Positions 1-64,000 of a stretch of DNA of 64,000 nt are shown here, piece by piece; within the stretch, counting starts at the first letter, position 1; each line of letters starts with the position of its first letter. Location: assembly GCF_900090235.1 (NCBI RefSeq), contig NZ_LT607750.1, positions 1,500,501 through 1,564,500 of the forward strand, written 5' to 3'. Under the pieces are notes generated by a model, which did not search any database, was not told the origin of the DNA, and was given only the letters and a program-made list of their open reading frames with translations. The DNA is from Micromonospora echinaurantiaca (GTDB lineage: Bacteria; Actinomycetota; Actinomycetes; Mycobacteriales; Micromonosporaceae). Both the position numbers and the translations under genes were made by a program.

Positions 1-793
1 CGGAGAGGACCGTCGCGGTCCAGAGCAGGGCGAGGAACAGCGCCATGGCGCCGACCAGCAGGATCCCGGTTCCGCCCGGCTCGGCGGCCGGGTCCTCGCT
101 GCGCGCCATGAGTTCGTCGATCCACGGGCCCTCGAAGGTGGCGAGGACCGGCAGGCTGAGCGCGATGATCAGCTTGGCGAGTACCCAGCGGTGCTTGATC
201 AGCCCCCAGGGCGTGCCGAGCGACACCACCACACCGGTGATGATCGCCAGGAAGACGCTCGGGATCGCCAGCGCGATGTTGAAGGTGTCCATCAGCACGT
301 AGGCCCCGTGCCGCACCTCGTGCCGGTCCGTGGTCACCCCCACGATCGACAGCACGAGCATCGCCAGGGAGACGCCCAGCCAGCCGACGCCGATGCCGAT
401 GTGCAGGGTCAGCCACACCTTGCGGGCCACCCGTCCGAGCCGCGGGAAGCGCGGCTTCAGCCCGACCGCGATCATCGTCGACAACAGCATGCCGAGCCAC
501 GGCACCTGGTGGGCGAGCAGGAAGAGGAACTGCGCGGGAAGGAAGAGCAGGTGGAAGACGATCAGGATCCGCCGGGCGGGTGCGGCGCTCGCCGCGCGGC
601 CGAGCGCGAACCAGCTGCCGAAGGAGAGCACCGCGGCGGCCGCGTACCCCACCGTGCCGGCGGTCTGGAACAGGGGATGGTGGGCGTCCTGCCGCAGCGT
701 GATCAAGGCCCCCGCGACGAGGGCGAAGACCCCGAAGGCGACCTGCAGGTTTCTGGGGCCGACCGATCGGCCGAGCCGTTCGCGGATGAGCAT
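1..793 (-). CDS. Multi-spanning membrane protein (DUF2269-like), 3' end cut by window edge
   Basis: The minus strand reads open from an ATG at 793 to the window edge (about 264 codons, C-terminus missing). It has roughly seven hydrophobic helices separated by short charged loops. A helix with LHIGIGVGWLGVSLAML followed by a segment like FNIALAIPSVFLAIITG resembles the DUF2269 family of small integral membrane proteins of unknown function; that assignment is from memory of the family pattern only. There is no strong Shine-Dalgarno before the ATG and no better in-frame start upstream. It is divergent from the two-component system at 937, with a 143-nt intergenic region between. Function unknown. 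Confidence 0.6.
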   Translation of the reverse strand, partial: MLIRERLGRSVGPRNLQVAFGVFALVAGALITLRQDAHHPLFQTAGTVGYAAAAVLSFGSWFALGRAASAAPARRILIVFHLLFLPAQFLFLLAHQVPWLGMLLSTMIAVGLKPRFPRLGRVARKVWLTLHIGIGVGWLGVSLAMLVLSIVGVTTDRHEVRHGAYVLMDTFNIALAIPSVFLAIITGVVVSLGTPWGLIKHRWVLAKLIIALSLPVLATFEGPWIDELMARSEDPAAEPGGTGILLVGAMALFLALLWTATVLS

Positions 794-936
794 GCGACCA
801 GCGTCGCCGGTCGCACCGGGCCAGGGCGTCGGCCGATCCGGGAGCGCGGATCGTTGGATCGGCTGTGAATTACCGGGGTCGCGTACAACTTTCTGCTGAC
901 GCGAACACCACCGCGAGTGCCTAGCCTGGGAGCACG

Positions 937-2106
937 ATGACCGCGCACGACCCGCACCCGGCGACGCCGTGGTCCCGCCGCCCGGTGACCGACACGGCGG
1001 TGGCGCTCGTCGTCGCGGTGCTCACGGCGACCGGCGAGTTCGGCACCGACTTCTTCGGGCCGACGCTCGCCGGGCTCGACGACGGCGTCCCGCCGCTGTG
1101 GCTCGGCCTTCCGCTCGCCGTCGGAGTCGGGCTGCTGACCAGGTGGCGGCGCCGGCTTCCGGTGATCGTGCTGGCGGGGGCGCTGCTGGCCAACGCCCTC
1201 GTGCCGGCGCATGCGGCCGTCGCGGTCGCGCTGTACACGCTGGCCGAGCGCACCACCGCCTGGCCCAAGGTCACCGCCGGTACGCTGGCGTCCGCCGTCC
1301 TGGTGGGCGTCCCGCTCTGGTGGTTCGCCGGAGCCGACGGCGCGGTCCCGATCAGCATGGCGGTGTGTGTCGCGCCGGCGCTGCTGGGCATGTACGTCGG
1401 CACCCGGCACGAACTGGTGGAACGCATCCGGGAGCGGGCGGAACGCATCGAACGTGAGCAGCAGCAGCGCGTCGCCCGGGCCCGCAGCGACGAACGGGCC
1501 CAGATCGCCCGTGACATGCACGACCTGGTCACGCACCGGGTCTCCTTGATGGTGCTGCAGGCCACCGCCCTGGAGGTGGCCAAGGGCGAGGAAGCGGTCG
1601 CCATCGGAAAACAGCTCGGAGCGACCGGCCGCGAGGCACTGGCCGAACTCCGCTCCCTGGTGGCGGTCCTGCGCAACGACGACGACGCCCCGCTCGCTCC
1701 GCACCCGGGGCTCGCCGAGCTGGACGGCCTGATCGAGGAGTCCCGACAGGTTGGCATCCCTGTCACCCTCGACGTGGCGAGCCCGGCGGGGGAACGGCCC
1801 CCGCTGCTCGTGGAGCACACGGCCTACCGGTTCGTCCAGGAGGCGCTGACCAACGTGCACAAGCACGCACCGGGGGCACCGACCCGGGTGCGGGTCCAGC
1901 AGACCCCGCACCTGCTGCGGCTGTCGGTCAGCAACGGCCGGGGGCGGCCGGTCACCGATGCGTCGCTGCCGGCCGGCGGCCACGGGCTGCTCGGGCTCGC
2001 GGAGCGGGTGCGGCTGGTCGGCGGCGAGTTCACCGCGGGCCCCACCGCCGACGGCGGCTTCGAGGTGACCGCCGAGGTGCCGATCTTCCGGTGGGAGGAC
2101 CGATGA
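937..2106 (+). CDS. Sensor histidine kinase, NarL/DesK type
   Basis: 389 aa. Four to five N-terminal membrane helices (about residues 18-150) lead to a short coiled linker rich in Glu/Arg (157-185), a HisKA_3 dimerisation box with ERAQIARDMHDLVTH, whose His195 is the likely phosphorylated residue, and a HATPase domain. The N-box region is FVQEALTNVHKHA and the G-box is GHGLLGLAERV. No extracytoplasmic sensor domain is visible, so the signal is probably perceived by the membrane region. A GGGAG sits just upstream of the ATG. The stop overlaps the start of the response regulator by 4 nt (ATGA), so the two are almost certainly co-translated as a two-component system. Confidence 0.92.
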   Translation: MTAHDPHPATPWSRRPVTDTAVALVVAVLTATGEFGTDFFGPTLAGLDDGVPPLWLGLPLAVGVGLLTRWRRRLPVIVLAGALLANALVPAHAAVAVALYTLAERTTAWPKVTAGTLASAVLVGVPLWWFAGADGAVPISMAVCVAPALLGMYVGTRHELVERIRERAERIEREQQQRVARARSDERAQIARDMHDLVTHRVSLMVLQATALEVAKGEEAVAIGKQLGATGREALAELRSLVAVLRNDDDAPLAPHPGLAELDGLIEESRQVGIPVTLDVASPAGERPPLLVEHTAYRFVQEALTNVHKHAPGAPTRVRVQQTPHLLRLSVSNGRGRPVTDASLPAGGHGLLGLAERVRLVGGEFTAGPTADGGFEVTAEVPIFRWEDR

Positions 2107-2771
2107 CCTCTCCAGCCGGCCCGATCAAGGCCCTGATCGTCGACGACGAGTGGATGGTGCGTTCGATGCTGCGCACCATCATGGAGGCGGCGCCGGACAT
2201 CACGGTGACGGGGGAGGCGTCCGACGGCGTCCAGGCCGTCGACCTCGCCCGGACGCTCCGGCCCGACGTCGTCCTCATGGACATCCGGATGCCGCGGGGC
2301 GACGGGCTGGCGGCGACCGAGCGGATGGCACGGCTCGACCCGCCGCCGTACGTGGTCGTGCTCACCACCTTCGACCTCGACGAGTACGTGCACACCGCGC
2401 TCCGCAACGGCGCCGTCGGGTTCCTGCTGAAGGACGCGTCGGCCGACGACATGCTCGCCGCGGTGCGCAGCGCGGCGCGGGGCGACGCGATGATCTCCCC
2501 GCGCGTCACCCGCCGGCTGCTCCGGACGTTCGCCGAGCCGACCCCGGACCGGCACCGCGACGCCGAGCGGCGGCTCGCCGTCCTCACGGGGAAGGAACGC
2601 GAGGTGCTGGTCGCTGTCGGCGGCGGTCTGTCGAACACCGAGATCGCCGCCACGCTCTACATGAGCGAGGCGACGGCGAAGACCCACGTCAGCCGGATCC
2701 TCGCGAAGCTGGGCCTCGCCAACCGGGTGCAGGCGGCCATCCTGGCGCACCAGGCCGGCCTGCTCGACTGA
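2103..2771 (+). CDS. LuxR/NarL-family response regulator
   Basis: 222 aa from the ATG that overlaps the kinase stop. An earlier in-frame ATG exists at 2091, but the ATGA overlap makes 2103 the better start. The receiver domain (about 1-125) shows the acidic pair D14-D15 and phosphoacceptor D60 in VVLMDIRMP, with the conserved Lys in FLLKDAS. The C-terminal LuxR HTH (about 155-222) contains LTGKEREVLVAVGGGLSN and the recognition-helix region EATAKTHVSRILAKLG. It is the partner of the kinase before it. Targets cannot be deduced from the sequence. Confidence 0.93.
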   Translation: MTSPAGPIKALIVDDEWMVRSMLRTIMEAAPDITVTGEASDGVQAVDLARTLRPDVVLMDIRMPRGDGLAATERMARLDPPPYVVVLTTFDLDEYVHTALRNGAVGFLLKDASADDMLAAVRSAARGDAMISPRVTRRLLRTFAEPTPDRHRDAERRLAVLTGKEREVLVAVGGGLSNTEIAATLYMSEATAKTHVSRILAKLGLANRVQAAILAHQAGLLD

Positions 2772-2773
2772 TC

Positions 2774-2802
2774 CCCGGCCCGGCCCGGCCCGGCCCGGCC
2801 CG
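2774..2802. repeat. CCCGG pentanucleotide tandem repeat
   Basis: Five perfect copies of CCCGG plus a partial sixth directly after the response regulator stop. The repeat lies in an untranslated spacer before the RibD-like reductase gene. It could fold back or slip during replication; no function is evident. Confidence 0.9.
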
Positions 2803-2915
2803 TGCGCCGATCGTTGTCTCTGGCGCAACGATGGTTGCCGGAACCGTCGTTGATCGTCATCCCGCGGTCACGCAAGGTTGTTGTCGTACCCCCGCACAGC
2901 GCAAAGGACGACGAC

Positions 2916-3461
2916 GTGACGTACCGGAAGATCGTGGCTGGCCTGTTCATCTCGGCCGACGGCGTGGTGAGCGCACCCGAGCAGTGGACGTTCCAGCACA
3001 TGACCGAACAGGCCACGGCGGCGATCGGCGCGATGATCGCCGACGCCGACACCCTGCTGCTGGGCCGCCGCACCTACCAGGAGTTCGCCGGGTACTGGGC
3101 AACCCAGACCGGCCCGATGGCCGACGCCCTCAACGGCATCCGCAAGCTGGTGGCCTCCACGACGCTGACCGTGGCCGACTGGACCAACAGCGAACTGCTC
3201 GACGGCGACCTCGTGCGGCGGATCACCGAACTCAAGGCCGCCCCCGGCCGCAACATCAACATCTCCGGCAGCGTCTCGGTCGTCCAGACCCTGTTCGAGG
3301 CCGGGTTGATCGACCACCTGCACCTGATGACGTTCCCCGTCGTGCTCGGCGGCGGAACCCGGCTGTTCCCGGCGGACGGCAAGCGCGTCGCCATGAACCT
3401 CGAGGACTCCACGACGTTCGACAGCGGCGTCGTGCACCTGCACTACCGGATCGGAGGCTGA
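2916..3461 (+). CDS. Dihydrofolate reductase-fold (RibD C-terminal-like) protein
   Basis: 181 aa. The open frame begins further upstream, but GTG 2916 has AAGGA about 8 nt before it and gives the family N-terminus. The sequence follows the RibD_C/DHFR-like pattern: ADGVVSAPEQW, then LLLGRRTYQEFAGYW, then NINISGSVSVVQTLFEAGLIDHLHLMTFPVVLGGG with the typical C-terminal GTRLFP. Such proteins are cytoplasmic NAD(P)H-dependent reductases of mostly unknown substrate in actinobacteria. The DUF4287 gene follows after 3 nt, so the two are probably one operon. Confidence 0.85.
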   Translation: MTYRKIVAGLFISADGVVSAPEQWTFQHMTEQATAAIGAMIADADTLLLGRRTYQEFAGYWATQTGPMADALNGIRKLVASTTLTVADWTNSELLDGDLVRRITELKAAPGRNINISGSVSVVQTLFEAGLIDHLHLMTFPVVLGGGTRLFPADGKRVAMNLEDSTTFDSGVVHLHYRIGG

Positions 3462-3464
3462 CCA

Positions 3465-3755
3465 ATGTCGTTCCAGGCGTACCTCGATGCCATCGAGGAC
3501 AAGACCGGCAAGACCCCCCGTGCCCTCGTCGACGAAGCCAAGCAGCGCAACTTCGACGCGGCCGACGTGAAGTCCGGCGTGATCGTCGACTGGCTGAAGA
3601 GCGAGTACGGCCTCGGGCGTGGGCACGCGATGGCCCTGGTCCACGTGATCAAGAAGGGGCCGACGATCAGTACGAAGCACGTCGGCTCGACCGGTGTACA
3701 CCGCGACGCCACCGACACCCTGTGGCTCGACGGCAAGGCCAGCCGCCCGACCTGA
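3465..3755 (+). CDS. DUF4287 domain protein
   Basis: 96 aa. The N-terminus FQAYLDAIEDKTGKTP and the central GLGRGHAMALVHVIKKG match the small DUF4287 family, cytoplasmic proteins of unknown function often found beside stress or DHFR-like genes in actinobacteria. The C-terminal third (HVGSTGVHRDATDTLWLDGK) is also family-like. It starts 3 nt after the reductase stop and ends just before the convergent ltrA gene. Confidence 0.8.
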   Translation: MSFQAYLDAIEDKTGKTPRALVDEAKQRNFDAADVKSGVIVDWLKSEYGLGRGHAMALVHVIKKGPTISTKHVGSTGVHRDATDTLWLDGKASRPT

Positions 3756-3783
3756 CACCGACGTCAGTTGCGGTGCCGCAGGC

Positions 3784-4998
3784 TCAGAACGGCGGGGCGG
3801 CCGCCTCCGGTGGGCCGCCCCGTGCCCGGCGGGCGTCGGCCACCGCGACCGTCGCCAGCAGCACGGCGGCCACCCCCGAGGCCACCAGCGACGCGGCGTG
3901 TAGCAGGACCGGGATCGACCCCAGCAGGACGAGGGCCACGACCCACCGGGACGGCGACACCCGGCCGAAGACCTCGTACTCGAACCGGGCCCGGCCGGCG
4001 AGGAAGAGCACCGGCCCGCCGAGCACCATCGCCAGCCAGGCCACCTCCGGGCGGTCCAGGGGATGTTCGATGACCAGTTCGTAGCCGATCGCCGTGGCGG
4101 TCAGCCCGATCACCATCACCAGGTGGGTGTCCGCCGCGGACCGGCCGATCGCGGCCGGCTGCCGGGCCTGGGCGACCGCGTGGCCGAGGATCTGCCCGGC
4201 GCGCTGCACGTAGATCCGCCAGAGCACGATCGAGGTGGCCAGCGCCACCCCGAAGGCCACCATGCGCGTGCCGTAGTACGGGCCGGGGCTGTAGGCGAAG
4301 CCCGCCACCAGGATCGTCTCGCCGAGCGCGATGAGGAAGAACTGCTGGTACCGCTCGGCCAGGTGCTCGCCGCCGATGTCCCACTTGGAGACGGTGGAGC
4401 GGCCCAGCCCCGGCACCGGCCACCCGAACCGGCCGGCAAGGTACTCGACCGCGAGCGCGGTGGTCCAGAGCAGCGCCTGCGGGTTGGTCGGCAGCAGCGC
4501 CCCGACGATCCAGAGCGTCCCGGTCGCGGCGAACACCACCGCCATCCGCACCTTCAACCGGCGGTACGGGTGCCGGCCCAACGCGAGCACCAGGATCAGC
4601 GGACGGGAGACCTGCGCGACCACGTACGCCACGGCGAACATCAGCGCGGTGTCGGAGAACGCCCGCGGGATCGCCACCCCCATCACCATGCTGGCCACCA
4701 GGGCGGTGATGACGATGCACTGCAACCAGAAGTGGTGGGGGTCGTACCGGCTGGTCGTCCACGCGGTGCCCTGCCACACCCACCACAGCGCCAGGAGCAG
4801 CAGCAGCGTCTTGGCGCCCCCGGTGACCGCGTCCCAGCCCTGCGCGCCGCCCGGCTCCAGCGCCAAGTCCTCGAACGCCCGGGCCGAGATCCGGGTCAGC
4901 GCGAAGACGTAGACCAGGTCGAAGAAGAGCTCGAGGAAGGTCGCCCGACCGGCGGCGCCGGGCGAGGGCAGCAACCGTCCACCGCCCTGGGCGGCCAT
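3784..4998 (-). CDS. Low temperature requirement protein A (LtrA) family membrane protein
   Basis: 404 aa with about eleven hydrophobic helices. Family marks are ATFLELFFDLVYVFALTRIS near the N-terminus, the RYDPHHFWLQ loop after the second helix, and GEHLAERYQQFFLIALGETIL in the middle. LtrA was named from a Listeria mutant that cannot grow in the cold; the biochemical role is unknown. The gene is divergent from the LLM oxidoreductase (132-nt intergenic region) and convergent with the DUF4287 gene. Confidence 0.88.
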   Translation of the reverse strand: MAAQGGGRLLPSPGAAGRATFLELFFDLVYVFALTRISARAFEDLALEPGGAQGWDAVTGGAKTLLLLLALWWVWQGTAWTTSRYDPHHFWLQCIVITALVASMVMGVAIPRAFSDTALMFAVAYVVAQVSRPLILVLALGRHPYRRLKVRMAVVFAATGTLWIVGALLPTNPQALLWTTALAVEYLAGRFGWPVPGLGRSTVSKWDIGGEHLAERYQQFFLIALGETILVAGFAYSPGPYYGTRMVAFGVALATSIVLWRIYVQRAGQILGHAVAQARQPAAIGRSAADTHLVMVIGLTATAIGYELVIEHPLDRPEVAWLAMVLGGPVLFLAGRARFEYEVFGRVSPSRWVVALVLLGSIPVLLHAASLVASGVAAVLLATVAVADARRARGGPPEAAAPPF

Positions 4999-5130
4999 GG
5001 TCAGCCCGCCCCGCCGTCACACACGCCCATCCCGCAGTCGTAGCACCGGCACCCGCCCGCCCGTCCGGCAACCGGGAAACCGGCGGGCGGAATCTTGATC
5101 CGGGTCGCGCCGAGCGGGCACGATCGACCG

Positions 5131-6144
5131 GTGACGAAGCGATGGGGAATGACGGTGCCGCTCGGTGGGATCCCGCTGGCCGACCACGCGGCGGTCTACG
5201 CCGCCCTCGACCGGGCCGGGTTCACCGACGTCTGGTCCGCGGAGGTGAACGGGGCCGACGCGTTCACCCCGCTGGCGCTCGCCGCCGCCTGGCAGCCCCG
5301 GCTGCGCCTGGGCACCGCGATCACCCCCGCCTTCACCCGGGGGCCCGGGTTGCTGGCGATGAGTGCCGCCGCCCTCGCCGACGCCGCGCCCGGCCGGTTC
5401 GCCCTCGGCATCGGCGCCTCCTCACCGGTGGTGGTGGGCGACTGGAACGCCGTCCCGTACACCGAGCCGTTCCGCCGCACCCGGGACGTGCTGCGCTTCC
5501 TGCGCGCCGCGCTGGCCGGCGAGACGGTGGACGGGGCGTACGACACCTTCACCGTGCGTCGGTTCACCCTGGAGCGGCCGCCCGCTACGCCGCCGCCGGT
5601 GCTGCTCGCCGCGCTGCGCCCCGGCATGCTGCGGCTGGCCGCGGCCGAGGCCGACGGCGTCATCCTCAACTGGCTGGCCGCCGACGACGTGCCGCGGGCG
5701 CTCGGCGCCACCGGGCAGCGGCGGCCGGGGTTCGAGGTGGTCGCCCGGATCTTCGTCTGCCCCACCGAGGACGCCGCGCACGCCCGCGCCCTGGGCCGCC
5801 GGCTGATCACCAGCTACCTCACCGTCCCGGCGTACGCCGAGTTCCACCGCTGGCTGGGCCGGGAGGAGGTGTTCGGGCCGATGTGGCGGGCCTGGGCGGC
5901 CGGTGACCGGCGCGGCGCCGGCGCCGCGGTGCCCGACGAGGTGGTGGACGCGCTGGTGCTGCACGGCTCCCCCGAGCGGTGCCGGGACCAGGTCGCCCGC
6001 TACGCCGACGCCGGGGTGGACGTGCCGGTGCTGGCGCTGCTGCCCACCCCCGAACTGGCCGCCGGCGGCGCCGCGGCGCTGGCCGATCTCATCGGCCGGC
6101 TCGGCCCCGCCCGGGTCGCGGCGCACGGCGGGTGGGAGAGCTGA
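5131..6144 (+). CDS. LLM-class F420-dependent oxidoreductase
   Basis: About 338 aa from GTG 5131. The frame also extends to TTG 5095, and ATG 5149 is a third option. The luciferase-like TIM-barrel pattern is clear: an N-terminal strand with MTVPLGG, GFTDVWSAEV, then RLRLGTAITPAFTRGP, GRFALGIGASSP and FRRTRDVLRFLRAALAGE, ending with HGSPERCRDQVARYADAGVDVPVL. Members use coenzyme F420 or FMN to reduce or oxidise small organic substrates. The SDR gene starts 1 nt after its stop, suggesting a short two-gene operon. Confidence 0.85.
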   Translation: MTKRWGMTVPLGGIPLADHAAVYAALDRAGFTDVWSAEVNGADAFTPLALAAAWQPRLRLGTAITPAFTRGPGLLAMSAAALADAAPGRFALGIGASSPVVVGDWNAVPYTEPFRRTRDVLRFLRAALAGETVDGAYDTFTVRRFTLERPPATPPPVLLAALRPGMLRLAAAEADGVILNWLAADDVPRALGATGQRRPGFEVVARIFVCPTEDAAHARALGRRLITSYLTVPAYAEFHRWLGREEVFGPMWRAWAAGDRRGAGAAVPDEVVDALVLHGSPERCRDQVARYADAGVDVPVLALLPTPELAAGGAAALADLIGRLGPARVAAHGGWES

Positions 6145-6145
6145 G

Positions 6146-6937
6146 GTGAACCTGACCGACCGGATCGCCGTGATCACCGGTGGGGCCGGCGGGATCGGCT
6201 CCGCGCTGGCCCGCCGGTTCGCCGCCGAGGGCGCCGCCGCCGTGGTGGTGGCCGACCTCGACGCCGACGCCGCCGACGCGGCCGCCGCCGGCATCGGCCC
6301 GGTCGCCCACGCCGCGGCCGTCGACGTCACCGACGAGGAGCAGGTCCGCGCGCTGGTCGCCGACACCGAGCGGCGGTACGGCCGGATCGACCTGTTCTGC
6401 GCCAACGCGGGCGTGGCCACCGGCGGGGGAGTGGAACTACCCGACGCCGACTGGGACCGCGCCTGGCGGGTGAACGTGCTCGCCCACGTCTACGCCGCCC
6501 GGGCGGTGCTGCCCGGGATGCTGGCCCGGGGTGGCGGCTACCTGCTGGCCACCTGCTCGGCGGCGGGCGTGCTGACCGCTGTCGGCGACGCCCCGTACAC
6601 CGCCACCAAGCATGCCGCGGTCGGCTTCGCCGAATGGCTCGCGGTCACCTACCGCGACCAGGGCCTGCGGGTCAGCGCGCTCTGCCCGCAGGGGGTGGAC
6701 ACCCCGATGCTCGCCGACGGGCTGGCCGCCGGGCACCTGGGGGCGCGGGTGATCGCCGCCTCCGGGGCGGTGCTCAGCCCGGACCAGGTGGCGGACGCGG
6801 TGATCGCCGGGCTGGCCGAGGAGCGGTTCCTCATCCTGCCGCACCCCGAGGTCGCCGGGTACGCCCGCCGCCGCGCCGAGGACCCCGACGGCTGGCAGGC
6901 CGGCCTGCGCAAACTCGTCCGCCGGCTGCGCGGCTGA
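6146..6937 (+). CDS. Short-chain dehydrogenase/reductase
   Basis: 263 aa from GTG 6146, next to the LLM gene stop. Classical SDR motifs are present: the cofactor loop TGGAGGIG near residue 11, NAG in FCANAGVA, the catalytic Ser in ATCSAAG and the YTATK catalytic Tyr-Lys pair. An acidic residue after the second strand (VVADLDAD) suggests NAD(H) rather than NADP(H). Substrate unknown; pairing with the F420-type enzyme suggests sequential redox steps on one metabolite (inference). Confidence 0.9.
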   Translation: MNLTDRIAVITGGAGGIGSALARRFAAEGAAAVVVADLDADAADAAAAGIGPVAHAAAVDVTDEEQVRALVADTERRYGRIDLFCANAGVATGGGVELPDADWDRAWRVNVLAHVYAARAVLPGMLARGGGYLLATCSAAGVLTAVGDAPYTATKHAAVGFAEWLAVTYRDQGLRVSALCPQGVDTPMLADGLAAGHLGARVIAASGAVLSPDQVADAVIAGLAEERFLILPHPEVAGYARRRAEDPDGWQAGLRKLVRRLRG

Positions 6938-6982
6938 GGCGCCCACCGCCCCGGCTTGTGTCACGACGGCACACTGCACCCC

Positions 6983-7501
6983 ATGGAGGCTGTCCTCGGT
7001 TCACTCGTCGGAGGGGTGCTCGCTATCGCCGGTGGTCTGCTGGTGGCGCTGGCGACCGTCCGCCATGAACGCCGCCGGTGGCAACGGGACGCGGAGCTGA
7101 AGGCCGCCATCGACCTGCTGTCGGCGTTGCAGTCCCTGGTGCGGCGGTTGATGAACCTGGCGTACCTGGAGGACAAGCGCGGCGACGAGGCGGCGGCGGC
7201 GATGGCGGACTACCGGGAGGCGACGATCGCCTGGAACAGCGCGATGTACGCGGTGCTGCTGGTCGGGTCGCCGGCCAGCACCGCGCTGGTGCCCGACCTC
7301 GACCGCGAGGTCGACCGGTTGTGGGAACGCGCGATGGCCCGCCGGTGGACCCGCGCGGAGTTCCGCGAGGAACGCAAGTCCCTCGGCCAGCTCGCCGCCC
7401 GCTACCTGGCCACCAACCGCACCCTGTCGGGGCACGACGGGATCGCGCTGCGCTCGCTGTGGACCTGGGACGAGTCGCCCGCCGCGGTCACGGATCGCTG
7501 A
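6983..7501 (+). CDS. Hypothetical protein with one N-terminal membrane helix
   Basis: 172 aa from ATG 6983; the open frame upstream of it is not protein-like. Residues 4-25 form one hydrophobic helix (LGSLVGGVLAIAGGLLVALA), followed by a basic stretch RHERRRWQRD and a long cytoplasmic helical domain. No family was recognised. The form resembles small single-pass proteins with a coiled cytosolic tail. Confidence 0.6.
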   Translation: MEAVLGSLVGGVLAIAGGLLVALATVRHERRRWQRDAELKAAIDLLSALQSLVRRLMNLAYLEDKRGDEAAAAMADYREATIAWNSAMYAVLLVGSPASTALVPDLDREVDRLWERAMARRWTRAEFREERKSLGQLAARYLATNRTLSGHDGIALRSLWTWDESPAAVTDR

Positions 7502-7554
7502 GTCCGGCCGGCCGGCGCGGTGTCGCCCCGGTCGCGGCTGCTTCCACGGCCGCC

Positions 7555-7971
7555 TCAGCCACCCGGGCAGCGGGTGTCACCGCCGCTGCGCTCCTGACAG
7601 ACGGTGGGCGCCGGTGGCGGGGGAGGTGGCGGGTTCTGCATGCGGTACGCGTCCGCGGCCACCGGCGCGACGAGCGCGCCGAGCACGATCGCCACTGCCA
7701 GGCAGACCGCTCCGGTGCGGACCAGGCGACCGGTGAACGCGGCGACGGCGACGACGATCGGCCCGCCCACCGCCACCAGGGCCAGCAGCAGCGTCGCCCG
7801 GGCTGCTTCCCGTTCCGCCGACCGGGTTCCTTGGCCGGAGTGCTGGTCCGCCCAGCCCGCCAGGCCGATGCCGAACCACCACCACAGCGTCGCGAGTACT
7901 GCGACCACCCAGGCCAGCGTGAGGAGAGCGACGGTGGTCGGAGCCCAGCGGGACGTGGCGGTCGACGTCAT
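7555..7971 (-). CDS. Small membrane protein with proline-rich tail
   Basis: 138 aa from ATG 7971; the longer frame to 8040 is less likely because the upstream part is Arg-rich and shadow-like. Three hydrophobic helices (about 13-33, 56-77 and 83-106) precede an Ala-rich segment and a run of prolines (NPPPPPPPAP) before a short tail with two Cys (TVCQERSGGDTRC). No family recognised. It is divergent from the beta-lactamase gene. Confidence 0.6.
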   Translation of the reverse strand: MTSTATSRWAPTTVALLTLAWVVAVLATLWWWFGIGLAGWADQHSGQGTRSAEREAARATLLLALVAVGGPIVVAVAAFTGRLVRTGAVCLAVAIVLGALVAPVAADAYRMQNPPPPPPPAPTVCQERSGGDTRCPGG

Positions 7972-8171
7972 GGCGCGACGATAGGGTCGCTCACCGCCGG
8001 CCCGCCTGAGTGCCGGTACCCAGCCCGACCGGCACGACACCGCGTCCTCTCAGAATCGTCGGATGGCGATGCCTGAGCAACGGATGTGCTGCCGGTCACA
8101 CGGGGGCGCCGGCGGCTCCTCGTCCGCCGCCGGATGCAACCGGCCCGAGCGGGTCGCGCGTGTACCCGACG

Positions 8172-9170
8172 ATGGAAACCTCGACCAGGCCCTCCGAACG
8201 GCTGCTCCAACCGGAAACCCGCGACGGCTCACCACGACCGACCACCACTCGCCGCGCCTTCCTGGCGATGGCGGCCGCGCTACCCGTCGCCGGCTGCGCC
8301 ACCACCCCCGCGGCCGGCCCCACCGAAGCCGCTTCCGCCACCACCGCACCTGCCACGGCCAGCCCCGCCGCCACCCCGCCAGACCACCCACACCACCGGC
8401 TGACCGAGCTGGAGCGCCGGTACGACGCGCGCCTCGGCGTGTACGCCCTCGCCACCGGCACCGGCACGACGATCGCCCACCGGGCCGACGAACGGTTCGC
8501 GTTCTGCTCCACCTTCAAGGGCCTGGCCGCGGCGGCCGTGCTGCACGCCAACCCGCTGTCCCACCTGGACACGGTCGTCCGGTACACCGAGCACGACCTG
8601 ATGAAGAGCTCCGCCATCACCCGGCGGCACGTCGCCACCGGGATGACGATCCGCCAGCTCTGCGACGCCGCGGTCCGCTACAGCGACGGCACCGCCGGCA
8701 ACCTCCTGCTGCGCGACCTCGGCGGCCCGGCCCGACTGACCGCGTACCTGCGCGGCCTGGGCGACCCGGTCACCCGGATGGACCGCATCGAGCCGGACAT
8801 CGTGACCGCCATCCCCGGCGACCCCCGCGACACCACGTCACCCCGCGCCATCGGCGCCGACTACCAGCAGATCGTGCTGGGCGACGCCCTGCCACCCGAC
8901 AAGCGCGCCTTCCTCCGCGGCCTGCTGGAACGCAACGCCACCGGCGCGGGCGCCCGACGCGTCCGGGCCGGCGTACCGAAGGGCTGGACCGTGGCCGACA
9001 AGACCGGCACCGGCGACTACGGCACCCTCAACGACATCGCCCTGGTCTGGCCACCGGGCTCGGCGCCGCTGGTCATCTCGATCATGTCCAGCAAGGCCAC
9101 CCGCGACGCCGCGTACGATCAGGCACTCATCGCCGAGGCCGCCGCCTACGTGGTGGCCACCCTCACCTGA
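8172..9170 (+). CDS. Class A beta-lactamase, lipoprotein form with atypical omega loop
   Basis: 332 aa from ATG 8172. The N-terminus has twin arginines (TTTRRAFLAMAAALP) followed by a lipobox PVAGC with Cys42, so it is probably Tat-exported and lipid-anchored, with a Thr/Ala/Pro linker (about 43-75). Catalytic motifs: S113-T-F-K116, S171-D-G173 (the SDG variant known from mycobacterial BlaC rather than SDN) and K277-T-G. In the omega loop Glu (E207, Ambler 166) is present in RIEPDIVTA, but the position equal to Asn170 is Val211. It should acylate beta-lactams; deacylation may be altered. The D,D-carboxypeptidase gene follows 81 nt downstream. Confidence 0.88.
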   Translation: METSTRPSERLLQPETRDGSPRPTTTRRAFLAMAAALPVAGCATTPAAGPTEAASATTAPATASPAATPPDHPHHRLTELERRYDARLGVYALATGTGTTIAHRADERFAFCSTFKGLAAAAVLHANPLSHLDTVVRYTEHDLMKSSAITRRHVATGMTIRQLCDAAVRYSDGTAGNLLLRDLGGPARLTAYLRGLGDPVTRMDRIEPDIVTAIPGDPRDTTSPRAIGADYQQIVLGDALPPDKRAFLRGLLERNATGAGARRVRAGVPKGWTVADKTGTGDYGTLNDIALVWPPGSAPLVISIMSSKATRDAAYDQALIAEAAAYVVATLT

Positions 9171-9251
9171 GCGGCCGGCACCCGCACCCCGCCCAACCAG
9201 ACCAGTGACACCACACCAGCGCGCCGGGCGCGCCGCACGGGGAGACACCAG

Positions 9252-10541
9252 ATGACCTACTCCGCCACGGCCCGGGTGACCGGGCCGGTTCCCCCACCAC
9301 CGCCGGGCCGGCAACGCGCCCGCGGCCGCTGGCTGCTCACCACCGGCCTGCTGACCGTGCTGCTGGCCGGCACCTCGCTGGTCGCGGTCGAGCCGCTGCG
9401 CCGCCCCTTGCCGGAGCCGACGGTCACCCGCACCCTGCCCGCGTCCACGGTCATCCCCGGCACCGCCCCGACGATCCCGTGGCCGCAGCGGGGACAGGCC
9501 GCCCTCACGGTGGACGGGCTGGGCTCCCTCGGCACGTCGGGCGGCAGCGACCCGGTGCCGATCGCGAGCGTGGCCAAGGTGATGACCGCCTACGTCATCC
9601 TCACCGAGCACCCCCTCGACCGGGGCGAGCCCGGACCGCGGCTCACCGTCAGCGCGGCGCAGGCCGCCGCGTACCCGAGGGAACTGGCGCGCGGGGAGTC
9701 CCTGGTGCCGGTGGTCGCGGGCGCGGTCTTCACCGAACGGCAGGCGTTGCAGGCGGTGCTGCTCCCGTCGGCGAACAACATGGCGCGGATCCTGGCCGCC
9801 TGGGACGCCGGCAGCGTCGAGGCGTTCGTCGACAAGATGAACGACACCGCCGCCGCGCTCGGCATGGCAGACACCCACTACACCGACCCGGCCGGGCTCG
9901 ACCCGGGCACCGTGAGCACCGCCGTCGACCAGGTGATCCTGGCCCGCAAGGCGATGGAACTGCCGGCGTTCGCCGAGATCGTGGCGCAGCGGACGGCCAC
10001 CCTGCCGGTCGCCGGCACCGTGATGAACTACAACTCCCTGGTCGGCAAGGACGGCATCGTCGGGATCAAGACCGGCTCCACCGACGAGGCCGGCGGGTGT
10101 CTGGTCTTCGCCGCCGTCGTCACCGTCGGCGGGCGGAAGCTCACCATCGTCGGCGCCGTTCTCGGGCAGCCCGGCGCCAACACCCCCGTACAGCTGGACC
10201 GGGTGTTCCGGGCGACCCGCCCGCTGGTCCGCACCGCGGCCAAGGCGATCGGGGAGCACGCGGTCGTCCGGGCCGGCGATCAGGTCGCGACGGTACGCGG
10301 ACCACTCGGCGCCGGCACCACGATCAACGCCACCGAGGATCTGACCGTGCTGGGCTGGCCCGGCATGCCGGTCCGGCTGGACCTCGACCTCCCGGCCGTA
10401 CCCGCGCGACTGCCGGCCGGCGCCGGGCACGGCCGGCTCACCGCGGCCGCCGGCGACGGCGCTGCGGTCACCACCGCCCTGCGCACCGGCGAAGGGCTGG
10501 AGCCGCCGAGCACCTGGGACCGCATCCGGCACCACCGCTGA
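9252..10541 (+). CDS. D-alanyl-D-alanine carboxypeptidase (peptidase S11, DacC-like)
   Basis: 429 aa. A proline-rich cytosolic start (VPPPPPGR) is followed by a signal-anchor helix at about 27-46. Penicillin-binding motifs are S106-V-A-K109, S173-A-N175 and K273-T-G275, with the typical TDPAGLDPGT segment between. Family members trim the terminal D-Ala of peptidoglycan pentapeptides at the outer face of the membrane. A C-terminal Ala/Pro-rich domain of about 110 aa follows the catalytic fold. Standing next to a beta-lactamase, it may be one of that enzyme's protected targets (inference). Confidence 0.9.
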   Translation: MTYSATARVTGPVPPPPPGRQRARGRWLLTTGLLTVLLAGTSLVAVEPLRRPLPEPTVTRTLPASTVIPGTAPTIPWPQRGQAALTVDGLGSLGTSGGSDPVPIASVAKVMTAYVILTEHPLDRGEPGPRLTVSAAQAAAYPRELARGESLVPVVAGAVFTERQALQAVLLPSANNMARILAAWDAGSVEAFVDKMNDTAAALGMADTHYTDPAGLDPGTVSTAVDQVILARKAMELPAFAEIVAQRTATLPVAGTVMNYNSLVGKDGIVGIKTGSTDEAGGCLVFAAVVTVGGRKLTIVGAVLGQPGANTPVQLDRVFRATRPLVRTAAKAIGEHAVVRAGDQVATVRGPLGAGTTINATEDLTVLGWPGMPVRLDLDLPAVPARLPAGAGHGRLTAAAGDGAAVTTALRTGEGLEPPSTWDRIRHHR

Positions 10542-10615
10542 CCCGCGACCTGGACGGTCCTCCACCAGCGACGCGTCCTCGCCCAGCAGGGAGTTGGCCG
10601 CTGGCGGGCTGAGGT

Positions 10616-11227
10616 CTATTTCTTGATCCGGTAGCGCAGGTGGGTGACGTGCGGTGATTCGATCACGGCGGTCGTTTCGAGTTCGATGTGGCCGGTGTCC
10701 AGGTGGTCGAACAGTCGGGTCCCGTTGCCGAGCAGGACTGGTACCAGTTGGAGCCGGATCTCGTCCACGAGCCGGTGACGAACGAACTGCCCGGCGGTGG
10801 TGGGTCCGCCCATGATCAGGACGTTGCGGTCACCCGCCGCCTGTCGTGCCAGGCGGAGCGCATTGTCGATGCCGTCGGTGATGAACGTGAACGAGGCGCT
10901 CTTCATGACCAGCTCCTCGCGTGGTTCGTGGGTGAGCACGAAGCACGGCACCGGGAACGGGGTGTCCTGCCACAGATCGACCCCGACCTCGAAGGTGCGT
11001 CTGCCGATCACCACGGCTCCGGTCGTGGTGAACACGTCCCGCGCCTGCTCGGCGTCGACGCCGGCCGTGGAGACGCCGTCGGCGGCTACGGCCCGGTCGG
11101 CGTCACCGTGGAACAGCCATTCGTGCAACCGCTCGCCACCCCTGCCCATCGGCTGATCGACGGTGATGTCCGGTCCGGCGGCGAAGCCGTCCACCGACAC
11201 GCTCATGGTCAGCAGGGTGTGTCCCAT
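10616..11227 (-). CDS. Dihydrofolate reductase family protein (RibD C-terminal-like)
   Basis: 203 aa. The pattern is MSVSVDGFAAGPD at the N-terminus, VVIGRRTFEVGVDLW in the middle, then NVLIMGGPTTAGQFVRHRLVDEIRLQLVPVLLGNGTRLF. This is the same broad family as the protein at 2916 but a different subgroup with a longer N-terminal insert. It probably reduces a small molecule with NADPH. It is divergent from the MocR regulator with 192 nt between, the layout in which such regulators usually control the neighbour. Confidence 0.85.
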   Translation of the reverse strand: MGHTLLTMSVSVDGFAAGPDITVDQPMGRGGERLHEWLFHGDADRAVAADGVSTAGVDAEQARDVFTTTGAVVIGRRTFEVGVDLWQDTPFPVPCFVLTHEPREELVMKSASFTFITDGIDNALRLARQAAGDRNVLIMGGPTTAGQFVRHRLVDEIRLQLVPVLLGNGTRLFDHLDTGHIELETTAVIESPHVTHLRYRIKK

Positions 11228-11419
11228 CGCGTCCTCCTTGTTCTTCGTTGGTCGGTCATGCCTGGCCGCCGGCGAGACCGGCGTGCCTGTGGCGCCACGC
11301 GGATACGAGGACGGTGATCAGGGACCTCTTCTCCACCATGTTCGCCGATGCGGCCGGCGAGGGCTGCACCATGATCGGACGCTAGAGCGGCGACCGGTCC
11401 GGCAGTAAGGTCCAGTTTC

Positions 11420-12835
11420 ATGCCGACGGAGCGGACCAGTTTGGGTCCCGAACTGCCTCTGCGGGTTGACCGGACCAGCCCGGAACCGCTCCGCGACCAG
11501 CTTGAACGTGCCCTGCGGGAGGCTGTCCGCGCCGGCCGGCTGCGCGCTGGCGACCGCCTTCCGTCGTCGCGCATGCTGGCCAGGGACCTTGCCGTCTCGC
11601 GCGGTCTGGTCACCGAGTGCTACGCCCAACTGCACGCCGAGGGCTACCTCGCCGCCGTCCCCGGCTCGGCCACCCGGGTCGCCGCGACCGCCCACCCACT
11701 GGGCGCCAGGTCGACGCACGCCACCCACAGCGCACCGACCAGAATCGACTTCCGGCCCGGCGTGCCGGACCTGTCGAGCTTTCCCCGCGACGAGTGGGCC
11801 CGCGCCGTGCGCCGCGCCTGCCGTCATGCGCCCGCCGAAGCCCTCGGCTACCCCGATCCATACGGCGACCCGGTGCTGCGCGACGGGCTCGCCGCCCACC
11901 TTCGGCGGGTCCGCGGCGCCGCCGCCGACCCGGATCACCTCGTTGTCTGCGCCGGATTCGCGCAAGGCCTGCAACTGCTCCTGCGCGTCCTGGGCGACGA
12001 GGGCGTACGGACGGTCGCCGTCGAGGACCCCGGTGACCCAGACCACCACGCCATCGCCACGATGCTGGGTCTGACGGTCGTCCCCGTACCCGTCGATGAC
12101 CACGGCATCGACGTCGACGCCCTCGCCGCGACCGACGCGCGCGCCGTGATCCTCACCCCGGCGCACCAGTCGCCCACCGGAGTCGTGCTGGCCCCCGAAC
12201 GACGACACGCCGTCGTCGCCTGGGCCGCCGCCCGCGATGCCACGATCATCGAGGACGACTATGACGCCGAGTTCCGGTACGACCGTGAACCGGTTGGCGC
12301 CGTGCAGGGCCTCGCCCCCGACCGGGTCGCGCTACTCGGCTCGGTCAGCAAGTCACTGGCACCGGCGCTGCGGCTTGGCTGGGCCCTCAGCCCGCCACAC
12401 CTGGCGGCGGCCGTCGCCCGGCACAAGCAGCTCGCCGACCGCGGCTCACCCGTCATCGACCAGCTGGCCCTCGCCGAACTACTGGGCAGCGGGCGGTACG
12501 ACCGCCATCTGCGCCACCTGCGCCGCCGCTACGCCGCCCGCCGTAGCGCGCTCGTGCAAGCGCTACGGCAACACGCACCCGACATCGAGCTTCGCGGCCT
12601 GGCCGCCGGTCTCCACGCCGTCGCTCACCTACCCGCCGGCGCCGATGAGCACGCCATCGTCGAGGCCGCCCGCCGCCGATCCGTCGGCCTCCACGCCATG
12701 AGCCGCTACCGCATGGTCGCGCCGCCACGCGCGCCACAGCTCGTCCTGGGCTTCGGCAACCTCACCCCGGACGCCATATCCGAGGGCATCAGCATCATCG
12801 CCGACCTCCTGCACACCACACCGGATCGCCGATAG
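11420..12835 (+). CDS. MocR/PdxR-type transcriptional regulator (GntR HTH plus aminotransferase domain)
   Basis: 471 aa. An N-terminal winged HTH of the GntR type (about 14-90; LRAGDRLPSSRMLARDLAVS) joins a class I aminotransferase-like domain (about 105-465). The PLP lysine is K311 in LLGSVSKSLAPALRLGW, and the phosphate-binding region has DYDAEFRYDR. In this family the PLP domain senses pyridoxal phosphate or an amino acid. Two GGTCC direct repeats 13 nt apart lie at 11396 and 11409, just before the ATG, and may be its own binding site. Likely target: the divergent RibD-like gene (inference). Confidence 0.92.
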   Translation: MPTERTSLGPELPLRVDRTSPEPLRDQLERALREAVRAGRLRAGDRLPSSRMLARDLAVSRGLVTECYAQLHAEGYLAAVPGSATRVAATAHPLGARSTHATHSAPTRIDFRPGVPDLSSFPRDEWARAVRRACRHAPAEALGYPDPYGDPVLRDGLAAHLRRVRGAAADPDHLVVCAGFAQGLQLLLRVLGDEGVRTVAVEDPGDPDHHAIATMLGLTVVPVPVDDHGIDVDALAATDARAVILTPAHQSPTGVVLAPERRHAVVAWAAARDATIIEDDYDAEFRYDREPVGAVQGLAPDRVALLGSVSKSLAPALRLGWALSPPHLAAAVARHKQLADRGSPVIDQLALAELLGSGRYDRHLRHLRRRYAARRSALVQALRQHAPDIELRGLAAGLHAVAHLPAGADEHAIVEAARRRSVGLHAMSRYRMVAPPRAPQLVLGFGNLTPDAISEGISIIADLLHTTPDRR

Positions 12836-12989
12836 CGGACCGATCCTGTCCGGCAGACCTGCCACAGTGACTCCATGGCCGGTCACCTCGACCGCGCCGG
12901 TGCCGCACCGGATCCACCACCGGTCTGGAGGTCGGCCTGTCGCCCGACCTCCACCCGCAACCGAAACCCACCATGGACGGAGCAACCCG

Positions 12990-13451
12990 ATGAGCCGCCA
13001 CATCCAGGTCACCTTCGACGCCCACGACCCGCGGGCGCTGTCCTCCTTCTGGTGCGAGGTGCTCGGCTACGTCCACCCCGCCCCGCCCGGCGTCGACCTG
13101 CCCGAGGGCGCCGACCCGCTGGCCGCGTGGGACGACTTCCTCGCGCGGATCGGCGTACCCGAGGAGCAGCGCAACACCAGATCGGCGATCGAGGACCCGG
13201 ACGGGCACGGCCCGCGACTGTTCTTCCAGCAGGTCCCGGAGGACAAGGTCGCCAAGAACCGCGTCCACCTCGACGTCCGGGCCGCGCCCGGCCTGGCGGG
13301 AGAGGAGCGGATGGCGGCGCTAGAGCGCGAGTGCGACCGGCTGGTCGCGCTGGGCGCGAAGCGTCTCCGCCGTCACGAGCCCGAGCCGCCGCTGGGCGCC
13401 GGCCACATCGTGATGGCCGACCCCGAGGGCAACGAGTTCTGCCTGGACTGA
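12990..13451 (+). CDS. VOC-family (glyoxalase/bleomycin resistance fold) protein
   Basis: 153 aa from ATG 12990, which has GGACGGAG upstream; the frame stays open to 12867 but without a good start. The pattern is a first beta-alpha-beta unit (VTFDAHDPRALSSFWCEVLG) and a second one with NRVHLDVRAAPG, ending in VMADPEGNEFCLD. His and Glu positions typical of metal ligands in the VOC fold are present. Substrate unknown; many of these handle small toxic metabolites or antibiotics. Confidence 0.85.
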   Translation: MSRHIQVTFDAHDPRALSSFWCEVLGYVHPAPPGVDLPEGADPLAAWDDFLARIGVPEEQRNTRSAIEDPDGHGPRLFFQQVPEDKVAKNRVHLDVRAAPGLAGEERMAALERECDRLVALGAKRLRRHEPEPPLGAGHIVMADPEGNEFCLD

Positions 13452-13491
13452 CCCGGTCGGCGCGGGTCCTCCCTGGCGGTACCGTTGCCGG

Positions 13492-14013
13492 GTGCCCGAA
13501 CTGATCGCGCCCACCGCCCACCTGCACACCGCCTGGTTGGAGGCACACGCGGAGTGGGGCCCCGGGCAGCACGAGGACGGCTTCGGGCTGGATCCCTCCG
13601 ACGACGTGACCTCGCCGGCCGGCTTCGCCGGGTGGGTCGGCCGGCTGCTGGACCACTCGGATCCGGCGAAGCCGCTGGGCGCCGGCAGGGTGCCCTGCAC
13701 CTATCGGTGGATCGTGGAGCACGACCGGGTGCTCGGCGGGATCGCGCTGCGGCACGGCAGCAGCGACTACGTGCGGTGGGCCGGGCACATCGGGTACGGC
13801 ATCCGGCCGTCCGCGCGCCGCCGTGGCCTGGCCACCTGGGCGCTGGGCCGGATGCTGGCGGAGGCGCGGACGCTGGGCCTGGAGCGGGTGCTGGCGGTCT
13901 GCGCGGTCGACAACGCCGCTTCGGCGAGGACGATCGAGCGGTGCGGCGGCGTGCTCGAAGGCGTCGGGGAAACCAGGTTCGGCCCGGCCCGGCGTTACTG
14001 GATCGACCTCTGA
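13492..14013 (+). CDS. GNAT-family N-acetyltransferase
   Basis: 173 aa from GTG 13492. The acetyl-CoA binding motif is IRPSARRRGLATWALGRML (Q/RxxGxA type), preceded by IGYGI and followed by VLAVCAVDNAASARTIERCGG, the usual end of GNAT proteins. Substrate unknown. It lies 40 nt after the VOC gene and may share its transcript. Confidence 0.87.
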   Translation: MPELIAPTAHLHTAWLEAHAEWGPGQHEDGFGLDPSDDVTSPAGFAGWVGRLLDHSDPAKPLGAGRVPCTYRWIVEHDRVLGGIALRHGSSDYVRWAGHIGYGIRPSARRRGLATWALGRMLAEARTLGLERVLAVCAVDNAASARTIERCGGVLEGVGETRFGPARRYWIDL

Positions 14014-14182
14014 CGGCTGGTCAGCGAGCGCCTCACGCTCCACTGTGGACTTCCGGAGGAGGAGTCGTGGCGGCCGGGCCCGGGACTGGACGCGAAGAAG
14101 TGTCGGCCCGGTCTGGCACGCTGCCCGCCGTGGTGATGATTGGCATCGTCGATGAGACGACCTCGGGTCGCGAGCAGGGCGC

Positions 14183-15229
14183 GTGGCATCTGGAGTCGGT
14201 CTCGGGTGGAGCGTGGTGCGGCGCCTGATCTGGGAGGTGCCGGACCCTTCCGGCCGGTGGCGGCCGGTGCTGCCCACCGGCGACGGGTTCGCGGAACTGG
14301 ACGGCACCGCCGTGCCCGAGCCCGACCCGGACGTCGCGATCCGCCTGTGGCACCCGCTGCACGCGTCGGTCGAGGAGATCCGGCGCTGGCGCGACGAGCT
14401 CACCGACCGCGAGCTGCGGCAGCCGTTCAAGCAGGCGTTCCGGGAGGTCTACCTGCTGACGCCGGCCGAACAGCAGACGGAGACCTACTCCAACCGGTTC
14501 GCCGCGCACATCGTCCACTACCGGCAGCTGTACGCGCTGATGCGGGGCCGCGGCTGGACGTGTTCCCGGCTCGGGCCGTGGGACGGCGGGGACACCGACG
14601 ACGCGTACCGGGTGCTGCCCGGCGGGGCCTGGCGGGTCGGGTTCCGGCACGACTACCGCGACGAACAGCCGGACGGCGTGGAGTGCGCCAGCACCGACCG
14701 GGTGTGGTTCGATCGCCGGGCCGGCGGCGCCTGGCGCACCGCGCCGCTGGCCGACGTGCCGGCCATCGTGCTCAGCGAGGCCCTGCGCGACGTGGACCTG
14801 TTCGTGTCGGTGACCTCGATCGCCGCCGATCCACACTGGATGGACTGCGGCGACGACCTCCACGCCGACTACTGGCGCCAGGCGAGCCACGCCGAGCTGA
14901 CGGCGACGGCGCAGACCCGGCGGGCCGCGCTGGAGCGGATCATCCCGCGGACGAAGCTCGCCGACCGGTGCGAGCTGACCGAGCGGCATCTCGTCGTACG
15001 GGGACAGCTGAACACCTACCGGATCCACCTGGGCAGCGGGAACATCCTGATGGAGCCGGCCAACACGTACCTCTGCATCGTGCCGGCCCGGCGCGGACCG
15101 CAGGAGTCGGTCTTCCTGCCGTTCGAGGACGACCGGCTGGCGCTGATCCTCAGCAAGGCGTTCCTGCTCGCCGAGGACGCCCGGATCACCGACCCGTTGA
15201 TCGTGGCCCAGCTGCGCGCCGCCCGCTGA
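14183..15229 (+). CDS. Stand-alone DUF4132 C-terminal domain protein
   Basis: 348 aa from GTG 14183; GTG 14213 and 14216 are equally possible starts. The sequence matches the C-terminal part of DUF4132 proteins: PFKQAFREVYLLTPAE, then RFAAHIVHYRQLYALMRGRGW, then YRIHLGSGNILMEPANTYLCIVP. Full-length members are usually far longer, with an N-terminal WGR or repeat region; nothing similar is visible upstream here. Function unknown. It may be a natural short form or the 3' remainder of a longer gene. It ends 20 nt before a strong palindromic terminator. Confidence 0.65.
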   Translation: MASGVGLGWSVVRRLIWEVPDPSGRWRPVLPTGDGFAELDGTAVPEPDPDVAIRLWHPLHASVEEIRRWRDELTDRELRQPFKQAFREVYLLTPAEQQTETYSNRFAAHIVHYRQLYALMRGRGWTCSRLGPWDGGDTDDAYRVLPGGAWRVGFRHDYRDEQPDGVECASTDRVWFDRRAGGAWRTAPLADVPAIVLSEALRDVDLFVSVTSIAADPHWMDCGDDLHADYWRQASHAELTATAQTRRAALERIIPRTKLADRCELTERHLVVRGQLNTYRIHLGSGNILMEPANTYLCIVPARRGPQESVFLPFEDDRLALILSKAFLLAEDARITDPLIVAQLRAAR

Positions 15230-15249
15230 CCACCGGTCGGGCTGTGGCC

Positions 15250-15281
15250 GGCGGCGTCCCGGGGGCCCCCGGGACGCCGCC
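15250..15281. terminator. Perfect 32-nt palindrome, bidirectional terminator
   Basis: The left arm beginning GGCGGCGTCCC and the right arm ending GGGACGCCGCC are fully complementary, giving up to 16 bp of stem. It lies between the convergent DUF4132 (stop 15229) and PKD (stop 15286) genes. There is no T tract, as is common for actinobacterial terminators. Confidence 0.8.
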
Positions 15282-15285
15282 CGGC

Positions 15286-16731
15286 TCACCTGATGACGAT
15301 CGGAGTGGAGATCAGTTCGTTGTCCACCAGGAGGGCGTCCCGGTTCGGGCTCGGATCGGCCGTGGCCCGGAGCGTGAGCTTCCCGAGGGCGAGATCCGCG
15401 CTGGTGACGGTGTAGGTGAACGAGAAGCGGGTGGTCTTGCCGGTGTCCTTGACCGGGACCGGCTTGGTGGACGACCCGATCAGGTCGTAGCCCCCCGACG
15501 CGGTGCTCCGGTAGAGCGACACCTGCACGGTCTCCTCGTACCGGGTGTTCCGGACGTCGACCTCGACCGTGATGCTCTGCCCGACCCGCGCCTTCGCGGG
15601 CGCCGTCAGCCCGACGATCGCGACGTCGTGGGTGCGTACCCGGACCACGTGGGCGACGGACGCGCTCCGTCCGTCGGGCGTGCCCACCGTCAGTCGGACC
15701 GGGTAGTCGCCGTCGGCCGGCAGCCGGTGGACCGGGTTCGCTTCGGTGGAGGTCGTTCCGTCACCGAAGTCCCAGGCGTAGGACGAGATGCCTCCTCCCG
15801 CCGCGTAGTCACCGACCGAACTGCTGAACGGGATAGCGTCGAACGAGCTGGGCTCGTCCGGGTAGTAGTAGAACTCGACGGTGGGCGGCGGCGCGACGTC
15901 GAGCTGGAAGGTGTGCTGGTTGATGCCGGCCGCCGCGACCTGGAACAGGTACGTCCGGCCCGCCTCCGCCCGGAAGGTCAGCGGCCGGTAGCTGTAGACC
16001 TCGCTGCAGCCGACCCGGGCCAGGTTGGCCAGCGAGGTGCCGGTGTAGACGGCGATGCCGGCGTAGCCCGGGTCGGTCCGGGCGGTGACCGAGCCGGTGG
16101 TCGTCGCCGTGTACGAGTACCAGGCCGTCGTCGTCGGGGTGAAGCAGGACGACGGCTCGCCGGTCTCCGGGGTGGCTGCCTGGTAGTCCTGCGTGTTCGC
16201 GTACGGCAGGGCGCCGACCGGGATCGCGCCGGCGAAGTCGTCGTTCGCCGGCGGGCGGACCTCGGTGATCGAGAATCGGAGTGAGCCGCCCCCGTCGCGA
16301 CCGTTGCCGCAGCAGTATCCGGCCATGAAGCGGTAGGTGGTGCCGGCGGTCACGGCGAGGGCGACCCGCGAGTGCTGGCTGTAGTAGTTGTCGTTGCAGG
16401 CCACCTGGGTGAGCGAGCCCTGGTCGCCGGTCCAGGCGGACAGCGCGGTGTCGTAGTCGCTGCCGATGGTGTCGGCCTGGATGCGCATGTCGCGGGTCGG
16501 GGTGAAGCTGAACCACACTGATCCGTTGTTGTAGCAGCCGGTCGGGTCGGTCTCGTCCGACGTGGCGGCGCTGGTGTCGATGGTGGTGGTGAAGGGAAGC
16601 GACTCCACCGCGATGGCGGCGGAGTAGTCGTCGTTGGTGGGTGCGGCGACGGCCGCGGTCTGTGTCCCGACCACCAGAGCGATCGCCCCCGTGACCGCGA
16701 CGGCGAGCCGTGCGGCAGTTCGTCTGACCAC
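15286..16731 (-). CDS. Secreted PKD-domain protein
   Basis: 481 aa from GTG 16731, fixed by an AGGAGG 7 nt upstream; the frame runs on to 16821 but that start has no such site. A Sec signal peptide (RRTAARLAVAVTGAIALVVG, cleavage near AVAAP) is followed by two similar beta-rich modules of about 120 aa, each starting with NDD(Y/F) and containing a W(F/Y)S(F/Y) strand, like bacterial pre-peptidase C-terminal domains. Then come a PKD domain (YAWDFGDGTTSTEANPVH) and a C-terminal CARDB-like beta domain. It is probably an extracellular or wall-associated protein; no catalytic domain was found. Confidence 0.85.
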   Translation of the reverse strand: MVRRTAARLAVAVTGAIALVVGTQTAAVAAPTNDDYSAAIAVESLPFTTTIDTSAATSDETDPTGCYNNGSVWFSFTPTRDMRIQADTIGSDYDTALSAWTGDQGSLTQVACNDNYYSQHSRVALAVTAGTTYRFMAGYCCGNGRDGGGSLRFSITEVRPPANDDFAGAIPVGALPYANTQDYQAATPETGEPSSCFTPTTTAWYSYTATTTGSVTARTDPGYAGIAVYTGTSLANLARVGCSEVYSYRPLTFRAEAGRTYLFQVAAAGINQHTFQLDVAPPPTVEFYYYPDEPSSFDAIPFSSSVGDYAAGGGISSYAWDFGDGTTSTEANPVHRLPADGDYPVRLTVGTPDGRSASVAHVVRVRTHDVAIVGLTAPAKARVGQSITVEVDVRNTRYEETVQVSLYRSTASGGYDLIGSSTKPVPVKDTGKTTRFSFTYTVTSADLALGKLTLRATADPSPNRDALLVDNELISTPIVIR

Positions 16732-16936
16732 TGCGGATCCTCCTCGTCTCCGAGTTCCACCCGGCGCTGTGGGGCAACGGGCGGGATGCCTGCGCTCTCG
16801 GGTCGGGGTGTGAAAGCGCATCGATGGAGTACGAAGTCTCGCGGCGCGGCGGTTAACGGGTCGCTAAGGGGGTGCTAAAGGGCAGCCGGACCGTGACCCG
16901 GTGTCGGCGGTCCTCCGCCAGCTGGCCGGTCGCGGG

Positions 16937-17713
16937 TCAGTCGTCGAAGCGACGCCAGGCGTCGTCGGCCACCGCGTGCACACTGTCGCCGGCGGCGGCC
17001 AGGTCGGTGGCGGTGAACTGTTCCGCCGCGCCCGCGCGCCAGCGGACGGCCCGGTGCGCGAGGTCGGCGTACTCGGGGAAGAGTTGGGCGAGGTATACGC
17101 CGGCCGTGGCCTTCGAGATGACGTCGTCGTGGGTCAGCGTGTAGTGCGAGCGCGCCGGGCCCAGCACGAACCAGGTCACGATCCCCGGGTCCACGATCAT
17201 GTCGGGGGCCACCTCGGCCAGTTCGGTCGGGAAGGTGGCGGCGCGCCGCTGCCAGTACTCCCGCAGGTTGTCGAGGTTGTAGCGGCGCAGCTGCTCCGGG
17301 TCGACCCGGATTCCCAGCTCCGCGGCGGCCGGGCCGCGGACCGGGATGCCGTACCGCCGCAGGGTCAGCCACAGCACGGGTGTCAGCTCGCCGCAGGGCT
17401 GGTCGGTCCGGAGTTCACCGTCGACCACGAAGGGCACGACCGGCCGGTCGGTCGGCCAGGAGCGGGCCACCGCGGGGTCGAGGTAGACCCCGTCGAGGTG
17501 GGGTGGCCGGGGCATCCCGGCATGCACCTTGGCGAGCCGGACGAGGTCGTCGTCCGTTGCCGGACGCGAGGTCAGGATCACCGTGTCGACGTCACTGGCG
17601 CGGGCCTGCCAGGCGCCGAGGGCGGCGGAGCCGACGACGTAGAGGCTGCTGACGTAGCCGGGCAGGGCCTGATCGACCGCGTCGAGGTACCGGCGGGTCA
17701 GCTCCTCGATCAC
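16937..17713 (-). CDS. AadA-like nucleotidyltransferase (DUF4111 type)
   Basis: 258 aa. The nucleotidyltransferase core is SLYVVGSAALGAWQARASDVD, with the GS motif and the metal-binding Asp pair, followed by a C-terminal helical domain (about 150-258) of the aminoglycoside adenylyltransferase type containing REYWQRRA and an SHYTLTHDDVISK segment. Such proteins transfer AMP to aminoglycosides or unknown small molecules. Whether this one gives resistance cannot be told from sequence. It is a single gene on the minus strand after the MFS gene. Confidence 0.82.
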   Translation of the reverse strand: MIEELTRRYLDAVDQALPGYVSSLYVVGSAALGAWQARASDVDTVILTSRPATDDDLVRLAKVHAGMPRPPHLDGVYLDPAVARSWPTDRPVVPFVVDGELRTDQPCGELTPVLWLTLRRYGIPVRGPAAAELGIRVDPEQLRRYNLDNLREYWQRRAATFPTELAEVAPDMIVDPGIVTWFVLGPARSHYTLTHDDVISKATAGVYLAQLFPEYADLAHRAVRWRAGAAEQFTATDLAAAGDSVHAVADDAWRRFDD

Positions 17714-17864
17714 GCGACCGACCGTAGCAACGGCTCGGCGGCCTCGCGGTGCACCCGGCGGGTCACGGGCGGGTGTGCCCGCGGAAGGACAGGTGCATGG
17801 TGGTCAGCCTGGTCGCGCCGGACGGGACGATCGGGACCTGCACCGGGCGGGTGGTCGGCTGGGG

Positions 17865-19130
17865 TCAGGCGGCTTCGCGGGAGACGGCCGGCGCGAGGGC
17901 CGGCTCGTGGGCGGCCGGCTCCGAGCCGGCCCGGCGGATCGGCGTGAACAGCCCGCTGATCGCCACCAGCAGGCAGCCGGTGCCCGCGACCAGGGCGACA
18001 GCGGTGACGCCGTACCGGCCGGCGGCCCAGGTCAGCACGGCCGCACCGGCCGGCCCGAGCGAGTAGTGCGTGCTCCAGAACGCCGAGGTGACCCGGCCGA
18101 GCAGGTGGTCGGGCGTGATCTCCTGGCGCAACGACATGGAGCAGATCCCGCCCACGCTGACACCGCACAGGTACACCGCGGTGAGCACGGTGACGGCGGG
18201 CACGTTCCCGACCAGGCCGATGCCCACGATGGCCAGGCCGCAGGTGGAGAGGGCGCCGACCCAGGTGACGCCGAAGCCGCGCCGGCGGCGCAGCGGCGCG
18301 ACCAGCAGCGCCCCGGCGATGGTGCCCAACGCCGCCAGGCCGAGCACGATGCCGACGGTGCGGTCGGAGCCGCCGAGGTCGTGCTTGACGTGGTAGACGA
18401 GCACGTCGGTGAAGCCGTACGTCAGGAAGATGAAGACCGACAGCAGCACGGTCAGCGAGCGCAGCACGGGCTGACGCCAGAGGAACCGGGCGCCGGCCAG
18501 GAACTCGGCGAGCCGCCCGGTGCTGGCGGTCGCCGCACCGTCGTCGGCCTTGCGGAGTCGAACCAGCCAGAGGCCGGCGGCCGACAGGGCGAAGCTGGCC
18601 GCGTTGATGGCGATGGCCGCCGTCGGGCCGAACTGGGCGGACACCACGCCGGCGAGCAGCGGCCCACCCACGGCGGCCAGCGCGTAGGTTGCCTGTAGGC
18701 GGCCGTTGGCCTCGGTGATCCGGTCGCGGTCGACCAGGTTGCGGACGGCGGTGACCGCGGCGACCTGGAACACCATGCCGGCGGCTTCGCAGATCGGCAG
18801 GACGACGAAGAGCAGCCAGACCTGCGGGCCGGCGAGCCAGGCCAGCGGGATGAGGCTGTAGAGGATCAGCCGGGCCAGGTCGGCGGCGATCATCAGGGTG
18901 CGCCGGTCGTACCGGTCGACCAGGACGCCGCCGAAGACGCCCGCGCCGACGGAGGCGGCACCGGCGACCGCGGTGAGCAGGCCCATCTGGGCGACCGATC
19001 CGGTGGCGTGCAGCACGAGCAGCGGCACCGCCAGGTAGGCGAACGCGTCGCCGGCGGCGGAGAGCGACTGCGCGACCCAGTACGTGCCGAAGTTGCGGTC
19101 ACGCCACAGGGGAGGCCGGACCGCGTTCAT
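17865..19130 (-). CDS. MFS transporter (EntS/multidrug type)
   Basis: About 421 aa from ATG 19130; ATG 19151 would add 7 residues. Twelve hydrophobic helices are visible. It starts with LWRDRNFGTYWVAQSLSAAGDAFAYLAVPLLVL, carries the motif A loop GVLVDRYDRRTLM and a second half starting near FLWRQPVLRSLTVLLSV. This is the pattern of small-molecule exporters related to EntS and macrolide pumps. Substrate unknown. It is followed closely by the nucleotidyltransferase on the same strand, which might suggest a shared resistance role (weak inference). Confidence 0.88.
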   Translation of the reverse strand: MNAVRPPLWRDRNFGTYWVAQSLSAAGDAFAYLAVPLLVLHATGSVAQMGLLTAVAGAASVGAGVFGGVLVDRYDRRTLMIAADLARLILYSLIPLAWLAGPQVWLLFVVLPICEAAGMVFQVAAVTAVRNLVDRDRITEANGRLQATYALAAVGGPLLAGVVSAQFGPTAAIAINAASFALSAAGLWLVRLRKADDGAATASTGRLAEFLAGARFLWRQPVLRSLTVLLSVFIFLTYGFTDVLVYHVKHDLGGSDRTVGIVLGLAALGTIAGALLVAPLRRRRGFGVTWVGALSTCGLAIVGIGLVGNVPAVTVLTAVYLCGVSVGGICSMSLRQEITPDHLLGRVTSAFWSTHYSLGPAGAAVLTWAAGRYGVTAVALVAGTGCLLVAISGLFTPIRRAGSEPAAHEPALAPAVSREAA

Positions 19131-19185
19131 GCCGGCGAGGGTATCGGGCACCCGCCGGCCGGGCGGGGCGGGTTGGCGAGGGCGG

Positions 19186-21702
19186 TCACCGGGGCTGCGA
19201 CCGGTGGCGGAGCGGACCGGGGTGCACGGACCAGAGCAGCCGCCGCCACCAGGGGCGGGCGGCGCGTAACGCGTCCACGTAGGCGGTGGCGACCGTGGCG
19301 GCGCGGGCGGCCTGCTCGCCGCTGGCGGTGCCGGGCGCGAAGGCGACCTGATTGAGCAGGTCGGCGAGTTCGTCCACCGCCACGCCGACCGGCCCGGCCA
19401 AGTCGTGGCCCGGCGCGCCGACCGGCCCGGCCAAGGCGTGGCCTGGCGCGGCGGGTGGGCCGTCCACGCCGAGGTCCGCCATGCCGGACCGCGACCCGTC
19501 CGCGCCAGGGTCCGCCGTGCCCGACGCGGGGAGTCCCGCGCGGTGGGCGGCGGCGAGGGCGCGGTGGGCGCGGGCGGCGACCTCGGTGGCGGCGAGGTCC
19601 CCGCCGACCGGGTGCCCGGCGAGGCGCAGCGCGTCGGTCACCTCCCGCCAGGCGCCGGCGATGCGCTGGCCGGGGTCGCCCCGTTCGAGCCGGGCCCGGG
19701 TCAGCGACCGGCGCATCAGCAGCAGGGTGAGCAGCAGCGCCCCGACCAGCAGCAGCACACCGCCGGTTCCGCCGCCGACCAGCACCGGCGTCGGTACGCT
19801 CCCGCCGTCCACCGGCGGCCCCGGTGCGGCTGCCGGTTCCGGTTCGGCGGTCGGCTCCAGGGTCGGCTCGGGCACCTCCGACGGCGGCGGGTCCTCCGGC
19901 TGGGGGCGGAAGTCCTCCTCGACCGGTCGGGGTTCCTGGTCGGGGCGGGGCAGCGGGTCGAACGGCACCCACCCGAGTCCTTCGAAGAGCACCTCCGGCC
20001 AGGCGTACGCGTCGGCGGCCCGGACCGGTCCGTCGCCGGTGGACTCGAAGCCGACCACCACCCGGGTGGGCAGCCCGGTCAGCCGGCCCAGCACCGCGAA
20101 GGCGGCGGCGAACTGCTCGGACGTGCCGCGTTGCCCGCCGCCGTTGCGGGGGCCGAAGAGGAAGAAGTTCAGGTTCGGGTAGGCGTGCCCGCTGGGTGCG
20201 TCGGCCACCAGCCGGTAGTGCTCGGCGAGGAACTGCTCCACGGCGAGGGCCCGGGCGTACGGCGCCCCGTTCTCCTCGGCCAACTGCGTGGCGAGCCGGC
20301 GCAGCGGCTCGGGCACGCCGTCGGCGACCCGCAGCACCCGGGCCACCTGATCGCCGGCCGGCACGTTCGCGGTGGCCAGCAGGTTCACGTCTGGCCGTTC
20401 CCGTTCCGAGGTCACCGTGTAGCGCAGCCCCGGGCTGAGCCCCTCCGGTCGGATCAGCGTCCCGGTCGCCGGGTCGTACGCCACCCGGGCGCCGGTGACC
20501 TCGCGGGGGGTGGCGACGGCGGGCAGCAGCCGCCCGGTCAGGTCGGCGACGGTGATCTCCTGCCGTACCGTCTCGACGGTGCTGTCCTGGGCCGGTGCCG
20601 CCGCCGGCAGGATCCGGCCGGCGTTGCGGTAGGTCGCGCCGACCCGCCAGGTCACCCCGTCGTAGTCGCTGAGCACGGCCAGCCGGATCCGCAGCGCAAG
20701 CTCCTCGGCCGGCTCCCCGTCCCCGGCGGCATCGCCGGTCGGCGGGGGAGCCGCGGTCGGGCCGGCGGGTCGCTCGGTGCGGACGTCGAGCAGCTTCTGC
20801 TCCGGGTTCAACGCCCAGCCGGAGATGCGGATCAGCGGGTTCTCGTCGAGCGTCTCCACCTGCGGCGGTTCCACGTACCGGCGCGGGTCCACCGGCCGGT
20901 CCTGGACCCGGGCGGCGACCAGCGGCCCGAGCAGCGCGGCCAGCGCCACCACGACGGCGACCCCGGCGGCGGAGGCGGCGGCCAGCCGGGCCCGCACGGC
21001 GGTGCGGACGGCCGGGGCGAGCCCGGCCGCCGGATCCCCGCCGGCCGTACTGGGTTGCGCCGAGACAGCGAGGCCGAGCACCGCCACGGCGACCAGGGCC
21101 AGCGTCGGCCGGATCGCCGGGTCGGCGTTCGGTCCGACCACGTAGAGCGCGCCCGCGTAGAGCAGCAGCGGTGGCAGGTAGCCGAGCAGCACCCTGCCCG
21201 CCCGTAGCGCCACCTCCGCGCCGGCGAGGCCGGCCAGCCAGGCCGCGACCAGCGGCACCAGCACGGTGTCCGGGGTCGGCTCGACCGGGATCATCGCGGT
21301 CAGCAGCCGGGGGATGCCGTTGCGGGCGGCGTCGGCCGCCACCTCGGCGAACCCGCCGGGCAGCTCGGCCCGGGTCGCGGTGTGCCGCAGGGACCAGGCC
21401 GTCCAGCCGGCCATGGCCAGCACCGAGATCGGTGCTACCAGCCAGGACGGCAGCCGCCGGGCGGCCACGCTGACCAGCACCGAACCGACGGCGGCGCCGA
21501 GAACCAGCGCGGTCAGCACTCCGCCGGCGTAGACCCGGCCGAGCACCACGCCGGCCAACCCGATCATCGCGACCAGGGCCAGCGGCACCGGCACGGCGCG
21601 CAGGAACCGGCCGAGGCGGGTGGTGACCGGCCGGTCCGGACCGCCGGGCTCCCGGGGAGCGTCGGTGGTCGCGTCGGCCGCCGGGGGTCCGGTCAGGGTC
21701 AC
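19186..21702 (-). CDS. TgpA-like membrane protein with degenerate transglutaminase domain
   Basis: About 838 aa. GTG 21702 overlaps the DUF58 stop by 4 nt (GTGA), better than the ATG at 21723. Five to seven N-terminal helices (about 28-235, DUF3488-like) precede an extracellular domain (about 260-590), a Pro/Glu-rich linker, one more helix and a C-terminal DUF4129-like cytosolic region. The transglutaminase core reads GTSEQFAAAFAVLGRLTGLPTRVVVGF, with Ser where the nucleophilic Cys normally is. The usual HAW is AYAW, replacing the catalytic His with Tyr; the Asp in WVPFDPLP remains. It is likely a non-catalytic binding or scaffold domain. Last gene of the MoxR cluster. Confidence 0.87.
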   Translation of the reverse strand: MTLTGPPAADATTDAPREPGGPDRPVTTRLGRFLRAVPVPLALVAMIGLAGVVLGRVYAGGVLTALVLGAAVGSVLVSVAARRLPSWLVAPISVLAMAGWTAWSLRHTATRAELPGGFAEVAADAARNGIPRLLTAMIPVEPTPDTVLVPLVAAWLAGLAGAEVALRAGRVLLGYLPPLLLYAGALYVVGPNADPAIRPTLALVAVAVLGLAVSAQPSTAGGDPAAGLAPAVRTAVRARLAAASAAGVAVVVALAALLGPLVAARVQDRPVDPRRYVEPPQVETLDENPLIRISGWALNPEQKLLDVRTERPAGPTAAPPPTGDAAGDGEPAEELALRIRLAVLSDYDGVTWRVGATYRNAGRILPAAAPAQDSTVETVRQEITVADLTGRLLPAVATPREVTGARVAYDPATGTLIRPEGLSPGLRYTVTSERERPDVNLLATANVPAGDQVARVLRVADGVPEPLRRLATQLAEENGAPYARALAVEQFLAEHYRLVADAPSGHAYPNLNFFLFGPRNGGGQRGTSEQFAAAFAVLGRLTGLPTRVVVGFESTGDGPVRAADAYAWPEVLFEGLGWVPFDPLPRPDQEPRPVEEDFRPQPEDPPPSEVPEPTLEPTAEPEPAAAPGPPVDGGSVPTPVLVGGGTGGVLLLVGALLLTLLLMRRSLTRARLERGDPGQRIAGAWREVTDALRLAGHPVGGDLAATEVAARAHRALAAAHRAGLPASGTADPGADGSRSGMADLGVDGPPAAPGHALAGPVGAPGHDLAGPVGVAVDELADLLNQVAFAPGTASGEQAARAATVATAYVDALRAARPWWRRLLWSVHPGPLRHRSQPR

Positions 21703-22922
21703 CACCGGCGCACCCCGTCCCACTCGGCGGCGAACGCGGCCCCGTCGGCCGCGTCCACCACGACCATGCCCGCCGCGCCCGCCGGGGTGGGCTCCGGCCC
21801 GCCGAACACCCCGACCACCACCGAGGGGTACGCGCCGCGCAGCGCGCCGACGTGCCCCAGGTCGCCCCGGCTGCCCGGGCCGGTGAGGAAGACCAGCGTG
21901 TCGCCGAGCCGGTCCTGCCGCAGCCGGTTGGCGGCGGCGCGCAGCGCGTCGTCGGCGGTGGAAAGCTGCGCCGCGGCGAGCCGGTCCAACGGCCCGCCGC
22001 CGGTGAGCCCGCCGCCGCCGGCGGCGCCCGGTGCGATGGCGCTCGATGCGGTGGCGTCCGGTACGGCGGCGCCCGGTGCGGCGGTCTCCGGGTCGGGGGC
22101 GACGAAGAGCAGCACCACCGGCAGGTCCTCCCGGAACGCGGCGGTCACGATCGACGCCGCCGCCTCGCAGCCCGACTCGAAGCTCTCGGCCACCCCGTCC
22201 ACCCGGTCGGGATAGGCGGCGGCCCGGTTGTCCAGCAGCACCACGATCCGGGGCAGGCTGGTGTCCACGTTCTCCCGCACCATCAGCTCACCCACCCGGG
22301 CGCTGGTGCGCCAGTGCACCCGGCGCAACTCGTCGCCGACCACGTACTCGCGCAGCGAGTCGAAGGTGATCGAGCCGTGCGGCACCGCGTCCACCCGGCC
22401 GTCCAGGCTGCGCCCGGCGCCGGTGGGCACCGCGCGCAGCGGGTGGATCCGCGGGTGCACCCAGACCGGGACGGTGCCGCCGTACGCGCGGGCCACCGAC
22501 ACCAGCCCGAGCGGGTCACGCCGGGTCACCCGCAGCGGGCCGACCGGCACCACCCCACGGCGCCGGGTCGGCACGTCGTAGCGGACGGTGGTGTCCCGGC
22601 CGGGGCGCAACCGCAGCACCGGCACCGGCACCGCCCGGTCCCCGCACCGGTCCTCGGCCACCAGGCTCGCCGCCCGCAGCCGGCCGCTGTTGCGCACGGT
22701 CACCGTCATGCTCGCCGGCTCACCCCGGGCCACCCGGTCCGGGTCGGCGCTGCGGGCCACCTCCAGCCGGGGCCGCCAGGCCGCGGTCAGCACGGCGTAG
22801 CCGACCGCGGCGCCGGCCGCCGCGCCCAGCAACGTCAACTCCGGGTACGCGAAACGGAACCCCACCCCGAGCAGCACCACGGCGGCGACGAGCAGCCCGA
22901 CCCCGCGGGCGGTGATCCCCAC
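21699..22922 (-). CDS. DUF58 domain protein
   Basis: 407 aa. Two N-terminal helices (about 7-45) precede a beta-rich segment and the DUF58 signature (FDSLREYVVGDELRRVHWRTSARVGELMVRE), followed by a von Willebrand A-like fold with VLLDNRAA. A Gly/Ala-rich insertion is seen near residues 280-310. DUF58 proteins are normally encoded with a MoxR ATPase and a TgpA protein and are thought to take part in assembly or quality control at the membrane. It starts 13 nt after the moxR stop and overlaps the next gene. Confidence 0.9.
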   Translation of the reverse strand: MGITARGVGLLVAAVVLLGVGFRFAYPELTLLGAAAGAAVGYAVLTAAWRPRLEVARSADPDRVARGEPASMTVTVRNSGRLRAASLVAEDRCGDRAVPVPVLRLRPGRDTTVRYDVPTRRRGVVPVGPLRVTRRDPLGLVSVARAYGGTVPVWVHPRIHPLRAVPTGAGRSLDGRVDAVPHGSITFDSLREYVVGDELRRVHWRTSARVGELMVRENVDTSLPRIVVLLDNRAAAYPDRVDGVAESFESGCEAAASIVTAAFREDLPVVLLFVAPDPETAAPGAAVPDATASSAIAPGAAGGGGLTGGGPLDRLAAAQLSTADDALRAAANRLRQDRLGDTLVFLTGPGSRGDLGHVGALRGAYPSVVVGVFGGPEPTPAGAAGMVVVDAADGAAFAAEWDGVRRW

Positions 22923-22935
22923 GCCGACCCGCCGG

Positions 22936-23931
22936 TCAGCCCTGCACCGGGGCCGGCTGCCCGGACGGCAGCGGCACCGGCACCGAGGCGACCGCCTGGC
23001 GCAGCACCTCGGCGGCGGTCACCCCGCGTACCTGAGCGTCCGGGGTGAGCAGCAGCCGGTGCGCGAAGACCGGCTCGGCCAGCGCCTTCAGGTCCTCCGG
23101 CATGATCCAGCCGCGCCCGTCGATCAGCGCGTACGCGCACGCCGCCCGGGTCAGCGCGATCACACCCCGGGGGCTGACCCCGACCCGCACCTGCGGGTGG
23201 TTGCGGGTCGCGGCGGCCAGCCGGACCGCGTACGCGTAAAGGGGCTCGGCGATGTGCACCCGGCGGGCCATCTTCACCATCTCGCCGACGGTGGCGGTGT
23301 CGGTGACCGCGGTGAGCGCCTCGGGGGAGCGGACCGTGGCGCCGCGCAGCACCTCCACCTCGACCGCCTCGTCCGGGTAGCCGACGGAGAGCTTCACCAG
23401 GAAGCGGTCCAGCTGCGCCTCCGGCAGCCGGTAGGTGCCGTCCATCTCGACCGGGTTCTGGGTGGCGACCACCAGGAACGGCTGCGGCACCGGGTGCCGG
23501 ACGCCGTCCACGGTGACGGTGCGTTCCTCCATCACCTCCAGCAGCGCCGACTGGGTCTTCGGCGACGCTCGGTTGATCTCGTCGGCGATGACGATGTTGG
23601 CGAACACCGGCCCCGGGTGGAACTCGAAGCCCCGGGTGGCCTGGTTGAAGATGGTCACCCCGGACACGTCCGAGGGGAGCAGGTCCGGGGTGAACTGGAT
23701 CCGCCGCCACTGCCCCTTCACCGTCGCGGCGATGGCCCGGGCCAGCGTGGTCTTGCCGACGCCGGGCACGTCCTCCAGCAGCACGTGCCCCTGGGCGAAG
23801 AGGGCGGTCAGCGCCAGCCGGACCACCTGCGGCTTGCCCAGCACGACCGCGTTGACGTTCTCGGCCAGCCGGGCGGCGAGGGCGGCGAAGCCCTGCACCT
23901 CCGGCTGGGTGAGCGGCTCGTGGGTGTTCAC
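22936..23931 (-). CDS. MoxR-family AAA ATPase
   Basis: 331 aa. Walker A is EDVPGVGKTTLA and Walker B is IVIADEINRASPKTQSALLE, followed by sensor 1 in FLVVATQNPVE and a C-terminal lid domain with ARAACAYALIDGRGWI. Cytosolic AAA+ proteins of this type act as chaperones for partner VWA/DUF58 proteins. It lies 25 nt after the FN3 gene and 13 nt before DUF58, so it sits in the middle of a probable operon. Confidence 0.93.
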   Translation of the reverse strand: MNTHEPLTQPEVQGFAALAARLAENVNAVVLGKPQVVRLALTALFAQGHVLLEDVPGVGKTTLARAIAATVKGQWRRIQFTPDLLPSDVSGVTIFNQATRGFEFHPGPVFANIVIADEINRASPKTQSALLEVMEERTVTVDGVRHPVPQPFLVVATQNPVEMDGTYRLPEAQLDRFLVKLSVGYPDEAVEVEVLRGATVRSPEALTAVTDTATVGEMVKMARRVHIAEPLYAYAVRLAAATRNHPQVRVGVSPRGVIALTRAACAYALIDGRGWIMPEDLKALAEPVFAHRLLLTPDAQVRGVTAAEVLRQAVASVPVPLPSGQPAPVQG

Positions 23932-23956
23932 GGGTGGTGCTCCTTGCCTGAACGGG

Positions 23957-26581
23957 TCAGCAGGTCGGCAGGACGTTGATGTTGTCGCCGCCCTCCAGGT
24001 TGAGCCAGGCCCAGGGGATGTAGTTCTTCCCGCTGTACTCGACCTGCACCCACCAGGTGCTCGCCTTCTGGTTGTTGTAAATCCACGAGTCGACGTGATC
24101 GCCCGACTTCTTGCAGTACGCCTTCAGCCGGGTGCCCGGCTTCGCCCAACCGACCTGCCGGTCGTTGTCCTGCCGGGTGACCGAGAAGATCTCGTTGCCG
24201 TTGCGGCCGTCCACGTCCTTGTTGCAGTACGTGCGCTGGTCGCCGTCGGGGCCGTTGTTGCAGGTGGCGATCCCGTAGAGGGCGTCGGTGGTCTGCGCGC
24301 GGGTGGCGGTGCCCTCGCCGGCGGCGTTGCTCGCGGTCACCGTGAAGGTGTACTTCGTGCCCGGGGCCAGGCCGCTCATCGTGATGCTGGAGCACGGGCC
24401 GGTCTTCGCCGGCTCGCCGGACGTGCTCAGCGAGCAGGACGCCTGCCCGCCGCCGGCGTCCACCGTGAACGTCACCGTCGCCGCCGTGGCGGTCGCCGAC
24501 GAGCCGGTCACCGTGACCCGCGGCTCGGCCACCGTCCGCGCCGTCGCGGTGGCCTCCGGGCCGGGTCCGGCCTCGTTGACCGCCTTCACCTTGACCGTGA
24601 CGTTCTGGCCGTTGCCCAGCCCGCTCACCGTGGTCCGGGTGTCGGTCACCTCGCTGCTGCGCCCGCCCACGTCCACCAGGTACTTCGTCACCGGCCGGCC
24701 GTTCGCCTCGGCCGGCGACCACTGCACCGCGACCGTGCCCGGCTGGTTGGCCACCGTGCTCGCCCGCAACCCGGCCGGCTGCCCCGGCGCCGCGTACGGC
24801 ACCACCGTGTTGCTGACCGGCGACGCCGCCGACCCGGCGCCCTTGTCGTTGACCGACACCACGGTGAACGCGTACTGGGTGCCGTACTCCAGCTCGCCGG
24901 CCGGCACCACCAGCTCAGTCTTGCGCGACTCACCGGCCGGGGCGTTGGCGCCCGCCGAGGTGGCCGTCACCACGTACTTCGCGATGGTGTTGCCCTGTCC
25001 GTTCGCCGCCGGCCACCGCACCAGCACCGTGCCGTCCGGCCGCTCCTGCGCGGTGACGCTGGCCGGCGGATCGGGCACCGCCGCGGTCGGGATGACCGGG
25101 TTGCTGGTCCGCGCCGGGCCGGCGCCCTTGGCGTTCACCGCGTGCACCGAGAACCGGTACGTCTCACCGTTGGTCAGGCCCTTGATCTCCACGGCCCGCT
25201 GGTTGGCGCCCACCTCGTGCCGCTGACCGGCGCCCTCCACCACGTACCGGATGATCTGCGCGCCGTTGGCCGCGGCCGGCCGCCAGCTCACCCGGGCCTG
25301 CGCGTTGCCGGCGGCTGCGGTGACGCTGCGCGGCGCGCTCGGCTTGCCGACCTTGGGCTTCTTCGGCGGAGGCGGCGGCGGGGGAGCCGGCGGCGGGTCG
25401 CCGCCGAGCACGTCGTTGGCGTACTTGTCGACCTCGCGCATCTGGTGCTTGTCGTTGACCACCCGCGCGGTCGAGGTGTCGGGCGCGTTGATGAACAGGT
25501 GGTTCTCCCGGACCTCCAGCTCCAGCGGCCCGGTGGTCTTGCCGCGGATGGTGTCGACCAGCTGGCCGTTGGCGTCGAAGGAGTAGACGGTGCCGGTGGC
25601 CTCGTCGGCGCAGTAGAACCGGTTGGCCCAGGCCACCGCGGGGGAGAGCCGGTCACCGGTGCCCGGCACGGTGAACGCCCGCACCTCCCCGCCGGCACCG
25701 ACCGCGTGCACCTTCCGCTCGTCGGCCACCGTCACCGGCACCACCGGGCCGCTGGTGCGGATGGGCAGCGCGCCGGGAGCGGTCATCGGCAACGGCGTCC
25801 TGCGGACCTCGCCGCGCTGCACCCGGACCAGGGTGCCGGCCGTGCGGTCGAGCACGGCGACCCCGTCGTCCAGGGTGGAGACGACCAGCTCGTGGCTGGC
25901 CTCGGCGACGTCGTACGTCTCCACCTGCTTCGGGCTCAACCCGGCGCCGGCCGGAGCGGCCGAGGCGGGCGCGGAGGGCAGCGTCGCCGCGGTGATCGCC
26001 GAGACGGTGCCCTCGCTCGGCACCGCGATCCACAGCCGACCCTCGCCGTCGAACGATCCGCCGGTGATGCCCGGCGGGTAGCGCACCGGCTCACCGACCG
26101 GGGCCAGTGAGCGCGGATCGAGCTGGCGGACCACGCCCTGCACCGCGTCGACGACGAACGCGGCGTCCTCGTGCAACGCGACGTTCACGCCCAGGCCGGG
26201 GGTGGTACGGGTGGTCGCGGTGATCTGCAGCGTGGCCAGGTCCAGTGAGCTGACCTGACCGGTGTTCAGGTCCCGCAGGATCAGCAGCCGGTCGGTCTGG
26301 GTGACCTGCATCGGGTGCCGGCGGGCGGCCGGGACCTCCACCCGGGTGTCCACCCGGGCGGTGACCCCGTTGACCCGGGCCAGCTCGCTGCGCGCGGCGC
26401 TCCACAGCCAGGAACTCGCGTCGTAGCTGGCCACCGCGTTGTCGGCGGCGCCGAGCCCGAGCACGGTCAGCCCCATGGCGGCGAGCAGCGCGGCCACCGT
26501 GGCGATGGTGACCAGGCCGCCCCGGAACCGCGATCGGGGGCGAGTGGCGTCGGTGCGCACGGCGTCGTCGATGGTGGCCAC
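23957..26581 (-). CDS. Membrane-anchored beta-propeller/fibronectin type III protein
   Basis: 874 aa. One N-terminal membrane helix (about 22-46) is followed by an extracellular beta-propeller-like region (about 90-385), a Pro/Lys linker with a run of prolines (395-415), four fibronectin type III repeats (about 415-500, 503-597, 598-682 and 685-768) and a Cys-rich C-terminal domain (770-874) with six Cys that resembles a bacterial SH3-like module. It is probably a cell-surface protein. It opens the group moxR-DUF58-tgpA (25 nt spacing), so it may be the substrate or anchor of that machinery (inference). Confidence 0.85.
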   Translation of the reverse strand: MATIDDAVRTDATRPRSRFRGGLVTIATVAALLAAMGLTVLGLGAADNAVASYDASSWLWSAARSELARVNGVTARVDTRVEVPAARRHPMQVTQTDRLLILRDLNTGQVSSLDLATLQITATTRTTPGLGVNVALHEDAAFVVDAVQGVVRQLDPRSLAPVGEPVRYPPGITGGSFDGEGRLWIAVPSEGTVSAITAATLPSAPASAAPAGAGLSPKQVETYDVAEASHELVVSTLDDGVAVLDRTAGTLVRVQRGEVRRTPLPMTAPGALPIRTSGPVVPVTVADERKVHAVGAGGEVRAFTVPGTGDRLSPAVAWANRFYCADEATGTVYSFDANGQLVDTIRGKTTGPLELEVRENHLFINAPDTSTARVVNDKHQMREVDKYANDVLGGDPPPAPPPPPPPKKPKVGKPSAPRSVTAAAGNAQARVSWRPAAANGAQIIRYVVEGAGQRHEVGANQRAVEIKGLTNGETYRFSVHAVNAKGAGPARTSNPVIPTAAVPDPPASVTAQERPDGTVLVRWPAANGQGNTIAKYVVTATSAGANAPAGESRKTELVVPAGELEYGTQYAFTVVSVNDKGAGSAASPVSNTVVPYAAPGQPAGLRASTVANQPGTVAVQWSPAEANGRPVTKYLVDVGGRSSEVTDTRTTVSGLGNGQNVTVKVKAVNEAGPGPEATATARTVAEPRVTVTGSSATATAATVTFTVDAGGGQASCSLSTSGEPAKTGPCSSITMSGLAPGTKYTFTVTASNAAGEGTATRAQTTDALYGIATCNNGPDGDQRTYCNKDVDGRNGNEIFSVTRQDNDRQVGWAKPGTRLKAYCKKSGDHVDSWIYNNQKASTWWVQVEYSGKNYIPWAWLNLEGGDNINVLPTC

Positions 26582-26731
26582 AGCCCGGTGCCTCCCCTGG
26601 TCGTCCTGGCAGGTGGCGCGCCCGTCGGCGACCCTCCCCTGAGCCGGGTGCCATCATATGGCCCGGCCGAGGGTGGGGGAACCCGCACCGTCCCGCTGTG
26701 GACACCCAGCGTGTGTGGCCGGTGTGGACGT

Positions 26732-29700
26732 TCAGCGCGGCGAGGCGCCGCCCTCCCGGTCGGTGCAGACCTGCCCGGAGGTGGCGAACGAGTCGGTGGA
26801 GTAGACCGCCAGCACGGTGAAGCAGTAGTCCACCCGGGAGTTCAACCCGTTGACCGTGTAGGTGGTCTGCCCCGGGTCCACCGACGCCATCACGCCCAGC
26901 GCCTGCCCGGTCCGTCCGCCGGCCACCATGAACGGCACCGCCCCGCCGGCCGGGTCGGTCCAGGTCAGCGTGATGGTGGCGGTGTCGTCGCGCAGCTTCA
27001 GGTCGGTCGGGGGCGGGCCGGCCGCGGTCGCCTCGGCCGAGGCCGACGGCACCGGGTCGGCCGGCGGCGACGCGTCCCGGCCGAGCACCAGCGCGCCCAC
27101 CCCGGCCACCGCCGCCACCGCCACCACCGCGGCGGCGACCGCGACGACCACCGTCGTCCGGCTCCGGCCGCCCGACTCCGGCTCCTCAATGGAGTACGCA
27201 GGCAGCGTCGACGGGTACGCCGGCTGCTGCGGGAACGCCGACGCCGCCGGCGCGTCCCCGGTCGTGTCGGGCGCGGCTGTCGGCTCCGGTGCAGGCTCGA
27301 GCCGCGGCTGGTCCAGGTCGAGGTCCACGTAGCCCGGTGTGTCGTCCTCCTCGTCCGTGTCCTCGTCGTCGGAGTCGTCCGACTCGGCGTCGTCGACCGG
27401 AGCGGCCAGCGGCTGCGGCGGCGCCATGCTGCCCCACGGCGGGGCGGTCATCCCCCACGGCGGCACCGGCGGAGCACTCACCGGCGGCGGCGCCACGGGC
27501 GGCCCGCTCACCTGATGCGGATGCCCGGGCGGCGCGCTGACCGGGTGCGGGTACCCGGGCGGTGCGCTCACCGGGTGCGGGCCGGGCGGTGCGCTGACCG
27601 GGTGTGGGTGTCCGGGCGGTGCGCTGACCGGGTGCGGTCGGGGCGGGTAGGCCGGCTGCGACGGTGCGTTGACCGGTGGCGGCGGCAGGGGCGTGCCGCT
27701 GACCGGGTGCGGGTGCGCCGGCGGCGCGCTGACCTGCGGTGCCGGGTACGCGGCGTGCGGTGGTCCGCTCACCGGGTGCGCCGGCGGTACGGCTGGTGGC
27801 GGTTGGCGGACCTGCCGTGCCGGCCCGGGCGGCGCGCTCACCGGCGGGGCCGGCGCGGCGCTCAACGGTGGCGCGCTTGCCGGCGGGGCCGGCGGTGCGC
27901 TGACCGGCGGTGCGGGCGGTGCGCTCATCGGCGGCGTGCTCATCGATGGTGCGCTGGCCTGGCGGGCTGGCGGTGCGCTGACCGGCGGCGTGCTGACCGG
28001 CCCGATCGGCGGTGCGCTGACCGGGTGGGGGTGAACTGGTGGTGCACTGACCGGGGGCGTCGGGGGAGCGCTGGCGGGGTGCGCCGGTGGGGCGCTGATC
28101 GGCGGTGCTGGGGGCGCACTCGCCGGCGCCGCGCTGCCCGGACGGGCCGGCGGTGCGCTGACGGGCGGTGCGCTCACCGGTGTGGTCGGCGGTGCGCTGA
28201 CCGGGGGAGCGGGTGGTGCGCTCACCGGCGGGGGTGGCGTGTTCACCGGCGCGGGTGACGGGGGCGCGCTCACCGGCTGTGCGGGCGAGGGCGGCGAGGC
28301 CGGCGAGGCGGAGCTAGGTGGCGTGGCCGGCGTGCTGGCGATCCGTGCCACCTCCTCGGCCAGCAGCGGCCCGATCTGCTGGACCTGGATGGTCGGCTTG
28401 TCCCACCCGGGCGCCGGGATCGGCGGCGGGTCCGGCAGTTGCTGCTTTCGCGTGGACGCGCCGGACTCCTCAGGGGTGCCCTGCCGTGGCTGCCGGGCCG
28501 GGACGACCTGCGGATTTGCAGGGGCCGCACCGGCGGCGCTCGCGGGCGGCGCCGACATCTGCCGGGCCGGGCTGGTGGGGTTCACGGGCGCTGCCGACAC
28601 CGGCTGCGCCGGGCCGGCGGCGCTCGCGGGCGGTGCTGACGGCGGCCGTGCCGGGTTCGTGGGCGGCGGTGCCGGATTCGCGGCCTGCGGCGTCGCGGAC
28701 GGTTCCGGGGCTGGTTGCGTCGCACGGCTGGACGGCGGCGCGGTCGGTGGTGCGGAGAGCTGGCGTGCCGGGTCCGCGGCGGGCGCTTCGGGCGCCGACT
28801 GCGCCGGCCGAGTCGGCGGTGCCGCGACGTGCCGTACCTGGTCAGCGGCCGGCCGGTCGGGAGCCGGCCGGGACGGGTCGGTGGCGTGCGGTGCGTAAGC
28901 CGGTCGGGCCGCCGCGGCCGTCGGCTGTACCGGGGCCTGCCGGGCAGGTTCCGCGGGCGGCTGCGGCGGGGCCCACGGCGACTGTCGCGGGGCCGGCATG
29001 GCCGGGGCGGTGCGGTGCTGCGGCGGCGGACCGGGCGGAGGCGGGAGCTGCTGTGCCGCGCCGGCCTCGCCGAGGGCCGACATGGGCACTGTGCTGTCCC
29101 CGCCGACCTGTGGCGGTGGTGGAAGCGGCGGTGCGGGCAGCACCGGAGGCGCCGGGACGTGCGGCACCGTCGGGGCGGCCGGAGCGGTCCGTGGTCCAGG
29201 GCCCGGTGCGCCGTGTGGTGGCACGGACGGCGGTGCTGGGGCGGTCGGCGGCGCGACGGGCTGCGCGGCGACCTGGGGGGCCGGCGGAACGGCGGCGCGT
29301 GTCGGCGGAACCGGCGCCGCCGGACCGCGGTTGGGCAGCGGTGGCGGAGCGGGGAGGGGTGGGCCTGGCGGAACCGGTGCGACCGGTCGGCCCGCCTGGT
29401 GGGCTGGGGGCGCCGGCGGGACCGGAACGGGCGGGGCCGGCGGAATCGGTCCGGTTGGACGGCCTGTCTGCTGGGCCGGTGGGATCGAGGCGGTCGGCGC
29501 CTGCATGGGGCCCGGCGGGGGCAGCGGAGCCGGTGCCGCCGGACGGCTCGCCTGCTGGACAGGTGGCGCCGGCGGGGTGGGCGGAGCGACGCGGTGCGGG
29601 TGTGCCGCCGCGGCCGGCGGCGGGGGTGTGGCGTGGGCCGACGCCGAACGACCAGCGGCATGGTGACCGTGCGGGGCCGGGTGGGGTGCGGGTACCCCCG

Positions 29701-30412
29701 GCCCGGCGGTGTGCGCGGCCGGGGGAGGGGCGGCGAGCGGTGGACGCGGGATGTTCGGGGTGGAGTGGGCGGGCGTGGCGGTGTCACGGGGCGGCACCGG
29801 GGGCGGCGTGGGCAACGGCGGAGCGGACGCCGGCCGGGCGGCTGGTGCCTGCGGCGGGTGAGCGGCGACCGTCGGGCCGACCGGCGGCTGGTCGGTGGCG
29901 GGGATGGTGGTCACGGACACGGTCGGCCCGCTGAGCGCCGCGCTGGGCCGACCGCTGGTGGGAGCGGGCGGTTCCGGGGTGGGAGCGGCCTGGCCGAGGT
30001 ACTGCTGTGCCGTGCGTACGGCCGGGTGGTCGGCACCGAGCACGGCGGGCCCGGCGGTGGCGATCCGGATGTAGTTGCGGCGCGCTTCGTGCCGATTGCC
30101 CAGTTCGTCCGCTACTCCGGCCAGCTCGAACGAGAGCGCCAGCATCAGCGGCTCGGCGTGCGACCAGCGGCGCTCGCCCGCGGCGAACGCCTCCTCCAGC
30201 ACCCGGCGGGCGGCGCCCGGGTCGTCCGCCTCACGGTGCAGCCGGGCCAGCAGGTGCGCTGTGTTGAGCACATCCGGGTGGTCTTCGCCGTACGCCGGTC
30301 GGGCGGACCCGATGGCCTCGGCGAGCATCCGGCGGGCGGCGGTCAGATCGCCAGCGGCGCGCAGCGCGAGAGCCCTCTGTTGGACGACGGCCAGGGAAGC
30401 GGGATGGGACAC
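26732..30412 (-). CDS. TPR / long proline-rich / membrane-helix / FN3 protein
   Basis: 1226 aa. Residues 1-140 are helical with TPR-like repeats (LTAARRMLAEAIGSARPAYG, GAARRVLEEAFAAGERRW). About 860 residues of Pro/Ala/Ser-rich low complexity follow (145-1005), the last third made of repeats around VSAPP. Next come an acidic patch (1007-1027, mostly Asp/Glu), one membrane helix (about 1086-1112) and an FN3-like C-terminal domain (1135-1222) with two Cys. Topology would put the TPR and proline tracts in the cytosol and FN3 outside. It lies 150 nt upstream of the FN3/MoxR cluster on the same strand. Function unknown. Confidence 0.8.
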   Translation of the reverse strand: MSHPASLAVVQQRALALRAAGDLTAARRMLAEAIGSARPAYGEDHPDVLNTAHLLARLHREADDPGAARRVLEEAFAAGERRWSHAEPLMLALSFELAGVADELGNRHEARRNYIRIATAGPAVLGADHPAVRTAQQYLGQAAPTPEPPAPTSGRPSAALSGPTVSVTTIPATDQPPVGPTVAAHPPQAPAARPASAPPLPTPPPVPPRDTATPAHSTPNIPRPPLAAPPPAAHTAGPGVPAPHPAPHGHHAAGRSASAHATPPPPAAAAHPHRVAPPTPPAPPVQQASRPAAPAPLPPPGPMQAPTASIPPAQQTGRPTGPIPPAPPVPVPPAPPAHQAGRPVAPVPPGPPLPAPPPLPNRGPAAPVPPTRAAVPPAPQVAAQPVAPPTAPAPPSVPPHGAPGPGPRTAPAAPTVPHVPAPPVLPAPPLPPPPQVGGDSTVPMSALGEAGAAQQLPPPPGPPPQHRTAPAMPAPRQSPWAPPQPPAEPARQAPVQPTAAAARPAYAPHATDPSRPAPDRPAADQVRHVAAPPTRPAQSAPEAPAADPARQLSAPPTAPPSSRATQPAPEPSATPQAANPAPPPTNPARPPSAPPASAAGPAQPVSAAPVNPTSPARQMSAPPASAAGAAPANPQVVPARQPRQGTPEESGASTRKQQLPDPPPIPAPGWDKPTIQVQQIGPLLAEEVARIASTPATPPSSASPASPPSPAQPVSAPPSPAPVNTPPPPVSAPPAPPVSAPPTTPVSAPPVSAPPARPGSAAPASAPPAPPISAPPAHPASAPPTPPVSAPPVHPHPVSAPPIGPVSTPPVSAPPARQASAPSMSTPPMSAPPAPPVSAPPAPPASAPPLSAAPAPPVSAPPGPARQVRQPPPAVPPAHPVSGPPHAAYPAPQVSAPPAHPHPVSGTPLPPPPVNAPSQPAYPPRPHPVSAPPGHPHPVSAPPGPHPVSAPPGYPHPVSAPPGHPHQVSGPPVAPPPVSAPPVPPWGMTAPPWGSMAPPQPLAAPVDDAESDDSDDEDTDEEDDTPGYVDLDLDQPRLEPAPEPTAAPDTTGDAPAASAFPQQPAYPSTLPAYSIEEPESGGRSRTTVVVAVAAAVVAVAAVAGVGALVLGRDASPPADPVPSASAEATAAGPPPTDLKLRDDTATITLTWTDPAGGAVPFMVAGGRTGQALGVMASVDPGQTTYTVNGLNSRVDYCFTVLAVYSTDSFATSGQVCTDREGGASPR
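27470..28310. repeat. Degenerate tandem repeat array inside the proline-rich gene
   Basis: Units close to GGCGGTGCGCTGACCGG and shorter forms recur dozens of times on the plus strand (minus-strand product VSAPP and variants). Unit spacing varies from 15 to about 45 nt, always in frame. This is the DNA behind the VSAPP repeats. Such an array is likely to vary in copy number between strains. Confidence 0.8.
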
Positions 30413-30645
30413 GTGGCCATGCTGCCGGTTGACGGCGGCCGCACGCTACCCGGGGCGCGCCCGTCCCATCCTCGCCGGCACCGGCTGATCCCGGCTGAGC
30501 TGGGCGTGAAGGGTCGCGGCGGGAGGGGTGGAAGCCGATGTGCATGATCCACCCCGGCCGTGTACAGTAACTCCCCGTGCGGCCCGCCGGGCGGCCGAAC
30601 GGGTGACGGTTCACCCGGATCGGCGCGGTAGGCTGGACGATGCAG

Positions 30646-30732
30646 GTCCGGGTGGCGGAATGGCAGACGCGCTAGCTTGAGGTGCTAGTGCCCGTATAGG
30701 GCGTGGGGGTTCAAGTCCCCCCTCGGACACCA
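30646..30732 (+). tRNA. tRNA-Leu (anticodon GAG)
   Basis: 87 nt. The acceptor stem pairs GTCCGGG with CTCGGAC (one G-T pair), then A and an encoded CCA. The anticodon stem CTAGC/GCTAG encloses loop TTGAGGT, giving anticodon GAG. There is a long variable arm (TGCCCGTATAGGGCG), as expected for tRNA-Leu, and the T arm GGGGG-TTCAAGT-CCCCC is perfect. The long class II variable arm and anticodon make the call firm. Confidence 0.97.
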
Positions 30733-31057
30733 AACAACGTACGACTGAATCGGGCCGCCGAGCTGGGAAAGTCCAGCTAGGTGGCCTTCGTGGTCTCCGG
30801 GTTGATCTTCGCGTCGGGACACCTCGGGAACAGGCGTTCCCCTGGGGGCCATCAGGACGGAGCCCGAGCCCGGCATTGCTGAGGGAGACGGTAACGGTCC
30901 CACCGTCGCGCATATAGGTGCGCCGGCGGCTGGCCCGGACGACGCCCACAGCCGCCTGTTCGTGTGGAGGAGCAGTGGCGACAGCCACGCAGAGGCCGTC
31001 GCAGCCGGCCGATCCCCACCACTGGTGTTGTCGTTGTGACCTGCAGGAGGTCAGCTC
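30733..31057. other. Gene-free stretch after tRNA-Leu
   Basis: 325 nt without a credible gene. The open frames here, including one antisense to the tRNA, have no family features. It contains the promoter and a strong AGGAGG for the AhpD-like gene at its right end. No integrase or obvious repeat of the tRNA 3' end was seen nearby. Confidence 0.6.
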
Positions 31058-31540
31058 TTGGAAACCAGGATCCAGAACGTCCGACTGAACGCCACGTCAA
31101 ATGAGCAACTCATGGCTCTGGCAGACGCCGGGGCCGCAGCCTTTGGCCACACCGCCACACTCCAGGTGGAACGGGCCCTGGCCCAGCTTCTGCGGTTACG
31201 CGTCGCACAGATCAACAATTGCAGCTACTGCCTTCTGGTGCACCACGCCGCTGCCCGCACCGCCGGCATCCCGCCGTCCAAGGTCGAGACTCTCACCGCC
31301 TGGTGGGAGACGCACCTGTTCACCGAGGAGGAGCGAGCCGCGCTGGCCTACGCCGAGGTGTTGACCAGGGCCGCCGACGCCACCGTCAACGACCGGGTCC
31401 AGGAGGCACACGACAGATTGGCCGTGCACTTCACGGAGGACGAGATCCTGGAGATCGTTGCCGTTGTGATCAACATGAACATCTGGACACGACTCAAGCT
31501 CGCCGAGGGTGCCATGCCCACGATGGCGCCTCCTGTGTGA
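31058..31540 (+). CDS. Carboxymuconolactone decarboxylase/AhpD-like protein
   Basis: 160 aa from TTG 31058, which has AGGAGG 7-8 nt upstream; this site decides the unusual start. The AhpD-type active centre NNCSYCLLVHHAAA (CxxC followed by His) is intact, in an all-helical fold of normal length, with RVAQINN before and the C-terminal ILEIVAVVINMNIWTRLKL. Members act as alkylhydroperoxide reductase partners or general redox proteins in the cytosol. It stands alone, with zwf convergent. Confidence 0.9.
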   Translation: METRIQNVRLNATSNEQLMALADAGAAAFGHTATLQVERALAQLLRLRVAQINNCSYCLLVHHAAARTAGIPPSKVETLTAWWETHLFTEEERAALAYAEVLTRAADATVNDRVQEAHDRLAVHFTEDEILEIVAVVINMNIWTRLKLAEGAMPTMAPPV

Positions 31541-31779
31541 GTTGACACCCGTGTGGAAGCCGGCGGATCCCGTCGCCAGGCTCCAGGTGATCCCGGCGAT
31601 GGTTCGCAGCCTGCGCGCCACGTTGCTCACTTCCCCGGCGGCACCGGCCTGCCGGTCCGGGGGCCGCCCAGAGCAGCAGCGTCCTCGTGGGCGCGCCGCG
31701 CCGACCTCGATCATCAGCATCCGCCACGACAAGTAGCAGCGCCTCTGGGCGTCCGAATGATCGGCGGCCCAGATCGTCC

Positions 31780-33234
31780 TCAGTGACGACGCAATTCGCC
31801 GGGCGCCGGGGTCAGGAGGGAGTCGCCCGGGCCGTGACTGCCCGCCGGGTACTCCTGCAACGGCACCGCTCCCGCCCGCCATGTCTCGAGCACCGGCTCC
31901 ACGATGCGCCAGGAGTCCTCGACGGTGTCGCCCCGCACCGACAGCGCCGGGTCGCCCTCGAAGGCCCCGCGCAGCACCTCACCGTACGGCGGCAGATCCC
32001 CCGGCCCGAAGTCGGCCGTCAGGTTCACCTGATCGAGCTCCAGCGGGTTGCCCGGACCGTTGATGTTGACGTCAAGGCCCAGCCGGTCCGGCCCGAAGCC
32101 GATCCGCAGCCGGTCCGGCTGCTCGTAGCCGGTCAGCCCGGTGGGTACCCGGGGTGGCTGTTTGAAGGTGACGACGGCTTCCTTGCGCTTGCCGACCAGG
32201 GCCTTGCCGGACCGCAGCCGGAACGGCACGCCCGCCCAGCGCCAGGTGTCCACGGCCAGCACCACCTCGGCGAGCGTCTCGGTCCCCCGGTTCGGGTCGA
32301 TGCCCGGCTCGTCGGCGTACGCGGGCAGCCGCCGCCCGTCTGCCTCCCCGGCCGTGTACCGGGCCCGCCTGCTCCATCGCACCGGGTCGCCGCCCCATAC
32401 CCGCGTGGCCCGCAGCACCTGGGCCTTGCCGCCGCGCAGGTCCCAGGCATCCAGTGTGGGCGGGGCATCCATCGCGATCAAGGCGAGGACCTGCAGCAGG
32501 TGGCTCTGCACCATGTCGACGAGCGCGCCAGCTCCGTCGTAGTAGCCGGCGCGGCCCTCAAGGCCCAGGGTCTCGTCGAAGACGACGTCCACGCAGGCCA
32601 CGTGCGCCGAATTGAGCACCGGCTCGAAGATCCGGTTAGCGAAGCGCAGCCCGAGGATGTTCACCACGGTGGACTTGCCGAGGAAGTGGTCGATGCGATG
32701 CACCTGGTCCTCAGGCACGAGCCGGGCCAGGATGCCGTTGAGGGACCGCGCCGAGACGGCGTCGGTGCCGAACGGCTTCTCCAACATCAGCCGGGTGCCG
32801 GGCGGAAGGCCGATGCGTGCGAGCGCGGCGGCGGTCCGGGCGGTGATCATCGGTGGCAGCGCGAAGAAGATCACCAGCCGGCCGCGACAGAGGGTCAGCA
32901 GCCGCCGCAGGTCCTCCTCGCGGGTGACGTCGGCCGAGACGTACCGACTGGTCCGGACGACCTCGGCCGCCCGGGGACCGTCGGCGCCGACCGTCGCGAA
33001 GGCGTCGGCCACGCGGCGGCGCCACCGCTCGTCGTCCCAGTCCTCGGTGCCGCTGCCGATCAGTGTGAGGCCGGGCTGGGCGCCGGTGGCCACCAGTCGG
33101 CCGAGCCCGGGCAGCAGCAGGCGCGCGGCCAGGTCACCGGTGCCGCCCAACAGCAGCAACGTCTGGGAGACGTGGTCCCCGGCGGCGGGAAGGCCGGCCA
33201 CGGGACCGGGTGCGCTCGGAGGCGATGTCGTCAT
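31780..33234 (-). CDS. zwf: Glucose-6-phosphate 1-dehydrogenase
   Basis: 484 aa from ATG 33234; the upstream extension to 33579 is not family-like. The NADP-binding loop is GGTGDLAARLLLPGL. The substrate motif LMLEKPFGTD and the active-site signature HRIDHFLGK (usual RIDHYLGKE, here followed by Ser) are present, with conserved DMVQSHLLQVLALIAMD and FRLRSGKAL. It produces NADPH and 6-phosphogluconolactone. It is not beside other pentose phosphate genes, so it is probably an extra copy; NADPH from it could feed the nearby methionine sulfoxide and peroxide systems (inference). Confidence 0.9.
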   Translation of the reverse strand: MTTSPPSAPGPVAGLPAAGDHVSQTLLLLGGTGDLAARLLLPGLGRLVATGAQPGLTLIGSGTEDWDDERWRRRVADAFATVGADGPRAAEVVRTSRYVSADVTREEDLRRLLTLCRGRLVIFFALPPMITARTAAALARIGLPPGTRLMLEKPFGTDAVSARSLNGILARLVPEDQVHRIDHFLGKSTVVNILGLRFANRIFEPVLNSAHVACVDVVFDETLGLEGRAGYYDGAGALVDMVQSHLLQVLALIAMDAPPTLDAWDLRGGKAQVLRATRVWGGDPVRWSRRARYTAGEADGRRLPAYADEPGIDPNRGTETLAEVVLAVDTWRWAGVPFRLRSGKALVGKRKEAVVTFKQPPRVPTGLTGYEQPDRLRIGFGPDRLGLDVNINGPGNPLELDQVNLTADFGPGDLPPYGEVLRGAFEGDPALSVRGDTVEDSWRIVEPVLETWRAGAVPLQEYPAGSHGPGDSLLTPAPGELRRH

Positions 33235-33467
33235 GCCACCACCATGCCCTGCCGGTCGGGCAGGTTGGCGCCCCTTCAGGGGGATGCGCCCCGGTCGTTG
33301 CGCAGTGAAGCCGGCTCCGATCTGGGCGGAATCAGCGTCGAGGAGCGTCGGCGGCCGGCTCGCTCGCCGATCTTCATGGTGGCAGGCATCACCAGCACCG
33401 CCGAGTGGCAGGCCCTGCGTGTAATCACCGTGTGCCCCTTCCGCCCCGGGGCGCGGCGCATCACCAC

Positions 33468-34169
33468 CTACTGCGGCGTGCCCAGCGATTCCGTTTTTAC
33501 TCCGCGGCGGATCAGCAACAAGGTTGGCGGCCACGCAGCGAAGAAGCCGAGGATCAACCCGACCTGAATAATGAGCCAAAACACCGGACTACTAGGCAGC
33601 AGGCCGTGGAAAAAATGAAGATGCATCAGCGTCAGCCAACCCACCAGGGCGAGCTCGAAGACGGATACGGTCAGCAGGTCTCCCCTGATAAATTTCCGCA
33701 TCGCGGCCCACACCCTTCGGCCACCCGTAGGAGCCTCGGTGGAGTAGCGAAATGCAACGCCTACCGCCACTGCGCCCACATAGTCGCCGACGACTTCGGG
33801 CCACAGTGTGCTGCCGAATAGTTCGAGACCAATGCCGTAGGTGATTGGCGTAGCAATGAGGACGCCCAGAGTGCAGTGCGTCGCACAATGATACGTTTGG
33901 ATTATCGTATGAGCGTGTCGCGAGGTCCTGGGTGGGTTGCCGTGCCGGTCCAGCCACCGGGGAGACTGGGGTCTACCCCACTGTCGATAGGTCAGGACGG
34001 CTGCTGGGCCTAGGTAGAGGGCCGTTGCCGGCCAGACTATCTCCATGATCTTGGCCGGCTGGCGATAGCCAAGAACAAATTGGTCAACAACGACCACGAC
34101 GGTGCTGGCCAACACCACGAACAGTGCAGCCCACGAAAGCATCACCAGCCACGTCGGTTGCACAATCAT
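33468..34169 (-). CDS. DUF4396-type membrane protein
   Basis: 233 aa from ATG 34169, with AACGGAG directly upstream and AGGAG at -15; the frame continues to 34403 through a transposase relic and should not be counted. Six hydrophobic segments alternate with short loops. A loop reading TYHCATHCTLG resembles the HCxxxCxxG element of DUF4396 proteins, and MEIVWPATALYLGPAAVLTY fits their N-terminal pattern. Function unknown; the Cys/His motif suggests metal or redox binding in the membrane. A 13-nt palindrome lies 26 nt upstream of the start. Confidence 0.65.
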   Translation of the reverse strand: MIVQPTWLVMLSWAALFVVLASTVVVVVDQFVLGYRQPAKIMEIVWPATALYLGPAAVLTYRQWGRPQSPRWLDRHGNPPRTSRHAHTIIQTYHCATHCTLGVLIATPITYGIGLELFGSTLWPEVVGDYVGAVAVGVAFRYSTEAPTGGRRVWAAMRKFIRGDLLTVSVFELALVGWLTLMHLHFFHGLLPSSPVFWLIIQVGLILGFFAAWPPTLLLIRRGVKTESLGTPQ

Positions 34170-34194
34170 CTCCGTTCGCTCCTGGGCGCTCGAT

Positions 34195-34207
34195 GCAACG
34201 TCGTTGC
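34195..34207. promoter_or_regulatory. Palindrome GCAACG-T-CGTTGC, candidate operator
   Basis: Perfect 6-bp arms around one T, 26 nt upstream of the DUF4396 start. Position and symmetry suit a repressor or activator site. No regulator gene is adjacent. Confidence 0.4.
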
Positions 34208-34305
34208 GGCGGCAGTGACGAACTCCGCCACCAGGTGGGCAATGCGACCCAAGATGCCGTCTCAAACATGAGAGCACACCGGGCGGCAGGGCCCCGGCAA
34301 AGTCG

Positions 34306-34528
34306 TCAGGTGAGGCCGAGTAGTGCCAGCGGGCGGCTGCTGGCACGGGCGTGATGCCGGTTGGCGGCAGCGATGTTGGTGATGCTGGTGGTGCGCAGCG
34401 CACCGACGGCCGTTGCGGAGGGCGGCCATGACCTCGGGGCCGGGTGCCGCTGCGGGAAGTCGATGCCGGCGGAGATCGTCAGGATCGTCTGACGGCCCAC
34501 CGGCGTGCTGTCGTGTCAACAGAACGCG
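34306..34528 (-). pseudogene. C-terminal relic of an ISAs1-type transposase
   Basis: The minus strand reads, with two frame changes, the usual end of ISAs1-family transposases: GPEVMAALRN in one frame and then VGALRTTSITNIAAANRHHA followed by SRPLALLGLT and stop in another. The N-terminal three quarters, with the catalytic residues, and any terminal inverted repeats are missing. It sits directly downstream of the broken nhaA gene, so an IS insertion may have started the decay here. The family match is from memory of the protein pattern. Confidence 0.6.
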
Positions 34529-34529
34529 T

Positions 34530-36417
34530 TTATTGACGGGTCGCTGCTGCCTCGCGGCCGAGGCGGGCCCGGGCTCGGGCCATACGAATGGCCGCGGTCA
34601 AGGCCGAGATGTCGTAGGCGCCGTAGTGGCGGCGGCCGTTGATGAAGAACGTCGGGGTGCCGGACACTCCGCTGTTGTCAGCGGAGTCGATGTCGCTGTC
34701 GATGCGGCTGGCATGGGCGTGGCTCATCAGATCGTCGTGGAACCGTTTCTGATCCAGACCGAGTTCGCCGGCGTCTTTGATGAGATCAGTGATGTCCAGG
34801 TTGTCCTGGTGGTCGAGCAACAGGTCGTGCATCTGCCAGAATTTGCCCTGAGCGGCTGCTGCTTCGGCGGCCTCGGCTGCTAGCCGGGCTTGCGGGTGCA
34901 CGTCTGACAGAGGCAGGTGACGCCACACGAAACGCAGGTCGGCGTCGCCCAGCAACTGCCGGACGGCCGGCCGGCCTTCCCGCAGTACGGGCACTGGAAG
35001 TCGCCGTACTGCACCAGCGTCACCGACGCACCGGCTGGGCCGCGGACGTGGTCCTGCTTCTCGTCGACCGCTGGGATGAGGTCGATCAGCTCCGTCACGT
35101 CGCCGAAGAGCGCCCGGATGCGCTTGTCCTGAGGCAACGCGCTAGCGACGCGGAACGCGATCCGGGTCAGCACTGAGGATACGATCGCGGCGCTGAGCAC
35201 CCCGACTTTGGCCTCGGCCAGTTGGTCGCCGGTGAAGGCCAGGCTGGCGATCAGCAGCGACACCGTGAAGCTGACACCGGCGATCGTGCCGCTGCCGAGC
35301 ACGCCCGCCCAGCCCACGGCCGGACGGATGCGCCCGTGTGAGATCCAGGTGAGCCCGGCCGAGGTGCCGATCACGGCGAGCGGCTTGCCGACGACATACC
35401 CGAGCAGCACGCCCCAGGTGACAGGCGACGCGAGCGCCTGGGCCAGGAACGGACCGTCGATGCTGATGCCGGCGTTGGCTAGGCCGAACAGCGGCACGAT
35501 GACGTAGCTGGACCATGGGTGGTAGATGCGCTGAAGGCGGTCGTTGGGCGATAGCGTATTCGCGAGGCCGATCGAAGCCGTACGCGCGAGCGTGGGCGTC
35601 GGCTGCTCACGGAACGACCGGAACAGTCCGCTGACCTTCTCGAGCTCAGCTCGGCCGGGAGAGTAGGCAAACGCGGTCAACCCGATGGCCAGTCCGGCCG
35701 CCACCGGGTCGACTCCGCTGACCAGCAGCGCGCCCCACATCACGATGGCGGCCGGCACGTAGCCCAGCCACGTCGGACGCCGCCTGCGCGGATGGCCAGC
35801 ATGACCGCGAACGCCGCTCCGGCCACCACGATGGGCATCACCGTGATGTCGTCGCTGTAGACCAGGGCGATGACGATGAGTGCGATCAAGTCGTCGACCA
35901 CGAACACGGTGAGCAGGAAGATCCGGACCCGGTCGGGCACGCCCCGGCCGAGCAGTGCCAGCATGCCCAACGCGAGGGCGGTGTCGGTCGACATAGCCAC
36001 GCCCCAGCCGTGCGCGCCCGGCCCGCCGTGGTTGATCCCAGGAAGATCAGTACCGGGATCAGCATGCCGATCACGCCGGCCACGCTGGGCAGCACGAAAC
36101 GTCGCCGGTCGCGTAGGTCGCCCAGGTCGAACTCGCGCCGCGCCTCAAGGCCGACGACAAGGAAGAACAGCGTCATCAAGCCGCTGTTGATCCAGGTCTG
36201 CAGGTCGTGGGAGAGCTCGAGGTGCCCGAGGCGCAGGGACAACTGGGTGCGCCATACGGCTTCGTAGGAGCCGAGGGTCGATGTTGGCCCAGAGCAGTGC
36301 GGCGAGGATGGCAGCCACGAGCACGCCGGCGCTGCCGGACTCAATTCGCAGGAAGGCTCGCAGCGGTGACGCCAGGTTTTGCTTCCAGATCGTTCGGCCG
36401 GTCTTGGTTTCGGTCAC
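34530..36417 (-). pseudogene. nhaA: NhaA Na+/H+ antiporter fused to DsbA-like domain, four frameshifts
   Basis: Five collinear minus-strand pieces together make a full NhaA-thioredoxin fusion: MTETKTGRTIWKQ to about 36275, LQTWINSGLMTLFFLVVGLE to about 36040, VAMSTDTALALG and VFVVDDLIALIVIALVYSDD to about 35770, the second half of the antiporter with VPLFGLANAGI to about 34975, and a DsbA tail. The tail has the CPYC centre and [11 protein letters not shown]. Each join is a one-base shift at a recognisable point. Either the gene is dead or the assembly has errors in this stretch; the nearby IS and MFS relics support real decay. An intact version would exchange Na+ for H+ across the membrane. 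Confidence 0.8.
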
Positions 36418-36509
36418 ACGTCACCTTTCGACGCGCTGGCCGGGCCAGCATGGATAGCTGGATCACGTGCCGCAAGGGGGCACGCGACCCCTCGGTTCAG
36501 TACTGATCG

Positions 36510-36722
36510 CGCCGCCCCAGCTGTGGTCGGCTGCGGAAAGAGCGACGAGGCCCGCCGATGCCTGCAGGGCGCGGGCGACTATCAGTGAGCTCATGGTCGG
36601 GACGACCACGCACCTGATGGACGCGATGGCGAGCCCCGGCGATACCCACGAGGATGATTCGCCTGCGACCGTAGCGGTCGCCCTGGGAGCGCGCCGGCCA
36701 GCAGGATCAGCGCGGCCACTTG
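36510..36722 (-). pseudogene. Fragment of an EmrB/QacA-type MFS drug transporter
   Basis: Across frame changes the minus strand reads VAALILLAGAL, then GDRYGRRRIILVGIAG (motif A of the 14-helix drug/H+ antiporters), then LAIAS and PTMSSLIVARALQASAGL. Only the second to fourth helix region survives. It lies between the broken nhaA gene and osmC. No intact start or C-terminus was found. Confidence 0.55.
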
Positions 36723-36782
36723 GGGCGGAGCGACACCCGCTTGCTGCTCGGCCGTGATCGCCGAGCTGCACGCGGCCTGATC

Positions 36783-37208
36783 TCAGCGCCCGACGAACTC
36801 GGTCCTCACGCTCCATGCGAACTGAATCAGCAGGGTCACCGGGGACCTCTCGGCGATCTCATGCATCACCTTCAAGTCGTCGGGGTCAGGTTCCTCGCTG
36901 AGCGTGATCGTGCGCTGCAGGTAACGCTCTGCGCCTTCCTGCTCGGGTTCGTGGTAGTCGATCTCGACGGTGATGTCGCCGGCGGTGTCGTACTTGTAGT
37001 CGACATACTGCCGCAGCGTCTGAGCAGTGCACGACGCGAGCGCCATCAACAGGTACTCCGTCGGCGTCGGGCCTTCGCCGAGTGCGCCGTTGTGCGGTTC
37101 ATCGGCGACGAACGTGAAGCCGCGGGTGGTCATGTCCGTGCGCCGGCGCTCAGTGGCCGGAAGGACAACTCGAGCGGATGCGACGACACGATCCTGATCG
37201 GTTTCCAT
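36783..37208 (-). CDS. OsmC-family protein with a single cysteine
   Basis: 141 aa from ATG 37208, with AGGAAGG 8 nt upstream; the longer frame to 37310 is rejected for this reason. The OsmC pattern GEGPTPTEYLLMALASCTAQTLRQY is clear, with Cys60 in the peroxidatic position. The second conserved Cys normally seen in a RCPVH-like segment near the C-terminus is Ser here (AERSPVTLLI). OsmC/Ohr proteins reduce organic or other hydroperoxides through a Cys pair. Loss of the second Cys suggests use of an external thiol or a binding role. A perfect GGACT-N4-AGTCC site lies 133 nt upstream. Confidence 0.85.
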   Translation of the reverse strand: METDQDRVVASARVVLPATERRRTDMTTRGFTFVADEPHNGALGEGPTPTEYLLMALASCTAQTLRQYVDYKYDTAGDITVEIDYHEPEQEGAERYLQRTITLSEEPDPDDLKVMHEIAERSPVTLLIQFAWSVRTEFVGR

Positions 37209-37340
37209 CAGCCGCGCCTTCCTGTAGATCCAGTGGTGACGGTCCAGGTGTGCGAGTCCGGCAGCCGAGCCGCAGTCTGAGCGGGGGCTGTGGCCGGGCG
37301 TATCACCCATGACCGAGTACCTCCGCAGGCTAGCTTTCGC

Positions 37341-37354
37341 GGACTCTATAGTCC
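37341..37354. promoter_or_regulatory. Candidate TetR operator GGACT-CTAT-AGTCC (osmC side)
   Basis: Perfect 5-bp inverted arms with a 4-nt spacer, upstream of osmC. Read on the minus strand it contains TATAGA, which could overlap the -10 box of the osmC promoter. It is the same motif as at 38761 and 40160. Confidence 0.6.
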
Positions 37355-37800
37355 AATTGGCTGGTCGCTGCGAGACCTGCTCGGCCGTCGTGACCGTGAC
37401 GACAGGGTGGCCCTAGGTGCAAGCGACAGGCGGATCAGGGCGAGATGCCCAGTCGAACCCGGTTAACGCCAAGCCCCAGGAATGGACTTGCTGGTCCGTT
37501 AAGGCTAGGGCGTGTCGACGTTCGCGCGTCGCCTCGCGCGGCTCGGACGGACCGAAAACCGGACAGCGTGAAGGGAATAGATGTATAGGGATGTAGTTGC
37601 ACTACAAGGCGATCCAACGACGCGAGGAACGCCTCGACGGCAGCTTTCTCGCCGCGGTGAAGACGACCGGCACATACGGTCGGCCAACGTGTCGCGCCAA
37701 GACCCCTCGCACGATGTCGAGGCAGCATTGCTCGAACAGATAGGCGCCGGCATGCCGGCACTGGTGCCCGCGCCGAGCCGGGGTAGGCCGGGCAGCAGCG
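37355..37800. other. Unassigned stretch with a degraded frame
   Basis: No intact gene. It holds a one-mismatch operator-like site at 37484-37497 and a small inverted repeat TGTAGT-TGC-ACTACA at 37592-37606. Broken minus-strand frames here (for example one with FEQCCLDIVRGVLARHVG) look like remnants but were not identified. Base composition is locally more AT-rich than the surroundings. Confidence 0.45.
37484..37497. promoter_or_regulatory. Operator-like site, one mismatch (GGACT-TGCT-GGTCC)
   Basis: Matches the GGACT-N4-AGTCC repeat except for one base in the right arm. No gene start is close. It may be a decayed or accessory copy. Confidence 0.3.
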
Positions 37801-37932
37801 CGGCTTGGCGCTCAAGACCTAGAGGATCCTCCGCCACCGGGATCGATGCTGCTGGCGATGGTTACGGAGGCATTCGGCGAGGTGGTTCAGGGTTCGGCTG
37901 GACAGCGGGATCGTGGCGGGGTGAGACAGCAT
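37800..37932 (-). pseudogene. N-terminal relic of an IS5-like transposase
   Basis: From an ATG at 37932 the minus strand reads MLSHPATIPLSSRTLNHLAE then a basic stretch ending RSRWRR, close to the N-terminus of actinobacterial DDE (IS5-like) transposases. A stop follows at 37819; one frame further on, GLERQAALL fits the next part of such proteins. Everything after that is unrecognisable. It lies just behind the TetR stop codon. Family placement is from memory of the sequence pattern. Confidence 0.45.
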
Positions 37933-37998
37933 GGCGAGGCTACAGGTCGGGGCATCGGATCTTGGTTCAACTGCTGCCTTACCTGGAGCGCCGCGCTC

Positions 37999-38718
37999 TC
38001 ATCGATCTCCGGGCTGCTCGCACCCGACGCGAGCAGTCTGATCACGACTAAGGGGCCCAATTACCGGGGTCGGCTCACCGGACGGCTCCACGAGGAACGA
38101 TTTGACGTGTTCCAGCGCCATGTCCAGAGCAACTTCCATGGGTGCGACGTTGTGCGCGGCGTTCGCCAGCAAGTAGCCGCCTTGCAAAGCCGCCATCAAT
38201 CCCGTGGCCAACTTCTCCGGGTCGGCGTCCTGGCGCAGTGCACCGCTGTCCCGCATCCGGTGCAGGCCATCACTGATCAGCTTCTCCCATGCCGCAAACG
38301 TCTCCGACAGAGACGATCGAGCCTGCTCATCTTGATCGGACAGCTCGAGAGCCATCGACCCGAGGCCGCACCCGTACTTGCCGTTGTTCAGCGAGTTGGC
38401 CTGAACCAGGGCGTCACGCCACCGGACCAGCCCTGAGAACGACCTCAGTCGTTCGAGCCCTGCACGCTCACGCTGAAGCACAAGCGCGCCTCGATATTTG
38501 ACCAACGCGCGCACGAGCTCCTGCTTGTCGGCGAAGTGGTGGTAGAGCTGAGACTTGCTCGTCTGGCTTGCCTTGCGGACGTCGTCAAGGGTCGTCGCGT
38601 TCACTCCGCGCACGAACATCAGCCGGTTCGCTGCCTCGAGGATCCGCTCTCGCGTCGCGATGCCCCGCTTACTGATCCTCCGCTGATTCGGAGGCGCAGC
38701 CACCTGCTCGTCGCTCAT
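37999..38718 (-). CDS. TetR-family transcriptional regulator, likely local stress regulator
   Basis: 239 aa. The N-terminal HTH (about 18-65) reads TRERILEAANRLMFVRGVNATTLDDVRKAS with recognition helix region SKSQLYHHFADK. The C-terminal ligand domain has a GCGLGSMALEL segment (C117), the place where related TetR proteins show a conserved GC(P/x)xGSxxxE motif; the Cys is a candidate redox or electrophile sensor (inference). A second Cys lies near the C-terminus. A perfect GGACT-N4-AGTCC site sits 43 nt before the start, consistent with autorepression, and the same repeat precedes neighbouring oxidative-stress genes. Confidence 0.9.
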   Translation of the reverse strand: MSDEQVAAPPNQRRISKRGIATRERILEAANRLMFVRGVNATTLDDVRKASQTSKSQLYHHFADKQELVRALVKYRGALVLQRERAGLERLRSFSGLVRWRDALVQANSLNNGKYGCGLGSMALELSDQDEQARSSLSETFAAWEKLISDGLHRMRDSGALRQDADPEKLATGLMAALQGGYLLANAAHNVAPMEVALDMALEHVKSFLVEPSGEPTPVIGPLSRDQTARVGCEQPGDR

Positions 38719-38760
38719 CTGTCAAGTGTATCCAGCGCACCAGATATCCCAGGAAGAATG

Positions 38761-38774
38761 GGACTTCAGAGTCC
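38761..38774. promoter_or_regulatory. Candidate TetR operator GGACT-TCAG-AGTCC (autoregulatory)
   Basis: Perfect inverted arms, 43 nt upstream of the TetR start codon, where self-repression is expected for this family. Confidence 0.65.
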
Positions 38775-38882
38775 ATCCGGCGCCATGTCGCGTTCGCGCG
38801 ACGGTGAAGGACGAACGCATCCGCCGCCGGCTTAGCGAGCTGTGCCACCACCGCTAGATCATCGATCGGACGAGCCTTTGCG

Positions 38883-38896
38883 GGACTATCCGGTCC
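38883..38896. promoter_or_regulatory. Operator-like site, one mismatch (GGACT-ATCC-GGTCC)
   Basis: Second, weaker copy of the repeat 165 nt upstream of the TetR start. It could be an auxiliary site for the autoregulated promoter. Confidence 0.35.
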
Positions 38897-39012
38897 TAGC
38901 TGAAACGAGTGCTGGTCAGGAGTTGCTCGGCCACCTGTCGTGAGCGGTCCGCCGGAGAGAGCCGCACCCATCCGGCCGACTCCTCGTCCGGGCCGACCAC
39001 CTCGGCCCCGGG

Positions 39013-39043
39013 CCGGCGCGCGGACCCGGGGTCCGCGCGCCGG
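39013..39043. terminator. Strong hairpin after msrBA
   Basis: Inverted repeat with left arm CCGGCGCGCGGACC and right arm GGTCCGCGCGCCGG (14 bp) around a 3-nt loop, 5 nt beyond the msrBA stop codon. No T tract. Confidence 0.75.
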
Positions 39044-39048
39044 AGGTG

Positions 39049-40044
39049 TCAGGCAGTCGCCCGCTTCGGAAGCTTCCACCCAGGGCGAGGGAAGTGGCAG
39101 GTGTAGCCGTTGGGGTAGGTCTGCAGGTAGTTCTGGTGCTCGGGCTCGGCCTCCCAGAAGTCGCCCGCCGCGGTGACCTCGGTGACGACCTTGCCGGGCC
39201 ACAGCCCCGAGGCGTCGACGTCCGCGATCGTGTCCTCGGCGACCCGCTTCTGCTCGTCGTTGGTGTAGAAGATCGCCGAGCGGTAGCTGGTGCCGATGTC
39301 GTTGCCCTGACGGTTCTTCGTCGAGGGGTCGTGGATCTGGAAGAAGAACTCGAGCAATGCGCGGAAGTCGGTCTTCTCGGTGTCGTAAACGACCTCGATG
39401 GACTCCGCGTGGGTGCCGTGGTTACGGTAGGTGGCGTTCGGGACGTCGCCGCCGCTGTAGCCGACGCGCGTCGACACGACGCCGGGCTGGCGGCGGAACA
39501 ACTCCTCCATGCCCCAGAAACAGCCGCCGGCGAGGATCGCCTTTTCGGTGGTCAAGTCGTCTCCTAGCTTGTCGTCGGTGCCGGAGTTGGTGTCACTCGT
39601 GAACAGGGTGCGGTACTCGCCGTACCCCGCGTTCTCCAGGTCGTCGAGGTGGATGAACCGCAACGACGCGGAGTTGATGCAGTAGCGCAGTCCACCCTTG
39701 TCGGGAGGACCGTCGTCGAAGACATGGCCGAGGTGACTGTCCCCGTGCAGCGAGCGGGCCTCGATCCGGATCATCCCGTGGCTGGAGTCTTCGCGCTCGA
39801 CCACGTTCGCCTCGGCGATCGGCTTCGTGAAGCTCGGCCAGCCGGAGTTGCTGTCGTACTTGTCGACCGATGCGAACAGCGGCTCGCCGGACACGACGTC
39901 GACGTAGATGCCGGGCTCGTGGTTGTCCCAGTAGGCGTTGGCGAACGGACGCTCGGTGCCGTCCTGCTGGGTCACGCGGTACTGCTCCGGGTCGAGCCGC
40001 GAAACGGCTTCCTGGTTCTTGCGGTACTGGGTCTGCTCAGACAC
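39049..40044 (-). CDS. Bifunctional methionine sulfoxide reductase MsrB-MsrA
   Basis: 331 aa from GTG 40044, with GGGAG just upstream; the frame to 40224 lacks family similarity. The MsrB domain comes first (about 5-145; [17 protein letters not shown], catalytic C122 in [11 protein letters not shown]; the zinc CxxC pairs are absent). After a short linker, MsrA follows (about 165-331; catalytic C175 in [14 protein letters not shown], and C316 near the end as a likely resolving residue). It repairs R- and S-methionine sulfoxide in one chain, using thioredoxin. A perfect operator-like repeat lies 116 nt upstream and includes TATAGT on the coding strand. Confidence 0.93.
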
Positions 40045-40159
40045 AGCTCTCCCTTCACGGCCTTTCGACGCGAAGCTGCGGAACCAGGCGAAGCGCGCCT
40101 GGACGCGCACATACAGGCGTCCTCCGGGTCGGTAGTATTCCCGCAGCCTCACCTTGGAC

Positions 40160-40173
40160 GGACTATACAGTCC
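40160..40173. promoter_or_regulatory. Candidate TetR operator GGACT-ATAC-AGTCC (msrBA)
   Basis: Perfect inverted arms. On the msrBA coding strand it reads GGACTGTATAGTCC, including TG then TATAGT, which fits an extended -10 box, so binding would block the promoter. Confidence 0.65.
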
Positions 40174-40269
40174 AGATGGGTTGGCCCGAAATGTCGGACG
40201 ATTGCCCTCCTTTCCTGGCTTCAACTGTGGATACGTACGGCAACAGTAGCGCCCGCTTGATCCAATAGT

Positions 40270-40283
40270 GGACTTGACAGACC
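40270..40283. promoter_or_regulatory. Operator-like site, one mismatch (GGACT-TGAC-AGACC)
   Basis: 245 nt upstream of the quinone reductase gene and 97 nt from the msrBA site. Only the fourth-last base differs from the perfect repeat. Confidence 0.4.
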
Positions 40284-40527
40284 AGTTTTGTCGCGACTAG
40301 GTTCGGGGCGTGCCGCCGACTGGGTGCCTCGGCTAGGGAGGAGCTGTCCGACTTGCCCGCCGGCGCCGAGGTCGACGGACGTCTCGCCACTCCCGGCGAC
40401 ACCCTCGCGCCCCAACCGCCACCGATCAACGGGGTGAGGCGCCGAGGCCTGGGGCGCAAATGCTAGGGAAACGGAAATTTGCTCCTCGTGACAGCGCAGG
40501 CGAGGACCGGATACAAGGAGGTGCCGG

Positions 40528-41445
40528 ATGAAGGCGATTGTGGTGACAGACGAGGCCGCGGGAACGGCCGGGATGGCGCTGGTGGAGCGGCCTGAGCCGG
40601 AACCGGCGATCAACGACGTCGTCGTTCAGGTCCACGCGTCGGGATTCGTCCCGACTGAGACGGCGTGGCCCTCGACCTGGACCGATCGCCTCGGCCGTGA
40701 CCGGACGCCGTCGATTCCCGGGCACGAGCTGGCCGGAGTGGTCACCGCTCTCGGATATGGCACGACGGGACTGTCGGTGGGGCAGCGGGTGTTCGGCCTC
40801 ACGGACTGGACCCGCGACGGCACCCTGGCGGAGTATGTGGCCGTCGAGGCGCGCAACCTCGCGCCGCTGCCCGGCGACGTCGACTTCACGGTGGGCGCGA
40901 GCCTGCCGATCTCCGGCCTGACCGCCTGGCAGGGACTGTTCGAGCACGGCCGCCTTCAGGCGGGGCAGAGCGTCCTCGTGCACGGAGCGGCCGGCGCAGT
41001 CGGTTCGACGGTGACGCAGCTCGCACGTGAGTTCGGCGCCTACGTCGTCGGCACCGGGCGCGCTGCCGACCGTCAGAAGGCGCTCGACTTCGGCGCGCAG
41101 GAGTTCGTCGACCTCGACAACGACGTCCTCGAAGCCGTCGGTGGAGTCGACCTGGTCTTCGATGTCATCGGCGGCGACATCGGGAAGCGATCCGCGGGCC
41201 TGATTCGAGCCGGAGGAACCCTGGTGTCCGTCGTCGGGCCGCCCGAGGCGCGGCCCGCGGGCGGCCTGGCGATCGATTTCGTCGTGACGCCCGATCGCGC
41301 CCAACTGAATGAAATCGTCCGGCGGGTGCGGGACGGGCGACTGCGGACGAACATCGGCAACGTCGCGACCCTCGACGACGCCGTCGCCGCTCTCAATCCG
41401 ACCGAGCGGATCACCGGGAAGACGATCATCCGCGCTCGTCCGTAA
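40528..41445 (+). CDS. NADP-dependent quinone oxidoreductase (zinc-free MDR family)
   Basis: 305 aa; AAGGAGG 5 nt before the ATG fixes the start. The medium-chain reductase pattern is present: GHELAGVVTALG, VGQRVFGL, then the nucleotide loop VHGAAGAVGSTVTQLA and GGVDLVFDVIGG. Zinc-binding residues of alcohol dehydrogenases are lacking, so it belongs with quinone oxidoreductases (QorA-like). It would reduce quinones or reactive alkenals with NADPH, a common defence against electrophiles. Its leader carries an imperfect copy of the GGACT-N4-AGTCC repeat. Confidence 0.9.
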   Translation: MKAIVVTDEAAGTAGMALVERPEPEPAINDVVVQVHASGFVPTETAWPSTWTDRLGRDRTPSIPGHELAGVVTALGYGTTGLSVGQRVFGLTDWTRDGTLAEYVAVEARNLAPLPGDVDFTVGASLPISGLTAWQGLFEHGRLQAGQSVLVHGAAGAVGSTVTQLAREFGAYVVGTGRAADRQKALDFGAQEFVDLDNDVLEAVGGVDLVFDVIGGDIGKRSAGLIRAGGTLVSVVGPPEARPAGGLAIDFVVTPDRAQLNEIVRRVRDGRLRTNIGNVATLDDAVAALNPTERITGKTIIRARP

Positions 41446-41578
41446 GGAATCGGGGACAGCGAACGGGGTGCCCTTCCTGCCGTCGGGCAAGTCGAGCTGG
41501 ATGACCGGCGCCATCGCCGACGCCATGGCCGGCGGCAACTGACCCTCGGGGACGGAGCACCGGGGTCACTGCGGCGGG
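41446..41578. other. Spacer with short unassigned frame
   Basis: The plus strand ends an open frame GKSSWMTGAIADAMAGGN then stop at 41541; no start or family could be given. It may be the tail of a lost gene. Confidence 0.3.
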
Positions 41579-41608
41579 GCTGCGGACGCACCCGTACGCG
41601 TCCGCAGC
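41579..41608. terminator. Hairpin with 11-bp stem
   Basis: GCTGCGGACGC and GCGTCCGCAGC flank an 8-nt loop. It lies 134 nt after the quinone reductase stop and is followed by a threefold CCCGCAG repeat to about 41622. Confidence 0.55.
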
Positions 41609-41769
41609 CCGCAGCCCGCAGCCACCGGGGAACCACCCGCAACCGCGGCGAGACCGTGGCTCGGCCGGCCCGAGAGCCCGGCGGACACGTACTCTGGCAG
41701 CATCCGCAGGTCGGTCACCTCGAGGAGCTCGTCGCCCGCGGCATCGGCGGCTCGGTCCATCGGCCAAGT

Positions 41770-41958
41770 TCACCCTCCCGGCGACCAGTGCGGCCCGTTC
41801 GGCGCGTCCTCGACGACGCCCCCGGCCGCCGCCAGCCCGTTCAGCAGAGAGTCGACCGTCGCGTGGTCCTTGCGCCCTGGCCAACTGGCGCTGCTCCAGC
41901 GTGACGTCGACGAGCTTGCCGAGCGCATCCCGGGCCTCGTCGCCTGCGCCCACCTAGC
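41770..41958 (-). pseudogene. C-terminal fragment of cysteinyl-tRNA synthetase-like gene
   Basis: Two minus-strand pieces joined by one frame change read EARDALGKLVDVTLEQRQLA and then KDHATVDSLLNGLAAAGGVV followed by EDAPNGPHWSPGG and stop. This is the ending of CysS proteins (the RKxKDxxxADxLRDxLxxxGVxxEDTPxGPxW segment). The catalytic and anticodon-binding parts are absent. It is probably a relic of a duplicated cysS, or of a stand-alone CysS-C-terminal-domain gene. Confidence 0.6.
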
Positions 41959-42040
41959 CTTCACACGATGTCCCCCGGCCGTTGGGGACGCCTGAACCCT
42001 TCCTCAGCGATCGGCGCGTGTTCAGACGCGACGCGCGTGT

Positions 42041-42451
42041 TCAATGCTCATGCCCGGCTGCGCGCGACGGAGGGAATGCCGGGTCTAGAACGTCGGCATA
42101 TTCCGGATGAGCATCGACGAATGCTGTCGCGAACGGACACGTCACGGTAGCGGTCTTCCCTTGCAGGCGCAGCTCGTCGAGGACGCCGCCGATGAGCCTG
42201 GCGGCGACTCCCTTCCCCCGGAACTCGGGGAGCACGGATGTCGCCAACAGGATGACGCGGCTGCCGACCTCGTTGTAGACGAGCCCAGCGGCTGTCCGGT
42301 CCCCAATCGTGGCCTCGTAGATGCCGCGCGCGCTGTTGTTGGTGATGACGAGGTCTTCCGCGTCGGGCGCGGTGGCTCCCGACAGGTTCGAGCCACCCGA
42401 ATCCTGTTCGGCACTGGTCAACGTGATCATGTCCTCGGCGGTGTTCGCCAT
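42041..42451 (-). CDS. Small GNAT N-acetyltransferase (YjdJ-like)
   Basis: 136 aa; AGGAGACAAC precedes the ATG. The acetyl-CoA loop is VLPEFRGKGVAARLIGGVLDEL. Following it, VTCPFATAFVDAHPEYADVL is typical of the short YjdJ-type (DUF1794-like) acetyltransferases of about 100 aa. An extra N-terminal stretch of about 30 aa (Thr/Ser/Gly-rich) precedes the domain. Substrate unknown. Confidence 0.85.
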   Translation of the reverse strand: MANTAEDMITLTSAEQDSGGSNLSGATAPDAEDLVITNNSARGIYEATIGDRTAAGLVYNEVGSRVILLATSVLPEFRGKGVAARLIGGVLDELRLQGKTATVTCPFATAFVDAHPEYADVLDPAFPPSRAAGHEH

Positions 42452-42606
42452 GTTGTCTCCTGAATCTCGCGTCGGGTCAGCGACCTGGGGTGTGCCCAGT
42501 CAGGTCGGATGAAGTGGCAGGAGGATCCCGCCTCGGGCTATCGGTTGGTCGACGTCGGAGACGTTGGCATCATCTGGTTCGCCCCCATTTGCCGGAATCT
42601 CGGTGT

Positions 42607-42900
42607 TCACGCGTTGGGCACCGGAAGGCTGACGACGAGCGATCCACGCAGGTCGACCAGGGCCCGGCCGGTCGTGCGCACCAGGCGCATGACGACGTCC
42701 TCGCAGCCGGGACATCGGGCGACGAGGCCGGGCGCTCGGTCGAACACGCGCATCGCGGCCAGCGGACGGGTCATCCGGCAGCCGGCGCAGGTGAGCTCGG
42801 CAACGGTGAGGTCGGTCCCGATGATCTCGCCGAGCGGTCCGGCAAGGGCGTTACCGTCCACCCAGGGTGCGTCGTCTGCTCCGATGTTGGTGGTCGACAT
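42607..42900 (-). CDS. DUF6510-type small zinc-ribbon protein
   Basis: 97 aa. ATG 42900 has GGAGG 6 nt upstream. ATG 42906 overlaps the reductase stop by 4 nt but has the same GGAGG directly against it. Two CxxC pairs (LTCAGCRMT and ARCPGCEDV) form a probable zinc ribbon. The surrounding DGNALAGPLGEIIGTD and LVRTTGRALVDLRGSL match a small actinobacterial family (DUF6510) commonly encoded beside molybdopterin oxidoreductases and their flavin reductases. Likely a small accessory protein. Confidence 0.75.
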   Translation of the reverse strand: MSTTNIGADDAPWVDGNALAGPLGEIIGTDLTVAELTCAGCRMTRPLAAMRVFDRAPGLVARCPGCEDVVMRLVRTTGRALVDLRGSLVVSLPVPNA

Positions 42901-42902
42901 GG

Positions 42903-43643
42903 TCATCCTCCGGTGGGTCCGAAGCGTTCGGTGCGGATGTTCGCGGGGTCGTGGCCGATGTCGACGAGAAGGTCGGCCACGGTCTCGACGAATCCGGTGG
43001 GCCCGCAGACGAACGCCACAGTGTCGGCATCACGGGGCCAGGCGACGCGGGCGAGGGCGTCCGCGTCCAGTCGTCGGGGTGGGACCGGCCAGCCGTGGGG
43101 CGCGACCCTGGTATAGACGTGAGTGACGGTGACGCGACCATCGCCTGCGGCCGCCACAGCTGCAAGATCCGCCGTGAACAGCGCATCCGACGGGGATCGG
43201 GTCGAGTAGAGCAGTCTGGTGGGATTCGTCGCCGCACGCACCATCGACATCAGAGGCGCCACGCCGGACCCGCCGCCGATCAGCAACGCCGGGCGCGGAT
43301 CGGCGGTTCGGCGTACGAACCAGCCGCCGAGCGGCCCACGGATCTCGAGCTGGTCACCCAGCTCGGCAACGTCGACGAGGTACGGCGAGACCTCACCGTC
43401 GGTCACCGCCTGGACAGTCACCTCGAGCCGGTCGGGCCTCGGGGCGGACGAGATCGAGTAGCTGCGGTACGCCGTGTAGCCGTCGGGAGCCGTCAATCGG
43501 ACGTCGACGTGCTGGCCCGGCACGTGGCCCGTCCAGCCGTCGACGTCGAGGACCAAGGTCCGCGCCGTCGCAGTCTCCGCCCGGGTGGCCGCGACGGTCG
43601 CCGGCTGCCAGGTCAGTCTGCCTGGTACCGCTGCTCGCGCCAT
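42903..43643 (-). CDS. Ferredoxin reductase-type flavoprotein (FNR fold)
   Basis: 246 aa from ATG 43643; it overlaps the end of the molybdopterin gene by 31 nt, suggesting translational coupling. The FAD-binding motif RSYSISSAP, the NAD(P) loop GGGSGVAPLMSM and the C-terminal CGPTGFVE are intact. No 2Fe-2S domain follows, so electrons go from NAD(P)H through flavin to a partner, here presumably the molybdopterin enzyme encoded before it. Downstream, the DUF6510 start overlaps or nearly overlaps its stop. Confidence 0.88.
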   Translation of the reverse strand: MARAAVPGRLTWQPATVAATRAETATARTLVLDVDGWTGHVPGQHVDVRLTAPDGYTAYRSYSISSAPRPDRLEVTVQAVTDGEVSPYLVDVAELGDQLEIRGPLGGWFVRRTADPRPALLIGGGSGVAPLMSMVRAATNPTRLLYSTRSPSDALFTADLAAVAAAGDGRVTVTHVYTRVAPHGWPVPPRRLDADALARVAWPRDADTVAFVCGPTGFVETVADLLVDIGHDPANIRTERFGPTGG

Positions 43644-44209
43644 GGGTCGCCGTAGTTGTGGTAGCCGGCCGTCTCCCAGAACCCAGGCTCGTCGTCGAGA
43701 CGCAGTTCCAGAGCGCGCAGCCATTTCGCGCTCTTCCAGAAGTACAGGTGAGGAACGAGGAGACGAGCTGGCCCGCCGTGCACCGGAACCAGTGGCTCGC
43801 CGTCGAACTCGTACGCCACCCAGGCCTGACCGTCGAGAAGGTCCTCAAGCGGGATGTTGGTGGTGTAGCCGCCATAGGAGTGGGCGACGACGTACTCGGC
43901 CGCAGTCTCGGCGTCGGCCAGCAACGTGTCTACGGAGACCCCTCGCCAGCGCGTGCCGAACTTCGACCAGTGCGTGACGCAATGGATGTCAACGGTCGGC
44001 TCGTCGGCAGGAAGGGCGGTGAACTCCGCCCATGACCACGTGCTCCGCTCGCCGGTCTCGGTGACCACCGCGAGCTCCCACTGGTCGAGCCCGATGCGCG
44101 GTGTCGGTCCCGCCGACAGCACCGGGAAGTCGTCCGTGCGGTACTGGCCGGGTGGGAGATCGGTGTCGTCGCGTCTGCGGCCGCCGAAACCGCGTGTGAT
44201 CACTGCCAT
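43613..44209 (-). CDS. Cytosolic molybdopterin-dependent oxidoreductase (sulfite oxidase/MsrP fold)
   Basis: 198 aa from ATG 44209, which has GGGGAGGGG upstream; the frame continues to 44608 without protein features. The Mo-pterin ligand Cys is C77 in DIHCVTHWSKFGTRWRGV, with the typical HSYGGYTTNIPLEDLL and later HGGPARLLVPHLYFWKSAKW. No Tat signal is present, unlike periplasmic MsrP/YedY. With the flavin reductase gene it could form a soluble system reducing methionine sulfoxide or another S- or N-oxide (inference from fold and context). An imperfect GGACT-type repeat lies 176 nt upstream. Confidence 0.87.
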   Translation of the reverse strand: MAVITRGFGGRRRDDTDLPPGQYRTDDFPVLSAGPTPRIGLDQWELAVVTETGERSTWSWAEFTALPADEPTVDIHCVTHWSKFGTRWRGVSVDTLLADAETAAEYVVAHSYGGYTTNIPLEDLLDGQAWVAYEFDGEPLVPVHGGPARLLVPHLYFWKSAKWLRALELRLDDEPGFWETAGYHNYGDPWREQRYQAD

Positions 44210-44560
44210 GTGCCCCTCCCCAAGTAGCGGCCGGACGGCCGCGATCCCGCTGCCATCCGTGCTTCCACTCGGCCCGTGGATGTCGATCTGGTACCCGCCC
44301 ATGGCGTCATCGTCAGCGAGCGCCCCGGTGATGAGATTCTCCTCGGTGGGGACGTGGTCGCCCGCACTCCGGCGTAAGTTAACTGGACCATCGAGTCCAG
44401 AATAAGCTGGCGTGGCGCCTGACGGCAAACCTCGCTGGCCGTCGGTGGTGTGGATCAGCAGCAGCGCGCCCGGCGGTCGTGGCGGTGCGTCCTTATCTGG
44501 CGGACGCCTCCACGGTGGGAACCCATGGACGGCATCGTCCATACATTCCCCGGCCAACCC
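44210..44560. other. Long leader without gene before the molybdopterin operon
   Basis: No credible gene. An operator-like repeat at 44385-44398 marks a likely promoter on the minus strand. Confidence 0.5.
44385..44398. promoter_or_regulatory. Operator-like site, one mismatch (GGACC-ATCG-AGTCC)
   Basis: It also forms the symmetric pair CTGGAC-N6-GTCCAG (44383-44400). It lies 176 nt upstream of the molybdopterin oxidoreductase start. Confidence 0.45.
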
Positions 44561-44824
44561 AGGTGACGCTGCACCAGACCGCATCCACAACTGCCGTTGC
44601 AGTAGCAAGCCGGTTGATCAGACAAACCCTGCGGTACAGGTGCTGTTGGCGTCTTGCTGTACGTGCCAAGGCCGCCAGTTCGATCAAAGTCTCGGCCAGG
44701 TCGTCCCGGCGGTGGGCGGAGTGTTGGCTGCGCCAGCCGCGATGTGCTCTCCGGCCTCATACAGCGCGACGTACAGATCTTCGGCGGGTGCGCGGTCGAT
44801 CCGCAGAACGATGTCATCCCGCAT
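44560..44824 (-). pseudogene. Possible frameshifted small gene
   Basis: From ATG 44824 the minus strand reads MRDDIVLRIDRAPAEDLYVA then LYEAGEHIAAGAANT and meets a stop at about 44687; shifting one frame gives RRDDLAETLIELAALARTAR followed by RQQHLYRRV. Both halves have plausible protein composition and join smoothly. No family recognised. It could also be chance. Confidence 0.3.
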
Positions 44825-45135
44825 GCGCAGACCCTAATCGCACCCTGGCGCGGCACCGGCCGGTCCAGGTCGGGATGCGCGGATCCGCCGCCGAGGGGGC
44901 GTCAGGGGCCGCACCTGCGAGACCGACGAGTCAGCCCGCCGCTCGTGCCGATGTGCGGACGTGCTCACGGTGCCCTGACTACTTGCGGTGATCACCAAGT
45001 CGGGTGTCGAGGCGAGCACTGGCGCGTGGAAGGAGCCAGCACACCGTCGCCCGGTCGGGGTGGCGTCTACTCACGCCCGGGGGCCGGGGGCCGGGGGCCG
45101 GGGGCCGGGGGCCGGGGGCGCGGTAGCGTGCGCCG
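44825..45135. other. Intergenic region with G-rich heptamer array
   Basis: No gene seen. The right end holds six tandem CCGGGGG units directly before the DUF4303 start. Confidence 0.6.
45077..45118. repeat. Six perfect CCGGGGG heptamers
   Basis: Uninterrupted tandem array on the plus strand ending 17 nt before GTG 45136. Runs of five G separated by CC can form G-quadruplexes on the plus strand, and slippage could change the distance from promoter to start. Confidence 0.9.
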
Positions 45136-45693
45136 GTGGATTGGGACTCCTTCGAGGCGGCATGGCACGACAGCGGATGCCAGACCCTGGCCGACATCGC
45201 CGCAGCGCATCCGGACGAGCAGCTGTACGCCGCAGCCTTCCACCTCTTCTACAGTGATGGCATCCAGATCCTTCCACCGGCCCTTGCCGCTAACACCGAG
45301 GCGGCGGTGCACCAGACCGACGGGCAATCGACGCGGTTTGCCGCACCGGAATGGCGGTGGGATGTCCTGGAGGCCGCGAGCGACGCGATGCGGCCGTGGT
45401 ACCACCGCCTCAGCGAGGAGTTCCTCGCGCCCGCCACCACTGATGCCGAACGGGACGCGGCGTTGGACGCGCTGGATACGGCACACGACGGCGCGATGGC
45501 CAGGGTCTGCAAGGCGATGACCGAGACTGCTCGTCGGGGCGGCATCCACGACTCGCTTCCGACCAATTTCGTCGTCGTCATCCTCGAGGGTCAACGGGGG
45601 GACGAGGAGGCCGACCTGATCCGCGCGAGCGTCGACCCACAGGTCCTCGTGACCGTCCCGGAACTGGCCGATTACCTGCGAGAGTTCCAGTAG
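45136..45693 (+). CDS. DUF4303 family protein
   Basis: 185 aa from GTG 45136. The pattern DEQLYAAAFHLFYSDGIQILPPALAANTE near the N-terminus, RWDVLEAASDAM and the acidic C-terminal tail with LADYLREF fit DUF4303, small cytosolic proteins of unknown function that often occur with polymorphic-toxin or SMI1-type immunity genes. No toxin gene is adjacent here. The G-rich repeat array directly upstream leaves no clear ribosome binding site. Confidence 0.75.
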   Translation: MDWDSFEAAWHDSGCQTLADIAAAHPDEQLYAAAFHLFYSDGIQILPPALAANTEAAVHQTDGQSTRFAAPEWRWDVLEAASDAMRPWYHRLSEEFLAPATTDAERDAALDALDTAHDGAMARVCKAMTETARRGGIHDSLPTNFVVVILEGQRGDEEADLIRASVDPQVLVTVPELADYLREFQ

Positions 45694-45898
45694 GCGTGAC
45701 CTCCAGCAGGCTTGACTGATTCGTCCACTCAATGCACTCTTCTGCCGCTGGTCGACCGCCACTGCCGCTACCGATGCGGACGTAGCCGCCGCATGAGGAC
45801 CACGTACTGAAGCCCGAGGGCACGCGTTGACCAACGGACAGGTGATTGACGTGGCCGGACGAGCCGATTCAGGCGCGCCGTCGTTGGTCGATCGTGCA

Positions 45899-46236
45899 TC
45901 ACCCCGATGCCTGGCCGGTCACGATGGCCGGGAACTCGTCACCGGCGTTGAGTCTGGTCACGAGGTGCAGGACGGCTTGGGGTCCGCCGTTCGCCTCGAT
46001 CCACCGGTCTACCGCGCAGGCGGCTCGGGCGGAGGTCCGCCCGTCGGCGTTGGCGGTGGCGAGCCATTGGGGGAGCGTCTGGGGCAGGGCGCCGCCCGGC
46101 TCAGCCCTCCGTGGGACAGGCCAGAATGCGCGGCGAGCTTTCGCGCCCGCCGTAGAAGGTACGGATGCGCTGATCCGCCGCGGCCACCATGTCGACAACC
46201 TGCTGCCGCTGTAGTGCTGCCAACCTTGCCGTGCCG
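45899..46236 (-). pseudogene. Peptidase MA-like gene with internal deletion
   Basis: One minus-strand frame reads QRQQVVDMVAAADQRIRTFY then GGRESSPRILACPTEG, like the N-terminal part of actinobacterial MA-clan metallopeptidase-like proteins. Another frame continues with LPQWLATANADGRTSARAAC then AVDRWIEANGGPQAVLHLVT, like their C-terminal part. The middle portion, with the expected zinc motif HExxH, is gone. It follows the ABC permease on the same strand. Assignment rests on pattern memory only. Confidence 0.4.
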
Positions 46237-46276
46237 GGTGGGGCGCCAAGTCTTTCTCATCAGGTCATTCCTGCTT

Positions 46277-46990
46277 TCAGGCATCGCGCCGGATGAACAT
46301 CACTGCCGCCAGGGCAAGGGTGAGCGCGACGCAGGGCGTCATCAGAACTCCCCCTTGTAGTGCCGTCAGTGTGGCGTCGTACGAGGAGGCGGTCTGGTAC
46401 ATCTGCCTTCCGGCCCGGTCCGGCAGATATCCGGCCACCGTGGTGACCCTGGTCAGGAGGGGCGAGGCGACGTAGACCAGGCCAAGCATGATCACCAGCG
46501 CGGCCAGGACGTCCCGGGTCAACAGGGCGACGGCATAGGCGAGCACGCTGATCAGCAGCAGGTACGCCACCGCTCCGAGCAGCGCGCCGAAGGACGGCCT
46601 CCGTTCACTCACGATGGCCAGCGCGGCGACGGCGAGCACGGCCGTCACCGCGGCGGTCATCAGATGCGCGACGGTCTTTCCAACCGCCAGTAGTGGCCGG
46701 TCGGGCACACTCGTCAGGGTGGTGTGGATCTGACGCCCGCTGCACTCCGTCGCCGCCGCGAGCACGCCGAGAAGGATCAAACCAACCTGTCCGTACTCGA
46801 TGGCCTGGATCCCCACGTCGGTGGCGGCGGAAGCCGCGGCATCGCCCGGCGGCTCGGGTGCGGCCGCGTGAAGGACGAGGGCCAGCCCCGGCACGCCGAG
46901 TAGTGTTGCGCCGACGGTGGCGGCGACGTCCGGAAGAGTGCGCAGTTTGATCAGCTCAGCGGCGGCGACGTCGGTGAACCTGCTGTCCAT
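46277..46990 (-). CDS. ABC transporter permease
   Basis: 237 aa from ATG 46990, which has GGAGG upstream. It starts MDSRFTDVAAAELIKLRT, the usual cytosolic beginning of ABC-2-type permeases, then about six helices; the loop CSGRQIHTTLTSVPDR mirrors that in the sister permease (GGGRQISTTLTSTPRR). It lies 13 nt after the first permease stop. Likely partner of the ATPase at 47786. Confidence 0.85.
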   Translation of the reverse strand: MDSRFTDVAAAELIKLRTLPDVAATVGATLLGVPGLALVLHAAAPEPPGDAAASAATDVGIQAIEYGQVGLILLGVLAAATECSGRQIHTTLTSVPDRPLLAVGKTVAHLMTAAVTAVLAVAALAIVSERRPSFGALLGAVAYLLLISVLAYAVALLTRDVLAALVIMLGLVYVASPLLTRVTTVAGYLPDRAGRQMYQTASSYDATLTALQGGVLMTPCVALTLALAAVMFIRRDA

Positions 46991-47003
46991 CGCTGTCCTC
47001 CGC

Positions 47004-47789
47004 TCAGGCGTCGCGTCGAGCGAACACAACAGTCGCGACGACCAGCATCACGACGGTCCAGGCGGCCATGACAAGACGCCCGGCGATCGGGCCGAGCATG
47101 TCCTCCGCCGGATAGTTGGCGCTGACCATCTGCGCTCCCGCGACATCGGGCAGGTACCTGGCCAGCCCTGTGACGCGGGTCAGCAGCAGCGAGACGGAGA
47201 CGAGGGAGGCGTTGGCGATGAGGAGAGCCAGCGGAATGACGCCGCTCCGGGTGAGGACGGTGACGGCGCAGGCGAGCAGCGCAGTGAGCACCAGGTAGAC
47301 GACGGATCCGACGGCCCGCCAACCGATCCTGTCGACGAGGTCACCCAGCGGGTGCCCGTATTCGCCGAGCAGCGTGTGAGACACCATGATCGCCCCGGGC
47401 ACGGTGAAAGCGGCGAGCGCGCCGGTCGTCACCGTCACCACGGTGACCTTCGCGGCGAGCAGGGCCGAGCGCCGGGGCGTACTTGTCAAGGTGGTGGATA
47501 TCTGTCGGCCACCGCCGGCGTCGTCGCGGTTGGACGTGTACTCACTGCTGATGATGACGACGCCGAGCACGATCGCACCCACGGCCCCCACCGGAAGCAG
47601 ATCGAGCCCCGCGCCGGCCGTGGTCTGGTCGGTGAACCTCGCGGTGTCGCCGCGCTTCAGCGCGGCCCGCATCGAGATGGCCGATAGGGCCGCGAAACCG
47701 AGCGTACCCAGCACGCTGATGGCAATGGCGACGAGCGCCGCCGGCAGCCCGAGCAACTTTCTGAACTCGGCGGTGACCATGTCGCTCAC
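47004..47789 (-). CDS. ABC transporter permease
   Basis: 261 aa with about six helices; N-terminus MVTAEFRKLLGLPAALVAI and the shared SEYTSNRDDAGGGRQISTTL loop. Its start overlaps the ATPase stop by 4 nt (ATGA), so the three proteins are translated together. It belongs to the ABC-2 exporter type found next to histidine kinase/response regulator genes in actinobacteria; these often export antibiotics or lipids. Confidence 0.86.
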   Translation of the reverse strand: MSDMVTAEFRKLLGLPAALVAIAISVLGTLGFAALSAISMRAALKRGDTARFTDQTTAGAGLDLLPVGAVGAIVLGVVIISSEYTSNRDDAGGGRQISTTLTSTPRRSALLAAKVTVVTVTTGALAAFTVPGAIMVSHTLLGEYGHPLGDLVDRIGWRAVGSVVYLVLTALLACAVTVLTRSGVIPLALLIANASLVSVSLLLTRVTGLARYLPDVAGAQMVSANYPAEDMLGPIAGRLVMAAWTVVMLVVATVVFARRDA

Positions 47790-48454
47790 GCTCTGCCCCC
47801 GTCCCTCGGGTAGTCGACGGGGCGCCCGCCGGTGGGATCGGTGAGGGCGAAGAACGCGTCCTCCGAGGAGTACCCGGCGGTGACCGCGGCAAGCGGTCCG
47901 TGGCTGACAACCCGTCCGCCGCTGATCACAACGAGGTCGTCGGCGATGTCGGCCATCTCGGCCATGAGGTGACTTGAGAGCAGCACGGTGCGTCCCGTGG
48001 CGGCGAACTCGGTGAGGAGCCGGCGGATGCCGCCCGGGTCGAGACCGTTGACCGGTTCATCGAGGATCAGCAGTTCGGGGTCGCCGAGCAATGCCGTCGC
48101 CAGGCCCAGGCGCCGCCCCATGCCGAGCGAGTACCTCCCGACGCGTCTGCCGGCGGCGTCACTCAGCCCGACGATCTCCAGTACCTCATCTACCCGGTCC
48201 TTCCGGATGCCGTTGCTTCGCGCCACCCAGCGGAGGTGAGCGTGGGCGGTCCTGGACGGGTGCGCGCCAGTACCGTCGAGCAGGGATCCGACGGTACGCA
48301 ACGGATGGCGCAGCGTACGGTAGGGCACACCTGCGATGAGCGCCGAGCCGGCGTCGGCCGAGTCCAAGCCGAGCAGCACCCGCAGGGTCGAGGACTTCCC
48401 GGCGCCGTTCGGACCGAGGAACCCGGTTATCCGGCCTCGCGGCCAGCCCGGCAC
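47786..48454 (-). CDS. ABC transporter ATP-binding protein, N-terminally shortened
   Basis: 222 aa from GTG 48454, the only possible start (a stop lies 27 nt upstream in frame). Walker A is GFLGPNGAGKSST at about residues 11-23; the signature reads YSLGMGRRLGLA, and Walker B LLILDEPVNGLDP is intact, with the switch His in LLSSHLMAEM. About 20-25 residues that normally precede Walker A, including the first strand and the aromatic A-loop residue, are missing because the gene begins at a deletion join with a histidine kinase gene. ATP binding is therefore doubtful. Confidence 0.82.
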   Translation of the reverse strand: MPGWPRGRITGFLGPNGAGKSSTLRVLLGLDSADAGSALIAGVPYRTLRHPLRTVGSLLDGTGAHPSRTAHAHLRWVARSNGIRKDRVDEVLEIVGLSDAAGRRVGRYSLGMGRRLGLATALLGDPELLILDEPVNGLDPGGIRRLLTEFAATGRTVLLSSHLMAEMADIADDLVVISGGRVVSHGPLAAVTAGYSSEDAFFALTDPTGGRPVDYPRDGGRA

Positions 48455-49292
48455 CCGGCGGAACCCGGTCGCAGCCGCTCACCGTCAGGGTCACCGCGAT
48501 CCCGGCATGCTCGACGCGTTCGACAAGTCCCGGCAGGTCGTTGATGCCCGGCTGCGGGCCGCGCGCCGCGCCTTCACCGGGGTCGCGGACTGCCGCCAAC
48601 GCCGCACGCAGCTCATCCAGCGCCTCGCGGCTCGTCGTCTCGATCTGCGCGAGCTTCGCCCTGAGCCGTCCGGCGTCGTCGCCGCCGAGCTGACGCGCGA
48701 CACCGGAGACGACCGAGATCGTGCCCAACGAGTGCGACACGATGTCGTGCACCTCCCGAGCGACCCGAAGCCGCTCCGCCGTGACCGCGCGCTCCTGCTC
48801 GGCCCGCAACGCGTGCTCGGCTTCCCGTCGTTGCCGCCTCATCGCGCTGCCCAACGTCCACGTCCCGGCCAGCACCAGCAGACTCACCATCACATACCGG
48901 ACGGCCTCCTCAGCCCCGGCCGGTCCGCCAACCGCGACCAGGGCGATCAGCAGCCCCATCGTCACCGAGATGGCCGGGAGCAGCCTGGTACTGCCCCGCG
49001 AAACCGCGACCGGAAACAGGGTCTACGCGGCGGCCACGGACGGATCATGGGTCATGCCCAACACGGCGCCGGCGAGAGTCACTCCAGCGACGAGGCAGAA
49101 CGCCACGACGGACCAGCGCGACCGGAGCAGCATCCCCACGATCAACAGGACGATGGCCCACACATGCGCGGAGCGCGACCAGCCGGGACGGCCGACCAGC
49201 GGCAGCCAGAAAACCAGAACGCAGAGCAGCGCGGCACCCAGGCCCAGACCGATCGACTCCAACAACGACAGGACCTGACGCGGCCGAGCCAT
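48450..49292 (-). pseudogene. Histidine kinase with internal stop and lost ATPase domain
   Basis: From ATG 49292 the minus strand encodes membrane helices (LGAALLCVLVFWLPLVGRP, LIVGMLLRSRWSVVAFCLVA), meets an in-frame TAG at 49023-49025, then continues in the same frame with TLFPVAVSRGSTRLLPAISV, more helices, and the phosphoacceptor box EVHDIVSHSLGTISVVSG. After IAVTLTVSG the sequence runs into the ABC ATPase region, so the HATPase domain and the usual response regulator gene are gone. One base change in the TAG would restore the first defect, but not the second. Confidence 0.8.
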
Positions 49293-49502
49293 GTCTGAAC
49301 AGTACCCGGAGGGCCTCCGTCGCAGGTATCGGCGACGGGATGGCCAGGCCGAAGGGGCCGCCTGCGTTCGAGTCGCGGGTGGCGTCCCGCACCCGGTCTC
49401 GCGGAGCCCCGGGTCGGGCAGCAGCCACACCGTCAACCATCGTCGGCGAGTGGCTCGGGCGACCGCTTGCCGGACGCGTAACACAGTGGTTACGCTTTCC
49501 CG

Positions 49503-49865
49503 GTGGACGAGGTGGCGGCGGCGATAGCCGACCCGGTGCGGCGAGACATCCTGGTGATGCTGCGCGAGCAGCGGCTCCCCGCGGGGGAGATCGCCGACCG
49601 GTTCACCATCAGCCGGCCTGCCGTCAGCCGACACCTGCGGGTGCTCCGGGAGAGCGGCCTGGTCCGCGACACGCTCGTCGGCCGCCAACGCTTCTACGAG
49701 CTGGACGCGTCGCGGTTCGCCGACTTGATCGAGTGGCTCGACCAGTTCGCCCGGTCCGCCGGCTGGGAGCGTCGCCTCGACGCGCTGGAGACCGAGGTCT
49801 ATCGCACCCGTCGCGAACGCCGCCGGCGCGGCACGACGGATCAACGACAGGAGAAAACGGCATGA
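49503..49865 (+). CDS. ArsR-family transcriptional regulator
   Basis: 120 aa from GTG 49503. The winged HTH covers almost the whole protein: AIADPVRRDILVML, then GEIADRFTISRPAVSRHLRVLRESGLV and VGRQRFYELDASRF. No metal-binding Cys are present, so it belongs to the ArsR subgroup that is co-encoded with AHSA1/SRPBCC proteins. Its stop overlaps the next start by 4 nt. Confidence 0.92.
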   Translation: MDEVAAAIADPVRRDILVMLREQRLPAGEIADRFTISRPAVSRHLRVLRESGLVRDTLVGRQRFYELDASRFADLIEWLDQFARSAGWERRLDALETEVYRTRRERRRRGTTDQRQEKTA

Positions 49866-50371
49866 GCAATCCGCCCACCGGCCGCCTCTTCCCGATGGCC
49901 GACGGCCACGATCTCGTCCTCAACCGCACGTTCCGGGCACCCATCGAGGACGTGTGGGCCAGCGTGACCGAATCCGACCGCACCGCCCGATGGTTCGGAG
50001 CGTGGGAAGGCGACGCCGCCCCCGGTCGCACGATCAAGATGCAGATGGCCTACGAGGATCAGGCGCCGTGGTTCGACGTGCGGATCGACGCATGCGACCC
50101 GCCGCGGCGACTGGCCCTGTCGACGACCGACGAGTCCGGCAACTGGCGGATCGAGCTACTGCTGTCGCACACCGATGGTCAGACCGAGCTCCGGCTCGTG
50201 CACCACCTCGACACCATCGACGAGATCGGCGAGATGGGCCCCGGCTGGGAGTACTACCTGGACATGCTGGTGGCAGCGCGGGACGGCTTGTCCACGCCCA
50301 GGTTCGACGATTACTACCCGGCGATGAAGCCTTACTACGAGTCGCTGCCCAACCGGACCGACCCGACGTGA
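49862..50371 (+). CDS. SRPBCC/AHSA1-family protein
   Basis: 169 aa from ATG 49862. The START-like pattern LNRTFRAPIEDVWASVTESDRTARWFG and the ending GWEYYLDMLVAARDG are typical of the Aha1-like (AHSA1) proteins that accompany ArsR regulators. It has a ligand-binding helix-grip fold and is probably cytosolic. Role unknown; translation coupled to the ArsR gene. Confidence 0.9.
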   Translation: MSNPPTGRLFPMADGHDLVLNRTFRAPIEDVWASVTESDRTARWFGAWEGDAAPGRTIKMQMAYEDQAPWFDVRIDACDPPRRLALSTTDESGNWRIELLLSHTDGQTELRLVHHLDTIDEIGEMGPGWEYYLDMLVAARDGLSTPRFDDYYPAMKPYYESLPNRTDPT

Positions 50372-50550
50372 CCTGCAGGGCTGCCTGGAAATCTTCCACA
50401 GCCGACCGTGCGTGCGGGTTGGTCAGCGCGCCAGTCCGTGGCCGCGCGGCTGACCTGTCGCGGTCAGGTATGGCGACGGATGCGGTTACTGATAGCCCCG
50501 GTCATACGGTCCTCGTGACGATCGATGAACCGTCGCAGAGGAGATCCGTC

Positions 50551-50940
50551 ATGAGCAACAGTCGCACCGTCGTCCTGCCGGCCAGCCGCCGGTCGGTCGC
50601 CGTCGCCCTCTGGGTGGCGCAGGCCGTTCTCGCGCTCCAGCTTGCCGCCGGCGGGGTTCTGAAGCTGATCGGCGACGCCGCCATGGTCGACCTGTTCGAC
50701 GAGATCGGCGCCGGTCAGTGGTTCCGCTACGCGGTCGGCCTGGTCGAGCTGGCCGGCGCGGTCGGCCTGCTGATTCCTCGGTTGTGCGGGCTCGCCGCGC
50801 TCGGCGTGGCCGCGCTGCTGGTCGGCGCGACCGTCACCAACGTCGCGATCGGCGTCGCGCCCTGGCTGCCGCTCGTCCTGCTGCTGGTGGCGGCCACCGT
50901 CGCGTACGTACGCCGGTCCGAGATCCGGGGGCGGCGATGA
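50551..50940 (+). CDS. DoxX-family membrane protein
   Basis: 129 aa with four membrane helices; GAGGAG is placed before ATG 50551. Pattern: VAQAVLALQLAAGGVLKLIG, then GAGQWFRYAVGLVELAGAVGLLIP, as in DoxX-like quinone-interacting proteins. It overlaps the next gene by 4 nt. Confidence 0.87.
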   Translation: MSNSRTVVLPASRRSVAVALWVAQAVLALQLAAGGVLKLIGDAAMVDLFDEIGAGQWFRYAVGLVELAGAVGLLIPRLCGLAALGVAALLVGATVTNVAIGVAPWLPLVLLLVAATVAYVRRSEIRGRR

Positions 50941-51347
50941 GCGCCGATCGGGACCAGGCCCTCGGCAGTCTGGCTGTCCTGGTCGGCACCTGGCGGGTGT
51001 CCGGAACGGACGGCGGGGAACAGGGCAGCGTCACCTACCGGTGGATGGAGGGCGGCCGCTTCCTGATCCAGGAGGTCGACCTCGCCGCCGAGGGCGACGG
51101 CGCCAAAGGTGTCGAGTACATCGGCTTCGACACCGACACCGGCACGTTGCGGTCGCACTTCTTCGGTCAGTCCGGCGAGATCCTCCAGTACACATACGAG
51201 GTGGCCGGCGACACGCTCACGATCTGGTTCGGCGACCGCGGCTCGCCGGCCAAGTTCGAAGGCAGGTTCAACGCCGACTTCACGGCCAACACCGGCCGCT
51301 GGGTCTGGCCGGGCGGCGGGTACGCGTCGACGATGGTCAAGGTGTAG
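50937..51347 (+). CDS. DUF1579-like lipocalin-fold protein
   Basis: 136 aa from ATG 50937 (ATGA overlap with doxX). The sequence starts with LAVLVGTWRVSGTDGG, followed by alternating strands with YRWMEGGRFLIQEVDL and a conserved EYIGFDTDTGTLRSHFF, as in the small beta-barrel DUF1579/nitrobindin-like proteins. The 3' end overlaps the convergent LuxR gene by 11 nt. Ligand unknown. Confidence 0.75.
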   Translation: MSADRDQALGSLAVLVGTWRVSGTDGGEQGSVTYRWMEGGRFLIQEVDLAAEGDGAKGVEYIGFDTDTGTLRSHFFGQSGEILQYTYEVAGDTLTIWFGDRGSPAKFEGRFNADFTANTGRWVWPGGGYASTMVKV

Positions 51348-54075
51348 CGCGCGCAGCCAGGTCCGCCAGCTCGGTGCGCTTGGTGACGCCGAGCTTCGGG
51401 TAGGCGCGGTAGAGGTGGTAGCCGATGGTGCGCGGGCTGAGGAACAGCCGGGCGGCGATGTCCCGGTTGCTCAGGCCGGCCGCGGCCAGCAGCACCACCT
51501 GGCGTTCCTGCGGGGTCAGCCGGGCCAGCGGATCGCGGTCGTGCGGCCGGGCCACCGGTCGGTCGCCGAGCGCGGTCAGTTCGGAGCGTGCCCGGGCCGC
51601 CCACACCTGCGCACCCAGCGACTCGAAGCCGGACAGGGCGCCGGCCAGGTGGGTGTGCGCTTCGGTCCGGCGGCGCTGCCGGCGCAGCCACTCGCCGAAG
51701 AGCAGCGCGGTGCGCGCATGGTCGTACGGCCGCCCGGCGTCGGACAACAGCGCGAGTGCGGCCTCGTAGTGGGCCTCGGCCTCGCCGCCGACCGCGCGCA
51801 GGGCATCGCAGCGCCGCACCAGCGCGGCCGCGTGCGGCTGACCGACGTGCTCGGCCCAGTCGCGCAGCCCAGGCAGGAAGCGGGCCGCGCGTGCGGAATC
51901 CCCGCCGCGTACAGCCGCCTCGACCTGGTCCGGGACCGCCCGCAGCGGAAAGTCGTGTCGGGCCGGACCGGCGCACACCGCGTCGAGCTGCCGGGATGCC
52001 GCGTCGAGGCGGCCACGACCGAGGTCGAGCAGCCCCAGCGCCCAGGTGGCGAGGGCGGCGTTGGTGGGATGCCGGGACGCGGCGCGCAGCGTCCGGCCCG
52101 CCATCGCCTCGCACGCGACCGCGTCCCCGGCGATCGCGGCCAACCAGGCCGGGATGGCGGTGAGGATGGTGGTCTGCGTGTCCTGGCCAAGGTCGGTCGA
52201 CACGTCGAGCGCCTCGGCCACGACAGTCTCGGCGTCGCGGAACCGGCCGCGCAGCAGCAGCGATACCGCCAACGGCTCCTGGGCGTACGGTAGCCAGCCC
52301 AACGCGCCCTGCCGGCGCGTGTCGGCGGCGAGGGCCTCCAACTCCTCGGTCGCGGCCTCGTCGTCCCCGACGATCAGTGCCAGGTACCCGGCGAGCACCC
52401 GTTCCACGAACCCGGTGACCTGACCGCACCGCACGGCGGTCACCATGGCGCGCATCCCGGCGACGGCTTCCTTCGTGCTGCCGTCGAGGAGATTCCGGAG
52501 TCCGATCATCCCGGCGACCACCGGCCGCAGCGGGGAGCCGGTCTCCAGCGCCACGGTGCCCAGCAGGTCCGCCGACTCGCGGATCACGTCGGGCGCGCAG
52601 GCATCCTTGGCGCACCCGACGGCGTCCGTGAGGATCGACACCGCCTGCTCCGGGTGGGAGGCGACGATGGGCGCGGCGCCCCGCACCATCAGCGCCGCCG
52701 CTGCAGTGGGGGAGTCGCGCTCGTAGGCGACCTGAGCCTGGATCCAGGCCGCCTCCGCGCGGGTCGACCGGTCGGTAGCGAGGTCGACGCCGGCCGCCGA
52801 GAATACGGCCGCCCGGTCTAGCCAGCCGGCGTCGTACGCCGCGCGGGCCGCGCCGACCAGCCGCCGGGCCTTGCGGCCCGGGTCGCTGCTGAGGGTGGCC
52901 GCGCGGTCCAGCGCGGCCGCCACGGCCGCCGATCCGCCCCGCTGGGCGGCCCGCCGCGCCACGCCTTCGAGTTCGGCGGCCACCGCCTCGTCGGGCCCGG
53001 TGGTCGCGGCGGCCCGGTGCCAGGCGCGGCGGTCGGCGGACGCGTCACCGTCCAGCGTCTCGGCCAGGGCCCGGTGCGCGGCGACGAGCCAGCCGCGGGC
53101 CGCGCCCCGGTAGGCCGCGGACCGGATGAGCGGATGCCGGAAGCTGATCGACTCAGCGGTCAACTGGACCAGCCGGGCCGACTCGGCCGGCTCGAGGTCG
53201 GCCGCGGACAGGCCGAGCCGTTCGCCCGCCCGCACCGCCACGGCGAGCTCGGCCGTGTCGTCCGCGGCCGCCAGCACCAGCAGCCGCTGCGTCGCCTCCG
53301 GGAGATCGCCGATGCGGGACCGGAACGCCTCCTGCACCTGTTCGGTCACCGGCAACGGTTCGACCGGCGTCGACCACGGACGCCCGCTGGCCCTCCGGTC
53401 GGTGAGGGCGGCCGCGAACTCGAGGATCGCCAGCGGGTTGCCGCCCGCCTCGGCCACGATGCGGGCCCGCGTCGCCGGGGCCAGTACCTTCGCCCGCTGG
53501 TCGAGAAGCGAACCGGCGCTGGCCCGGTCCAGCGCCGACAATGCCAGCACCTCGAGGCTCGGGGCCGTGAAGCGCCCGGCCTCGTCGCGTACCGCAAAGA
53601 ACATGGCCACGGGCTCGCGCCGCAGCCGCCGGGCCGCGAACAGCAACGCATCCGCGGACGCCCGATCGAACCATTGCGCGTCGTCGACGATGCATACCAG
53701 CGGCCGATCCCCGGCCAGCTCGGACAGCAGTGACAGCGTGGCCGCACCAACCAGGAACCGCTCGCCGGCACCGGCCGCGGTCAGGCCGAAAGCGGTCCGC
53801 AGCGCCGCCGCCTGCGGCCCGGGAAGCGCCTCGACGCGGTCGACGTACGGGTGGAACAACAGGTGCAGACCCGCGAACGGCACCTCGATCTCCGACTCGA
53901 TGCCCACACCACGTAGCACCAACATGTCCGTCGCCGACGCGGCGATCCGGTCAAGGAGCGCCGACTTGCCGATCCCGGCCTCGCCGCGGATGACCAGGGC
54001 GCCGCCGCCACCAGCGCGGGCGTCGGCCAGCAGCCGGTCCAGCCGGGCCAGTTCCTCCGTCCGCCCGAGGATCAC
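51337..54075 (-). CDS. Large LuxR-family (LAL) regulator with ATPase domain
   Basis: 912 aa. The N-terminal AAA/STAND ATPase has Walker A GEAGIGKSALL (31-41) and Walker B PLVCIVDDAQWFDR. A long TPR-like helical middle (about 350-830) follows, and the C-terminal LuxR HTH reads LTPQERQVVLLAAAGLSNRD then RTIGYHLYRAYPKLGVTKR. LAL regulators are ATP-dependent activators, often of secondary metabolism or catabolic genes. No such cluster is visible nearby. Confidence 0.92.
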   Translation of the reverse strand: MILGRTEELARLDRLLADARAGGGGALVIRGEAGIGKSALLDRIAASATDMLVLRGVGIESEIEVPFAGLHLLFHPYVDRVEALPGPQAAALRTAFGLTAAGAGERFLVGAATLSLLSELAGDRPLVCIVDDAQWFDRASADALLFAARRLRREPVAMFFAVRDEAGRFTAPSLEVLALSALDRASAGSLLDQRAKVLAPATRARIVAEAGGNPLAILEFAAALTDRRASGRPWSTPVEPLPVTEQVQEAFRSRIGDLPEATQRLLVLAAADDTAELAVAVRAGERLGLSAADLEPAESARLVQLTAESISFRHPLIRSAAYRGAARGWLVAAHRALAETLDGDASADRRAWHRAAATTGPDEAVAAELEGVARRAAQRGGSAAVAAALDRAATLSSDPGRKARRLVGAARAAYDAGWLDRAAVFSAAGVDLATDRSTRAEAAWIQAQVAYERDSPTAAAALMVRGAAPIVASHPEQAVSILTDAVGCAKDACAPDVIRESADLLGTVALETGSPLRPVVAGMIGLRNLLDGSTKEAVAGMRAMVTAVRCGQVTGFVERVLAGYLALIVGDDEAATEELEALAADTRRQGALGWLPYAQEPLAVSLLLRGRFRDAETVVAEALDVSTDLGQDTQTTILTAIPAWLAAIAGDAVACEAMAGRTLRAASRHPTNAALATWALGLLDLGRGRLDAASRQLDAVCAGPARHDFPLRAVPDQVEAAVRGGDSARAARFLPGLRDWAEHVGQPHAAALVRRCDALRAVGGEAEAHYEAALALLSDAGRPYDHARTALLFGEWLRRQRRRTEAHTHLAGALSGFESLGAQVWAARARSELTALGDRPVARPHDRDPLARLTPQERQVVLLAAAGLSNRDIAARLFLSPRTIGYHLYRAYPKLGVTKRTELADLAARATP

Positions 54076-54096
54076 CCGTGCACAGTAGCAACGGGC

Positions 54097-54236
54097 ATCA
54101 ATTGGGGCGGAAAACCGCCACCAGCACGCCGGCGCCGAGCAGCATCACCGTCATCGCCACCCCGGCCACCGTCGATCGGAGGACGCTGACGAACGCGTCC
54201 CGGGCCACCGCCCGACGGGCACTGGATGCTCCCTGA
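54097..54236 (-). pseudogene. C-terminal remnant of an EmrB-type MFS gene
   Basis: The minus strand reads ARRAVARDAFVSVLRSTVAG then VAMTVMLLGAGVLVAVFRPN and stop, which matches the final helix of DHA2 transporters (typically AxxAFxxGxxxxxxVAAxxxLxxA). The rest of the transporter is absent. The remaining sequence between 54237 and 54401 shows no gene. Confidence 0.45.
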
Positions 54237-54401
54237 CAGCTCGTACGTCCGCGCCCGGTGCTGATCGCCGACGAGGGCTACGCCCACGACTCCACCCGGC
54301 GAGCCCTACGCTCCGAGGAATCAGACACGTCAGGCCGAAGCCCGGAGGGCTGCGCAGGCGGGGACCGGTGTACGACGTCGGGGGACGGGTAGCGGGACGG
54401 G

Positions 54402-55613
54402 ATGGATCTGCTGCACCTCGGGTATGCCCTGGTTGGTGTCCTCGCGGTGCTGCTGGCCTTCTGGTCCGAGGCCATCCGCCGGGTACCGATGAGCGAACCG
54501 CTGCTCGCCCTTTCCCTCGGCGTTCTTGCCGGGCCCGTCCTCGGACTGATCGACCTGCGGAACCACGATGCGTCCGGGCTGATGCTGGAGGCCAGTCGGA
54601 TTCTCCTGGCGATCTCGTTGATGGCGGTCGCGCTGCGGTTCCAGTTGTCGCAGTACCGGGCAGTGATCCGTCCGGTGGCTGTGCTGTTGGCCGGGGGCAT
54701 GGCAGGCATGGCGGTGGTCAGCGCCGGCCTGGCGTGGTTGGTCCTCGGCCTGCCGTTGGCCCTGGCGCTGCTGCTCGGAGCGTGCCTGACGCCCACCGAC
54801 CCGGTGCTGGCCTCCAGCGTCGTGTCCGGCGGCCCGGCCGAGCGGCAGCTGCCTGCTCGGCTACGGCAGTTCATCAGTGCCGAGTCCGGCGCCAACGACG
54901 GACTCGCGTTCGTCTTCGTCGTCTTCGCGTTGATCGCCGCAGCGCACCGCCCGGCCGGCGGTCAGATTCGGGAAGCGGTGTGGGGAGTTCTCGGTGCCGT
55001 GCTGGTAGGCGTGATCATCGGCTACGCGGCGGGCCGGGCCGTCACGTCGGCCGAGGCGCGCGAGGACGTCGACCAGGGCTCCTTGTTGATCTTCGCTGTC
55101 GTGCTTGGTGTCGCGGCTCTAGGCGTGGCGCGATTGCTGCATACCGATGCCTTGCTTGCCGTGTTCGTCACCGGGCTGGCCTATAACGGGGTGATCGGAA
55201 ACGAATCACGGGCCTCGGAGCAGAAGCTTGACGACGCGCTCACCCGATACCTGGTGCTGCCGCTCTTCTTTCTCCTGGGCGTCGAGGTGCCCTGGCGCGA
55301 CTGGCTGGACCTGGGCTGGCTGGCGGGCGTCTTCGCGGTCGCGGTGCTGCTGCTGCGCCGGCTGCCGGTGCTGGTGGCGTTCAAGCCGGCCCTGGGTCTG
55401 CCGTGGCGGGACGTGCTGTTCCTGGGCTGGTTCGGTCCCATAGGTGTGTCCGCGTTGTTCTACCTCACCTACAGCCACGCAAACGGTGCCCGTGACCCGC
55501 GGCTCTGGGCGGCCGGCAGCCTGGTCGTTGCGTTGAGCACCCTCGTACACGGCGTCACGGCAACGCTGGGTCGCCGCTGGTACGCCGCACGGTCGCAGGC
55601 CTCCCGGGTCTGA
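54402..55613 (+). CDS. Cation:proton antiporter (CPA1/NhaP type)
   Basis: 403 aa with about twelve helices. The CPA1 transport motifs are present: CLTPTDPVLASSVVSGGPAE (the TPTDP loop) and FISAESGANDGLAFVF, whose ND pair binds the cation. A later helix region is LGWFGPIGVSALFYLTY. It exchanges Na+ or K+ for H+ at the membrane. It begins a set of four membrane genes in one direction; the next gene starts 143 nt on. Confidence 0.9.
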   Translation: MDLLHLGYALVGVLAVLLAFWSEAIRRVPMSEPLLALSLGVLAGPVLGLIDLRNHDASGLMLEASRILLAISLMAVALRFQLSQYRAVIRPVAVLLAGGMAGMAVVSAGLAWLVLGLPLALALLLGACLTPTDPVLASSVVSGGPAERQLPARLRQFISAESGANDGLAFVFVVFALIAAAHRPAGGQIREAVWGVLGAVLVGVIIGYAAGRAVTSAEAREDVDQGSLLIFAVVLGVAALGVARLLHTDALLAVFVTGLAYNGVIGNESRASEQKLDDALTRYLVLPLFFLLGVEVPWRDWLDLGWLAGVFAVAVLLLRRLPVLVAFKPALGLPWRDVLFLGWFGPIGVSALFYLTYSHANGARDPRLWAAGSLVVALSTLVHGVTATLGRRWYAARSQASRV

Positions 55614-55756
55614 CTGTCGCGGCGGCTCTACGGCAATGCCAGGTGTCGCTGACCCCGGCGCTCCGGTGCCGGTTCGCTCGGCCATGTCGTCAGATGGCGA
55701 GCGCGACAGTGCGGGGTGCGCCACGATCGAGGTGTGAGGCCGAGAACGCGGTCGCC

Positions 55757-56947
55757 ATGAGCCGACCCCGCACGCCCTCGTCCCGAATCGCTCAGATACG
55801 GGACAGCTTCTGGCTGGTGCCGGCGGCCGTCGCCTCGGGCGCGATGCTGGCGGCCACCGGGCTGTCCGTGCTGGAGTTGCGCCTGGGCCTCCCGGTTGAG
55901 GGAATCCTGCCCAGCGGGCCCGCCGGTGCCCGGTCACTGTTGTCGTCGATCATCACGGCAATGATCTCGTTCACCGCGCTGGTCTTCTCCATCACGGTCG
56001 TCGCGCTGCAGCTGGCCAGCAGCCAGTACTCCCCGCGGGTGCTGCGTACCTTCCTGCAGGACCGCGTCATCCAGGCGACCCTCGGCACGTTCGTCGCGAC
56101 CTTCCTGTTCGCGATGGTGGTACTGGCCGCGCTGCCAGCCGACGACAACGAACAACTACCGGAACTCTCCCTCGCCGTGTCGATGGCACTCGTCCTCGCC
56201 AGCACCGGCGTCTTCATCTACTACCTGCACCACATCACCACGATCATGCGGGTATCCCACATCATCGCCGCGATCGGCGCACAGACCCGCCGCACGATCG
56301 ACCGGCACGTGCCCGAACGCGACGAGCCGGCCCCAGTGATCGTCGGCGAGGTCGTACAGGTCGTGCCGGCTCCGGGGCCGGGGTTCGTCACCGACGTCGA
56401 CCTCGCTCTGCTCGCCCGGTTGGCCCGCGAGTACCACTGCGTCTTGGCGGTCGTACCCAGCCCCGGCGACTTCGTGGTCGCCGGCGCACCGTTGCTGAAC
56501 GTTCACCCGGCTCCCAGCCGCACGCCCCGCCCATTGCCGGCCGAGCGCGCCGTCCGAGGTGTGACCATCGGCACCGAGCGGACACCAGGTCAGGACATCG
56601 GGTTCGGGTTCCGGCAACTGACCGACATCGCCGAGCGAGCTCTTTCGCCCGCATTGAACGACATCACCACGGCGGTGCGGGCGGTGCAGGAGGCGCACGA
56701 GCTGCTCCGCCGGCTCGCGATGCGCCCCGATCCGGCCCGGGTCGTTCGCGACGCCGACGGCACCGTACGGGTCCGGGCGAACCACCTGGCGTACGACACC
56801 TACCTTGCGATGATCGTTGACGAAGTACGCGCAACCAGTACCCAGCCCCGGATCGCCCGGTTGCTGGAGGCCGTGGTCACCGACCTGGACACGGTCGCGC
56901 TGCCCGCTCACCGGCCCGCGATCCGGCGCCGGCTGCCGGCACCGTGA
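55757..56947 (+). CDS. DUF2254 membrane protein
   Basis: 396 aa from ATG 55757; the frame is open upstream but not family-like. Four helices lie in the N-terminal half (FWLVPAAVASGAMLAATGLS, SIITAMISFTALVFSITVVALQLAS, and two more around 140-190). The signature QYSPRVLRTFLQDRVIQATLG and the C-terminal soluble part with GFGFRQLTDIAERALSPALND are typical of DUF2254. Function unknown. Confidence 0.9.
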   Translation: MSRPRTPSSRIAQIRDSFWLVPAAVASGAMLAATGLSVLELRLGLPVEGILPSGPAGARSLLSSIITAMISFTALVFSITVVALQLASSQYSPRVLRTFLQDRVIQATLGTFVATFLFAMVVLAALPADDNEQLPELSLAVSMALVLASTGVFIYYLHHITTIMRVSHIIAAIGAQTRRTIDRHVPERDEPAPVIVGEVVQVVPAPGPGFVTDVDLALLARLAREYHCVLAVVPSPGDFVVAGAPLLNVHPAPSRTPRPLPAERAVRGVTIGTERTPGQDIGFGFRQLTDIAERALSPALNDITTAVRAVQEAHELLRRLAMRPDPARVVRDADGTVRVRANHLAYDTYLAMIVDEVRATSTQPRIARLLEAVVTDLDTVALPAHRPAIRRRLPAP

Positions 56948-57249
56948 CCGTTCGCGGTACGGTCCGGCGCTCGCACCTCACCCCGACGCGGTGTCGTGAC
57001 CGGTGACGACATCGATCGGCGGGTGGCCGCCGCGGAATCTCCCGCAGGTGGTCGGATCTGGCCTCGGGCCCGGCGGCGACGGTGCGGCGCCGTGCCCGAG
57101 ACTTGTTCGAACGGTGTGCCGGCGACGCGGCACAGTACCTGCGGTAAGCCGGTCCAAGGGCACCCCTGAGCAGCCGCGCGTGGCCGCGGCCACACGGGGT
57201 ATAGCCGGGGGGGATTCCGGCTCTGACTGGTAGAGGGAAGCAGCGGTGG
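56948..57249. other. Gene-free spacer
   Basis: 302 nt. One open frame on each strand, but neither has a family pattern or ribosome binding site. It ends with AGAGGGAAGC before the next gene's ATG. Confidence 0.5.
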
Positions 57250-59505
57250 ATGGCAGCCGACGTGACCGAGTTGCGGGTGCATGGCGTCTCCGGCATGCGG
57301 GCGGCGACGTTGCTCGACCGGCCTCTGGTGGTGCGCGTGGCCGGCGACCGGGACGCCGGGTTTTACCGTCCCCGTCCCGGTTACGGTGAAGCGACCGGCC
57401 CGGGCGGCGCGACGCTGGAGGCCTATCACTGGAGCAACTTGACCGCGCGCAATGCCGCGCGCAATCTGATCCAGCTGCTCTTGCTGCCGTTCATGCTCAG
57501 CAACCTGGCGACCTGGTCTCGCCCCCCTGGCTCCGGCGCGGTCGTGAAGGCGCTGTGCCGCCTGCTCGGTGCCACCTTGACCGGGATGTTCGTGTTGGCG
57601 CTCGCCAGCGTCTCACTCGACCTCGTGGCGTGGCAGTGCGCGTCCGATGCCGCCTGCACGACCGGCCGGCCTGCATTGTCGTGGCTGGCTTCGCTGCCGC
57701 TGGGGCCGCGACTCGCGCTGCTCGCCATGGTGCCGATCACCGCGATCTTGGCTGTGTCGTGGTTCAGCGCGCGGGCGGGACGGCGGTACGAGGGGTTCTC
57801 CGCGACGACGGGGTCCGGCGGTGACCGCCTCGACGCCCCGGATTTCTGGCACACGGCGGCGCTGGTGGCTCGGCTCCGGTTGATCCACGTCGCGATCGCG
57901 TTCGGCACACTAGACGCCACTCTGCTCGTCGTCCTCGCGCCCCGTGGCCCCCGCGTGGTCGGTGTTGGCCTGCTCGTAGCGGCCATCACGCTGGTGCTCG
58001 TGGCCTCGGTGCTGCTGTGTGTGCCCGGACTGGCCAACACGGGGACCGTCCGCGGATGGGCCGCGGCCGCCGTCCGCGGACTCGGCCCCGCCGCGGGCGT
58101 TCTTACGGCGCTGACTCTGGCCTACGCCGTGTTTCTCGGCCCAGTTCCGCCAGAACCGGGACCGGTTCGCCTGCCTGGGCACGCGCGGATGGTCGATGGA
58201 ATCGTCGCCGTGCAGGCCGTATTGCTGGTCGTGCTCGCCGCGGTGGCGGTGCGCCGCCAGCGCCGCGCCGACGAATCGCCCCAAGCCTTGCGCGGGCTTG
58301 GCGCTCCCTTGCTGGCTTCGGCAGCCATCGGGTTGGGCGCGGCGCTGTCCGCCGCGCTGGTCTACCGGGCCGCAGATGTGTTGGATCGTGGCGCGGTGCC
58401 GACAACGATGCGAGCGCTAGCCAACGCTCCGCTGCAGCCACCGGCGACGTTTCGATGGGCCGCACTGGGCACCATCGCCGCGGTCCTGACGATTCTCCTC
58501 GGGGCGTTCGCCGGCAGTCGATTGACGAGGTCCCGGCGCCGCCAGGAGGCAGCAAGGACCATGGACCAGGATTTCCCGCACGTCCCACCCGATACGCAGC
58601 CACAGCTGCGCAAGGTGCGTGACATCATCGTCCGCGCTCGCCTCGCGGAGCGCCTGAGTCCGCTACTCCGCGCTTACCTGGTGCTTTCCTCGCTCAGCCT
58701 GGTCGTCGCCGGCCTCGATCTGGCCGGATTCGGGCCGATCCAGCTCGCCGCCCGGCTCAGCGGCAAGGCCAGCGCGGTGGCGCGGGCCATGTTCTATCTG
58801 ACTGACGTGGGGACGTACCTCGTCGAGTTGTTCGCGCTCGGCATTCTCGTCATCGGCGTGCTCGCCTACCGATCAGCGGACCTCCGCGGGATCGTCACGG
58901 TGCTGTGGGACCTGGGCAGCTTCTGGCCGAGAACTGCGCACCCCTTCGCCCCGCCGTGCTACGCCGAGCGCGCGCTGCCGGAGATGGCCAAGCGGACGCA
59001 GGCGCTGGCCGGTAAGGGTGGAGTGCTGCTCTCCGGGCACAGTCACGGTTCGGTGATGGCCGCGGCGACCATCCTCCAACTGCCGCCCCAGACGCTGCGC
59101 CGGGTGGCGCTGCTCACCTACGGGTCACCGTTGGGCCGGTTGTACGCACGGCTCTTCCCGGCTTACCTCGGCGATGAGGTGCTCCGCGACGTGGGCGATC
59201 GGGTGGGGTGGCGCTGGGTGAACCTGTGGCGCCACACCGATCCGACCGGCGGCTGGATCTTCTCCCCACACTCGCCGGGCGAGCCGCCGCTAACGGACGA
59301 TGCATCCGGCGGGGTCGACTGCCGACTACGCGACCCCCGCAGTGTGTCGGTGGATCCGATGGACACCGTCCCACCTCCGATTGAAGGACACTGGCCCTAC
59401 TACACCGACGACCGCTACGCCGCAGCTGTGGCCGACCTCGCCGGACGGCTCGACCCGCCGACCAAGACTCCGGGTGTTGTCAGCCGCCCTCTGCCAGACG
59501 AGTAG
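57250..59505 (+). CDS. Multi-spanning membrane protein with C-terminal alpha/beta-hydrolase domain
   Basis: 751 aa. The N-terminus VTELRVHGVSGMRAATLLDRP is followed by about ten membrane helices (about 72-445, plus 475-550). The C-terminal soluble domain (about 560-740) contains GKGGVLLSGHSHGSVMAAAT, whose Ser598 is a lipase-type nucleophile (GxSxG), a following YGSPLGRLYARLFPAYLG and further Asp and His candidates (for example near GHWPYYTDDRY). It may cleave lipids or another membrane substrate at the cytosolic face. No close family was named with certainty. Confidence 0.75.
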   Translation: MAADVTELRVHGVSGMRAATLLDRPLVVRVAGDRDAGFYRPRPGYGEATGPGGATLEAYHWSNLTARNAARNLIQLLLLPFMLSNLATWSRPPGSGAVVKALCRLLGATLTGMFVLALASVSLDLVAWQCASDAACTTGRPALSWLASLPLGPRLALLAMVPITAILAVSWFSARAGRRYEGFSATTGSGGDRLDAPDFWHTAALVARLRLIHVAIAFGTLDATLLVVLAPRGPRVVGVGLLVAAITLVLVASVLLCVPGLANTGTVRGWAAAAVRGLGPAAGVLTALTLAYAVFLGPVPPEPGPVRLPGHARMVDGIVAVQAVLLVVLAAVAVRRQRRADESPQALRGLGAPLLASAAIGLGAALSAALVYRAADVLDRGAVPTTMRALANAPLQPPATFRWAALGTIAAVLTILLGAFAGSRLTRSRRRQEAARTMDQDFPHVPPDTQPQLRKVRDIIVRARLAERLSPLLRAYLVLSSLSLVVAGLDLAGFGPIQLAARLSGKASAVARAMFYLTDVGTYLVELFALGILVIGVLAYRSADLRGIVTVLWDLGSFWPRTAHPFAPPCYAERALPEMAKRTQALAGKGGVLLSGHSHGSVMAAATILQLPPQTLRRVALLTYGSPLGRLYARLFPAYLGDEVLRDVGDRVGWRWVNLWRHTDPTGGWIFSPHSPGEPPLTDDASGGVDCRLRDPRSVSVDPMDTVPPPIEGHWPYYTDDRYAAAVADLAGRLDPPTKTPGVVSRPLPDE

Positions 59506-59813
59506 AAGCCGGTGGAGGACCCGCGGGGACAGACGAAGAACACCACCAACGCGACGGCGAGGTGAGGGTCTTCCACCCGGCGGGAGGCTGCAGGCGGTGC
59601 GAGGACCGGTCGGGCGTAGCTGTCCGTCGTCCGGTTCGATGACGCGGCAATCCGCCCCGACGTGACACCGCTTCCGCCGACGACTCGGCTCGCTCGCACG
59701 CCATCGGGTCACTCCTGCGGCTGACCGCTGGCTGTTTCCCGATCCGCCCGGGCCTGACCGCTTTAGGATTCGGACCGGCGAACCACCGGCAGTCGTGACG
59801 GGGCGGCAGACAA
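59506..59813. other. Gene-free spacer
   Basis: 308 nt with no protein-like frame. It holds the promoter for the MscS gene; nothing else was seen. Confidence 0.5.
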
Positions 59814-60749
59814 GTGGAGACGTTCCTCGACGCGGTGTGGGACACCAGCAGTGTGACCGGCCGGCTGGTGACCACCGCCGTCATGATCGCGGTGGCGGTC
59901 CTGTTCGGGATCGTCGCCGGCCGGCTGGCCGCCCGTAAGTCGGCCGACACCCACACGCGCTACTACCTACGCAAGGCGGCGCACTACGTCACCGTCGTGG
60001 TCCTGCTGATTTCTCTCGCCGTGCTGTGGCGTCCGTTCGCCGGCCGGATAGGCATCGTCGTCGGTCTGGTCGCCGCCGGCCTGGCCCTGGCCATGCAGGA
60101 GGTCATCGGGGCGTTCGCCGGCTGGATAAGCATCCTGACCGGCCGCCAGTACCGCGTCGGCGACCGGATCCAGATGTGCGGGGTGCGCGGCGACGTCCTG
60201 GACATCACCCCGCTGCGGACCCGGATCTTGGAGAGCGGATCGTCGACCGACCCGGAATCCTGGATCCGCGGGAGGCAGTACACCGGCCGGGTGGTGTCAC
60301 TGTCCAACCGGTTCGTCTTCACCGCTCCCGTCTACAACAGCAGCACCGTGCTGGACCATCTGTGGGAGGAACTCACTCTGCCGATCCCGTACGACGCCGA
60401 CTGGCAGTTGGCCGAACGCATCCTGCACGAGGAAGCGGAGTCGATCTCATCCACCGCGGAGGCGCGGCAGGCCATCGCTCAGATGCGACACCGCTACCCG
60501 GTCGCCGAAGCGGAGGTCGACCCCCGCGTGTTCATCCGTGCCACGCCCAACTGGGTGGAACTCACCGCCCGCTTCGTCGTGCCCGTCCGGGCCGCCCGGC
60601 AGGTCAAGGACCAGGTCACCCGACGAGTCCTGGGCCGCCTCTCCGAGCATGGCCTCCGTGTCGCTTCCATCACCCAGGACATCACCGTCCGCACCCGAGC
60701 ACCGGCGACGAGTGCGCCCGCAGACGAACCCGACGACCGCCACACCTGA
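59814..60749 (+). CDS. MscS-type mechanosensitive channel
   Basis: 311 aa from GTG 59814. Three N-terminal helices follow (about 18-40, 54-75 and 77-108); the third is the pore helix VVGLVAAGLALAMQEVIGAFAGWIS. The beta domain has GRQYRVGDRIQMCGVRGDVLDIT, and the C-terminal cytosolic vestibule ends near residue 290. The pattern is that of MscS with the usual Gly/Ala-rich helix packing. It protects against hypo-osmotic shock and fits with the neighbouring antiporter. Confidence 0.9.
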   Translation: METFLDAVWDTSSVTGRLVTTAVMIAVAVLFGIVAGRLAARKSADTHTRYYLRKAAHYVTVVVLLISLAVLWRPFAGRIGIVVGLVAAGLALAMQEVIGAFAGWISILTGRQYRVGDRIQMCGVRGDVLDITPLRTRILESGSSTDPESWIRGRQYTGRVVSLSNRFVFTAPVYNSSTVLDHLWEELTLPIPYDADWQLAERILHEEAESISSTAEARQAIAQMRHRYPVAEAEVDPRVFIRATPNWVELTARFVVPVRAARQVKDQVTRRVLGRLSEHGLRVASITQDITVRTRAPATSAPADEPDDRHT

Positions 60750-60975
60750 GGCGACGGCACCGCTGCGGTCTGCCTACCGGTGGCAGGGGAGAGGGCTCGG
60801 ACGCGCCGGCTGGCGGAGCCGTCGGCGTCTCCGCTGGCGACGGCTCGGCGGACGGCGGCGTCATGGGCGGGACCCGTCGACGGCAATGACCCTGCAGCCC
60901 TCCCGAATACCCTATATCGTGGCAAATCGGTAAGTCTCCGCCGTAGATCCAACCGCCCACGAGACAGGGGACACC

Positions 60976-61809
60976 GTGGCGAACTACCCGTTTCGCAGCG
61001 TCGCCCAGCCGCTCAGCAGCCAACGCCCTCGCCCAGGCCGCACCCGTCGGCGAGCCGGTGCAGCCGTGCGGATGCTGGCGGCGCTGGTCCTGGCCGGTGG
61101 CGCGTACACGGTGTTCGCGCCGCAGGCGCGGGCGCAGGAGGAGCCGGGGATGAGTGCCGCCGCCCGGGAGGGCGAGGAGTTGTTCGAGGTCGGCTGCATC
61201 ACGTGCCACGGGCGTAGCGCCGGCGGTGTGGAGGGGCGGGGGCCGAGTCTGATCAACGTCGGTGGCGCGTCGGTGGAGTTCCAGGTCGGCACTGGCCGGA
61301 TGCCGCTGGCCCGGCAGGAGGCGCAGGCGCAGCGCAAGCCGCAGCTGTATACAGACGAGCAGGTGCGGCAGCTGGCGGCGTACATCGACTCGCTGGGGGT
61401 CGGCCCGGTCGTGCCGGACGACGTCGACGCGCTGGTCGAGCAGGCCGACCTGGCCCGTGGCGGGGAGCTGTTCCGGATCAACTGTTCGCAGTGCCACGCG
61501 TTCGGTGGTGGTGGCGGCGCCCTGTCATCCGGCAAGTACGCGCCGAGCCTCTACCCGGCCACCGACCGGATCATCTACGCCGCGATGCTGAGCGGCCCGC
61601 AGAACATGCCGGTGTTCGGTGACAGCACGCTGACCCCGGAGCAGAAGGCCGACATCATCGCCTACATCCAGCAGGTCATCCAGACGGACACCGACCCTGG
61701 CGGCTTCGATCTCGGGCGGTACGGCCCTTCCACCGAGGGTCTGACTGCCTTCCTGGTCGGCATCGTCGCGCTGGTCTTTGCCAGCCTGTGGATCGCGGGC
61801 AAGTCGTGA
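60976..61809 (+). CDS. qcrC: Diheme cytochrome c subunit of bc1-type complex (QcrC)
   Basis: 277 aa from GTG 60976. A basic N-terminal region, signal-anchor helix (about 32-53) and two heme c sites: C74-I-T-C77-H78 and C170-S-Q-C173-H174. One C-terminal membrane helix (FLVGIVALVFASLWIAG) anchors it, as in actinobacterial QcrC (cytochrome cc). It carries electrons from the Rieske centre to the aa3 oxidase at the outer side of the membrane. Its stop overlaps qcrA by 4 nt (GTGA). Confidence 0.92.
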   Translation: MANYPFRSVAQPLSSQRPRPGRTRRRAGAAVRMLAALVLAGGAYTVFAPQARAQEEPGMSAAAREGEELFEVGCITCHGRSAGGVEGRGPSLINVGGASVEFQVGTGRMPLARQEAQAQRKPQLYTDEQVRQLAAYIDSLGVGPVVPDDVDALVEQADLARGGELFRINCSQCHAFGGGGGALSSGKYAPSLYPATDRIIYAAMLSGPQNMPVFGDSTLTPEQKADIIAYIQQVIQTDTDPGGFDLGRYGPSTEGLTAFLVGIVALVFASLWIAGKS

Positions 61810-62894
61810 GCGAGCACGGCGCGCAGCAGAGTCGCGGGCCGGTCGACGTCAACGACCCCTCGCTGTCCCGATTCGACGTCGTCCGAGAGGGCGCACGCCG
61901 CGACGACATCGAGATCGTCCACTACGAACCGCAGGTCGTCTCCGGCTCGCGGGCCGAGCGGCGGCTGGTGCGTACGGTCAACGCGCTGTTCTTGATCGCC
62001 GGCGTGGCCGCAACCGCCTTCCTGGCGGTCTACGTCTGGTGGCCGTGGCGGTACCGGCTGCTCGCCGACATCGAGGAGTACTACACGCCGCTGCTCGGGG
62101 TGACCATGGGCGTCGCGTTGCTGGGCATCGGATTCGGCATTCTGGTCTGGGGCAAGAAGTTACTACCCAAGGAAGTATCCATTCAGGATCGTCACGAGGG
62201 CGCCGTTTCCCCCGACGAGCAACGCATCACCGGGCAGACCATGCTCTACATGGCCGACGAACTCGGCGTCAAACGCCGCCCCCTGCTCGGGGTTTCCCTG
62301 CTCGCCGGCCTCGTCCCGGTCAGCGCGGTCGTCGCCGCACCGCTGGTCGGCGGTCTGATCCGCGACCCGCACACCGACCGGGAATTCTTCCGGACCGGCT
62401 TCGCGCCCGCCGACGACCAAGGCGCCGTCACCCGCATCCGGTTGGTACGCGAGGACGGGCGTCCGGTCCGGCCCGCCGATTTGCTGCCTGGGGGCCAGGT
62501 GACGGTCTTCCCCGGCATCCCGCACGGAATCAGCAACCGGTACGCCGACTCGGTCACCCTGCTCATCCATCTGCGGACCGCCGACGCCCTCGCCGCCCGG
62601 CAGAACAACCGAGACGCCGGCAAGACCGACTGGATGTGGGGCAACTACATCGCGTACTCCAAGATCTGCACCCACGCCGGCTGCCCCGCCAGCCTCTTCG
62701 AGCAGCAGACCAACCGGCTGCTCTGCCCCTGCCACCAGTCCCAGTTCCTCATCAACAACAACGCCGAACCCATCTTCGGGCCGGCCAACCGGCGCCTGCC
62801 CCAACTCCCCATCGAGGTCGACGACGAGGGCTTCTTCGTCGCATCCTCCGACTACCAGGAACCGATCGGCCCCGACTTCTGGGAACGCCCCTGA
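61806..62894 (+). CDS. qcrA: Rieske iron-sulfur subunit of bc1-type complex (QcrA)
   Basis: 362 aa from GTG 61806. Three helices (about 56-77, 92-115 and 155-180) are followed by the Rieske domain with C288-T-H-A-G-C293 and C307-P-C-H310, ligands of the 2Fe-2S cluster (Cys288, His290, Cys307, His310) and the disulfide pair Cys293/Cys309. It is the actinobacterial three-helix type. Normally qcrB follows; here the next gene is a hemerythrin 455 nt away, so this is a partial, probably second, set. Confidence 0.93.
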   Translation: MSEHGAQQSRGPVDVNDPSLSRFDVVREGARRDDIEIVHYEPQVVSGSRAERRLVRTVNALFLIAGVAATAFLAVYVWWPWRYRLLADIEEYYTPLLGVTMGVALLGIGFGILVWGKKLLPKEVSIQDRHEGAVSPDEQRITGQTMLYMADELGVKRRPLLGVSLLAGLVPVSAVVAAPLVGGLIRDPHTDREFFRTGFAPADDQGAVTRIRLVREDGRPVRPADLLPGGQVTVFPGIPHGISNRYADSVTLLIHLRTADALAARQNNRDAGKTDWMWGNYIAYSKICTHAGCPASLFEQQTNRLLCPCHQSQFLINNNAEPIFGPANRRLPQLPIEVDDEGFFVASSDYQEPIGPDFWERP

Positions 62895-63349
62895 CACCTG
62901 GACAAGGCCCGAGCCGGCAGCCGCAGCATCATCAAACGGCCGCCAGCCGCTGAGGCCAGCCCGCCCACCCCACAGTGCAGCTGCTGAGGGCGGCCGACAC
63001 CGACTACAGGCAGCCCGACTCGCACGTGGCAGAGGTGCGGACTCGCATCGAACGGCAGGGCACCCGCTGCAGCTGATAGTTACGCGAAGGACGTAACAGT
63101 TCGCCCGCTGCCAGCGCAGGTACGACGGATGCACGGTGCGAGCGTCCCCGCGGCAGGGGCGGGACACCCGGCCCCTCAACCCCCGGAGGGTGGCTCCCGT
63201 CCCTGCCGTCCCTCACGCGCGGAGCCCAGGTACCGGTCAAGCTGAACGTAAAGAGGAACTGCTTGTATGCAGCGGCGTCGATACGTCGGCGTGACGGGTT
63301 TGGCCTGTCCTAGGCTCTGAGGTGCCGCCGCAGTCATCCGAGGAGCCAC
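62895..63349. other. Region after qcrA without qcrB
   Basis: 455 nt. Only a tiny frame (GTG near 62974, about 34 codons) is open in the sense direction, and nothing resembles cytochrome b helices. No promoter pattern is certain. Confidence 0.6.
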
Positions 63350-63847
63350 ATGCCGACCGACGCCATCGACCTGCTCGTCGAGGACCACCGCAAGATCCGC
63401 GGGCTGTTCCAGGAATTCCAGGACGCGACTTCGGACACCCGTAAGCGGGGCCAAGTGGTCAGCCAGATCATCGAAGCGCTGACGGTGCACACCTATGTCG
63501 AGAATGAGTGCATGTACCCGGAGGCGCGCAGGCTCCTGCCCGACCTCAACGAAACGGTACTGGAATCGTATGAGGAGCATCATGTCGCCGATGTGCTCAG
63601 CTTTGAGCTCGCCATGATGAGTCCCGATGATGAGCATTTCGAGGCCAAGACGATGGTCCTCATCGAGGTGGTCAGCCACCACATCGAGGAGGAGGAACAG
63701 AAGTGGTTCCCCAAGCTGCGTGCAGGCGTCAGCCCTGAGCAGTTGCAGGATCTCGGCGTCCGTCTGGCCGAGATGATGAAGAAGGCGCCCCGCAAGCCGA
63801 CCGCTCCCCGCGCACTGAAGAAGGCCATTGACGCGGTGCGGGCCTGA
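63350..63847 (+). CDS. Hemerythrin-domain protein
   Basis: 165 aa. The four-helix bundle carries a His-rich metal site: LLVEDHRKIRGLF, ALTVHTYVENECMYPE, ESYEEHHVADVL and EVVSHHIEEEEQKWFP, which is the usual H-HxxxE-HxxxH/D-HxxxE arrangement of the bacterial cytosolic hemerythrins. It likely binds a diiron centre and senses or buffers O2, NO or peroxide. Basic C-terminal tail (KKAPRKPTAPRALKK). Confidence 0.9.
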   Translation: MPTDAIDLLVEDHRKIRGLFQEFQDATSDTRKRGQVVSQIIEALTVHTYVENECMYPEARRLLPDLNETVLESYEEHHVADVLSFELAMMSPDDEHFEAKTMVLIEVVSHHIEEEEQKWFPKLRAGVSPEQLQDLGVRLAEMMKKAPRKPTAPRALKKAIDAVRA

Positions 63848-64000
63848 GCGATCCAACTGGTCGGCAGCCGGATGGCGACGTGATCGGCAACGACGGGATG
63901 CCCTGCCGGCTCTGCCAGTAGCATCCTCCACCCGACCGGGTCAGGCTCTGTCGGCATCCGGATCGGCCGAATTGAGTGCGGTCAGTGGGTTTGGGTTTCC

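Follow-up and report, generated by a model that had tools for sequence, protein, structure and literature searches.

In this work we asked whether a short palindrome that recurs in front of a tetR gene and of several oxidative-repair genes in Micromonospora echinaurantiaca, a member of a genus of soil bacteria, marks the operators of a single regulon. In a motif scan of the window, the whole stretch of 64,000 nucleotides analysed here (contig NZ_LT607750.1), GGACT-N4-AGTCC was found without mismatch at 37341, 38761 and 40160, and with one mismatch at 37484, 38883, 40270 and 44385. All seven coordinates agree with those of the first-pass annotation, as does the presence of an exact copy before the TetR gene, the end of which lies 42 nt from the ATG, and the palindrome observation is confirmed as real. 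Dinucleotide shuffles of the window (100) gave a mean of 1.95 matches and a maximum of 6, never the 7 observed.

The palindrome in the genome and in related loci

A genome scan, proposed as a check together with the original observation, found the motif to be uncommon genome-wide and its exact form to be concentrated at this locus: GGACT-N4-AGTCC occurs six times in the 7.2 Mb genome (7,203,133 bases), three times here, inside 2.8 kb. Three of six random positions fell inside 2,819 nt with a frequency of 1e-5 (200,000 simulations), and 7 of 70 one-mismatch sites fell inside 7,044 nt in none of 20,000 simulations. The three remaining exact copies all touch predicted reading frames: one (L005) overlaps the stop codon of a frame that we take to be GroEL-like, its 16 letters being present in 15 of 16 genomes among the matches listed, and two (L261 and L262) are within predicted frames. 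Over the genome the one-mismatch pattern is rarer than its reversed control (70 versus 197 sites). Orthologues of the TetR are found in 20 of 61 genomes of the genus; these 20 contain 3–10 copies of the wider palindrome TGGACY-N4-RGTCCA (mean 6.4) versus 0–9 (mean 3.8) in the 41 TetR-negative genomes (Mann–Whitney p 5e-5, relatedness ignored), and the reversed control occurs 11–34 times per genome. Genome-wide counts were set aside as chief evidence, because the two groups overlap in range and the reversed controls give higher counts; the signal is therefore mainly one of position and conservation.

Comparison of the same promoters in relatives, which had also been suggested at the outset, covered 36 distinct loci (the window and relatives) and revealed the palindrome at five kinds of promoter. 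It is present before tetR in 35/36 loci (0.38 expected), the sole exception being L062, before osmC in 24/24 (0.41 expected), before msrBA in 15/15 (0.10 expected), before a quinone-reductase gene (QOR) in 19/34 (0.35 expected) and before the molybdopterin gene in 8/11 (0.11 expected); at the threshold used, 15 of the 34 QOR genes and 3 of the 11 molybdopterin genes have no site. The proximal site of tetR lies at a nearly constant distance from the gene across loci, and sites travel with their genes in loci of different gene order (L062, L065, L068 and L083). Less similar versions of the same enzymes mostly have no palindrome. It is absent before the msrBA-like paralogue controls in loci devoid of TetR (0/6 and 0/1), before QOR paralogues of 65–80% identity (0/14, 11 of them within TetR loci) and before those of less than 65% identity (0/7), and precedes two of the five msrBA-like genes of less than 80% identity that lie inside TetR loci.

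The putative target genes are inherited with tetR. An osmC gene of this kind (E <= 1e-15) is present in 15/20 TetR-positive versus 0/41 TetR-negative genomes (Fisher 2e-10), and msrBA, or the msrA half of it, at no less than 84%, in 17/20 versus 0/41 (Fisher 2e-12), so that within the 61 genomes these two genes occur only alongside this TetR. Part of this co-occurrence is due to linkage and common ancestry. The repair-gene set is small and its inheritance patchy. The comparison shows conservation of the predicted operators, their link with the target genes and TetR, and co-inheritance. The prediction of a local autoregulated TetR regulon withstood both genomic tests that had been set to refute it and is well supported, and this part of the first interpretation stands, while the roles it gave to OsmC and to an MsrP-fold enzyme are weakened (see below). 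In other genera, 17 regions around TetRs of 50–90% identity contain 35 sites (3.0 expected), many of which adjoin QOR, MsrBA, molybdopterin, GNAT, DUF6510 or OsmC genes; parts of the putative wiring recur outside the genus. Among these regions, L255 has enzyme genes and no palindrome, and L248–L251 have one site each and no enzyme genes, save a 30% flavoprotein match.

The repressor and its putative targets

The tetR gene (37999..38718, reverse strand) encodes a protein of 239 amino acids; in several relatives the frame is of 219 amino acids. Its helix–turn–helix (Pfam TetR_N) and C-terminal ligand domain (TetR_C_13/13_2) score above the Pfam cut-offs, the best C-terminal model being the LmrA/YxaF-like domain. 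With an AF2 model of pLDDT 83.5, all 50 matches listed by Foldseek are transcriptional regulators, mostly labelled TetR, and Escherichia coli NemR ranks second among PDB matches both by sequence and by fold. Cys117 is invariant in 41/41 aligned sequences and aligns with NemR Cys106 (HMMER alignment, assuming a two-residue chain offset). The family comprises 2,567 homologues at E <= 1e-20, a few dozen of which were examined for sites; among the matches listed, the motif GC-x-[LIM]-G is present in 120/120 and 110/120 have no second cysteine. By sequence, the protein is a distant NemR relative with a single invariant cysteine at the Cys106 position; a thiol-reactive oxidant is a plausible inducer. 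The position of NemR Lys175 is occupied by Asn186, and in the 41 aligned sequences mostly by Glu, Asn or Ser, with Lys in one; since it is not conserved, a NemR-like Cys–Lys bridge is unlikely and was not retained. Two operators are predicted upstream of tetR, an exact proximal one (38761..38774) and a distal one with one mismatch (38883..38896), ending 164 nt before the ATG; 25 sites lie at 100–175 nt in the 36 loci.

The osmC-like gene (36783..37208, reverse strand; Pfam OsmC) is preceded by an exact predicted operator (37341..37354) that includes a TATAGA/TATCTA-like hexamer. A second putative operator, with one mismatch (37484..37497), lies 143 nt further upstream, a distance at which 22 sites are found, and could formerly have belonged to a divergent gene: an Ada metal-binding domain relic, with no intact gene, is detected at 37624..37713 on the forward strand by tblastn with a fragment from L062 (90% over 30 residues), and this fragment matches Pfam Ada_Zn_binding with 59.8 bits. 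A DsbA-like stretch, fused to a broken NhaA-type frame and without palindrome, adjoins osmC. A leader peptide upstream of osmC was rejected because the operator-to-ATG leader carries one-base indels between species. The protein has a single cysteine, Cys60, and Ser122 at what we take to be the position of the resolving (second) cysteine of OsmC/Ohr two-cysteine peroxidases. This position is a serine in 30/30 orthologues, none of which has the resolving cysteine, and this weakens the earlier proposal that OsmC removes peroxides.

The msrB-msrA fusion gene (39049..40044, reverse strand) matches Pfam SelR and PMSR and, with 347.7 bits, exceeds the cut-off of NCBIfam PRK05550 (330); Cys175 is conserved in 35/35 orthologues, Cys316 in 37/37 and Cys122 in 20/22. 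The QOR gene (40528..41445, forward strand) encodes a quinone reductase-like protein of the zinc-binding dehydrogenase family (Pfam ADH_N, ADH_zinc_N), for which the best NCBIfam model, quinone_pig3, gives 136.2 bits, under its cut-off of 296.8. By motif scan and relatives, an exact operator is predicted for msrBA (40160..40173) and one with a single mismatch for QOR (40270..40283). Read by eye, TTGACA (40274–40279) lies within the latter, with an 18-nt spacer to TAGGTT (40298–40303); a sigma-70 consensus scan of 36700–44700 found no promoter. The spacings of paired sites (143, 122 and 110 nt), considered for DNA looping, are non-integral helical turns.

A further operator with one mismatch, symmetric as CTGGAC...GTCCAG, is predicted by the same means (44385..44398) before an operon read on the reverse strand. 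It comprises genes for a molybdopterin oxidoreductase (43613..44302; Pfam Oxidored_molyb), an FAD/NAD-binding reductase partner (42903..43643; FAD_binding_6, NAD_binding_1), a DUF6510 protein (42607..42906; Pfam) and, probably as its final gene, a GNAT-type acetyltransferase (42041..42451; Acetyltransf_CG). In the PDB the oxidoreductase matches sulfite oxidases, nitrate reductases and 1xdq. Its earlier description as MsrP-fold is supported as far as the sulfite-oxidase superfamily and not for MsrP identity, as the NCBIfam MsrP model gives 36.5 bits for a cut-off of 207.

Proposed mechanism and alternatives

We consider it likely that a TetR homodimer binds TGGACY-N4-RGTCCA, overlapping or abutting the core promoter, and thereby keeps tetR itself, osmC, msrBA, QOR and the molybdopterin operon repressed. 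Modification of Cys117 in the ligand domain by an electrophile or thiol-reactive oxidant (for instance reactive chlorine, a quinone or a thiosulfinate) would take the dimer off DNA and allow expression of MsrBA, for methionine sulfoxide reduction, of QOR, for quinone reduction, and of the one-cysteine OsmC and the molybdenum enzyme with its flavoprotein; because tetR itself would be among the induced genes, the response would reset. What we infer is the sign of the control (repression, not activation), DNA binding by this protein, its dimeric form, the promoter positions, the inducer and the cysteine step.

The same regulon and operators could respond to a non-covalent small molecule (aromatic, quinone or flavonoid-like), the cysteine being structural, which we regard as a real, if not favoured, possibility. 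The LmrA/YxaF-like domain, the match to yxaF (1sgm) in the PDB, the Gly-Cys motif shared with the TetR structures 3qbm and 3dpj and the missing NemR lysine fit a ligand, as does the precedent of Corynebacterium glutamicum CssR, a stress TetR reported to have non-redox-active cysteines in the accessible part of PMC8176726; the target genes, however, suit oxidant or electrophile damage, and the cysteine is invariant and usually the only one.

It seems improbable to us that a different regulator, for example a sibling TetR that shares this operator class, is the main protein to occupy the palindrome. TetRs of 29–47% identity do have a palindrome close upstream in 6 of the 10 genus loci L036–L045, and also at L221, and copies exist in TetR-negative genomes, but the restriction of osmC and msrBA to genomes with this TetR and the near-constant proximal site argue for the cognate protein. 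Moreover, among homologues of less than 80% identity a site accompanies the recognition helix S[KR][SG]QL[YF][HN] in 9/15 versus 3/25 (p 0.003, the pattern having been picked post hoc). A chance or compositional artefact would accord with the few copies of the wider palindrome in nearly all genomes (60/61), but the clustering (about 1e-5) opposes it and conservation at five promoter kinds in 36 loci refutes it, leaving it a negligible probability.

Significance and comparison with known systems

The proposed regulon offers a testable stress response for Micromonospora and relatives, and TGGACY-N4-RGTCCA a candidate operator for one branch of this large TetR family. Two poorly understood groups, the sulfite-oxidase-like enzyme/flavoprotein/DUF6510 set and the one-cysteine OsmC, are placed in an oxidant-repair context, and their function can therefore be asked directly. 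Much more tentatively, and with more doubt than belief, the locus could be an actinobacterial counterpart of alt and NemR, in which a one-cysteine TetR switch commands MsrBA, the one-cysteine OsmC and a molybdenum enzyme/flavoprotein/DUF6510 accessory kit through a single operator class and senses a specific thiol-reactive oxidant, plant-associated or made by competitors.

Bacillus subtilis LmrA/YxaF (QdoR), of the same C-terminal domain family, has flavonoid ligands, targets unlike those of this TetR and a TAGA-N4-TCTA box, the spacing of which differs from TGGA-N8-TCCA here. NemR (nemRA-gloA) is, in the accessible text of the sources, an E. coli stress-gene repressor for electrophiles and bleach (PMC7464077) and autoregulated (PMC13178969), and its Cys106 matches Cys117; it differs by its 24% identity to this TetR, Lys175, six cysteines and other targets. 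As described in the part of PMC8176726 available, CssR is likewise an actinobacterial, stress-responsive and autoregulating TetR, but with another palindrome, ABC-transporter targets and redox-inactive cysteines. Our searches of the open-licence literature (TetR with OsmC, Msr, Micromonospora or quinone; allicin in Actinobacteria) found no description of this regulon in the text accessible, including that of PMC12306174, PMC7532634 and PMC5430705. The AltR/alt clusters of Pantoea and Pseudomonas confer allicin/thiosulfinate tolerance according to the accessible parts of PMC13178969, PMC7119367 and PMC12306174. By these descriptions, rather than by AltR sequence, they resemble the present locus: a NemR-type TetR that regulates its own gene lies next to a group of detoxification genes with repeated palindromes, osmC is included, and a single conserved cysteine is critical. 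In contrast, the alt operator is CAATCTAC-N6-GTAGATTG, and the gene lists given in the same partial sources include neither MsrBA nor the molybdenum operon. Conversely, behind the palindromes of the present system we found neither dsbA nor trx, gor or kef, and Pfam and NCBIfam scans of 10 window proteins found none of the dsbA/trx/ahpD/gor set. A CMD/AhpD-type gene is found only in relative L245, where, as a further likeness to alt, a palindrome lies about 27 nt upstream of it.

Operator sites at the locus and in relatives

The seven sites of the GGACT-N4-AGTCC type reported in the first-pass annotation (37341, 37484, 38761, 38883, 40160, 40270 and 44385) were found at exactly these positions, at a locus where osmC, tetR (37999..38718) and msrBA lie on the minus strand and a quinone-reductase-like gene (QOR) is divergent, on the plus strand. 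The genome scan called for there shows that the sites do cluster: the single 7.2 Mb contig of this genome holds six exact copies, of which three lie within 2.8 kb at the locus, an outcome with a probability near 1e-5 for random positions (simulation). Of the three copies outside the locus, one overlaps the end of a frame (L005) that we take to be GroEL-like, at its stop codon, and the other two fall within predicted frames (L261 and L262).

Conservation is the strong test against chance. We compared 48 sequences, the window and 47 related loci (L058–L104), 36 of them distinct by tetR sequence, including three from outside Micromonospora (Planosporangium, Rugosimonospora and Asanoa). A site was counted if it lay within 320 nt upstream and had at most one mismatch or read GGACY-N4-RGTCC; genes with a truncated start, too close to a contig end or below 80% identity (84% for tetR) were left out. 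The palindrome is present at the same promoters in relatives: upstream of tetR in 35/36 loci (0.38 expected from Markov shuffles of the same sequences), osmC in 24/24 (0.41), msrBA in 15/15 (0.10), QOR in 19/34 (0.35) and the molybdopterin oxidoreductase gene in 8/11 (0.11). Where gene order is altered (L062, L065, L068 and L083), the site remains ahead of the gene. Among 140 sites taken at the same threshold, which itself produces part of the invariance, GGAC is altered in one and 15 have A in place of the T of GTCC; the four central positions are variable. From these comparisons the proposed regulatory wiring is very probably correct, about as certain as comparative genomics allows.

Lower-similarity copies of these enzymes are mostly without the site. 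It is absent upstream of msrBA-like genes in loci without TetR (0/6 at 65–80% identity, 0/1 below 65%), most of these loci being short, with about 1.5 kb on either side, and upstream of QOR paralogues (0/14 at 65–80%, 11 of them within TetR loci, and 0/7 below 65%). As a counter-case, msrBA-like genes below 80% identity within TetR loci have a site in 2/5.

Promoter arrangement and predicted enzymes

Promoter elements were read by eye from upstream alignments. TTGACA lies inside many QOR sites, followed in the window 18 nt later by TAGGTT, and the proximal osmC site contains a TATCTA/TATAGA-like hexamer. The tetR operator is 42 nt upstream of the ATG in the window, where the widely conserved TACACT stands 6 nt ahead of the ATG, a placing that would fit a leaderless transcript. 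The operator positions would fit repression by occlusion, a reading that we infer, because a consensus promoter scan found no promoter.

Three places have paired sites, 143 nt apart at osmC, 122 at tetR and 110 in the msrBA/QOR gap (start to start), where the two sites face two divergent genes. Several relatives retain remnants of an Ada metal-binding domain frame beyond the distal osmC site (59.8 bits with Pfam for the L062 fragment); the window keeps a 30-residue relic, divergent from osmC, at 37624-37713 (+). Loci with such relics are L061, L062, L068, L080 and L084, and several of the copies are truncated or interrupted by stops. At L065 a QOR gene begins about 100 nt past the distal osmC site. 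The osmC leader from proximal operator to ATG (37209-37340) is conserved at the DNA level with no reading frame kept, and is possibly an RNA element.

MsrBA, for which repair of methionine sulfoxide was proposed, gives an equivalog-level match (NCBIfam profile search). In the window msrB and msrA form one fused gene (39049-40044); in several relatives they are separate, are broken by an in-frame stop, or lack a full MsrB. The suggested role of OsmC in peroxide removal is weakened: Cys60 is retained, but 30 of 30 orthologues have Ser122 at what is presumably the second Cys of OsmC/Ohr peroxidases, a replacement that casts doubt on a classic two-cysteine peroxidase mechanism. The MsrP-fold identity offered for the molybdopterin enzyme is not supported, the score being far under the NCBIfam MsrP cut-off, and membership of the sulfite-oxidase superfamily alone is supported (Pfam; PDB matches). 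Its gene is read as forming a single putative operon on the minus strand with those for a flavoprotein, DUF6510 and GNAT. The gene adjoining osmC (34530-36417, minus strand; Pfam Na_H_antiport_1, DSBA and Thioredoxin_4) is for a Na+/H+ antiporter of the NhaA type whose C-terminal part resembles DsbA; it is either broken or hit by sequence errors, since it is split over several frames. A short intergenic tandem GGGGGCC repeat lies at 45077-45120.

Distribution of the module and of the half-site

In 61 Micromonospora genomes (60 drawn plus this one), a TetR orthologue (at least 86% identity) occurs in 20, osmC (E <= 1e-15) in 15 and msrBA (in many, the msrA half alone) at 84% or more in 17. Every genome with osmC or msrBA is TetR-positive (Fisher tests, 2e-10 and 2e-12, both inflated by linkage and descent), and the gene set is therefore an accessory module.

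Counting this genome each time, TetR matches were found in 34/200 genomes of the family (E <= 1e-40, distant paralogues included), 32/397 of the order (E <= 1e-55) and 9/396 of the phylum (E <= 1e-40). In other genera, 17 regions (12-16.5 kb each) around TetRs about 50-90% identical hold 35 sites versus 3.0 expected; they contain QOR in seven, MsrBA in five, the molybdopterin enzyme and GNAT in four each, DUF6510 in two and OsmC in one, part of these genes without a site directly upstream. One locus (L255) has the genes and no site; four (L248-L251) have one site each and no enzyme genes except a 30% flavoprotein match, and in L249-L251 the lone site precedes a small gene without Pfam match. 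A scan of 20 neighbour proteins adds two candidate members: in L245 a CMD/AhpD-family gene whose site lies about 27 nt upstream, and in L244 a peroxiredoxin with a site about 125 nt upstream.

Among the ten sibling TetR loci L036-L045 (29-47% identity), six carry a single palindrome or a pair close before tetR and four have none, and the half-site therefore marks a TetR branch, not this TetR alone. In three genomes (G004:C346, G024:C19 and G052:C3, genome:contig), a sibling branch of about 30% identity has two TGGACY-N4-RGTCCA 32 nt apart just upstream.

The regulator and its cysteine

TetR is composed of TetR_N and TetR_C_13/LmrA-YxaF-type domains (Pfam), and its nearest solved structures are 3qbm and NemR, both by sequence and by Foldseek with an AlphaFold2 model (mean pLDDT 83.5). 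In the alignment to 4yze, Cys117 falls on chain residue 108, taken as NemR Cys106 on an assumed two-residue chain offset. Cys117 is kept in 41/41 sequences when the window protein is aligned with 40 of the 120 listed homologues; GC-x-[LIM]-G is found in 120/120 of those listed, 110 of which have no other Cys. NemR is described as having a Cys106-Lys175 bond (PMC7464077). While the cysteine position is shared, the Lys175 position differs, being Asn186 in the window protein and Lys in only 1/41 aligned sequences. The parallel with AltR is functional and drawn from its description: this NemR homologue represses its own promoter via a palindrome and requires its conserved Cys100 for thiosulfinate derepression (PMC13178969). 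A thiol switch in TetR is plausible, the case for and against being about evenly balanced. The window TetR frame runs about 20 residues beyond the stop of many relatives (37999-38060, minus strand), and this extra C-terminal tail holds a second, non-conserved Cys.
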